A stretch of DNA of 37,945 nt from Nonomuraea lactucae (lineage in GTDB: Bacteria > Actinomycetota > Actinomycetes > Streptosporangiales > Streptosporangiaceae): the NCBI RefSeq assembly GCF_003313395.1, contig NZ_QNFZ01000292.1, positions 1 through 37,945 of the forward strand, given 5' to 3'. Of the stretch, positions 1-37,945 are shown piece after piece. Made by a program: the position numbers and the translations under genes. Position 1 is the stretch's first letter. Each line of letters starts with the position of its first letter. The notes under the pieces are model-generated. The model was not told the origin of the DNA and ran no database searches. It was given only the letters and a program-made list of their open reading frames with translations.

Positions 1-172
1 CGCCCCGCCCGCCCGGCGGGCGGCGGGGGCCGCGGCCGTGGGCGCGCTCGCGCTCGTCGTGCTGGTCAACTTCTGGTGGTTGCATCCGGTGCTGGTGGGC
101 GAGCAGTTGACGCACGCCGGGTGGTGGGCCCGGATGCTGATGCGCTCCTGGGTAGAGGGCGCGCCCAAGTGA
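1..172 (+). CDS. PMT-like phospholipid-carrier-dependent mannosyltransferase, C-terminal fragment
   Basis: Only the last 56 codons are in the window; the frame starts at base 2 and stops at TGA 170-172. The visible piece has a hydrophobic segment (LALVVLVNFWW) followed by HPVLVGEQLTHAGWWARML, which resembles the C-terminal end of bacterial protein O-mannosyltransferases (aromatic-P-xLxG, then W-x-x-RM). Such enzymes are polytopic GT-C proteins that move mannose from a polyprenyl phosphate carrier onto secreted proteins. The position fits: in mycobacteria pmt lies a few genes from metG, tatD and ksgA. The last ~107 bases overlap, on the other strand, the 3' end of the next gene. The family call rests on this short tail and is moderate. 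Confidence 0.6.
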   Translation, partial: APPARRAAGAAAVGALALVVLVNFWWLHPVLVGEQLTHAGWWARMLMRSWVEGAPK

Positions 173-1649
173 CGCCGCGGCGCAGCGTGATGGCCGCCGC
201 GACACAGGCCAGCGGCACCGCCGGCAGCACGTAGCGGTAGTCGAACTCGGCCGTCGCCGCCGGGGCCAGGAGCAGCCCGAACGCCGCCAGCCACGGCAGC
301 GCCACCGGCCCGCCCAGGGTGCGCCAGCGGACCGCGATGCCGTACAGGCCGATGAGCAGGATGCCGCCCAGCATGATCCCGCGCAGGTAGAACACCTTCT
401 GGTAGGCGCTCATGATGTCGGCCCACGGGGAGACGATGCGCGTCTCCGGCGGCCCCTGCTCGTAGGCGAAGGCGTCGGTGTCGGTGCGGCCCTGGTAGGC
501 GGGCCAGTTGGGCAGCCGCTTGGGGCGGCCGTAGGCGTCCAGGTCGTAGTAGGGCCTGAACTGGTACATGTTGTAGGTCTGCTCGTCGGGGAAGCGCGGC
601 CGGCCCCAGTGGAACGAGCGGAGGAAGTCGCGCCCCACGACGCGCAGATAGTCGCCAGGCTGCGACATGATCGCCCGCGTGGCGAACGCGCTGGCGGCCT
701 CGTTGGTGATGTCGGTGAACTTCTTGCCGGTGCCCCAGCGGTGGAGGACCTCGCCCGTGCCGGTGCCGCCGCCGCCCTGGCCCCACAGATACCACTGCGC
801 GTAGTCCTTGCGCTGGTCCACGGGGTCGTTGATGCACAGCAGGAGGAGGTGGATCTCCTTGTACTTGTCGATGTTCATCTTGTTGCAGTCGGCGAAGATC
901 GCCGTGCGCATGTAGAGGATCAGCCCGTCGCTGTTGGTCATCGCGAACTTGCCCACGCTCGACGCGAACCAGCTCATGTAGGCCGTGATCGGCACCGCGC
1001 AGGCCACCACCACGGCCGCGATCGGCTTCCACCCGGTGCGCTTGACGAGCAGGTAGAGCACCACGAGCGCGAGGATCGGCAGGCCGATCGACCGGGTCAG
1101 CCAGGTCAGCGAGAGCAGCAGGCCGACCACCGCGCCCACCCGCCACGACATGCGCCGGTGCCACAGCACCAGTGTGATCACGCCCACGACCAGCAGCGTG
1201 AACATCGTGTCGGACATGATCATCTGCTCGAGCTGGATCTGGTAGGCGTCGAACAGCACCGGCGCCGCCGCCAGCGTCGCCCCCCACTTCGGCAGCGCGA
1301 ACTTCCGCCGCAGCAGCGCGTAGATCAGCACGGCCGTGGCCAGGCCCATCAGGTGCTGGGTGAACACGACCAGCGTGAAACTGTGGAACGGCTTGAGCGT
1401 CAGCAGCCAGAAGCCGTAGCCGTCGGGCCGGATCGGATGCGGCCTCGGGTGCAGCGCGACGGAGACGTACTCGTACGAGTCGTTGAACCACATCGCCGGG
1501 CCGTAACCGAGCATGGCGATCAGCCGCAGCACCCCGCCCAGGGCGAAGGCCGCGGCGAACACCCGATGACGGCGCAGGAAGGACAGCACGCGTGCCGTCC
1601 GGCCAGGGGCGGAGTGGTCCACACGGGTAATCTCCGCGACACTCACCAT
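66..1649 (-). CDS. polytopic GT-C-like membrane glycosyltransferase
   Basis: 527 aa. The protein has a short cytoplasmic N terminus, a first membrane segment at about residues 28-48, then an extracytoplasmic loop with WFNDSYEY (acidic residues D57 and E60), the usual place for the catalytic acid in GT-C enzymes. About ten more hydrophobic segments follow, and FDYRYVLP lies before the last one. GT-C enzymes use lipid-phosphate sugars on the outer face of the membrane; acceptor and sugar cannot be told. The ATG at 1649 (MVSVAEIT) was chosen because hydrophobic sequence begins right after it; the open frame runs far upstream but is antisense to the divergent GT2 gene. No clear ribosome binding site is seen. 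The last ~35 residues (R/P/T/A rich) are antisense to the mannosyltransferase gene and are probably an unstructured tail. Confidence 0.75.
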   Translation of the reverse strand: MVSVAEITRVDHSAPGRTARVLSFLRRHRVFAAAFALGGVLRLIAMLGYGPAMWFNDSYEYVSVALHPRPHPIRPDGYGFWLLTLKPFHSFTLVVFTQHLMGLATAVLIYALLRRKFALPKWGATLAAAPVLFDAYQIQLEQMIMSDTMFTLLVVGVITLVLWHRRMSWRVGAVVGLLLSLTWLTRSIGLPILALVVLYLLVKRTGWKPIAAVVVACAVPITAYMSWFASSVGKFAMTNSDGLILYMRTAIFADCNKMNIDKYKEIHLLLLCINDPVDQRKDYAQWYLWGQGGGGTGTGEVLHRWGTGKKFTDITNEAASAFATRAIMSQPGDYLRVVGRDFLRSFHWGRPRFPDEQTYNMYQFRPYYDLDAYGRPKRLPNWPAYQGRTDTDAFAYEQGPPETRIVSPWADIMSAYQKVFYLRGIMLGGILLIGLYGIAVRWRTLGGPVALPWLAAFGLLLAPAATAEFDYRYVLPAVPLACVAAAITLRRGVTWARPLPRSASASGPTTRRASTARPPAPDATTRS

Positions 1650-1748
1650 GCTGTAAAGAATGCCAGCCGTTTCATGGTCTTGACGCGACCGAGTCTGGGC
1701 ACAGGGCATGATGGTGTGCTGGAAGTGTCCTGACGGAAGGGTTGAGAC

Positions 1749-2972
1749 GTGGAACTGACGGTGGTCATGCCCTGCCTCAACGAGGCCGAGACCGTGGAAG
1801 TCTGTGTCCGCAAGGCGCTGGCCTGCATGGATGAGTACGGCATCGACGGCGAAGTGCTGATCGCCGACAACGGCAGCACGGACGGCTCGCAGCAACTCGC
1901 CCGCGACGCCGGCGCCCGGGTCGTCCACATCGACGAGAAGGGCTACGGCAACGCGCTCATCGGCGGCATCCGCGCCGCGCGCGGCAAGTACGTCATCATG
2001 GGCGACGCCGACGACTCCTACGACTTCACCGCGCTGCTGCCCTTCGTGGAGCAGTTGCGCGACGGGGCCGACCTGGTGATGGGCAACCGCTTCAAGGGCG
2101 GCATCGCGCCCGGCGCCATGCCCCCGCTCCACCGCTACCTCGGCAACCCGGTGCTGTCGTTCGTCGGCCGGCTGTTCTTCCCCTCGGCCATCGGCGACTT
2201 CCACTGCGGCCTGCGTGGTTTCCGGCGCGACTCGATCCTGCGCCTGCACCTCCAGACGGGCGGCATGGAGTTCGCCTCCGAGATGGTGGTCCGCTCCACG
2301 CTGTCGGGTCTCGACGTGCGCGAGGTGCCCACGACGCTGTCGCCCGACGGCCGCTCCCGCCCGCCGCACCTGCGCTCCTGGCGCGACGGCTGGCGCCACC
2401 TGCGCTTCCTGCTTCTCTACAGCCCCAAGTGGCTGTTCTTCTATCCCGGCATCCTGCTGATGGTGCTGGGCCTGGTCGCGGGCACCGCCCTGACCTTCGG
2501 GCCGGTGGAGATCGGCGAGCTGGCCTTCGACGTCGACACGCTGGTCGGCGCCTCGGCGGCGGTGGTGATCGGCTTCCAGGCGGCGCTGTTCGCGCTGTTC
2601 ACCAAGGTCTACGCGGCCGAGGAGGGGTTCCTGCCCGAGTCGGCGCGCGTCCGCAAGCTGATCGACATCGTGACCCTGGAGAAGGGGCTCGTGGTCGGCG
2701 GCCTGCTGGCCGTGGCCGGTCTGGTCGGCCTGGTGATGTCGCTGGTCCACTGGCAGATCCGCAGCTTCGGCGAGCTCGACCCGCGCGAGTCGCTGCGCAT
2801 CGTGGTGCCCGCCGCCACCGCGCTCATCATGAGCTTCCAGACCATCTTCGCGTCGCTGTTCATCAGCATCCTGGGCATCCGCCGCACCCGCGAGTCGTCC
2901 GTGGACGTCGCCGCCAAGGCCGCGGAGGAGGCCGCCGAGGCGGTCTCGCGCGAAGAGTCGCGGACGCACTGA
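1749..2972 (+). CDS. DPM1-like GT2 polyprenyl-phosphate sugar synthase with C-terminal membrane domain
   Basis: 407 aa with a GTG start at 1749 preceded by GGAAGGG. The N-terminal ~230 residues are a GT2 (GT-A fold) domain: MPCLNEAET opening, ADNGSTDGS at 40-48, and a metal-binding DAD at 86-88 followed by DSYDF. This resembles dolichol-phosphate mannose/glucose synthases, which join a nucleotide sugar to a polyprenyl phosphate. About four membrane helices follow (starting near 230, 265, 315 and 350), an arrangement found in actinobacterial DPM-like enzymes. The C-terminal tail is acidic and Ala-rich. It is divergent from the GT-C gene by 99 bp and lies close to a PMT-like gene, so it may supply their lipid-linked donor. 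The family is secure; sugar specificity is not. Confidence 0.88.
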
Positions 2973-3018
2973 TCTAATCGGTTCGAGGTGGCCGGTCGCG
3001 CGCCGTAGGCTTGGGGCT

Positions 3019-4800
3019 ATGTCCCAGCACATCTTGACCGCCGTCGCGTGGCCGTACGCCAACGGCCCCCGCCACATCGGGCACGTCTCAGGTTTCGGCG
3101 TGCCGTCCGACGTCTTCAGCCGCTACCAGCGGATGGCGGGCAACAAGGTGCTGATGATCTCCGGCACCGACGAGCACGGCACGCCCATCCAGGTGCAGGC
3201 CGACAAGGAGGGCGTGAGCGCCAAGGAGCTCGCCGACCGCTACAACCGGGTGATCGCCGAGGACCTGACCGGGCTCGGGCTCTCCTACGACCTGTTCACG
3301 CGGACGACCACCCGCAACCACTACGCGGTCACGCAGGAGATCTTCAAGGGGCTCATCGCCAACGGCTACGTCTTCCCCAAGACCACGATGGGGGCGATCT
3401 CCCCGTCCACCGGGCGCACCCTGCCCGACCGCTACATCGAGGGCACCTGCCCCATCTGCGGCTACGACGGCGCCCGCGGCGACCAGTGCGACAACTGCGG
3501 CAACCAGCTCGACCCGATCCAGCTGATCAACCCCCGGAGCCGCATCAACGGCGAGACCCCGGTCTTCGTCGAGACCGAGCACTTCATGCTCGACCTGCCC
3601 GCCTTCGCCGAGGTGCTGGGCTCCTACCTGCAGTCCAAGCAGGGCGAGTGGCGGCCCAACGTGCTCAAGTTCGCCCTCAACCTGCTCGGCGACCTGCAGC
3701 CGCGGGCGATCAGCCGCGACCTCGACTGGGGCGTGCCCATCCCGCTCGACGGCTGGCGCGACCAGCCCAACAAGCGGCTGTACGTGTGGTTCGACGCGGT
3801 CATCGGCTACCTGTCGTCGTCCATCGAGTGGGCCAGGCGCTCCGGCGACCCCGACGCGTGGCGGCAGTGGTGGCAGAATCCCGACGCCCGCAGCTACTAC
3901 TTCATGGGCAAGGACAACATCGTCTTCCACGCCGAGATCTGGCCGGCGATGCTGTTCGGCTACAACGGCCAGGGCTCGCGCGACGGGCGGCCGGGCTCCC
4001 TCGGCGCGCTCAACGTGCCGTCCGAGGTGGTCTCCAGCGAGTTCCTCACGATGGAGGGCCGCAAGTTCTCCTCCTCGCGCCAGGTCGTCATCTACGTGCG
4101 CGACTTCCTGGAGCGCTACGACGCCGACGCGCTGCGCTACTACATCGCCGTGGCCGGCCCCGAAAACCAGGACACCGACTTCACCTGGCAGGAGTTCGTC
4201 AACCGCAACAACGGCGAGCTGGTCGCCGCCTGGGGCAACCTGGTCAACAGGTCCATCTCGATGGCGGCGAAGAACTTCGGGCAGGTGCCCGAGCCCGGCG
4301 ACCTGACCGACGCCGACCGGCGGCTGCTGGAGCGCTCGCGCGCCGCCTTCGGCCCGGTGGGCGCCGAGCTGGGCCGCTCCCGGTTCAAGAACGCCATCAA
4401 CGAGGCGTTCGACGTGGTCCGCGACGCCAACCGCTACCTCGCCGAGCAGGAGCCGTGGAAGCTCAAGGACGACCCCGAGCGGCAGAAGTCGATCCTGCAC
4501 GTCGCGCTCCAGGTCGTCGACGACTGCAAGACGATGCTCACGCCGTTCCTGCCGAGCTCGTCCAACAAGGTCCACACCATGCTCGGCGGCGAGGGCGTCT
4601 GGTCGGGCATGCCGGAGATCCAGGAGGTCGACGAGGACGGCGGCGAGTCCTACCCGGTGATCACCGGCCAGTACGACGGGGCCGCCCGCTGGGAGCACCG
4701 GCCGGTCCGGCCGGGCACCCCGCTCGCGCCGCCGGTGCCGCTGTTCAAGAAGCTCGACCCGAAGGTCGTGGACGAGGAGCTGGCCCGGCTGGGCGAGTGA
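3019..4800 (+). CDS. metG: methionine--tRNA ligase
   Basis: 593 aa. Charges tRNA-Met with methionine in the cytoplasm. The class I signature HIGH is at residues 19-22 and the KMSKS-equivalent KFSSSR at 349-354. A zinc knuckle with four cysteines (C144, C147, C157, C160) sits in the connective-peptide region. The protein ends without the dimerising C-terminal domain of the longer E. coli type. The ATG at 3019 gives the canonical N terminus. A TAGGCT hexamer about 7-12 bases upstream and the lack of a well-spaced Shine-Dalgarno suggest a leaderless or very short leader. tatD starts 6 bases after the stop, so the two are probably co-transcribed. Confidence 0.97.
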
Positions 4801-4806
4801 CCGCAC

Positions 4807-5661
4807 ATGACCAAGCTTCCCGCCGCCCCGGAGCCGCTCGCGGCCCCGGTGTTCGACAGCCACTGCCATCTCGACATCATGGTGGGCGACCGGCAGGCGT
4901 CATCGGGTGACCCGGTGGCGCTCGCCGCCCAGGCCGCGTCCACGACCGTGCGCGGCATCCTCGACGACGCCCGCGCCGTCGGCGTGACCGGGCTCGTCAC
5001 GATCGGCTACGACCTGCCGTCGTCCACGTGGGGGGCCGAGGTGGCGGCGGTCCACGACCGCGTCCACGCCGGGGTGGCCGTGCACCCCAACGAGGCGCAC
5101 GCCGCCAGCCCCGAGACGCTGGCCGAGATCGAGGCGCTGGCCGGGCGGCCGGAGGTGCGGGCTGTGGGGGAGACGGGGCTCGACTACTACCGTGACTGGG
5201 CGAGCAGGGACGACCAGCACGCCAGCTTCCGGGCGCACATCGAGATCGCCAAGCGCGCGGGGAAGGCGCTGGTCGTCCACGACCGCGACGCCCACGACGA
5301 CGTGCTGAAGGTGCTCGCCGCCGAGGGGGCGCCGCCGGTCGTGGTGTTCCACAGCTTCTCCGGGGACGCCGAGCTGGCCAAGAAATGCACCGACGCCGGA
5401 TATTTCATGTCATTCTCTGGCCCCGTCACCTACAAGAACGCCTCCTACCTGCGCGAGGCGGCCAGGGTGGCGCCGGCCGAGCTGATGCTGGTGGAGACCG
5501 ACGCCCCCTACCTCCCGCCGGTGCCCCACCGGGGCAGGCCCAACGCCCCCTACCTGATCCCGCTCACGCTGCGCTGCCTGGCGGAGGTCAAGGGCATCCG
5601 CCCGGAGAGCCTCTGCGAGGCCATCGACGCCAACGGCGTCACGGTCTTCGGCGCCTGGTAG
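4807..5661 (+). CDS. tatD: TatD family metal-dependent hydrolase (DNase)
   Basis: 284 aa. TatD proteins are TIM-barrel metalloenzymes with 3'-5' exonuclease or DNA repair activity. Visible metal ligands and motifs are HxH at residues 19-21 (DSHCHLD), GETGLDYYRD in the middle, HDRDAHDD, FHSFSGD, and the C-terminal VETDAPYLPP. Compared with E. coli TatD there is an insertion of about 25 residues near the N terminus (VGDRQASSGDPVALAAQAA), as in other actinobacterial homologues. The gene starts 6 bases after the metG stop, and this metG-tatD pair is conserved in actinobacteria. It ends 18 bases from a convergent small gene. The family is certain; the exact substrate is not. Confidence 0.93.
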   Translation: MTKLPAAPEPLAAPVFDSHCHLDIMVGDRQASSGDPVALAAQAASTTVRGILDDARAVGVTGLVTIGYDLPSSTWGAEVAAVHDRVHAGVAVHPNEAHAASPETLAEIEALAGRPEVRAVGETGLDYYRDWASRDDQHASFRAHIEIAKRAGKALVVHDRDAHDDVLKVLAAEGAPPVVVFHSFSGDAELAKKCTDAGYFMSFSGPVTYKNASYLREAARVAPAELMLVETDAPYLPPVPHRGRPNAPYLIPLTLRCLAEVKGIRPESLCEAIDANGVTVFGAW

Positions 5662-5679
5662 CCCCGTCGGGGGCGCTGG

Positions 5680-5835
5680 TCAGTGGTGGTGACGCCGTGA
5701 GCGGAGCTTGTCCAGGAACTGCCGGGCCTTCCGCTGGTTGTCCGGGTCGCCGGCCATCCTCTTGGCCTTGTCGACCGTCTGCCTGCCGTGAGGGCTGCGC
5801 AGGTACGCGCGCACCCGATCCATGAGCGATGCCAT
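5680..5835 (-). CDS. conserved small basic protein, 51 aa
   Basis: ATG at 5833-5835, TGA at 5680-5682. The protein begins MASLMDRVRAYLRSPHGRQ, continues through AKRMAGDPDNQRKARQF and ends RSRRHHH: a short, very basic, probably alpha-helical protein without membrane segment. Proteins of this size and pattern (MASLMDRVR.YLRSP.G... QRKAR..) recur in actinobacteria as uncharacterised small proteins, which together with in-frame coding bias supports a real gene. TAGGGGG about 6 bases upstream could serve as ribosome binding site. It lies 39 bases downstream of, and on the same strand as, the FG-GAP gene, so it may be the last gene of the kinase-propeller transcript. Function is unknown; nucleic-acid binding is conceivable from charge alone. 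Confidence 0.7.
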   Translation of the reverse strand: MASLMDRVRAYLRSPHGRQTVDKAKRMAGDPDNQRKARQFLDKLRSRRHHH

Positions 5836-5874
5836 GCGCACCCCCTACCCACGGGGCGCGAACAACCACCTGGG

Positions 5875-7068
5875 CTATCCGCTCAGCGACATGCCGAAGT
5901 CCGCGCCCTTGGGCGGCTGGACGGGCCGCAGGTCGTCGGCGTTTCGGCCGGCGACCGCGACCTGCCCGTACGGCGCCGCGTCCGGACGGCCCACGTAGAT
6001 CTTGTTGCCGCTGAACGCCACGGCGTAACCGAACAGGTCTCCCTGGGACGGGAGCGTGCGGTCCTCGCCGGAGTCCCGGAACGACACCAGTCGCACGCCG
6101 CCGCCGTACGGGGCGCCGATGGCCAGCCTGCCGTCGGGGGAGGCGGCCAGCGAGAAGCCGAACGCCTGCTTGCCGCCCTGCTGTACCTTCCTCTTCGAGG
6201 CCAGCTTCGCGTCGAGCAGATCCACGTAGCCGGCACCGGGCGCGCCGACCGCGAGCCCCGCGCCCTCGGCGTAGGCGAGCGCGTACCCGTACCTGTCGCC
6301 CGACGCGGCGGTGGGGGAGTCGACCTTCACGCCCTCGAGCCTCGGCGCCAGCACGTCCTTGATGGAGACGACGGAGCCCGAGTCGATCTTGCCCGCGCCG
6401 ACCTGGCGGCCCGCGCCGTCGTCGTTCTCGTACGGCACGCCGACGATCAGCTGGTTGCCCGCGCCCATCGCCAGCGACCAGCCGAACTGGTCGCCGACCT
6501 CGCCGTTGCCGGGAACCTCCGTCGAATCCTGGCTGATCCTGCGCAGCGGGCCGTCGCCCTCGCGGATGTACAGGGCGCCGGTGTCGGACCGCTGCGCCTC
6601 GTCCTCGTACGGCGCGCCGATCGCCACCAGGCTGCCCTTGGCCGCCAGCGACCAGCCGAAGTGGGCGTCCCGCTGCGGCTCGATGGCGTACAGCTGCTTC
6701 GGAGGCGCGCTGCTCCCGCCGTACACCACGTAGACGGCGCCCGCGTCCTGACTGCCCCGCACGTCCGTGAACGGCGCGCCGACGACCAGGTCGGCGCAGG
6801 CGTCGCCGTCGACCTTCGCCAGCCGTACCGACCAGCCGAAACCGTCGCCCTGCGCCAGGCCGGGCACCGTGACGGGCACGACCTTCCCGCCGGAGACCAC
6901 GTGCACGGCGCCCTTGTCGTCGTCGGCGAACGGGTCGCCGACCGCCACGTCCTCCACGCCGTCACCGTCGAAGTCGGCGGGTCCCGCGCAGGCGGCGGCC
7001 GTCGCGCCGGTCCCGTGGACCAGTGTTCCCGCCGCCAGCAGGAGCGCCAGGAGCGTCGCCCGGATCAT
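5875..7068 (-). CDS. secreted FG-GAP repeat beta-propeller protein
   Basis: 397 aa. A signal peptide ([19 protein letters not shown], probable cleavage after ATAAA) precedes about seven FG-GAP/integrin-alpha-like blades. The first two carry the calcium-type loop (DFDGDGVEDVAVGDPF and KVDGDACADLVVGAPF); later blades keep the VGAP/IGAPY core (VAIGAPYED, IVGVPYEND, AVGAPGAG, AIGAPYGGG, YVGRPDAAP). Seven blades would close one propeller, typically a surface module for protein or glycan binding. The ATG at 7068 overlaps the kinase stop in ATGA, so translation is coupled to the kinase and the longer upstream frame is only a shadow of that gene. The pairing suggests the propeller works with the kinase's extracellular domain; this is inference. 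Confidence 0.85.
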   Translation of the reverse strand: MIRATLLALLLAAGTLVHGTGATAAACAGPADFDGDGVEDVAVGDPFADDDKGAVHVVSGGKVVPVTVPGLAQGDGFGWSVRLAKVDGDACADLVVGAPFTDVRGSQDAGAVYVVYGGSSAPPKQLYAIEPQRDAHFGWSLAAKGSLVAIGAPYEDEAQRSDTGALYIREGDGPLRRISQDSTEVPGNGEVGDQFGWSLAMGAGNQLIVGVPYENDDGAGRQVGAGKIDSGSVVSIKDVLAPRLEGVKVDSPTAASGDRYGYALAYAEGAGLAVGAPGAGYVDLLDAKLASKRKVQQGGKQAFGFSLAASPDGRLAIGAPYGGGVRLVSFRDSGEDRTLPSQGDLFGYAVAFSGNKIYVGRPDAAPYGQVAVAGRNADDLRPVQPPKGADFGMSLSG

Positions 7069-9185
7069 GACAACCTCACCTCGACCTGGCGACCACCTTG
7101 GAGAAGGGTCGCGGTGAGTTGAATGGGTTTGCGGTAGAGGGGCAGGTCGAAGACGAAGACGCGGTCTATGCGGCCCCCGGGGACGATGACGTCGGGGAGT
7201 GTCACCGGTGAGGGGTCGTGGCGTCCGCCCCGGTCGTCCTGGAGGGTCACGACGGGGCGGCCGATCTCCCGAGGCACACCGCCCGGGTTGATCATCGACC
7301 AGCGGACCGCGCAGAGCTGGCCCTGGGTCTGCCGCGTGCCCTCGAACTCCTTGAGGCCGCACTGGGGAGCCGCCGCCACGATCAGTTGCGGGTCGTCGAA
7401 GGCGCCGCCGAGGGGGAACCTGCGGCCGAGGTCGTTCGGCTGCCGGGCCACCGGGGAGACGGTCTGGCCACGGGGGGACGGCGTCACGCCGCGGCCAGAG
7501 GTGATGATCAGAACCCCGGCGGTGACGGCGATGGCCAGCACCGCGGCGGCGGCCGCGATCAGCCAGCGGGTGCCGCGCGGGCGCTCGGGCTGGGGTGGGA
7601 CGGTGGAGAGGGCGTCACGGTCCTGCTGGATCGGTTGCCCTTGTGGGCCGGACTGGGCATTCTCCCGCCGTGCCCGCGCTTGTCCTTGCGCCAGTGCCTC
7701 TGCGTGGCCCTGTGCCCGCGCCTGTGCCTGTGGTTGTTGTGGCTGGGGTTGTGCCTGGGCCCGTGTTCGCCCCTCGGCCTGCGCCTGGGGTTGTGCCTGG
7801 GGTTGCGCCTGGGCCTGTGTCCGCGCCTCGGCCTGCGCCTGAGCCTCCGCGTGCGCCTGGGCCTGTGCCTGGACGATCGCCTGTGCCTCGGCGTCCAGGC
7901 GGGCCAGCTCTTCCCTGGCGGCCAGCTCCTCCCTTCGAGCCAGCTCCTCCCTACGCGCCAGTTCCTCCTTCTTGCTGGTCGGCCCCTGCCTGCCGGTCGG
8001 TCCGCGGTTGCCCTGTTCCTCGCTCACCGCAGTCGCAGGGACCTGCGCCGAGCTGTCCTGCGCAGCGGCCCGCTCCTGCTGGGGCGCCGCGCCGCTCGCC
8101 CCTGCCCGCCGCGTCGAGTCGGTCTGCCCGGGCGGCTGCGTCTGCCGCAGCGCCCTCCCGTCCGGCAGCGTGTTGTGATCAGGCGCGTCACCCGTGGCAG
8201 GCTCTGGTCCAGGACTCCTGGTCACCATGTCGCCGGGCGGAGGCGTGGCGAACGTGGCCGTGATGTCGGGCTCGTCCACCACGCTCTGCGGGGGCTCCCA
8301 GTCGCCCAGCAGGTCGTTCGCCACCAGCGTGGGCGGGTCCGCCGCGGCGGTGCGGGCCGGGGAGGTGCCTCCCACGAGCGCGATCAGCAGGTCCTGTGCC
8401 GTGGGCCGCTGGGCGGGGTCCATCGACGTCGCCAGCCGTACCAGCTCGTTCAGCGGCGCGGGCAGCACGCCCAGCTCCGGCGGCGTGTGCAGCACCCTGG
8501 AGGCCAGCGTGATGGCGTCGCCGCGGCCGAACGGGTGGCGCCCGTTGCCCGCGTAGGCCACCAGGCAGCCCCAGGCGAAGATGTCGGCGGCGGGGGTGAC
8601 CGTCTCGCCGCGTACCTGCTCGGGCGCCCACCAGCCCGGACTGCCGAGCAGCTCACCGGACATGGTGAACCCGGTCTCCCTGTCCAGCGCCCGCGCGATG
8701 CCGAAGTCGATCACCCGTGGCCCGGAGAGGGAGAGGATGACATTGGCCGGTTTGAGGTCGCGGTGAACTAACCCGGCGACGTGGATGGCGGCCAGCGCGG
8801 CGGCGACCCCCAGCGCGACGCCGTGCAGCGGCCCTGGATCCAGCGCCCCGTGCTGTGTGATCTGCCCGGACAGCGGGAGGCCCGCGATGTACTCGGTCAC
8901 CATGTAGGGCCGGCCGTCGCCGGTGTTGCCGTTGTCGAGCACCTGTGCCGTACAGAAGGACGCCACCTTCCGGGCGTTCTCCACCTCGCCGTGGAATCGC
9001 GCCGCGAACCCCTCCTGGTTCGCGAACTCCACCTTCACCACCTTGACCGCCACGAACCGTCCCGTGGGCGCCCGCGCCAGGAACACCGTGCCCATGCCGC
9101 CCTCTCCCAGGCGTCCGAGCAACCGGTATGGACCGATTTCCCGCAGGTCCGTCGGGCGGAGCGGCGCGGCGCCCGTTGGCTCCAT
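7065..9185 (-). CDS. transmembrane Ser/Thr protein kinase (PknB-like) with extracellular domain
   Basis: 706 aa from ATG 9185, chosen because GGAAGGGA lies 8 bases upstream; an alternative ATG at 9242 adds 19 residues. The Hanks-type kinase domain spans about 20-280: glycine loop GEGGMG 27-32, catalytic Lys48 in [12 protein letters not shown] from 141, DFG 160-162, then WAPEQV. A Pro/Thr-rich stretch leads to Glu/Ala/Arg repeats (EELARR) and a long Gln/Ala repeat linker, then a single membrane helix at about 540-564 and a ~140-residue extracellular part with two cysteines (QCG...LCAVRW) that looks beta-rich. No PASTA repeats are present. The stop overlaps the start of the secreted propeller gene (ATGA). 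Likely a sensor kinase for a surface cue; ligand and substrates are unknown. Confidence 0.92.
7680..7970 (-). repeat. low-complexity coding repeats in the kinase juxtamembrane linker
   Basis: Two adjoining repeat tracts inside the kinase gene. At about 7905-7970, 18-base units encode repeats of [12 protein letters not shown]. At about 7680-7895, imperfect units encode QAQA-rich sequence with interspersed E, R and P. They form a long flexible or helical cytoplasmic linker between kinase domain and membrane helix. Slippage at such tracts may change linker length between strains. Confidence 0.8.
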
Positions 9186-9273
9186 CAGGGATGTCCCTTC
9201 CTGTTCCACGCCATCCTCCCCTCTGCTCCCCCCGTTCGCCATCGCACGTTCTTCGATGCGGGAGACTGGTTGG

Positions 9274-10116
9274 ATGATGAGGCTGTTGGGCCCGGCAGAA
9301 ATACGTATTTTGGCGGACAAGCTAGATCTTCGTCCAACGAAAAGACTAGGACAGAACTTCGTGATCGACGGGGGAACCGTCCGCCGAATCGTACGGGTTG
9401 CCGACCTGTCCTCGGAAGACGTCGTGATCGAAGTGGGGCCCGGTCTCGGGTCGCTCACCCTGGCGTTGCTGTCGTCGGCCAGGCACGTGGTGGCCGTCGA
9501 GATCGACCCGGTGCTGGCCGCCCAGCTCCCCTTGACCGTGGAGGAACGCGGCCTCGGCGACAGGCTGACCGTGATCGGGGCCGACGCCATGAGGATCTCC
9601 CCGTCGGACCTTGGGGGTTCCGAGCCCACCGCCCTGGTGGCCAACCTGCCGTACAACGTGGCGGTTCCGGTGGTGCTGCACCTGCTGGAGGCGCTGCCCT
9701 CGCTGCGGAAGGGCCTCGTCATGGTGCAGTCGGAGGTGGCCGACCGGCTGGCGGCCGGTCCGGGTTCCAAGGTGTACGGGGTGCCGTCGGTGAAGGCCGC
9801 CTGGTACGCGGACGTGCGCCGGGCCGGACCCGTCGGCCGTACCGTCTTCTGGCCGGTGCCCAACGTCGACTCCGGCCTCGTCTCGCTGACGCGCCGCGAC
9901 CCACCACCCACCAGCGCGTCCCGGGAAGAGGTCTTCACGGTGATCGACGCGGCGTTCGCCCAGCGGCGCAAGACCCTCCGAGCCGCCCTGGCCTCCTGGG
10001 CGGGCAGCCCCACACAAGCGGAGGAGGCGCTGCGGGCGGCCGGAGTGGACCCCTCGGCCCGCGGCGAGCAACTGGACGTGACCACGTTCGCCCGAATCGC
10101 CGAGAACAAACCCTGA
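9274..10116 (+). CDS. ksgA: 16S rRNA (adenine(1518)-N(6)/adenine(1519)-N(6))-dimethyltransferase
   Basis: 280 aa. Dimethylates two adjacent adenosines in the 3' hairpin of 16S rRNA using SAM; a late ribosome-assembly checkpoint. RLGQNFVID near the N terminus, the SAM loop EVGPGLG (GPGLG 55-59) and the catalytic NLPY at 124-127 are all present, followed by the C-terminal helical domain ([12 protein letters not shown]). The ATG at 9274 has GGGAG about 9 bases upstream; ATG 9277 is possible, and an ATG at 9256 would add six non-conserved residues. It is divergent from the kinase gene by 88 bp. In many actinobacteria the upstream neighbour is rpfB; here it is not. Confidence 0.97.
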
Positions 10117-10157
10117 CACCCCACCCCACCCCGCCCTCCGAGCCGCCGCAGCGCCCC

Positions 10158-10237
10158 CACCCCGTCGAGCACCAAGCACACGACCGGAGCACGCTCACCC
10201 CGTCGAGCACCAAGCACACGACCGGAGCACGCTCACC
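10158..10237. repeat. 38-bp tandem direct repeat, 2.1 copies
   Basis: Two identical 38-base units (10158-10195 and 10196-10233) beginning CACCCCGTCGAGCACC, with the first four bases of a third. They start about 40 bases after the ksgA stop, in a gene-poor stretch. The units do not form a hairpin and there are no spacers, so this is not CRISPR. It may reflect slippage or a remnant of insertion at the border of the accessory patch that follows. Confidence 0.9.
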
Positions 10238-10275
10238 GGCAACCAGGTGTGCGGCCGATACGCTCTTGATCGTGA

Positions 10276-10668
10276 GTGGGCGAGACCCGGATTTCCCGCG
10301 AGGGGCGCGGCGAGTTTGACGATCTTGTCGACCGAGCGGTGAACGCTGGGGAGATCACCTATGTCGTCCGGGACGGACGGCGCGTCGCCGCCGTCGTCCC
10401 TCTCAGCCTCCTCCAGGAACGCGTGCCGACCGTGACGCTCCACCAGACCGGCGACGGCGACCTGGTCATCGCACGAGGCGGCAGCGCCTGGACGGTGAGG
10501 CCGCCCACCGGCACCCCCCACGGAACCTTCGCCGCCGACGCGCGAGCCTGGCTCGACGACACCTGGCGGCCCAGTGAGCGCGGCGGCCAGGCCAGGACCC
10601 GCATCGACGAAAGCTGCATCCGGGCCGTGGAATGGACCGGCGAGGAGATACGCCTGCGCAACCCCTAA
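10276..10668 (+). CDS. Phd/YefM-like antitoxin-type protein with C-terminal extension (orphan)
   Basis: 130 aa from GTG 10276, the codon right after an in-frame TGA. Residues 6-45 (REGRGEFDDLVDRAVNAGEI then YVVRDGRRVAAVVPL) match the Phd/YefM pattern: a short helix, LxDxV, then V.r.GrpVAvlvP. These proteins bind DNA as dimers and neutralise a toxin through the C terminus. Here the C-terminal ~85 residues (including AWLDDTW) are unlike any toxin-binding tail I recognise. No toxin gene follows; instead the same frame continues past the TAA into interrupted coding-like sequence. No good ribosome binding site is visible. It may be an orphan, or part of a decaying gene pair. Confidence 0.5.
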   Translation: MGETRISREGRGEFDDLVDRAVNAGEITYVVRDGRRVAAVVPLSLLQERVPTVTLHQTGDGDLVIARGGSAWTVRPPTGTPHGTFAADARAWLDDTWRPSERGGQARTRIDESCIRAVEWTGEEIRLRNP

Positions 10669-10998
10669 AGCTCTCTCAACGAGGCCGCGAACGCGTACCT
10701 CGGCCCGCTCACCTACACCCTGAGTGCGGTGAAGGGCAGCGCCGGGGAGGATGCCGTCGGACGGCACCTGGATGAGACGGGGATCGCGTACTCAGACATG
10801 GATGATGCCACTGGTGACTGGCTGTAGGAGCACGTGTACAGCTGGGAGCCCGACCCCTATGAGGAGTCTCCCTGGGTGCTGGTCACCCCGGCGGGGCAGG
10901 ATCCGCGCGCGGACAACGTCATCTGCTCACGGACGGACTCTGACGATCTGACGCGCGTTCACGAGGCGGCGACCGCTTTCGCGGGACGGTTCACGGCC
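10669..10998 (+). pseudogene. interrupted coding remnant in frame with the antitoxin-like gene
   Basis: After the TAA at 10666-10668 the same frame reads SSLNEAANAYLGPLTYTLSA... to a TAG at 10825-10827, then continues as EHVYSWEPDPYEESPWVLV...DDLTRVHEAATAFAGRF. Both pieces look like normal protein sequence rather than random translation, and all three segments share one frame. A GTG at 10834 could start the last piece, but there is no convincing ribosome binding site. I do not recognise the family. The simplest reading is one or two small genes inactivated by nonsense mutations; two tiny genes, or chance, remain possible. The 3' limit is approximate and meets the transposase remnant on the other strand. 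Confidence 0.4.
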
Positions 10999-11316
10999 TG
11001 CTCTGGCGGGACCATGAGATTGCTCCTCACAGGTGAAGGCCGGCGAGGTGGCTTTCAGGGGTCTTGTCGAAGCCGAAGGCCAGCCCTCGCCACTCTTTCA
11101 TCCGGTTGATGCAGCGTTCGGCCGCGTTGCGTTCCTTGCACAAGGCTGCGTCGTGGCGGTTGGGGCGACCTCCGCGTGAGTCGGTCGGGTACGGGGTCGG
11201 CCGATGGGGATGCGGACCTTGATGGCGGCCAGGACGGCGATCAAGCCGAGGCTGTCGGCGGCCCGGCCTGGGGTGAGCGGGAACGACAGCGGGCGGCAGT
11301 GAGCGGCCCAGCCCTA
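10999..11316 (-). pseudogene. degenerate IS5-family DDE transposase remnant
   Basis: Read on the minus strand from about 11313, one frame gives GWAAHCRPLSFPLTPGRAAD, then LAAIKVRIPIGRPRTRP. After a deletion and frame change near 11180, a second frame gives DSRGGRPNRHDAALCKERNA, then ERCINRMKEWRGLAFGFDKT and ESHLAGLHL, a TGA at 11027-11029, and GAISWS beyond it. These are the C-terminal blocks of IS5-type actinobacterial transposases. The segment normally lying between GRPRTRP and SRGGRP (with the DKAYSS motif) is missing, a stop (TAG, 11314-11316) lies upstream of the first block, and an Arg codon after LHL has become a stop. The element is dead; no terminal inverted repeats are visible. Confidence 0.82.
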
Positions 11317-11445
11317 AAGCCCCAGGTCACCCGTTTGGCTGTGGAAAACTCAACCTCCTCCACAGAACCGCGCTCGGCGCCCCGGCCACCTGGCCCGCCG
11401 GACGATTCTGGGGCCTCCGTTCCTTCACCGGCACTGGAGGCCCCC

Positions 11446-12582
11446 ATGAGCCCACGCTCCCTCTCCCGGCTGTCCCGCATGTCCATCACGATCGGCGGCG
11501 GCCTATTGGCAGGATTCACAGCCCTCCCCGGCACGGCCGAAGCGGCAGAACCACGCGGCCATCACCCCGTCCCCGGTCCCTGCCGCGGCACGCTGACGCT
11601 CCCCCGCGCATACGCCGTGCAACTGGACGGCTGGCACACGTCGCCCGTCACCGGCACCGCCAAGAGACGCCGGCCCTTGATCCGGATCCACGTGTCCCTG
11701 CCTCAGGAGGCCTGCGCGGACGCCTCACCTCTGGCCGCGGCCCTCTTCCGAGCAGGCGTCCGGGACATCAACTCTCACCCCACTGTCTCCACGCTCCTAC
11801 ACCACGTATGGACCCACGCGATCGTTCCAACAGGGCAGGACCAGGCAGACACCACCCTCAGCCAGGCAAACACGGATCCCCGCCACACGGACGCCCCCTC
11901 GACCACCCCAACCTTTGACCCCACACCCCTGCACCCCACGGCCCCTGAGGCCGAGCCCAAGGACCGCAACCCAAAGCACCCACACCCCACCCCCAACCGC
12001 CCTCTCAACCGCGACCGGACTCCCAAGGGCGACCGGACTCCCAAGGGCGACCGGACTCCTAAGGGCGACCGGGTTCCCAAGGGCGACCGTGCTTCCAGAG
12101 GCGACCGCACTCCTAAGGGCTCCACCACGAAGGAGAGTCCCGCCCCCGAAGGAAAACCGACGGACCTCACCTCCAAAGGCGACCTCGCGGCAACCGCCGC
12201 CCTCGACCATCTCGGCACCCCGTTCTCCTGGGGCGGTGGCTCCCCTGCGGGCCCCACCAGAGGCATAGGCCGGGGCGCGTCCACCACAGGCTTCGACTGC
12301 AGCGGCCTGACCCTCTACGCCTGGTCCAAGGCAGGAGTGAAGCTAGGCCACTACACGGGCTCGCAGTTCCGCCACGGCCGTCGGATTCCGGTGAGCGAGT
12401 TGCGCAAGGGCGACCTCGTCTTCTTCGGCGGCGGCACCGGCGACCCCACCCACGTTGGCCTCTATCTGGGCGACGGCATCATGGTCCACGCCCCGAAGAC
12501 CGGTGACGTGGTCAAGACGACCCGCTTCATCGACTCGGCGTACTATCGCCCGCTCTACCGCGGCGCCGTCCGCCCCGGATAA
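11446..12582 (+). CDS. secreted NlpC/P60 cell-wall hydrolase
   Basis: 378 aa from ATG 11446, with GGAGG five bases upstream; the longer open frame upstream includes transposase debris and was rejected. A signal peptide (SITIGGGLLAGFTALPG, likely cleavage after TAEA) is followed by an unfamiliar ~110-residue region with two or three cysteines, a Pro/Thr/His-rich stretch, an (x)PKGDR repeat linker, and a C-terminal NlpC/P60 domain from about residue 250. The catalytic residues are visible: Cys285 in FDCSGL, His336 in THVGLYLG and His348 in MVHAP. Such enzymes cleave peptide stems in peptidoglycan. The gene sits in the accessory patch between ksgA and ispE, next to IS debris. The substrate is inferred from family. 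Confidence 0.88.
   Translation: MSPRSLSRLSRMSITIGGGLLAGFTALPGTAEAAEPRGHHPVPGPCRGTLTLPRAYAVQLDGWHTSPVTGTAKRRRPLIRIHVSLPQEACADASPLAAALFRAGVRDINSHPTVSTLLHHVWTHAIVPTGQDQADTTLSQANTDPRHTDAPSTTPTFDPTPLHPTAPEAEPKDRNPKHPHPTPNRPLNRDRTPKGDRTPKGDRTPKGDRVPKGDRASRGDRTPKGSTTKESPAPEGKPTDLTSKGDLAATAALDHLGTPFSWGGGSPAGPTRGIGRGASTTGFDCSGLTLYAWSKAGVKLGHYTGSQFRHGRRIPVSELRKGDLVFFGGGTGDPTHVGLYLGDGIMVHAPKTGDVVKTTRFIDSAYYRPLYRGAVRPG
12011..12118 (+). repeat. 18-bp coding minisatellite, six units
   Basis: Six consecutive 18-base units starting GCGACCGGACTCCCAAGG, the first two identical and the others differing at one to several positions. They encode (G/R)DR(T/V/A)(P/S)(K/R) hexapeptides, a basic hydrophilic linker before the NlpC/P60 domain. 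The unit length keeps the frame, so copy number could vary without destroying the enzyme. Confidence 0.95.
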
Positions 12583-13025
12583 CCCAACCCTCCGCCCCCG
12601 CGCCCCCCAACGAGCCACGGTCCTTCGCTGCCCACTCCCTACACGGAAAGCCTGCAAAGGGCGCATGCGCGCGTAAGCACTCAGCCTCTCGAGCACCTGT
12701 CACCTGACAGACTCACTGGCACCCCCCCGCGACGTTCAGCAGGAGGGCCCTGAGCCTCTTGGGCGGTGGGCAGCGTAGACCACCCACATACCCGCAACAT
12801 CGCGCAGGCCGACAAAGCCCTGCGCCGCCTCAAGCCGAAGCTCGCAGACTCACGTATACGGGTAGATTGCGTCCAACCTGGGGATTTCCGGGTAGACGGG
12901 CATCACTCCAGCGGGCGGAGCCACCACAGTCCACCACTTCTCCGGGAATTGCGTGGCGGGGAAGCGGGGCCCGTATAGCATCGGGTGTCCTCGACCCCCG
13001 CGGCAATGAAAGTGGCAGAAGAGCG
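12583..13025. other. 443-bp stretch without a supported gene, upstream of ispE
   Basis: No reading frame here has convincing codon bias or a recognisable product. A short open frame at 12766-12978 on the plus strand (containing HTRNIAQADKALRRLKPKLA) looks partly protein-like and could be a remnant, but has no ribosome binding site. The motif CGGGTAGA occurs twice (around 12859 and 12890). A TATAGC hexamer at 12974-12979 is a possible -10 for ispE, with a weak TTGCGT 19 bases further upstream. Confidence 0.4.
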
Positions 13026-13928
13026 ATGAGTTCGGTGACCGTACAGGTGCCCGCAAAGGTCAACGTGCAGTTGTCCGTGGGACCGCTCCGAGACGACGGC
13101 TACCACGATCTGGTCAATGTCTTCCACGCCGTGTCGATCTTCGACGAGGTGGTCGCCAAGGAGTCCGACTCCATCACGGTCTCGGTCGTGGGCGAGTGGG
13201 CCGACCAGGTGCCGGTCGACGACGGCAACCTGGCGATCCAGGCCGCCAGGGCACTGGCCAAGCATGCCGGTCGCACCTATGGGGCCCATCTCGTCATCGA
13301 AAAATCGATCCCGGTGGCGGGCGGCATGGCCGGGGGCAGCGCCGACGCGGCGGGTGCGCTCGTGGCCTGCAACGAGCTTTGGGGCCTCGGGCTGCCGTTC
13401 GAGGACCTGTTGGAGATCGCCGGTGACCTGGGCAGCGACGTGCCGTTCTCCCTGATGGGCGGCACCGCCATAGGCACGGGACGTGGCGAGCAGTTGAGCG
13501 AGCTCGCGACGGGCGGTGTCTTCCACTGGGTGTTCGCGGTGGCCGAGGGCGGGCTGTCCACGGCCGACGTCTACGCCCAGTGCGATCGTCTCAGAGAGGC
13601 CGAAGGCGCGGAGGTGCCGTGGCCGCAGGTGGACGACGCCCTGCTGGCGGCCCTGCGCACCGGTGACGCCCCCACGCTCGGCGCCCGCCTCGCCAACGAC
13701 CTCCAGCCCGCCGCCCTCAGCCTGCGTCCAGAACTGGCGCACACCCTGGAGGCAGGCCGGGCCGCAGGAGCGCTTGGCGTCATCGTCTCCGGCTCTGGCC
13801 CCACCTGCGCGTTCCTCGCTTCGGACGCCGACCACGCCGGACATCTGGCCACGACCCTGTCCCAGCTGCCCAGCTGCCGCACAGCCCTCGCAGCCCACGG
13901 CCCCGTCCCAGGCCCCCGCCCCTCCTGA
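13026..13928 (+). CDS. ispE: 4-(cytidine 5'-diphospho)-2-C-methyl-D-erythritol kinase
   Basis: 300 aa. GHMP kinase of the MEP (non-mevalonate) isoprenoid pathway; phosphorylates CDP-methylerythritol at the 2-hydroxyl with ATP. VPAKVNVQL at the N terminus holds the substrate-side Lys11, the GHMP ATP loop PVAGGMAGGSADAAG is at 96-110, the catalytic Asp is D138 in GSDVPFSLMGG, and GVIVSGSGPTCAFL is the C-terminal motif. The ATG at 13026 gives the standard N terminus; AGAAGAG upstream is a fair ribosome binding site. In related genomes ispE follows ksgA closely and precedes the ABC-F gene; here it is separated from both by accessory genes. Confidence 0.97.
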   Translation: MSSVTVQVPAKVNVQLSVGPLRDDGYHDLVNVFHAVSIFDEVVAKESDSITVSVVGEWADQVPVDDGNLAIQAARALAKHAGRTYGAHLVIEKSIPVAGGMAGGSADAAGALVACNELWGLGLPFEDLLEIAGDLGSDVPFSLMGGTAIGTGRGEQLSELATGGVFHWVFAVAEGGLSTADVYAQCDRLREAEGAEVPWPQVDDALLAALRTGDAPTLGARLANDLQPAALSLRPELAHTLEAGRAAGALGVIVSGSGPTCAFLASDADHAGHLATTLSQLPSCRTALAAHGPVPGPRPS

Positions 13929-14002
13929 AAGGGCGGCCGGGTGATGGGTCGGCCGGTGGTGCGGTTGTGCCAGATCCGTCCCGCTCGCAAGAGGTGAGAG
14001 CA

Positions 14003-14209
14003 GTGGACGTATCACCTGCCTCTGAGCCGTGTCAGGGCCTGTCGTGCAGTCGCTGTCATCGGCTGATCGGCGCCCACAGCACCACCACCTCTAGACGTTC
14101 GGCGACAGAAAGGCGTCTCGGCCGAAACACTTGGACACACTTTCGATGCAACATGCCTAGAAGGCCGGGCCAGATGCCTCATCTGCCAGAAGAGATCACC
14201 TCGCTCTGA
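14003..14209 (+). CDS. putative small Cys-rich protein, 68 aa
   Basis: GTG at 14003 with AGAGGTGA a few bases upstream, TGA at 14207-14209. The product MDVSPASEPCQGLSCSRCHR... contains CxxC (CSRC) and, later, HFRC, which together could make a small zinc ribbon. Against it, many codons end in A or T (for example ACA, GAA, CGA, TTT, CCT, AGA), unlike the strongly G/C-ending codons of all neighbours, and no family is recognised. It may be a recently acquired gene, a degraded fragment, or not coding at all. It stands alone between ispE and a convergent regulator. Confidence 0.35.
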   Translation: MDVSPASEPCQGLSCSRCHRLIGAHSTTTSRRSATERRLGRNTWTHFRCNMPRRPGQMPHLPEEITSL

Positions 14210-14369
14210 CCTGCGAAAAGAGGTCAACAAGCCGCGATAACGCTGTGGCCGCCCTGCTGGGGGGTGGAGGGGCGGCGGTGCGTTGCGGGGGTGGGGTGGT
14301 GGGGTCGGTCAGGCCGAGCAGTTGGCGCTGGCCCGGCGGCGCAACTGGTCATCGCGCGCCCGGGCGCTG

Positions 14370-15461
14370 TCATTGGCGCGGCGGCGGCCGGTAGGGTTCG
14401 GCAAACAGCCGTCCGACGAGCTCACCACGGCTGGAGATCTCCGCCTTGCCGAAGACGGCCTTGAGGTGACCGCGAACGGTGTGCGGGGAGATGAACAGGG
14501 CCGCTGCGATCTCTGTGGTGGGCAGGCCCCGTGCCACGAGCTGAGCGACCTCGAACTCGCGCGGCGTCAGGCCGTATGCCTGGGCGATCATGACCGCCAG
14601 GTCGCCGGGGGCGGCGGGCTCGATGACGAGCGCGATCGGACCCGGCTGCCCACCGGGACCGTTCAGGCATGAGGCGTGGCAGGTCAGCCACTGCCTGTCG
14701 AGGGTTCGGATGCGAATCCGGGCGCTGCCGCGATCGCGACCTCGGGCGATGGCCCGCGCCTGCAGAGCCGTGCCGATCAGCCAGATGGGCAGCCTCAGCC
14801 CGAGCGTCGACGGAATGGACGGTCCGTCCGGCAGCAGCGCGAGATACCGCCGGGCCTCCTCGTTGATCGACGTCGCCTCGCCGTACACGTCGAACAGCAG
14901 CAGGCCGGGTGCGGAGGGGCCCGGCCCGCCGTCCGATTCGGACGGACGGGCGAAACGGCGCAGCCGATCGGCGAGCGGGCCGGACAGGTCGGCGAGCAGC
15001 GCGACCTCGTGCGGGCCGAACGCCGGGCCTCCCCGCATGCGGAAAAGGCTCACCACGCCCCACGGCCGGTCGCCGGTCCGCAGCACGGCCCGCAACTCGT
15101 CGTCCACGCCCTGACCGCCGAGCAGGCGGCGGAAGCGGGCGCTGCGCTCGGGCAGGTCGCCGGTGGCCGCGCGCAGGCCGGCCACGGGGACGGCGGCGCG
15201 GGCGAGGTCACGGAACGGCAGGACGTTCTCCTCCAGGAGCTCGCTCTCCCAGTAGTCGGCGCACCCTTCGCCGGAGCCGAGGTTCTCCACCAGCATGGGC
15301 GCGGTGACCAGACCCGTCTCCGGGTCGGTGGCGGCCCACACGGCCGAGTCGAACGGCATCTGCCGCCTCAGCTTGGCCGAGGCGCGGCTGAAGAGGTCCA
15401 GCGCGTTGTTGGCTCGCTCGGCGGCCGAAAGGATCTCGGTGTGGCGGTGCGGGTGGATCAT
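14370..15461 (-). CDS. LuxR-type transcriptional regulator
   Basis: 363 aa from ATG 15461, preceded by AGGAGG four bases away. The C-terminal part (about 285-350) is a LuxR/GerE helix-turn-helix: GLTPREFEVAQLVARGLPTT, EIAAALFISPHTVRGHLKAV, then FGKAEISSRGELV. The N-terminal ~260 residues look like GAF- and PAS-like sensory domains (FDSAVWAATDPETG; LLLFDVYGEATSINEEARRY) with no receiver aspartate, so this is not a two-component regulator. It is divergent from an FAD/NAD(P) oxidoreductase gene, and two GC-rich palindromes lie between the two starts, so it probably controls that gene and itself. The signal is unknown. Confidence 0.9.
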   Translation of the reverse strand: MIHPHRHTEILSAAERANNALDLFSRASAKLRRQMPFDSAVWAATDPETGLVTAPMLVENLGSGEGCADYWESELLEENVLPFRDLARAAVPVAGLRAATGDLPERSARFRRLLGGQGVDDELRAVLRTGDRPWGVVSLFRMRGGPAFGPHEVALLADLSGPLADRLRRFARPSESDGGPGPSAPGLLLFDVYGEATSINEEARRYLALLPDGPSIPSTLGLRLPIWLIGTALQARAIARGRDRGSARIRIRTLDRQWLTCHASCLNGPGGQPGPIALVIEPAAPGDLAVMIAQAYGLTPREFEVAQLVARGLPTTEIAAALFISPHTVRGHLKAVFGKAEISSRGELVGRLFAEPYRPPPRQ

Positions 15462-15549
15462 CGAGCCTCCTGGCGTGTGCAGCCGTTCTCATGGGCTCCT
15501 CAGAAGGCTGCACGCCGGTCAGCCTGCCCGCGTTCTCCTCCCTCGCCAA

Positions 15550-15597
15550 CCCCTCGTTTGAGGGGGTCATTCCTCGCGTTCCCCCGCAAGCGGGGGA
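15550..15597. promoter_or_regulatory. two palindromes between the LuxR and oxidoreductase genes
   Basis: Palindrome 1 is CCCCTC-GTTT-GAGGGG (15550-15565). Palindrome 2 is TCCCCCGC-AA-GCGGGGGA (15580-15597). Their centres are 31 bases apart, about three helical turns, so two bound dimers would face the same side. They lie in the 201-bp divergent intergenic region, closer to the oxidoreductase start. A pair of operators is the likeliest reading; RNA hairpins in the oxidoreductase leader are an alternative. Confidence 0.5.
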
Positions 15598-15662
15598 TGG
15601 AGCATCGTTCCAGCCCTCACGAGACTCGAAAGGCCCTATTTGACGAAACACGGGAGAACGTC

Positions 15663-17096
15663 ATGCGTATCGCGATCGTCGGAGCCGGCGCCGCTGCGGT
15701 CGGCCTACTGGACGCGCTGGCCGTCAGCGAAGAGGAGACGGGAGAGGTCACCGTGTTCGAGCCGTCCACGCACCTGTGGCGGGGGCGCCCGTATGGGCCG
15801 GATCTGGACAGAGTGCTGGTCAACGTCCCGCCCGCAGCCATGTCGATCCGCCACCTGGACTCCGGGCACTACTCCTCCTGGCTGGGTGCCGAGCGTGCCG
15901 CCACCCACATGGACGACCTGTTCGGACAGCCACTGGTGCCCCGCGGGCTCTACGGCGAGTACCTGGCCGGCACCGCCGAGACCGCCCTGGCCACACTGCG
16001 TGGGCGGGGCTGGCGGACCCGCGTCGTCGCCGCCCGGATTGTCGCGGTGACCCGTTCCCGCGGCCTCCGGCTGGCGGTGTACACCGAGGACGGGCACGAG
16101 CACATGGCCGACCAGGTGGTCTTGTGCGTGGGCGGGGGGACGCCGCAGGACCACTACGGCCTGGGCGGTGCCCCCGGGTTCGTGGGCGATCCTTATCCCC
16201 TGGCGTCCACGCTCGACCAGGTCCAGCCTGGGGCCGACGTCGCGGTGATCGGCAGCGGGCTGACCGCTGTGGATGTGGCCGTGTCGCTCGCGGCGCGCGG
16301 CCATGCCGGGCGGATCGCGCTGGTGTCGCGAACCGGCATGCTCCCCCACGTCTACCAGCGCCCCCTCGACTACCGGCCCAGGCACGTGACCGTCGAGCGG
16401 GTGGAGGCGCTGGGCCGCGAGCACGGCGGCGTCACCCTCGACGACCTCGTCGGGCTGCTCCGCGCCGAACTGGCGGAGAAGGGCGAGGACTTCGCGGGCT
16501 TCACCGCCGAGCTGCTGATGGCCAGGTCCGAGGAGCCCGTACAATGGCTGCGGGCGCAACTGGCCGCCGTCGACGATCCCAGGATCGGGCGGCGCGTGCT
16601 GCAGCAGAGCGCATACACCGTCGCCCCGTACGCGTGGCGGCTGCTGCCCGAGTCCGACCGCGGATGGCTTCGCCGCCACCTCCGTCTGGCCACCAGCGTG
16701 GCCGCGCCGATGGTGCCGGTGAACGCCGCGGCCCTACTGGGACTGTTCGATTCCGGGCAGCTCACCACGGCCCCGGGTGTACGCAAGATCGAGGCGGTGG
16801 AGAGAGGATTCCGGGTGCGAGGCGACGGCGGCGACCTGAACGCCGACGTCGTCGTCAACGCCCTGAACCCGCCTCCCCAGACGGTACCCCGCGCGGCCGA
16901 GCAACTGGTCACGTCCCTCCTCGCCGACGGGCTGGCCGCGCTGTACCCATCAGGCGGACTCGCCCCTGCCGACCCGCGCCTGCATGTGGTGGGCGACCTC
17001 GCCGCGGGCAGCACGTTCATCACCTCGGGCATCCTCGGAGTCGCCGCTCGGGCCGCCCGTACCGCTGGCGGGCTGCTGACAACGCAGGCCGGCTGA
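15663..17096 (+). CDS. FAD/NAD(P)-binding oxidoreductase
   Basis: 477 aa from ATG 15663, with GGGAGAA just upstream. The N terminus is a Rossmann FAD motif (MRIAIVGAGAAAVG, G7-G14), followed by NVPPAAMSIRH and SSWLG. A second nucleotide-binding motif, VIGSGLTAVDVAVSLA, begins near residue 195, and the C terminus contains VVGDLAAGSTFITSGILGVA. This layout matches the FAD-NAD(P)-binding family that resembles N-hydroxylating monooxygenases (NAD_binding_9 type). The reaction cannot be inferred from sequence alone. It is divergent from a LuxR regulator, and the pair seems inserted between ispE and the ABC-F gene. No partner enzyme or transporter is adjacent. Confidence 0.85.
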   Translation: MRIAIVGAGAAAVGLLDALAVSEEETGEVTVFEPSTHLWRGRPYGPDLDRVLVNVPPAAMSIRHLDSGHYSSWLGAERAATHMDDLFGQPLVPRGLYGEYLAGTAETALATLRGRGWRTRVVAARIVAVTRSRGLRLAVYTEDGHEHMADQVVLCVGGGTPQDHYGLGGAPGFVGDPYPLASTLDQVQPGADVAVIGSGLTAVDVAVSLAARGHAGRIALVSRTGMLPHVYQRPLDYRPRHVTVERVEALGREHGGVTLDDLVGLLRAELAEKGEDFAGFTAELLMARSEEPVQWLRAQLAAVDDPRIGRRVLQQSAYTVAPYAWRLLPESDRGWLRRHLRLATSVAAPMVPVNAAALLGLFDSGQLTTAPGVRKIEAVERGFRVRGDGGDLNADVVVNALNPPPQTVPRAAEQLVTSLLADGLAALYPSGGLAPADPRLHVVGDLAAGSTFITSGILGVAARAARTAGGLLTTQAG

Positions 17097-17225
17097 TCGG
17101 CCGCAGGCGGGACACAGATCACTCCCGACCGGGGATGGGTCATGACGGGCGTATCCGGACCCCCGCAGGGGAGCGATACGTGGGCAACCCCACGAGCTCC
17201 CTGCTGCCGATACCCTTGGAAGGCC

Positions 17226-19076
<1,851 letters not shown>

Positions 19077-19150
19077 TCGGTTTCGGGCCACCCGACTCTT
19101 GCGCCCCCGGCGCTCGCGGGTGCGGGCGGGCCCTGGGCAGGCGGGCCGGC

Positions 19151-19215
19151 TGTGCGACCGGGGCCGTGCGGATGGGCCCTGTGCGACCGGGGCCGTGCGG
19201 ATGGGCCCTGTGCGA
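19151..19215. repeat. 29-bp tandem repeat after the ABC-F gene
   Basis: Two identical 29-base units (19151-19179, 19180-19208) starting TGTGCGACCGGGGCCGTG, plus the first seven bases of a third. They lie 75 bases after the ABC-F stop in the convergent gap before tamR. Further imperfect GC-rich repeats (CGGCTGTGGCCCGGC) fill the gap up to about 19287. No gene is visible there. Confidence 0.9.
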
Positions 19216-19286
19216 GTGGGCCAGTGGTGTGGGGCTGTCCGAGTGGGGTCCGGCTGTGGCCCGGCCCCGGCCCGGCTGTGGCCCGG

Positions 19287-19787
19287 CTACTTGTCGAACG
19301 GGGCGAGGAGAGTGCGGAGGTGGCCGGCGAGGGTGTGCCGGTCGTGGGGGCCCAGGCCGGAGAGGAGCTCCCGCTCCCTGCGCAGCAGGTCGGCGAAGGC
19401 CGCGTCGACGCGCTCCAGCCCCGTCACCGTCAGCGACACCAGCACGCCGCGCCGGTCCTCCGGGTCGGGGCGGCGGACGACGAGGCCGGCCTGGGCGAGG
19501 CGGTCGATGCGGTTGGTCATGGTGCCGGACGTGACGAGCGTGGCGCGGAGCAGTGCGCCCGGACTCAGCTCGTACGGCTTGCCGGCCCGCCGCAGGGCCG
19601 TGAGGACGTCGAACTCCCACGGCTCCAGATCGTGCTCGGCGAAGGCGGCGCGCCGGGCCCGGTCGAGGTGTTTGGCCAGCCGTGACACCCGGGACAGCAC
19701 CTGGAGCGGCTCGACATCGAGGTCGGGGCGCTCCGTCCGCCAAGCGGCTACGAGCCGATCGACCTCGTCCTGGGCATCCTGCGTCAT
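19287..19787 (-). CDS. tamR: MarR-family regulator, probable TamR
   Basis: 166 aa. MarR winged helix-turn-helix with flanking dimerisation helices: EPWEFDVLTALRRAGKP, LLRATLVTSGTMTNRIDRL as recognition region, and the wing VRRPDPEDRRGVLVSL. The N-terminal extension (MTQDAQDEVDRLVAAWRTER) is longer than in minimal MarR proteins. It is divergent from tam, and a near-perfect palindrome lies in the 55-bp gap. In Streptomyces coelicolor the MarR protein TamR lies beside a trans-aconitate methyltransferase gene and responds to aconitate and citrate; the layout here is the same, and the chromosomal region (near ispE) is comparable. The name rests on that context. Confidence 0.8.
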   Translation of the reverse strand: MTQDAQDEVDRLVAAWRTERPDLDVEPLQVLSRVSRLAKHLDRARRAAFAEHDLEPWEFDVLTALRRAGKPYELSPGALLRATLVTSGTMTNRIDRLAQAGLVVRRPDPEDRRGVLVSLTVTGLERVDAAFADLLRRERELLSGLGPHDRHTLAGHLRTLLAPFDK

Positions 19788-19800
19788 GGCTCGAGTCTAC

Positions 19801-19818
19801 TATCTTGACATCGAGATA
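19801..19818. promoter_or_regulatory. probable TamR operator
   Basis: TATCTTGACATCGAGATA is an 18-base inverted repeat with one mismatched pair, centred between the divergent tamR and tam starts. It contains TTGACA (19805-19810), a good -35 for tam, so binding would block that promoter. Related half-site sequence (GTCGAGAGATA) recurs at the tam start codon, so a second site may overlap it. Confidence 0.7.
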
Positions 19819-19842
19819 TATGTCTCGGTACCAATAATCTTT

Positions 19843-20634
19843 ATGTCGAGAGATATCTGGGATCCCGCGACCTACGCCAGGTTCGCCGATGAGCGGTCGC
19901 GACCGTTCTACGATCTGATCGCCAGAGTGGGGGCCGACAAACCTGCCTATGTCGTCGACGCCGGTTGCGGCAGCGGAGAGCTCACGCTGGAGCTCGCCCG
20001 CCGCTGGCCGGAGGCGACGGTGGAGGGCTTCGACTCCTCGCCCGCGATGATCGCCAAGGCGAGGGAGCTGCGCGCCGCACCGAGGTTCACGGTAGCGGAC
20101 GTGACGATGTGGCGGCCCGACCGGGGGGTCGACATGCTGGTGTCCAACGCCGTGCTGCAGTGGGTGCCGTCCCACCGCGACGTGCTTGAGCACTGGGTGG
20201 AGACGCTCGTGCCGGGAGGGTGGCTGGCGTTCCAGGTGCCGGGCAACTTCGACGCCCCGAGCCACCTGGCGATCCGCGAGCTGTGCGGGTCGCCGGCGTG
20301 GTCGGAACGGCTCGGCGACTTCGACCGGTCCAGCCCCGTGGGCGACCCGGGCGACTACCTCGACCTGCTGATCGGCAACGGCTGCCGGGTCGACGCCTGG
20401 GAGACCACGTACACGCACGTTCTCCAGGGCGAGAACGCGGTGCTGAACTGGATCTCCGGCACCGCCCTGCGGCCGATCTTCGACCGGCTGGACGACGACG
20501 AGCGCCGGAGGTTCGTCGCCGACCTCGCGCCGCTGCTCGGGCGGGCCTACCCGGCCAAGGAGTACGGCACGCCGTTCCCGTTCCGGCGGGTCTTCGTGGT
20601 GGGGAGGAAGGAGCCCGCGCCCGTGGCGGAGTGA
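19843..20634 (+). CDS. tam: trans-aconitate 2-methyltransferase
   Basis: 263 aa. Methylates trans-aconitate, a by-product that inhibits aconitase, using SAM. The N terminus (WDPATYARFADERSRPFYDL) and the SAM motif DAGCGSGE (39-46) align well with E. coli Tam, as do FDSSPAMIAKAREL, NAVLQWVPSHRDV, FQVPGNFDAPSH and NWISGTALRP. Length is as expected (E. coli 252 aa). The ATG at 19843 is chosen because homology starts there; the longer frame overlaps tamR. No Shine-Dalgarno precedes it and the candidate -35 is only 38 bases away, which suggests a leaderless mRNA. Confidence 0.92.
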   Translation: MSRDIWDPATYARFADERSRPFYDLIARVGADKPAYVVDAGCGSGELTLELARRWPEATVEGFDSSPAMIAKARELRAAPRFTVADVTMWRPDRGVDMLVSNAVLQWVPSHRDVLEHWVETLVPGGWLAFQVPGNFDAPSHLAIRELCGSPAWSERLGDFDRSSPVGDPGDYLDLLIGNGCRVDAWETTYTHVLQGENAVLNWISGTALRPIFDRLDDDERRRFVADLAPLLGRAYPAKEYGTPFPFRRVFVVGRKEPAPVAE

Positions 20635-20834
20635 CGGTGCCCGGCGGGCCGGTGAGCCGTATGGGCCGCTCTCATTTGGCGGCCGGGGATGGGGTTACGG
20701 CGGGTGACTGAGATCGGGGAGTGATGGGGGTTGGGTGAGGGTGGGGGCCGGGCTACCGTCTCCAGAGGGCGGGGGCTGCCAGGCGTTCGCCCAACGGTGG
20801 CATTATTGGTGGAAATCGGACTTTGCGAGGTGCA

Positions 20835-22310
20835 GTGGGCATCGAGATCGAGGACAAGTTCGACGTACCTCCCGAATACGCTGTCCCGGACCTGGGCAAG
20901 CTGGGGCAGGTGGTGGGGCCCAAGAGCTACCAGCTCGTGGCCCTGTACTACGACACTCCCGATCTGCGCCTGGCGGCCCGGGGCGTCACGCTCCGGCGCA
21001 GGCGCGGGGGTGACGATGCCGGCTGGCATCTGAAGCTGCCCAAGGCCAAGGGGGTACGGCAGGAGATCACCCGCCCGCTGACCCGAAGCACGAAGGTGGT
21101 GCCCCAGGAGCTGGCCGAGCTCGTACGTGCCTATACGCGCGGCGCGGAGCTCCAGCCGGTGGCCGAGCTGGACACCCGCAGGAGCGTCACCTTCGTCTGC
21201 GACGGCGAGACGAAGCTGGTCGAGGTCGCCGACGACCGCGTCAAGGGCACCGCGTTCGGCGAGGAGCCGAGGATCGTCCGCTGGCGCGAGGTGGAGGCGG
21301 AGCTGCTGGCCGGGGACGAGAAGCTGCTGGGCAAGGTCGGCAAGCGCCTGCGCAAGGCGGGCGCCGCCCCGTCCGGGTCGGCCAGCAAGCTCGCCAGGCT
21401 GCTCGCCCCCGCCCCCGTCCCCGAGGCCGAGACGGCGCCAGGGAGCGCGGGCGAGGTGGTCGTCGGCTATCTCGCCGGCCAGGTGGCCGCTCTCCTCTCG
21501 CAGGACCCCCGGGTACGGCGGGCCGAGGAGGACGCCGTGCACCAGATGCGCGTCGCCTCTCGCAGGCTGCGCAGCGCGCTCAAGGCGTTCAAGACCATCG
21601 TGACCGGGACCGGGCAGGTCCAGGACGAGCTGAAGTGGCTGGGCACCGTGCTCGGCGAGGTCCGCGACCTGGAGGTGATCAGAGCCAGGTTCGCCGGCAG
21701 GCTGGCCGAGCTGGCCCCCGAGCTGGTCTCGGGCCCGATCCAGGCCAGGCTCGGCGCGGACCTGGGCGAGCGCGAGAACGAGGCGTACGCCCGGATCCGC
21801 GAGACGCTGAGCGGCGACCGCTACTACGCGCTGCTCGACGCGCTCGACACGCTGGTGAGGATGCCGGAGCTGACCAAGGCGGCGGCCGATCCGGCGAAGG
21901 ACAGGCTCGTCAACGTGGCGGGCGCGAACTGGCGTCGCGTCACGAAGGCGTACGACACCGCCCAGGCGATCGACGACCCCGAGCGCCGCGAGATCGCCAT
22001 GCACGACGTGCGCAAGGCGGCCAAGCGCGCCCGCTACACCGCCGAGGCGCTCCGGCCGGCGATCGGCTCGGGGATGGGCAAGCTGGCCGGGCTGGCCGAG
22101 GCCGTCCAGGAGGTGCTCGGCGCGCACCAGGACGGCGTGGTCGCGCAGGAGACGCTGGCCAAGGAGGCGGAGAGCGCCCGCCAGTCGGGCGAGGACACCT
22201 TCACCTACGGCCTGCTGATCGGACTGGAACGCGCGGAGGCGGAGCGGGCGCACGACCGGTTCCCCGAGGTCTGGGCAGACACGGTGAAGAAGGCCGGCAA
22301 GATCCTCTAG
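20835..22310 (+). CDS. CYTH-CHAD domain protein (polyphosphate-related)
   Basis: 491 aa from GTG 20835 (GAGG four bases upstream); a TTG at 20823 would add four residues. Residues 1-200 form a CYTH (triphosphate tunnel) domain: the ExExK motif is E4-E6-K8, followed by YYDTPDLRLAARGVTLRRRR, WHLKLPK and the acidic strand EVEAELLAG. Residues ~220-491 are a CHAD domain with conserved His/basic helices (HQMRVASRRLRSALKAF; HDVRKAAKRARYTAEAL). CYTH domains hydrolyse or bind triphosphates, and CHAD domains bind polyphosphate. The gene is convergent, 13 bases apart, with mutT1, which follows ppk, supporting a polyphosphate link. Catalysis is not proven. Confidence 0.92.
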   Translation: MGIEIEDKFDVPPEYAVPDLGKLGQVVGPKSYQLVALYYDTPDLRLAARGVTLRRRRGGDDAGWHLKLPKAKGVRQEITRPLTRSTKVVPQELAELVRAYTRGAELQPVAELDTRRSVTFVCDGETKLVEVADDRVKGTAFGEEPRIVRWREVEAELLAGDEKLLGKVGKRLRKAGAAPSGSASKLARLLAPAPVPEAETAPGSAGEVVVGYLAGQVAALLSQDPRVRRAEEDAVHQMRVASRRLRSALKAFKTIVTGTGQVQDELKWLGTVLGEVRDLEVIRARFAGRLAELAPELVSGPIQARLGADLGERENEAYARIRETLSGDRYYALLDALDTLVRMPELTKAAADPAKDRLVNVAGANWRRVTKAYDTAQAIDDPERREIAMHDVRKAAKRARYTAEALRPAIGSGMGKLAGLAEAVQEVLGAHQDGVVAQETLAKEAESARQSGEDTFTYGLLIGLERAEAERAHDRFPEVWADTVKKAGKIL

Positions 22311-22323
22311 CCGGGCCGGGACG

Positions 22324-23166
22324 TCAGGTGGCGTAGCGCTCCACGCTGATCACGCGATCGCCGGTGCGGTGGAGCACGGCGAACGTGCCCTTGCGCAGGT
22401 GGACCTCCTTGCCGCTCAGCGCCCCGATCAGGTCGGGCAGCACCTTGCCGTGGCTGCACACCGCCGCGGGCACGCGCAGGTCGGCGACCAGGGCCGGGGT
22501 CTTGTCCGGGTCCCGGTCCTCCTCGCTGAGCAGCGGGTCCAGCCTGATGTCGGCCCCGACGGCTGCGGCGTACGGCTCCAGCGTCTGGACGCACCGGAGG
22601 CTCGGCGAGCTCATCAGCACCTCCGGCCGGTAGGCGGGCAGCACGGTCGCCAGGGTCGCCGCCTGCGCCTCGCCCTCCGCGTCGAGCGGCCGCAGCGCGT
22701 CGTCGCCCCGCCAGTCCTGGCGGGAGCCGGCGGAGCCGTGCCGGATCAGGACGAGGGGGACGGTGTCGAGCGGCGCGCCGAGCAGCGCGCGCAGCAGGCC
22801 CGCGTCCCATTCGTAGGTGAGCAGCCCGCGCGCCTCGTCCACCGGCAGCCAGCGCAGCTCGTCGACCTCCTCCCCGGGGACGAACTCCTCCCGCTCCAGC
22901 ACCCGGGCCGACCAGTAGTCCACCCGCTTCAGCCGTTCCTGGCGCAGGTAGTGGACGGGCGGCAGGGCGCGGCCGAGCGCCACGGTCATGCCCGTCTCCT
23001 CGCGCACCTCGCGCAGCGCGGCGGCGATGGAGTGCTCGCCGGGCTTGAGCTTGCCCTTGGGGAAGGTCCAGTCGTCGTACGCGGGGCGGTGGATGACGAC
23101 CACCTCGGGGCGGCTCTCGTCGCCCCGCCACACGACGGCTCCGGCGGCGAGGAGCGGGTCAGTCAT
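22324..23166 (-). CDS. mutT1: MutT1-like Nudix hydrolase fused to a histidine phosphatase domain
   Basis: 280 aa. The N-terminal Nudix domain carries a complete Nudix box at residues 38-59 (GKLKPGE...REVREETG). The C-terminal half is a SixA/phosphoglycerate-mutase-like histidine phosphatase with RHG at 142-144 and a second catalytic region SHGKVLPDL. This fusion is typical of mycobacterial MutT1, which hydrolyses 8-oxo-dGTP and diadenosine polyphosphates, and whose gene sits beside ppk as here. The ATG at 23166 is used (GGAGG seven bases upstream); a TTG directly before it is possible. It overlaps the ppk stop by 8 bases, implying coupled translation. Confidence 0.9.
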
Positions 23167-25237
23167 CAACGGTCCTCCAGCGGCGCGTGCCGATGAGGTG
23201 GCTCTGCAGGTCCTGGCCGGGGTGGCGGACCCAGGTGCCGTCGGAGTTGAGCACCCACGCGTTCGTCATGTCGGCCATGGCGATGTCCATCAGCTCGATC
23301 AGGTACGCCTTGTGCGGCTGGGAGGTGACCTTGACCAGGGCCTCCACCCGGCGGTCCAGGTTGCGGCGCATCAGGTCGGCGCTGCCGATCCACACCTCCG
23401 GCCGCCTGCCCAGGCCGAACTCGTAGACCCGGGAGTGCTCCAGGAAGCGTCCCAGCACCGACCGGACCCGGATGTTCTCGGACAGGCCGGGGATGCCAGG
23501 ACGCAGGATGCAGACGCCCCGCACCCAGAGGTCCACCGGCACGCCGGCCCTGGAGGCGCGGTAGAGCGCGTCGATGAGCGGCTCGTCCACCAGCGAGTTG
23601 GTCTTGATCCTGATACGCGCCGGGCGGCCGGCCTCCTGGTGCGCGATCTCCCGTTCGATCCTGGCCAGCAGGCCGCCGCGCAGCGAGTGCGGCGCGACCA
23701 GCAGCCGGCGGTAGGCCGAGTGGTTGGAGTAGCCGGTCAGGTGGATGAACAGGTCCGTGACGTCCTCGCCGACCAGGGGGTCCGCGGTGAGCAGCCCGAA
23801 GTCCTCGTACTGGCGGGCGGTCTTGGGGTTGTAGTTGCCGGTGCCGATGTGGCAGTAGCGGCGCAGCTCGCCGGACGGCTCCTGCCGTACGACGAGGGCG
23901 AGCTTGCAGTGGGTCTTCAGCCCGACCACGCCGTACACCACGTGGCAGCCGGCGCGCTCCAGCTTGCGGGCCCAGGAGATGTTGGCGTGCTCGTCGAAGC
24001 GGGCCTTGATCTCCACGACGACCACGACCTGCTTGCCCGCCTCGGCCGCGTCGATCAGCGCGTCCACGATGGGGGAGTCGCCGCTGGTGCGGTAGAGGGT
24101 CTGCTTGATGGCCAGGACCCTCGGGTCGGCGGCGGCCACCTCGATGAAGCGCTGCACGCTGGTCGCGAACGAGTCGTACGGGTGGTGGAGCAGCACGTCG
24201 CGCTCGCGCAGCAGGCCGAAGATGTCGTCCTCGGCGTTCACCCGCTCGGCCGGGACGAAGGGGCGGTAGCTGAGCTCGCCGCGGTCGAGGTCGGCGATGG
24301 CGTGCAGGCCGGTCAGGTCCAGCGGCCCGGCGATGCGGTAGATCTCGTGCGGGGCGACGCCCAGCTCCTCCACCAGGAGGTCCAGCACCTCGGGCGAGAT
24401 GGTGTCCTCGACCTCCAGCCGGACGGGTGGACCGAAGCGCCGCTTGAGCAGCTCCTTCTCCAGGGCCTGCATGAGGTTCTCGGTGACGTCCTCGTCGACG
24501 TCGAGGTCCTCGTTCCTGGTCACGCGGAAGACGTGGTGCTGGACGATCTCCATGCCCTTGAAGAGCTGCCCGAGGTGCGCCGCGATGACGTCCTCAAGTG
24601 GTACGAACCTGTCCTTGGACGCGGGCACGAACCTGGGGAGCTGCGAGGGGACCTTCACCCGCGCGAACACGGTGTGGTCGGTGGAGGGATTGCGCACCAC
24701 GACGGCCAGGTTGAGGCTGAGGCCGGAGATGTACGGGAACGGGTGGGCGGGATCGACGGCGAGCGGCGTCAGGACCGGCCTGATCCGCTCCCTGAACAGC
24801 TTGCGCAGCTCCGTGCGCTCCTCGCGGCCCAGGTCGTCCCAGCGGGCGATCTCGATGCCCTCGCCGCCCAGCTGCGGACAGATCTGCTCGTGGAAGGCCG
24901 CCGCATGCCGCTTGGCCAGCCCCTCGGCGACGGTGGCGATCCTGGCCAGCTCCTCACGTGGCTTGAGCCCGCTCTTCGTCCGCAGCAGCAGGCCGGTGGC
25001 CATGCGCCGTTTGAGGCCCGCCACCCGTACCCGGAAGAACTCGTCGAGGTTGCTCGCGAAGATGGCCAGGAAGCGGACGCGTTCCAGGAGGGGGAGGGAG
25101 GGATCCTCCGCCAGCTCCAGCACGCGCTCGTTGAACTGCAGCCAGCTCTCCTCGCGGTTGAGGAACCTTTCTTGAGGGAGTGGCAGATCACTTCCAGGTT
25201 GCAGCACTTCAGCGGACATATGAGAAATATGCCCCAT
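23159..25237 (-). CDS. ppk: polyphosphate kinase 1
   Basis: 692 aa. Polymerises the terminal phosphate of ATP into inorganic polyphosphate, reversibly. The protein shows the four PPK1 domains: N-terminal [16 protein letters not shown], the [13 protein letters not shown] motif, [15 protein letters not shown], and the catalytic core with the phosphorylated His443 in [10 protein letters not shown] and His463 in [10 protein letters not shown]. Numbering is from ATG 25237. An internal ATG at 25219 (MSAEVLQ) is about as likely; neither has a strong ribosome binding site. The gene begins 34 bases after the TetR stop and overlaps mutT1, so a transcript from the desaturase or TetR gene may reach it. 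A possible PHO box lies at its start. Confidence 0.96.
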
Positions 25238-25258
25238 TAGTCTGAACGGAACGTTAAC
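25237..25258 (-). promoter_or_regulatory. possible PHO box at the ppk start
   Basis: On the minus strand two adjacent 11-base units read GTTAACGTTCC and GTTCAGACTAA. Actinobacterial PhoP sites are 11-base direct repeats whose heads resemble GTTCA. The first unit has one change in the head (GTTAA). The second unit touches the ATG at 25237, which fits better if translation starts at 25219. PhoP control of ppk is known in Streptomyces; the site here is inference from two short units. Confidence 0.35.
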
Positions 25259-25271
25259 TAAGTGGCAACGA

Positions 25272-26243
25272 CTACTCGGGCTGCTCGCCCTGACCGAGGC
25301 GGGCGACCCGCTCGGCCAGCCTGGCCTCGCGCTGGCGCAGCTTGTCCTCGCGCTCGCGGGCCTTCTCCGCCTCCCGCAACTGCCGCTCGCGTTCCTTCTC
25401 CGCCTCCTTGAGCAGGCGCTCGCGCTCCTTCAGCTCGCGGGCCCTGACCTTCTCCGCCTCCCGCAGCTCGCGCTGGCGCGCCTTCTCGGCCTCCCGCAGC
25501 TCTTTCTCGCGGGCCTTCTCGGCCTCCTTGAGCTCCTTGTCGCGGACCTTCTCCAGCTCACGCAGCTCCTTGTCGCCCGTGCGCGCCTTGGCGCCGCCCG
25601 GCTCGTGCGCCCGCGTGGTGGCGGTGATCGCCGGCTGCGGGTTGAGCCCGGTCAGGCCGTTCCAGGCGAGGTTGACCAGGTGGGCGGCGACCTCCTCGCG
25701 GCCCGGCTTGCGCACGTCGAGCCACCACTGGCCGGTCAGGGCCACCATGCCCACCAGCATCTGGGCGTACATGGGCGCGAGCTTCGGGTCGTAGCCCCGG
25801 GCCGCGAACTCGTCGGCGAGCACGTCCTCGACCTGGCTGGCGATCTCGCTGATCAGGCTCGCGAACGTGCCCGTGCCCGACGCGGCGTGGGAGTCGCGCA
25901 CCAGGATGCGGAACCCCTCGCTGCTCTCCTCGATGTAGCGCAGCAGGGCCAGCGCCGCCCGCTCCAGCTTGACCAGCGAGTGGGACGCGGACAGCGCCTC
26001 GGTGATCATGGTCAGCAGCTTCTGCATCTCGCGGTCCACGACGACCGCGTAGACGCCCTCCTTGCCGCCGAAGTGCTCGTAGACCACCGGTTTCGACACC
26101 TGCGCCGTCGCCGCTATCTCCTCGATAGAGGTCCCGTCGAACCCCTTCTCGGCGAACAGCGTGCGGCTGATGTGGATCAGCTGCTCTCTTCGCTCGCTTC
26201 CGGACATGCGCCTGCGAGATCGGGGTTCGGTCACGGTCTCCAT
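25272..26243 (-). CDS. TetR-family regulator with a long C-terminal charged helix
   Basis: 323 aa from ATG 26243; a TTG at 26294 would overlap the upstream stop and is less likely. The N-terminal DNA-binding domain is clear ([20 protein letters not shown]; helix-turn-helix about 38-57, [20 protein letters not shown]). The ligand domain extends to about 210. Then comes an unusual ~95-residue tail (about 224-316) of 11-residue repeats such as [11 protein letters not shown], a predicted solvent-exposed coiled coil or single alpha helix. It lies 43 bases after the desaturase stop on the same strand and so is probably co-transcribed with it; control of fatty-acid desaturation is likely. The tail is not part of a normal TetR protein. 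Confidence 0.9.
25296..25571 (-). repeat. 33-bp-period coding repeats for the TetR helix tail
   Basis: Five or more consecutive 11-residue (33-base) units: Lys/Arg-Glu-Leu starts recur at residues 225, 236, 247, 258 and 269. Beyond 280 the pattern continues less regularly ([18 protein letters not shown]). An 11-residue period fits a right-handed coiled coil; alternating E and K/R also suits a lone stable helix. Confidence 0.85.
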
Positions 26244-26286
26244 AATGGCGGTCCCGGATGAAGGACCGCTCACCAACGGATTGGCG

Positions 26287-27225
26287 TCAGGCAAGCCGCT
26301 TCGCCGCCAGTCGCTCGGGCGTCGGCCAGCGCACGTCGTAGACCCAGCCGAGCCGCTCGAAGATCCGGATGAGACCGGCGCTCAGGTCGATCTGCCCCTT
26401 CAGCGCGCCGTGCCGCGCGCAGGTCGGGTCGGAGTGGTGCAGGTTGTGCCAGGACTCGCCGAAGGACGGGATCGCCAGCCACCACACGTTGCGCGACTTG
26501 TCGCGCACCTGGAACTCCTCCTCGCCGAACACGTGGCAGATCGAGTTGATCGACCAGGTCACGTGGTGCAGCAGGCCGATGCGCACCAGCGTCCCCCAGA
26601 AGAACGCGGTCAGCGCGCCCTGCCAGGACCAGGTGATCAGACCGCCGAGGACGCCGGGCAGCACGATCGACGTGACGGCCATGGCGCCGAACCACCTGTG
26701 CAGCTTCATGACGTCCTCGTCCTTGCACAGGTCGGGGGCGTACTTCTCGCGGTTGGTGCGCTCGGCGTCGAACAGCCAGCCCATGTGCGCGTAGAGCAGG
26801 CCCTTGGACAGCGACCTGAAGCCCGGACCGAAGCGCCACGGGGAGTGCGGGTCGCCCTCCTTGTCGGAGAACTTGTGGTGCTTGCGGTGAGTGGCGACCC
26901 AGTCGAGCACGGACATCTCCAGCGAGAGGCTGCCCGCGATGCCCATCGCGATCTTCAGCGGCCTCTTGGCCTTGAACGAGCCGTGCGTGAAGTAGCGGTG
27001 CAACCCGACGGTGACGCCGAGTCCCGAGACGATGTAGAAGACGAACGCGATCGCGATGTCCGTCCAGCCGAGGCCCCATCCCCAGGCGAGCGGCACGGCG
27101 GCCGCGATCGCGATCAGGGGCAGGCCCACCACCAGTGCGAACGTGACGAGCTCGGCCTTGCTGCGCGGTTCGGGTTCGAAGTCAGGCTTCGGTCCTGGTG
27201 CGGGACGTTCGGCGAGAACAGTCAT
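26287..27225 (-). CDS. membrane acyl-CoA desaturase (delta-9 type)
   Basis: 312 aa. Di-iron integral-membrane desaturase that introduces a cis double bond in acyl-CoA or acyl-lipid chains. All three histidine boxes are present: HRYFTH (H76, H81), HRKHH (H113, H116, H117) and HNLHH (H260, H263, H264). Hydrophobic segments lie at about 26-50, 56-75, 185-205 and 208-225. GDPHSPW after box 2 is typical of delta-9 acyl-CoA desaturases. The ATG at 27225 has AAAGG seven bases upstream. A TetR gene follows 43 bases downstream, and repeats with candidate operators precede it. Electrons presumably come from a separate reductase not seen here. Confidence 0.93.
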   Translation of the reverse strand: MTVLAERPAPGPKPDFEPEPRSKAELVTFALVVGLPLIAIAAAVPLAWGWGLGWTDIAIAFVFYIVSGLGVTVGLHRYFTHGSFKAKRPLKIAMGIAGSLSLEMSVLDWVATHRKHHKFSDKEGDPHSPWRFGPGFRSLSKGLLYAHMGWLFDAERTNREKYAPDLCKDEDVMKLHRWFGAMAVTSIVLPGVLGGLITWSWQGALTAFFWGTLVRIGLLHHVTWSINSICHVFGEEEFQVRDKSRNVWWLAIPSFGESWHNLHHSDPTCARHGALKGQIDLSAGLIRIFERLGWVYDVRWPTPERLAAKRLA

Positions 27226-27232
27226 GCGCTGC

Positions 27233-27281
27233 CTTTCAGGTGTATGAGCTTCAGGGTGTATGAGCTTTCAGGGTGTATGAG
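27233..27281 (-). repeat. three tandem 16-17-bp repeats in the desaturase leader
   Basis: On the minus strand CTCATACACCCTGAAAG is present three times without spacers (27265-27281, 27249-27264, 27233-27248; the later copies each lack one base). The last copy supplies the desaturase ribosome binding site (GAAAGG), so copy number could change spacing or leader structure. It may also bind a regulator. Confidence 0.85.
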
Positions 27282-27296
27282 GATGAATGTCCGGCC

Positions 27297-27323
27297 TACG
27301 CCACCGTAACCTACGCCATCGTA
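27297..27323. promoter_or_regulatory. candidate TetR operators upstream of the desaturase
   Basis: Two inverted repeats TACG-N4-CGTA lie at 27297-27308 and 27312-27323, exactly 15 bases apart; between them CGTA-ACC-TACG forms a third overlapping inverted repeat. Adjacent bases read GTAAGTAAGTAAG. The cluster is about 70-100 bases upstream of the desaturase start, where its promoter should be, and the TetR gene in the same operon is the obvious candidate ligand-controlled repressor. Confidence 0.5.
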
Positions 27324-27482
27324 AGTAAGTAAGACCTCAGGTGCGAGTGTGTGATAGGTAACGGGCTCTCCAGCCTCCGGTCGTGACGTGACGGTGATCC
27401 GATCAGGCCGTATTGCGGGCGCGCGGCAGGCGGCGGGCTCGGTATCGTAGGTGTGGTCGGGCGCGCCAGGTGTCCCGATTGG

Positions 27483-27554
27483 TCCCGGATCGTCTAATCG
27501 GCAGGACAAGTGGTTTTGGTCCACTTTGTAGGGGTTCGAGTCCTCTTCCGGGAG
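27483..27554 (+). tRNA. tRNA-Gln (anticodon UUG)
   Basis: A 72-base cloverleaf. The acceptor stem is TCCCGGA/TCCGGGA, all seven pairs matched. The anticodon stem AGTGG/CCACT closes a seven-base loop TTTTGGT with TTG at positions 34-36 (27516-27518). The T arm is AGGGG-TTCGAGT-CCTCT with one G-U pair; the discriminator is G, and CCA is not encoded. It reads CAA. It lies 119 bases upstream of glmU, as in other actinomycetes. A TATCGT hexamer at 27443-27448 is a possible -10 for it. Confidence 0.95.
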
Positions 27555-27673
27555 CTCTTAGGGCGTTGCCTGCGCGAGAGAGCCGGACCGCTACAGGTAT
27601 CCTCGCGGTGTCGGGAGGGTAGCGGTGCGGTAGCCGCACCCCAGATCCGTCCAGTCACAGGGAGCCTCAGTCC

Positions 27674-29125
27674 GTGAGTGTGCCGCGCCCGGCCGCCGTG
27701 ATCGTCCTCGCCGCCGGCGAGGGCACCCGGATGAAGAGCCAGACCCCGAAAGTCCTTCACGAGGTGTGCGGTCGGGCCCTGCTCGACCACATGCTCCAAG
27801 CCGCCCGCGACCTCGGTCCCGAGCGCCTCATCGTCGTCATCGGCCACGCCCGCGAGCGCGTCGGCGCCCATCTGGCCGAGACCAGCCCCGACGCGCGCGC
27901 CGTCGTCCAGCGCGAGCAGCGGGGCACCGGCCACGCCGTCCGCACCGCGCTGGAGGAGGCGGGCACGATCGCCGGCACGGTGCTCGTCACCTACGGAGAC
28001 GTCCCGCTGCTGCGTGCCGAGACCCTCGCCGAGCTGCTCCGGCGGCACGCCGCCGAGGGCAACGCGGTGACCGTGCTCACCGCCGAGGTGCCCGATCCGA
28101 CGGGGTACGGCCGCATCATCCGCGACTCCACGGGCGCCGTGCTCAAGATCGTGGAGGAGAAGGACGCCGACCCAGGGCAGCGCGCCGTCAAGGAGATGAA
28201 CTCCGGCATCTACGCGTTCGACGGCCTGCTTCTCGCCGACGCCGTCAAGCGGGTGTCCACCGACAACGCCCAGGGCGAGGAGTACCTCACCGACGTGCTG
28301 TCCATCCTGCGGGAGGACGGCCACCGGGTGGGCGCGCACGTCGCGGCCGACTTCGCCGAGGTGGAGGGCGTCAACGACCGGGTGCAGCTCGCCACGGCGC
28401 GCAAGGCGCTCAACCAGCGCGTGCTGGAGCGGCACATGCGGGCCGGGGTCACGGTCGTCGACCCGGCCTCCACCTGGATCGACGTGGGCGTGGAGATCGA
28501 GGCCGACGCGGTCGTCCATCCGGGCACGCAGCTCCACGGCCGTACCCTCGTCGAGGCCGGCGCGCAGGTCGGCCCCGCGACCACGCTGACCGACACCCGG
28601 GTCGGCGCGGGCGCCGCCGTGCGCAACGCCGTCTGCGACGGCGCCGTCGTGGGCCCCGGCGCCAGCGTCGGGCCGTACGCCTACCTGCGGCCGGGCACGG
28701 TCCTCGGCCGCGACTCCAAGGCGGGTACGTTCGTAGAGATGAAGAACTCGCAGGTCGGCGAGCGGTCCAAGGTGCCGCACCTGTCCTACGCGGGTGACGC
28801 CACGATCGGCGACGACGTCAACATCGGCGCGGCCGTGGTCTTCGTCAACTACGACGGCGTCGGCAAGCACCGCAGCGTGGTCGGCGACGGCGCGTTCGTC
28901 GGGTGTGACACCATGCTCGTCGCCCCCGTGACCGTGGGCGACGGCGCCTACACGGCGGCGGGCTCGGTCATCGACGGCGACGTGCCGCCGGGCGCGATCG
29001 GCGTGGCGCGGGCGCGACAGCGCAACATCGAGAAATGGGTCTTGCGCAGGCGCGCGGGCACGAAGTCGGCGGCGGCGGCCGAGCGGGCGCTGGCCGAGCA
29101 GGAGCAGCAGGAGAGTGGGTCATGA
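27674..29125 (+). CDS. glmU: bifunctional UDP-N-acetylglucosamine pyrophosphorylase / glucosamine-1-phosphate N-acetyltransferase
   Basis: 483 aa from GTG 27674 (GGGAGC upstream). It makes UDP-GlcNAc for peptidoglycan. The N-terminal uridyltransferase domain has LAAGEGTRMKS at 12-22, TPKVLHEV, and QRGTGHAV. The C-terminal half is a left-handed beta-helix acetyltransferase with the catalytic His369 in PHLSYAGDATIG and the NYDGVGKH region. The Lys/Ala/Glu-rich tail is usual for actinobacteria. The stop overlaps the prs start in ATGA, so UDP-GlcNAc and PRPP synthesis genes are coupled. A small hairpin (GGTGCGG-TAG-CCGCACC, 27624-27640) lies in the leader. Confidence 0.97.
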   Translation: MSVPRPAAVIVLAAGEGTRMKSQTPKVLHEVCGRALLDHMLQAARDLGPERLIVVIGHARERVGAHLAETSPDARAVVQREQRGTGHAVRTALEEAGTIAGTVLVTYGDVPLLRAETLAELLRRHAAEGNAVTVLTAEVPDPTGYGRIIRDSTGAVLKIVEEKDADPGQRAVKEMNSGIYAFDGLLLADAVKRVSTDNAQGEEYLTDVLSILREDGHRVGAHVAADFAEVEGVNDRVQLATARKALNQRVLERHMRAGVTVVDPASTWIDVGVEIEADAVVHPGTQLHGRTLVEAGAQVGPATTLTDTRVGAGAAVRNAVCDGAVVGPGASVGPYAYLRPGTVLGRDSKAGTFVEMKNSQVGERSKVPHLSYAGDATIGDDVNIGAAVVFVNYDGVGKHRSVVGDGAFVGCDTMLVAPVTVGDGAYTAAGSVIDGDVPPGAIGVARARQRNIEKWVLRRRAGTKSAAAAERALAEQEQQESGS

Positions 29126-30099
29126 CCAGCATCAAACAGCCCGGAGAGAAGAACCTCATGCTCTTCTCCGGCCGGGCCTATCCCGAGCTGGCCGAGGAGG
29201 TCGCCCAGCACATCGGCGTCTCGCTCACCCCGACCAAGCTGGTCGACTTCGCCAACGGTGAGATCTACGCGCGCTACCTCGAGTCCGTACGCGGCTGCGA
29301 CGCCTTCGTGATCCAGAGCCACTCCAGCCCCATCAACAAGTGGATCATGGAGCAGCTCATCATGGTCGACGCGCTCAAGCGGGCCTCCGCCAAGCGCATC
29401 ACCGTGGTCATGCCGTTCTTCGGCTACGCCAGGCAGGACAAGAAGGGCCGCGGCCGCGAGCCCATCACCGCCAGGCTGATGGCCGACATGTTCAAGACCG
29501 CGGGCGCCGACCGGCTCATGTCCATCGACCTGCACACCTCGCAGATCCAGGGCTTCTTCGACGGCCCCGTCGACCACCTGTTCGCGATGCCGGTGCTGGA
29601 GAGCTACCTGAAGAACAAGCTCGACCTGGCCAACACCACCGTCGTCTCGCCCGACACCGGCCGCGTGCGGCTGTCGGAGCGGTGGGCCGACACCCTCGGC
29701 ACGCCGATGGCCTTCATCCACAAGCGGCGCGACCTCGACGTCGCCAACACCGTCAAGGTCAACGAGGTCGTCGGAAAGGTGCGCGGCCGCACCTGCGTGC
29801 TGATCGACGACATGATCGACACCGCGGGCACCATCTGCAAGGCGGCCGACGCGCTCTACGACCAGGGCGCGACCAACGTGATCGTGGCGGCCACGCACGC
29901 CGTCTTCTCCGACCCCGCGGTCGACAGGCTGAAGAACTCCCGCATCAGCGAGGTCATCGTCACCAACACGCTGCCCCTGCCGGCCGCCAACCGGTTCGAC
30001 AAGCTGACGGTCCTGTCCATCGCCCCGCTGATCGCCCGCGCGATCACCGAGGTCTTCACCGACGGCTCCGTCACAAGCATGTTCGAGGGTGACACCTGA
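29122..30099 (+). CDS. prs: ribose-phosphate pyrophosphokinase
   Basis: 325 aa. Makes PRPP from ribose 5-phosphate and ATP for purine, pyrimidine, histidine and tryptophan synthesis. Visible are the ATP-side flexible-loop region FFGYARQDKKGRGREPITAR, DLHTSQIQGFF, the PRPP-binding loop VLIDDMIDTAGTI and the C-terminal NTLPLP motif. The ATG at 29122 overlaps the glmU TGA by one base set (ATGA), showing translational coupling; the longer frame upstream lies within glmU. Length and motifs are those of class I enzymes. Confidence 0.97.
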   Translation: MTSIKQPGEKNLMLFSGRAYPELAEEVAQHIGVSLTPTKLVDFANGEIYARYLESVRGCDAFVIQSHSSPINKWIMEQLIMVDALKRASAKRITVVMPFFGYARQDKKGRGREPITARLMADMFKTAGADRLMSIDLHTSQIQGFFDGPVDHLFAMPVLESYLKNKLDLANTTVVSPDTGRVRLSERWADTLGTPMAFIHKRRDLDVANTVKVNEVVGKVRGRTCVLIDDMIDTAGTICKAADALYDQGATNVIVAATHAVFSDPAVDRLKNSRISEVIVTNTLPLPAANRFDKLTVLSIAPLIARAITEVFTDGSVTSMFEGDT

Positions 30100-30119
30100 G
30101 CCGGTAAACTGGGCTGGTT

Positions 30120-30161
30120 GCGCTCGTAACGCCTTCCGCTAGGGCGGGTGAGGGTGAGCGC
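30120..30161 (+). promoter_or_regulatory. structured leader candidate upstream of rplY
   Basis: In the 98-bp gap between prs and rplY, GCGCTC (30120-30125) pairs with GAGCGC (30156-30161), and CGCC (30130-30133) with GGCG (30143-30146), giving a two-tier hairpin. Ribosomal protein genes often carry autoregulatory leaders, so this could bind L25. No U-run follows, so a terminator is unlikely. Confidence 0.35.
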
Positions 30162-30197
30162 CGCACGATCCGATCCCGAGCATCCCTAGGAGATGTC

Positions 30198-30815
30198 GTG
30201 TCCGAAGTACGTATCGCCGCCGAGCCGCGCACCACGTTCGGCAAGGGCGCCGCGCGCAAGATCCGCCGCGCCGACAAGATCCCGGCCGTCCTCTACGGCC
30301 ACGGCATCGACCCCAAGCACCTCACCCTGCCCGGCCACGAGGTCCTGCTCGCCCTGCGCACGCCCAACGTGCTGATCCGCCTCAAGGGCGACGGCGTCGA
30401 CGAGCTGGCCCTGCCCAAGGGCGTCCAGCGCGACCCGATCAAGGGCTTCGTCGAGCACGTCGACCTGCTCCTGGTCAAGCGGGGCGAGAAGGTCACCGTC
30501 GAGATCCCGGTCGTCGCGGTCGGCGACGTCAACCCCGAGGGCCTGCTCGACCAGCAGCTCATGGCCATCTCGGTCGAGGCCGAGGCCACCCAGATCCCGA
30601 GCGGCGTCGAGGTCGACGTCGACGGCCTGGAGGTGGGCACCAGCGTCACCGCCGGCGACCTCAGCCTGCCGCGGGGCGCCACGCTGGCCGCCGACCCCGA
30701 GACCGTCGTGCTCCACGTCATCGCCAAGCCGACCGAGGCCCCGGTCGAGGAGGAGGCCGCCGAGGGCGAGGCCGCCGAGGCCGCCGAGGGCGAGACCGCC
30801 GAGGCCGCCGAGTAG
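30198..30815 (+). CDS. rplY: 50S ribosomal protein L25 (CTC/TL5 type)
   Basis: 205 aa from GTG 30198 with AGGAGA five bases upstream. Binds 5S rRNA at the central protuberance of the 50S subunit. The N-terminal domain begins [33 protein letters not shown] follows, and the C-terminal TL5 domain ([20 protein letters not shown]) makes this the long CTC form. The C-terminal tail is a low-complexity Glu/Ala repeat ([20 protein letters not shown]), common in actinobacteria. A strong terminator follows 21 bases after the stop. Confidence 0.96.
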
Positions 30816-30836
30816 TCACGGGCAAGTCTTCACCGA

Positions 30837-30868
30837 CGGGGCAGCCGGCACGGTCGGCTGCCCCGTTT
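30837..30868 (+). terminator. intrinsic terminator after rplY
   Basis: An 11-bp perfect stem CGGGGCAGCCG / CGGCTGCCCCG (30837-30847, 30855-30865) with a 7-base loop, followed by TTT. It should end the glmU-prs-rplY transcript, at least partly; pth starts 18 bases beyond it and may depend on read-through or its own promoter. Confidence 0.8.
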
Positions 30869-30885
30869 CCGCACAAGGGGAACTC

Positions 30886-31470
30886 ATGGACCGCTGGCTC
30901 ATCGTCGGGTTGGGCAACCCGGGCCCCGAATACGCGGGCAACCGGCACAACGCCGGCTTCATGGCGCTCGACGAGCTCGCCTCCAGGGCGGGCGGGCGGT
31001 TCAAGGCGCACAAGAGCAGGGCTGAGGTGCTGGAGACCCGCGGCGCGGTGCTGGCCAAGCCGCTCACCTACATGAACCTGTCCGGCGGCCCCGTGAAGGC
31101 CCTGTCCGACTTCTACAAGATCGGGCCCGACCGGCTGATCGTGGTCCACGACGAGCTCGACGTCCCCTACGGCGCGCTGCGGGCCAAGCTCGGCGGCGGC
31201 GACAACGGCCACAACGGGCTCAAAGCGATCACCAAGTCCCTCGGCACCCGCGACTACCTGCGGGTCCGCTTCGGCATCGGGCGCCCGCCCGGCCGCATGG
31301 ACCCGGCCGCCTTCGTGCTCAAGGACTTCGCCACCGCCGAGCGCAAGGACCTGCCCTTCCTGGTGGACCGCGCCGCCGACGTGATCGAGTCGCTGATGGA
31401 GCGCGGCCTCGAAGCCACGCAGAACGAGTTCCATCGGGCAGATCTCAAGATTTCCGGCCCTCCTCGCTGA
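30886..31470 (+). CDS. pth: peptidyl-tRNA hydrolase
   Basis: 194 aa. Releases peptides from stalled peptidyl-tRNA, recycling the tRNA. The active-site residues are visible: N11 in GLGNPGPEY, His21 in GNRHNAGF, Asp89 in [11 protein letters not shown] and Asn110 in GDNGHNGLK, along with the [10 protein letters not shown] motif. The ATG at 30886 has AAGGGG five bases upstream. The gene order rplY-pth is conserved in actinobacteria. Nothing abnormal is seen. Confidence 0.97.
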
Positions 31471-31562
31471 TCGCCGCATAGGTTCGTTCGAGCCTCCCTG
31501 TCGCTGCGCAGCGCTACGATCTGGTGACTGTCTGCTGACATCCGGTCGCGTGGAGGCGTGCG

Positions 31563-33023
31563 TTGAACGACGGCGAAAGGCTGATGACCGTCGTGGGCAT
31601 CGGGCATGACGCCGCGTGGCGGGTCGGTCCGCACCAGCCGGTCTGGATGCGGGCCTACCGCATGCGGGCCGTGGTCTCCGACTTCCTGGGTGCCGGCGCC
31701 GGGGCGGCTGCCGCCTTCTTCCTCAGGTTCGGCGAGTTCACCGCGTACGTCCTGCCGTACGTGCTGGTGAGCGCGGCGCTGCCCTGGGTGTGGATCTGCG
31801 CGGTCGCGCTCAACCGGGCCTACGAGCCGCGCATGATCGGCATCGGCTCCGAGGAGTTCCGCCGCGTCGCGCGGTGCGGTGTGGCGCTGACCGCCATCAC
31901 GGCCATCGGCTCCTACGTGACCAAGACCGACGTCGCCCGCGGCTACGTGGTGCTCGCCCTGCCGCTGGTGACATTCCTCACCCTGGTCCTCAGATACCGG
32001 CTGCGCCGCTCGCTGCACCGGCGCAGGGCGGGCGGGGCCTGCATGCGCAGGGTCGTGGCGGTCGGCCACGCCGCCTCGATCGCCGAGCTGGTGCAGCTGT
32101 TCCGCAAGGAACGCCATCACGGCATGGAGATCGTCGCCGCCTGCCTGCCCGGTGACGCGCCGGGCGAGACGATCGCCGGGGTCCCGGTCGCCGGCGACTT
32201 CAGCGACGTGCCCCTCGTGGTGGGTCACGCCGGCGCCGACACCGTGGCCGTGCTGGCCTGCCCCGAGATGGACGGCGTGGCGCTGCGGCGGCTGGCCTGG
32301 CGGCTGGAGCGCACGCACACCGAGCTGGTGGTGGCACCGGCCCTGATGGAGGTGGCCGGGCCGCGCACCACGATCCGGCCCGCCGCCGGGCTGCCGCTGC
32401 TGCACGTCGAGCATCCCGAGCTGACCGGTGCCCGCCAGCTGGTCAAGAACTTCTTCGACCGGATGGTGGCCGCCGCGCTGCTCGTCATGCTGTCCCCGCT
32501 GCTCGTCGCGCTCGCCGTCGCGGTGCGCGCCACCAGCCCCGGGCCCGCGCTGTTCCGGCAGACCAGGGTCGGCAGGGACGGCGGGCTCTTCACCATCGTG
32601 AAGTTCCGCACAATGCGGCGCGGCTCGGAGGAAGCGAAGATCACGCTGGTCAGCGACGGTGACGGCGTGCTGTTCAAGATCCGGAACGATCCACGGGTGA
32701 CCCCGCTCGGAGCGCTGATGCGGCGTCACTCGCTCGACGAGCTGCCCCAGCTCATCAACGTGGTCCTGGGCCACATGTCACTGGTGGGCCCGCGCCCGCC
32801 GCTACCCGAAGAGGTCGCCCGCTACGGCGACGACGTACGCAGGAGGTTGCTCGTGCGGCCCGGTCTCACGGGGTTGTGGCAGGTGAATGGCAGATCCGAC
32901 CTGACATGGGAGGAATCCGTCCGCCTGGACTTGCGTTACGTGGAGAACTGGTCCCTCACGCTCGACCTCCAGATCCTGTGGAAGACTTGGTCGGCTGTCG
33001 CCCGCGGGCAAGGAGCATATTGA
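31563..33023 (+). CDS. polyprenyl-phosphate sugar-1-phosphate transferase (WcaJ/WbaP-like)
   Basis: 486 aa. TTG at 31563 is chosen because GGAGG lies six bases upstream; an ATG at 31584 is possible. Four or five N-terminal membrane segments (about 36-60, 65-85, 110-128, 135-155) precede a Rossmann-like CoA-binding region (RRVVAVGHAASIAELVQLF) and a C-terminal bacterial sugar-transferase domain from about 295: KNFFDRMVAAALLVMLSPLL, SPGPALFRQTRVGRDGG, KFRTMR, RHSLDELPQLINV, SLVGPRPPLPEE. These enzymes start surface polysaccharide or glycolipid synthesis by loading a sugar phosphate on undecaprenyl phosphate. The stop overlaps cysQ (TGATG), tying glycan initiation to sulfate metabolism. The sugar is unknown. 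Confidence 0.92.
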   Translation: MNDGERLMTVVGIGHDAAWRVGPHQPVWMRAYRMRAVVSDFLGAGAGAAAAFFLRFGEFTAYVLPYVLVSAALPWVWICAVALNRAYEPRMIGIGSEEFRRVARCGVALTAITAIGSYVTKTDVARGYVVLALPLVTFLTLVLRYRLRRSLHRRRAGGACMRRVVAVGHAASIAELVQLFRKERHHGMEIVAACLPGDAPGETIAGVPVAGDFSDVPLVVGHAGADTVAVLACPEMDGVALRRLAWRLERTHTELVVAPALMEVAGPRTTIRPAAGLPLLHVEHPELTGARQLVKNFFDRMVAAALLVMLSPLLVALAVAVRATSPGPALFRQTRVGRDGGLFTIVKFRTMRRGSEEAKITLVSDGDGVLFKIRNDPRVTPLGALMRRHSLDELPQLINVVLGHMSLVGPRPPLPEEVARYGDDVRRRLLVRPGLTGLWQVNGRSDLTWEESVRLDLRYVENWSLTLDLQILWKTWSAVARGQGAY

Positions 33024-33787
33024 TGACGATTCGCGACGACAACTCCCTCGCCGCCGATCTGGCGACCCAAGCCGGAGAGCGCTTGCTGGCCATCCGCGAG
33101 CGAGAGGGCTTCGCCGATCCAGCCGCCCTGCGCGCCGCCGGCGACCGTGCGTCCCACCTCTTCCTCATGGAGGCGCTGGAGCGGCTGCGCCCGAGCGACC
33201 ACGTGCTGTCCGAAGAGGCCACGCGCGAGGAGCGGCTCGACCCGCGCAGGCTGGAGGCCGAGCGCGTGTGGATCGTCGACCCGCTCGACGGCACCCGCGA
33301 GTTCTCCGAGGAGGGCAGGTCCGACTGGGCCGTCCACGTGGCGCTGTGGGAGCGGGGCACGCTGACCGCCGGAGCGGTGGCGCTGCCCGCCCAGGGCCGC
33401 ACCCTCGGCACGGCCGAGCCGCCCAAGCTGCCCGGCTTCGCGGGCGGCAGGTTCCGCATCGCGGTCAGCCGCACCCGGCCGCCGGAGTTCGTGCGAAACC
33501 TGGCCCACCTCGTCGGAGCCGACCTGGTCCCGATCGGGTCCGCGGGGGCGAAGATCTCCGCGGTGCTCACCGGTGACGTCGAGGCGTACGTACACGCCGG
33601 CGGCCAGTACGAGTGGGACTCGGCCGCGCCCGTGGCGGTCGCGCAGGCGGCCGGAGCTTACGCCAGCCGCATCGACGGCGCGGCGCTGACCTATAACCAG
33701 GCAGACCCCTCACTACCAGATATTCTGGTTTCCCTACCGGACTTGGCGTCTACTTTGCTCGCCGGGATCCGTGACCTGCACCGCTGA
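33023..33787 (+). CDS. cysQ: 3'(2'),5'-bisphosphate nucleotidase
   Basis: 254 aa. Inositol-monophosphatase fold enzyme that dephosphorylates PAP (the product left by sulfotransferases) or PAPS to AMP/APS. The metal ligands appear in SEEA (63-66), DPLDGT (86-91) and WDSAAPVAVA near residue 209. The ATG at 33023 overlaps the preceding stop (TGATG) and has AAGGAG upstream. cysD follows after 19 bases. In an operon with sulfate activation genes and near a sulfotransferase, the PAP-clearing role is much more likely than an inositol phosphatase role. Confidence 0.88.
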   Translation: MTIRDDNSLAADLATQAGERLLAIREREGFADPAALRAAGDRASHLFLMEALERLRPSDHVLSEEATREERLDPRRLEAERVWIVDPLDGTREFSEEGRSDWAVHVALWERGTLTAGAVALPAQGRTLGTAEPPKLPGFAGGRFRIAVSRTRPPEFVRNLAHLVGADLVPIGSAGAKISAVLTGDVEAYVHAGGQYEWDSAAPVAVAQAAGAYASRIDGAALTYNQADPSLPDILVSLPDLASTLLAGIRDLHR

Positions 33788-33806
33788 AACGCCGGAGGAA
33801 GCTCCT

Positions 33807-34721
33807 ATGCTCCAGCGCGACTACACGACGTCGCAGCTCGACGTGCTCGAAGCCGAAGCCATTCACATCATGCGCGAAGTGGCGGCCGAGTTCGAGCGCC
33901 CCTGTCTGCTCTTCTCCGGCGGCAAGGACTCCATCGTCATGCTCCGCATCGCCGAGAAGGCGTTCTGGCCGGCGGCGATCCCTTTCCCGCTCATGCACGT
34001 CGACACCGGCCACAACTTCGACGAGGTCATCGACTTCCGTGACCGGCGGGCCCGCGAGCTGGGCGTGCGGCTGATCGTCGCCAGCGTGCAGGACTCGATC
34101 GACGCCGGTCGCGTGGTCGAGGAGACCGGCCGGCGCGCCTCCCGCAACAGGCTGCAGACCACCACGCTCCTCGACGCGATCGAGGAGCACGAGTTCGACG
34201 CGGTCTTCGGCGGCGCCCGCCGCGACGAGGAGAAGGCGCGGGCCAAGGAGCGGGTGTTCTCCTTCCGCGACGACTTCGGCCAGTGGGACCCGAAGAACCA
34301 GCGCCCCGAGCTGTGGAACCTCTACAACGCCCGCATCCGCAAGGGCGAGCACATCCGCGTCTTCCCGCTGTCCAACTGGACCGAGCTCGACGTGTGGGAC
34401 TACATCCGGCGCGAGGGCATCGAGATCCCGTCGATCTACTTCACCCACACCCGCAAGGTCTTCGAGCGCGACGGCATGCTGCTGCCCGACTCCGACGTCG
34501 TGCAGCGCGGCGACGACGAGCCGCTGTTCGAGGCCGTGGTGCGCTACCGCACTGTGGGCGACATGACCTGCACCGGGGCCGTCCAGTCGACGGCCGCCAC
34601 GGTCGAGGAGATCATCGAGGAGATCGCGGCCACCCGGATCACCGAGCGCGGGGCCACCAGGGCCGACGACCGCTCCTCGGAGGCCGCCATGGAGGACCGC
34701 AAGCGGGAAGGCTACTTCTAG
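33807..34721 (+). CDS. cysD: sulfate adenylyltransferase subunit 2
   Basis: 304 aa. Catalytic subunit of ATP sulfurylase, making APS from sulfate and ATP with GTP hydrolysis by CysN. PP-loop SGGKDS at 37-42 within LLFSGGKDSIVML; HVDTGHNFDEVIDFRD, FGGARRDEEKARAKER and PLSNWTELDVWDYI are typical of CysD. The ATG at 33807 has GGAGGA eight bases upstream. cysN starts four bases after the stop. The terminal EDRKREGYF is the usual CysD end. Length matches the family (about 300 aa). Confidence 0.97.
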   Translation: MLQRDYTTSQLDVLEAEAIHIMREVAAEFERPCLLFSGGKDSIVMLRIAEKAFWPAAIPFPLMHVDTGHNFDEVIDFRDRRARELGVRLIVASVQDSIDAGRVVEETGRRASRNRLQTTTLLDAIEEHEFDAVFGGARRDEEKARAKERVFSFRDDFGQWDPKNQRPELWNLYNARIRKGEHIRVFPLSNWTELDVWDYIRREGIEIPSIYFTHTRKVFERDGMLLPDSDVVQRGDDEPLFEAVVRYRTVGDMTCTGAVQSTAATVEEIIEEIAATRITERGATRADDRSSEAAMEDRKREGYF

Positions 34722-34725
34722 ACCG

Positions 34726-35988
34726 ATGGACATTCTGCGTTTCGCCACGGCGGGAAGCGTCGACGACGGCAAGTCCACCCTGATCGGGCGCCTGCTCTTC
34801 GACTCCAAGGCGATCTTCGAGGACCAGCTCGAGGCCGTCGAGCGCACCTCGCGCGACCGCGGCACCGAATACACCGACCTGTCGCTGCTCACCGACGGCC
34901 TGCGGGCCGAGCGGGAGCAGGGCATCACCATCGACGTGGCCTACCGCTACTTCGCCACGCCGCGGCGGAAGTTCATCATCGCCGACACCCCCGGGCACAT
35001 CCAGTACACCCGCAACATGGTCACCGGCGCCTCCACCGCAGACCTGGCGATCATCCTGATCGACGCCCGCAAGGGCGTGCTGGAGCAGTCGCGCCGCCAC
35101 GCCTTCCTGACCTCGCTGCTCCGGGTGCCGCACCTGGTGCTCGCGGTCAACAAGATGGACCTGGTCGACTACTCCGAGGACCGGTTCGAGGAGATCCGCG
35201 AGGAGTTCACCGCCTTCGCCTCGAAGCTCAACGTCGGCGACCTGACGTTCATCCCGATCTCCGCGCTCAACGGCGACAACGTGGTGTCCCGGTCGGAGAA
35301 CACTCCCTGGTACAACGGCTCGTCGCTGCTCCACCACCTGGAGAACGTGCACATCGCCTCCGACCGCAACCTGGTCGACGTCCGGTTCCCGGTCCAGTAC
35401 GTCATCCGCCCGCAGAAGGCCAACGACCACGCCTTCCACGACTACCGCGGCTACGCGGGCCAGGTGGCGGGCGGCGTGCTGAAGCCGGGCGACGAGGTCG
35501 TGCACCTGCCGTCGGGCCTGACCACCCGGATCGCCTCCATCGACACCTTCGACGGGCCGGTGGAGGAGGCGTTCCCTCCGATGTCGGTGACGCTCCGCTT
35601 CGAGGACGACCTCGACATCTCCCGTGGCGACATGATCGCCCGCCCCCACAACCAGCCGCACGTGGCCCAGGACCTCGAGGCGATGGTCTGCTGGATGACC
35701 GAGGGCGCCAAGCTCGCCCCGCGCTCCAAGCTGGCCATCAAGCACACGACCCGCACGGCCCGCGCCCTCGTGCGCGACCTGCACTACCGCCTCGACGTCA
35801 ACACGCTGCACCGCGACGAGGAGGCAACGTCGCTCGGGCTCAACGAGATCGGGCGCGTGTCGCTCCGGGTCACCCAGCCGATGTTCGTGGACGACTACGC
35901 GCGCAACCGGCTCACCGGCGGCTTCATCCTCGTGGACGAGGCCACCAACGGCACGGTCGGCGCCGGCATGATCATCGACGCCCACTGA
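34726..35988 (+). CDS. cysN: sulfate adenylyltransferase subunit 1 (GTPase), without APS kinase domain
   Basis: 420 aa. EF-Tu-like GTPase that drives APS formation with CysD. G1 is GSVDDGKST (10-18), the switch region contains REQGITIDVAYRYF, G3 is DTPGH from residue 87, and G4 is NKMD (142-145). Beta-barrel domains follow and the protein ends at about 420. CysN-CysC fusions, as in mycobacteria, are about 200 residues longer, so no APS kinase is attached. The gene closes a tight run of four genes. Its TGA is the first base triplet of a 17-bp tandem repeat, followed by a terminator. Confidence 0.96.
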   Translation: MDILRFATAGSVDDGKSTLIGRLLFDSKAIFEDQLEAVERTSRDRGTEYTDLSLLTDGLRAEREQGITIDVAYRYFATPRRKFIIADTPGHIQYTRNMVTGASTADLAIILIDARKGVLEQSRRHAFLTSLLRVPHLVLAVNKMDLVDYSEDRFEEIREEFTAFASKLNVGDLTFIPISALNGDNVVSRSENTPWYNGSSLLHHLENVHIASDRNLVDVRFPVQYVIRPQKANDHAFHDYRGYAGQVAGGVLKPGDEVVHLPSGLTTRIASIDTFDGPVEEAFPPMSVTLRFEDDLDISRGDMIARPHNQPHVAQDLEAMVCWMTEGAKLAPRSKLAIKHTTRTARALVRDLHYRLDVNTLHRDEEATSLGLNEIGRVSLRVTQPMFVDDYARNRLTGGFILVDEATNGTVGAGMIIDAH

Positions 35989-36053
35989 GGTCCGGGGCGC
36001 CCTGAGGTCCGGGGCGCCCTGAGGTCCGGGGCGCCTTGAGGTCCGGGACGCCC
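35986..36053. repeat. four tandem 17-bp repeats starting at the cysN stop codon
   Basis: Units TGAGGTCCGGGGCGCCC at 35986-36002, 36003-36019, 36020-36036 (last base T) and 36037-36053 (one internal change). The first unit begins with the cysN stop. Because 17 is not a multiple of three and every unit carries TGA, expansion does not alter the protein. They lie between the gene and its terminator. Confidence 0.95.
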
Positions 36054-36075
36054 ACTTGGGTGCGGCACGTCGCGA

Positions 36076-36104
36076 CGGCCCCCGCGGTTCCGCGGGGGCC
36101 GTTC
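36076..36104 (+). terminator. intrinsic terminator after cysN
   Basis: CGGCCCCCGCG-GTTC-CGCGGGGGCCG (36076-36101), an 11-bp perfect stem with a four-base loop, followed by TTC. It should end the sugar transferase-cysQDN transcript. The sulfotransferase 90 bases beyond therefore probably has its own promoter. Confidence 0.8.
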
Positions 36105-36192
36105 GCGTTCGCCGCTTCGGTAGATCCTTTGGTGTTCCGGTGACCGTTCGATTACTCTGAGTGGTAGAGTTTTCACGCTAGGTATCCACGAT

Positions 36193-37110
36193 GTGAAAGC
36201 CCATTCCCCCGTGACTCACCCTTCGACCGGCACCCGGGTGGTTTTCCTGGGCGGCCTCGGCCGCAGCGGCACCACGCTGCTCGAGAGGCTGCTGGGAGAG
36301 CTGCCCGGCGTGGCGCCCCTCGGCGAGGTGGTGCACCTCTGGGCACGGGGCGTGCTCGCGGGAGAGCCGTGCGGCTGCGGCGAGCCGTTCCCCGCCTGCC
36401 CGTTCTGGCGCGAGGTCGGCGACCGGGCGTTCGGGGGCTGGAGCGAGACGCTGGCCACCCGCGCGCTGGCGCTGCGGCATCGCGTCGACCGCACACGCAG
36501 GGTCCTCCGCATCGGCCATCCCGACCTGGCCGAATACGTCCGCACCTACCGGCGCGTCTACGACGCGGCGGCGGTCGCGGCGGGCGCGCGCGTCGTGATC
36601 GACTCCAGCAAGCACGCCTCCCTGGCCCACTGCCTCGCGGCGGGCGGAGCCGCCATCCACGTGATCCATGTGGTGCGCGATCCGCGTGCTGTCGCCCACT
36701 CCTGGCGCAGGACGGTCCGCCGCCCCGAGGACGGCCGGCCGATGACCCGCTGGAGCCCGGCCCGCACCGCACTCCACTGGACCGCCCAGAACCTCGCGCT
36801 CGACCTCCTCGCCCGCCGCGGCGCCCAGGTGACCAGGCTCCGCTACGAGGATCTCGTCACCGATCCGCGCGCCACGCTGACCTCCCTGGCCCAGGAGCTG
36901 GGCCTGCCCGCCGAGCTGCCGTTCGTCACCGGCTCGACCGCCCGCCTCACGATGGCCCACACCGCCTCCGGCAACCCGATGCGCTTCACGGTCGGCCCGC
37001 TCGGGCTGGCGCTCGACGACTCGTGGCGGTCCGGCTCCCGGCGCGGGCTGGTCACCGCCCTCACCTGGCCGCTCCGGTCCAGATACGGCTACCGCGGGGC
37101 CCCGGCTTGA
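36193..37110 (+). CDS. PAPS-dependent sulfotransferase family protein
   Basis: 305 aa from GTG 36193; a GTG at 36211 is the alternative start. The 5'-phosphosulfate loop GRSGTT (23-28) in FLGGLGRSGTTLLERLL and the 3'-phosphate motif HVVRDPRAVAHSW (R162, D163) are the two cofactor sites of sulfotransferases. VIDSSKHASLAHCL between them is typical of actinobacterial members. No membrane segment is present. No ribosome binding site is seen. An inverted repeat ACTCT-N7-AGAGT (36154-36170) lies just upstream and may be an operator or promoter element. It probably transfers sulfate to a glycan or lipid; its position after cysQDN supports PAPS use. The acceptor is unknown. Confidence 0.88.
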   Translation: MKAHSPVTHPSTGTRVVFLGGLGRSGTTLLERLLGELPGVAPLGEVVHLWARGVLAGEPCGCGEPFPACPFWREVGDRAFGGWSETLATRALALRHRVDRTRRVLRIGHPDLAEYVRTYRRVYDAAAVAAGARVVIDSSKHASLAHCLAAGGAAIHVIHVVRDPRAVAHSWRRTVRRPEDGRPMTRWSPARTALHWTAQNLALDLLARRGAQVTRLRYEDLVTDPRATLTSLAQELGLPAELPFVTGSTARLTMAHTASGNPMRFTVGPLGLALDDSWRSGSRRGLVTALTWPLRSRYGYRGAPA

Positions 37111-37140
37111 CCCGTCTCACCCCACCCCGGGAGGAGCTCC

Positions 37141-37945
37141 ATGATCCACTCCGTCGGCGTGGTGATCCCCACGCGAGGCGACCGGCCCCGGCACCTGCGT
37201 GCCGCCGTCCGTGCGGTGCTGGCCCAGGACCATCCCGGCAGGATCTCCCTCGTCGTCGTCGCTGACCGCGCCGATCCGGGGCCGGTTGAGGACCAGGTGG
37301 CCGGCGTCGCCGTCCCTCGCGGCGGGCGCGTACGAGTGCTGCCCAACTGCCTCACCCCAGGGCTGCCCGGCGCCCGCAACACCGGCATCGCCGCGTGCGA
37401 CACCGACCTGATCGCGTTCTGCGACGACGACGACGTCTGGCTGCCGGGCAAGCTCGCCGCGCAGACCCGCGCCCTCGACGGCGGGGCCGAGTTCGCGAGC
37501 TGCGGCATCGAGGTCGAGTACGACGGACGCCGGGTCCCACGGCTGGCAGGCACCACCACCGTCACCGAGGACCAGCTCGTCCGGTCGCGCATGGTCATGG
37601 TGCACTCGTCCACGTTCCTGTTCCGGCGCGGCGGGCTCTGGGTCGACGAGAGCGCCCCCGGCGGCCAGAACGAAGACTGGGACCTCGCCCTGCGCGCCGC
37701 CCGGCGACGGCCCATCGCGAACGTCGACAGCCCCCTCGTCCGGGTCCGGTGGGGCGCGTCCCACTACGTCGCCCGCTGGAGCGACCGCATCGCCGGGCTC
37801 CAATGGATGCTCGCCCGCCACCCCCGCCTGGCCGCCGATCCACGCGGCGCGGCCCGCATCTACGGCCAGCTCGCCTTTCACCACGCCGCGCTCGGCCACC
37901 GGCGCCAGGCGGGCCGCTGGGCGCTGCGCGCTCTCGCCGCCCGGG
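37141..37945 (+). CDS. GT2 family glycosyltransferase, 3' end outside the window
   Basis: 268 codons are visible from ATG 37141 (GGGAGGAG four bases upstream); no stop occurs before the window ends. The GT-A fold is clear: VVIPTRGDRPRHLRAAVRAV, GARNTGIAACDTDLIAFCDD with an Asp-rich metal site (CDDDDVW), and NEDWDLALRAA as the likely catalytic ED region. The visible part has no membrane segment. It starts 30 bases after the sulfotransferase stop, so both are probably one transcript. It likely adds a sugar in the assembly of the surface glycan begun by the upstream polyprenyl-phosphate transferase. Confidence 0.88.
   Translation, partial: MIHSVGVVIPTRGDRPRHLRAAVRAVLAQDHPGRISLVVVADRADPGPVEDQVAGVAVPRGGRVRVLPNCLTPGLPGARNTGIAACDTDLIAFCDDDDVWLPGKLAAQTRALDGGAEFASCGIEVEYDGRRVPRLAGTTTVTEDQLVRSRMVMVHSSTFLFRRGGLWVDESAPGGQNEDWDLALRAARRRPIANVDSPLVRVRWGASHYVARWSDRIAGLQWMLARHPRLAADPRGAARIYGQLAFHHAALGHRRQAGRWALRALAAR

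Follow-up and report, generated by a model that had tools for sequence, protein, structure and literature searches.

Near the right end of one contig in the draft genome of Nonomuraea lactucae, genes for sulfate activation stand among genes for glycan synthesis. Do they supply sulfate to a glycan, do they serve cysteine synthesis, or both? The window analyzed here is that entire contig (37,945 nucleotides; NZ_QNFZ01000292.1, assembly GCF_003313395.1). The sequence-only reading had proposed a sulfated surface polysaccharide or glycolipid, made by a unit dedicated to it rather than to cysteine synthesis. From the domains observed, we infer that the locus is likely of the Wzx/Wzy polysaccharide type, with a product predicted to be sulfated inside the cell; its sulfate genes are a shared activation unit.

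The window holds six genes of the locus, all on the forward strand. They are preceded by a peptidyl-tRNA hydrolase gene, pth (30886..31470, forward strand), which was named from its position and sequence and is the conserved left flank of the locus in relatives. The first encodes the initiating enzyme, a polyprenyl-phosphate sugar-1-phosphate transferase of the WbaP/EPS_sugtrans type (31563..33023; PF02397, 5.7e-65; TIGR03025, 403.2 bits against a cut-off of 295.55). It is followed by cysQ, for a PAP phosphatase (33023..33787; PF00459), cysD, for the small subunit of ATP sulfurylase (33807..34721), and cysN, for its GTPase subunit without a fused CysC (34726..35988). Open reading frames and domain searches agreed with the spacing first described: a one-base overlap (TGATG) between the transferase gene and cysQ, a gap of 19 bases before cysD and one of 4 bases before cysN. 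CysD passed the NF003587/TIGR02039 cut-off, and CysN scored 574.2 bits with TIGR02034 (cut-off 336.1), with no APS kinase domain in its domain listing. CysQ scored 102.6 bits, below the NCBIfam CysQ equivalog cut-off of 228.8; its best solved relative is the 3'-phosphoadenosine 5'-phosphate phosphatase 5djf (2.8e-66). The last two genes encode a PAPS-type sulfotransferase, ST1 (36193..37110; PF13469, Sulfotransfer_3, 1.6e-16), and a GT2 glycosyltransferase (37141..37945; PF00535, 1.3e-15) that is cut by the contig end.

The locus runs on into contigs C836 and C695. Contig ends overlap by 34 and 42 identical bases, joining the window, C836 and C695; the GT2 gene continues in C836 through the exact 34-base overlap, and by alignment both contigs are collinear with the N. 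indica locus. The sequence-only reading had seen no APS kinase in the window, whose right edge is cut, and had pointed downstream for cysC, a flippase or polymerase and more glycosyltransferase or sulfotransferase genes. The downstream contigs and the relatives contain them: cysC, a flippase (Wzx), a polymerase-like protein (Wzy), a chain-length protein (Wzz), a WecG-type glycosyltransferase and two more sulfotransferases, ST2 and ST3, flanking wzx. Together these genes support the proposal of a sulfated-glycan locus. As expected of a Wzx/Wzy locus, the initiating transferase, Wzx and Wzz all pass their cut-offs, Wzz clearly (PF02706, 37.1 bits against 25.5) and Wzx barely (MatE, 25.8 bits against 24.9; the N. 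indica copy, at 23 bits, falls slightly under it). The Wzy-like protein matched Wzy_C at 3.2e-06 but with 27.5 bits, under the Pfam cut-off of 31.7. A GH26-like gene (17 bits, under the Pfam cut-off of 20.2) sits between the Wzz gene and the APS kinase gene, the latter forming the far end of the locus, before mfd. By eye, the GH26-like protein has a lipoprotein-like start. One further cassette protein had no Pfam match, and it carries an HGDLSPWN motif, which we take as the basis for calling it kinase-like.

These proteins suggest the following pathway. The WbaP-type enzyme would load the first sugar phosphate onto undecaprenyl phosphate, and the GT2 and WecG-type enzymes would add sugars. CysDN would make APS, which the two-domain CysC would phosphorylate to PAPS; up to three sulfotransferases would then put sulfate on the lipid-linked oligosaccharide, with CysQ clearing the by-product PAP. 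Wzx would flip the unit, Wzy polymerise it and Wzz set the length, and the GH26-like protein may trim the polymer. CysDN would also supply APS to the CysH/sulfite reductase branch for cysteine.

That last step bears on whether the sulfate genes are instead mainly a cysteine-assimilation unit (cysQDN-cysC), lying by chance beside a glycan cassette whose sulfotransferases use the general PAPS pool of the cell. In the genome a single copy of cysD was found and no Sat-type ATP sulfurylase (PF01747 had no match genome-wide), hence no second ATP sulfurylase for cysteine synthesis such as a dedicated PAPS unit would call for. CysC, in which one of two domains is a degenerate ATP sulfurylase, is the sole APS kinase of the genome. 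The kinase P-loop was present in 40/40 of its homologues and the canonical ATP-sulfurylase motif, which we took to be a QxRNPxHxxH-like pattern, in 0/40, some having a partial PLHH or PLHR; CysC is thus predicted to be a kinase only and no bifunctional Sat/APS kinase, and APS must come from CysDN. The cysH and sulfite reductase genes were found on a separate 6-kb contig without cysDN. With only one CysD, no Sat, and these genes on another contig, both branches must draw on the same APS, unless another sulfur source supplies cysteine. On ATP sulfurylase copy number we reject a dedicated unit that stands separate from cysteine synthesis, and this part of the original proposal fails, also on account of the cassette-free cores in relatives described below. 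The lone CysD is equally what an assimilation unit would show. Against such a unit stand the functions of CysC and CysQ, which serve PAPS and PAP: CysH carries CC/CxxC pairs, presumably the iron-sulfur ligands of APS reductases, and would need neither. Three sulfotransferases within the bracketed stretch also speak against it.

Between cysN and ST1 lies a strong hairpin, a possible terminator (approximately 36071..36107, strand not assigned). Its best 42-base piece folds at -36.1 kcal/mol, and its best 36-base piece at -33.3, a value attained by 0/60 mononucleotide shuffles; a hairpin of -29 kcal/mol or stronger is present in 6/8 relatives examined. No T run accompanies the Nonomuraea hairpin, and it is absent from the output of the consensus scan. 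From its position, the sulfate genes and the cassette may be separate transcripts, which weakens the idea of a single operon spanning the six genes of the window and would suit an assimilation unit.

Across genomes, linkage cuts both ways. The order of the six genes, sought in other genomes as had been suggested, is kept in 16/18 close named relatives and so is not due to chance. WecG, ST2, Wzx, ST3, the kinase-like protein, Wzy and Wzz were present in all 15 named relatives whose sequence reaches far enough, and WbaP in 9/9 mapped loci with Wzx and a visible left side. All 15 relatives' genomes searched had a CysC homologue; in the 7 mapped again it closes the same stretch at its far end, and in the other 8 its coordinates fit that place. 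CysD and CysC share a contig in 87/120 family genomes, always within 36.1 kb, which argues against the assimilation reading. On the other hand, some relatives keep cysQDN-cysC without any cassette homologue, and in two related genomes the sulfate core leaves no space where a glycan cassette could lie. Such cores were what the sequence-only reading had named as refuting it, and they do so in part. Inside the family, ST3 was within 40 kb of CysC in 18/29 genomes (different contigs in 9, far apart in 2). Widening the pattern to the whole class was not borne out: outside the family the same held in just 1/16 ST3-bearing genomes (farther on the same contig in 8, different contigs in 6, no CysC match in 1). 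Cassette and core can thus part, above all outside the family, as the assimilation reading would have it. Of 10 regions around CysC in another family (f17), L154 had homologues of GT2, Wzy, Wzx and Wzz, and L156 of Wzy, Wzx and Wzz, with no sulfotransferase homologue found in either; the other eight had no cassette homologues. On balance, a unit mainly for cysteine is unlikely, and the sulfate core is a shared sulfate-activation unit with a variable glycan cassette set into it.

The few glycosyltransferases (WbaP, GT2, WecG) might suit a sulfated product that is flipped but left unpolymerised, either a glycolipid or a lipid-linked oligosaccharide, and mycobacterial sulfolipids are a known actinobacterial case (PMC4373884). 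However, Wzy-like and Wzz-like genes occur in 15/15 long named loci, though the Wzy match is below its cut-off, and this alternative is very unlikely. Because Wzx-, Wzy- and Wzz-like proteins are present, the polysaccharide half of the original "surface polysaccharide or glycolipid" fits better than the glycolipid half.

Homologues aligned to ST1 retain the P-loop and RDP motifs, and the 17 best PDB matches of its AlphaFold model (pLDDT 88.5) are sulfotransferases. Three of the nine PF13469 genes of the genome (12 profile matches merged) fall in the locus against 0.02 expected for 20.5 kb, a post hoc count in which one gene was the starting point. It is hardly credible that proteins or a secondary metabolite, and not the polysaccharide, receive sulfate from the cassette sulfotransferases: ST1 fold matches include tyrosylprotein and curacin sulfotransferases, with TM-scores of only 0.37-0.51 and rmsd of 7-13 A, while for ST3 the matches are heparan sulfate sulfotransferases, wzx lies between ST2 and ST3, and no secondary-metabolite synthase was recognised among the C836 and C695 gene calls.

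As a separate observation, many sulfotransferase matches in the family showed one in-frame stop, mostly TGA. Selenocysteine was rejected at the 20 places read, two weaker TGA-bearing matches (G075, G116) being left out: the stop was the ordinary protein end in 17, lay upstream of the conserved start in 1 and was absent in 2.

This kind of locus has already been described. In a genetic study published in 2026, sporangium formation in Actinoplanes missouriensis required the wps-1 cluster (AMIS_7280-7380), whose predicted product is a sulfated polysaccharide (PMC13390465). By described domains only, wps-1 with the adjoining AMIS_7390 shares with the Nonomuraea locus GT2, two kinds of sulfotransferase (one heparan-type), WecG/GT26, GH26, a methyltransferase, Wzx, a kinase-like protein, Wzy, Wzz and an APS-kinase-family gene. 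The run Wzx-sulfotransferase-kinase-like-Wzy-Wzz leads toward the APS kinase in equal order, Nonomuraea adding the GH26-like gene before it, so that the cassette resembles wps-1 by domain order. Unlike wps-1 as described, the Nonomuraea locus has WbaP, cysQ, cysD and cysN at its left end and a third sulfotransferase; the DUF4262 gene was not noticed in it, and GH26 and the methyltransferase have other places. AMIS_7390, of the Sat/APS-kinase type, is required for sporangia, which also tells against a role mainly in cysteine synthesis; the study gives no explanation for the mutant defect. Without wpsB, one of two sulfotransferases, sporangia look normal and only spore release is lowered, which counts against the proposed reading (PMC13390465). 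By analogy with wps-1, sporulation is probably when the Nonomuraea polymer is made, to serve as matrix or sheath of the spore or sporangium; this is the weakest step of the proposed pathway.

There are more distant parallels. Vibrio sp. KMM 8419 makes a sulfated capsule, its sulfated nature shown by NMR, from a polysaccharide cluster that likewise includes genes for PAPS synthesis and sulfotransferases; in contrast, the organism is Gram-negative, and the cluster has 80 genes and ABC-transporter export (PMC11641403). The Synechocystis synechan cluster, for a sulfated bacterial exopolysaccharide, is mentioned together with Wzx and sulfotransferase, but is cyanobacterial (PMC8205485). CysD-CysNC of Mycobacterium tuberculosis is a sulfate-activating complex at the cysteine/sulfolipid branch, with APS kinase fused to CysN, whereas Nonomuraea has the separate two-domain enzyme (PMC4373884). 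Sulfate-bearing exopolysaccharides have been reported in Bacillus, Kocuria and Streptomyces, and the Actinoplanes authors call sulfated polysaccharide not common in bacteria outside cyanobacteria (PMC13390465). A search of open-licence literature, judged by titles and the beginnings of abstracts, returned no publication on the locus in Nonomuraea or Streptosporangium. The view that sulfated actinobacterial glycans are poorly described is thus partly overtaken by the Actinoplanes work; sulfated-polysaccharide genes are little studied in Gram-positive bacteria.

New here are the bracketing of the cassette by CysQDN and APS kinase, the extent of this arrangement across the family, and a possible explanation for the Actinoplanes APS-kinase mutant defect. 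Since the Nonomuraea counterpart is the only APS kinase, lacks the canonical ATP-sulfurylase motif and ends a sulfotransferase-bearing locus starting with cysQDN, PAPS supply offers a testable account of a defect of the AMIS_7390 type. With pth and mfd close by, the stretch between cysD and cysC may serve as a marker by which to locate cassettes of this kind in many genera. Tentatively, and with slightly less than even confidence, we suggest that across the whole family the sole genes for sulfate activation enclose an exchangeable cassette, which would make a sulfated matrix polysaccharide linked to heparan-type sulfotransferases. In that case sulfated glycans would be an old and common surface material in the development of sporulating actinomycetes, and this APS kinase would count as a developmental gene because the polymer depends on its PAPS.

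Open reading frames and domain searches bore out the order and gaps that the sequence-only reading had given for six genes at the right end of the window, which encode a WbaP-type sugar transferase, CysQ, CysD, CysN, a sulfotransferase (ST1; 36193-37110, + strand) and a GT2 glycosyltransferase. The window corresponds to contig C985 in a draft assembly of 8.67 Mb and 1068 contigs; of the named relatives found, Nonomuraea indica is the closest, with an ST1 that is 87% identical. The predicted structure of ST1 is a confident model (pLDDT 88.5). PAPS sulfotransferases take the first 17 places among its PDB matches, with modest TM-scores (0.37-0.51 by query length); the eighteenth is an adenylate kinase, which has the P-loop in common. 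Three of the nine PF13469 sulfotransferase genes of the genome fall in the locus vs 0.02 expected, a post hoc enrichment for a single Pfam family. A GAGGTCCGGGGCGCCCT-like unit occurs four times, almost without change, immediately 3' of cysN (35988-36053). Elsewhere in the window (25272-26294, - strand), a regulator that looks TetR-like by visual inspection has a long, charged tail.

A DNA search using the N. indica stretch as query identified two collinear contigs of the same genome: C836, which shares 34 identical bases with the end of the window, and C695, which overlaps C836 by 42 identical bases. According to our own gene calls in these draft contigs, GT2 is followed by a WecG-type glycosyltransferase (PF03808), a second sulfotransferase (ST2), a MatE/Wzx-like protein, a third sulfotransferase (ST3), a kinase-like protein (no Pfam match), a Wzy_C-like protein (below cut-off), Wzz, a GH26-like protein, an APS kinase (CysC), a methyltransferase-like protein and mfd. 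Of the genes that the sequence-only reading proposed to look for downstream, these contigs supply cysC, genes for flippase-like and polymerase-like proteins, and further glycosyltransferase and sulfotransferase genes. ST3 best matches an Alicyclobacillus sulfotransferase, followed by heparan sulfate sulfotransferases. The GH26-like protein falls below the Pfam cut-off and has a PDB match (7e-12) to Endoglucanase H, a GH26 enzyme. On C836, 24-base tandem repeats encoding TGRD-like repeats form a long stretch upstream in the reading frame of the WecG-type glycosyltransferase (L111:4557-4920).

The APS kinase, the sole PF01583 match in the genome, has 409 residues comprising a PUA_2 part and the kinase domain; over its N-terminal half it can be aligned to Sat/APS-kinase proteins of two domains. 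Since none of the 40 homologues examined shows the ATP-sulfurylase motif in its canonical form (searched as one pattern) and the kinase P-loop is kept in all 40, the enzyme should make PAPS from APS supplied by CysDN. APS kinase matches occurred in 111/295 genomes at class level and in all 151 of the order-level draw, 149 of which belong to the same family. A TauE/SafE sulfite-exporter-family gene (L112:16154-17035) adjoins the APS kinase in many relatives; it is not among the gene calls of C695.

Searching with ST1 yielded 67 loci, 18 of them from close relatives (Nonomuraea, Streptosporangium and Sphaerisporangium; L016-L032 and L034). The six-gene order, which the sequence-only reading suggested seeking in other genomes, is complete and on a single strand in 16 of these 18; in L026 it is interrupted, the DNA ending inside cysN, and in L031 about 9 kb separates cysN from ST1. 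CysQ, CysD and CysN had no match at 1e-10 in the locus DNA of the remaining 49. A CysC homologue was present in 15/15 relatives' genomes searched; in all seven loci re-examined it marks the distal end of the stretch, and in the other eight its coordinates are consistent with that position. In a survey of 120 genomes of the family, tallied on best matches, CysD and CysC were both always present. In 87 genomes one contig carries both, at most 36.1 kb apart (median 15.3 kb); in 33, including this genome, they are on separate contigs. Of the 120 genomes, 86 have an ST1 homologue: 71 of them have it within 10 kb of CysD, 4 have it at a greater distance on the contig that carries CysD, and in 11 the two are on different contigs. 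Outside the family, the linkage of ST3 and CysC is mostly absent, and no sulfotransferase homologue was found in two loci of one other family that have cassette homologues beside CysC. An actinobacterial MAG (L036) contains two divergent ST1 homologues (6965-7896 and 10001-10945) adjoining GT2, Wzy, kinase-like, ST3, Wzx and Wzz homologues; the 13 kb of DNA covered there has the cassette and no cysDN.

Thirteen genomes of the family set were read closely, nine of them drawn from the 34 without ST1, and were mapped with the locus proteins as queries, which unrelated glycan genes would escape. No homologue of Wzx was seen in seven of the nine. Only about 115 bases in G031 and about 1.4 kb in G032 separate cysN from the next gene, leaving no room for a cassette; this mapping detected no cassette homologue in G117 and only the kinase-like one in G113, and in G021, G072 and G082 it showed homologues of GT2 and of the kinase-like protein, without Wzx. 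On this evidence, cysQ-cysD-cysN together with cysC, close to pth and mfd, make up a core for sulfate activation that accommodates a glycan cassette of variable content. The observation that the sequence-only reading gave as one that would refute it, cysQDN without glycan neighbours, was in part made: some relatives have cysQDN and cysC with no cassette homologue. The WecG-to-Wzz cassette is present in 15/15 close relatives whose DNA reaches far enough. WbaP belongs with the cassette: it is present in all nine mapped loci having Wzx and a visible left side, and among eight mapped loci without Wzx there was one full (L153) and one partial match (L145).

The proposal that the locus is dedicated to a sulfated glycan rather than to cysteine synthesis was not supported. 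CysD is single-copy in this genome (and single at 1e-40 in 108/120 family genomes), the Sat family has no match anywhere in it, and CysH lies on a 6-kb contig (C551) with a sulfite-reductase-like gene, named by us from sequence, and with neither cysD nor cysN. For these reasons the CysDN encoded in the window very probably supplies both cysteine synthesis and sulfation. CysH carries CC and CxxC pairs, which are typical of APS reductases, and its best solved match (7lhr) is named PAPS reductase; its substrate is probably APS.

PAPS genes are known inside a sulfated capsule cluster in Vibrio (PMC11641403). Compared by domain descriptions, wps-1, a polysaccharide cluster of Actinoplanes missouriensis, has parts very similar to those of the Nonomuraea locus, with a shared order of Wzx, sulfotransferase, kinase-like, Wzy, Wzz and then a Sat/APS-kinase gene, AMIS_7390 (PMC13390465). 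As described there, every wps-1 gene except wpsD, plus AMIS_7390, is required for sporangia to form, or to release their spores, normally, and a wpsB sulfotransferase mutant forms normal-looking sporangia with spore release reduced about tenfold. Its authors predict a sulfated polysaccharide product, as yet unverified, and had not expected the AMIS_7390 mutant result. Neither cysN, PAPS nor Nonomuraea came up when the paper was searched by word. Judging from the domain descriptions, loss of PAPS is a possible cause of the AMIS_7390 phenotype, and by analogy the Nonomuraea locus may have a developmental role.
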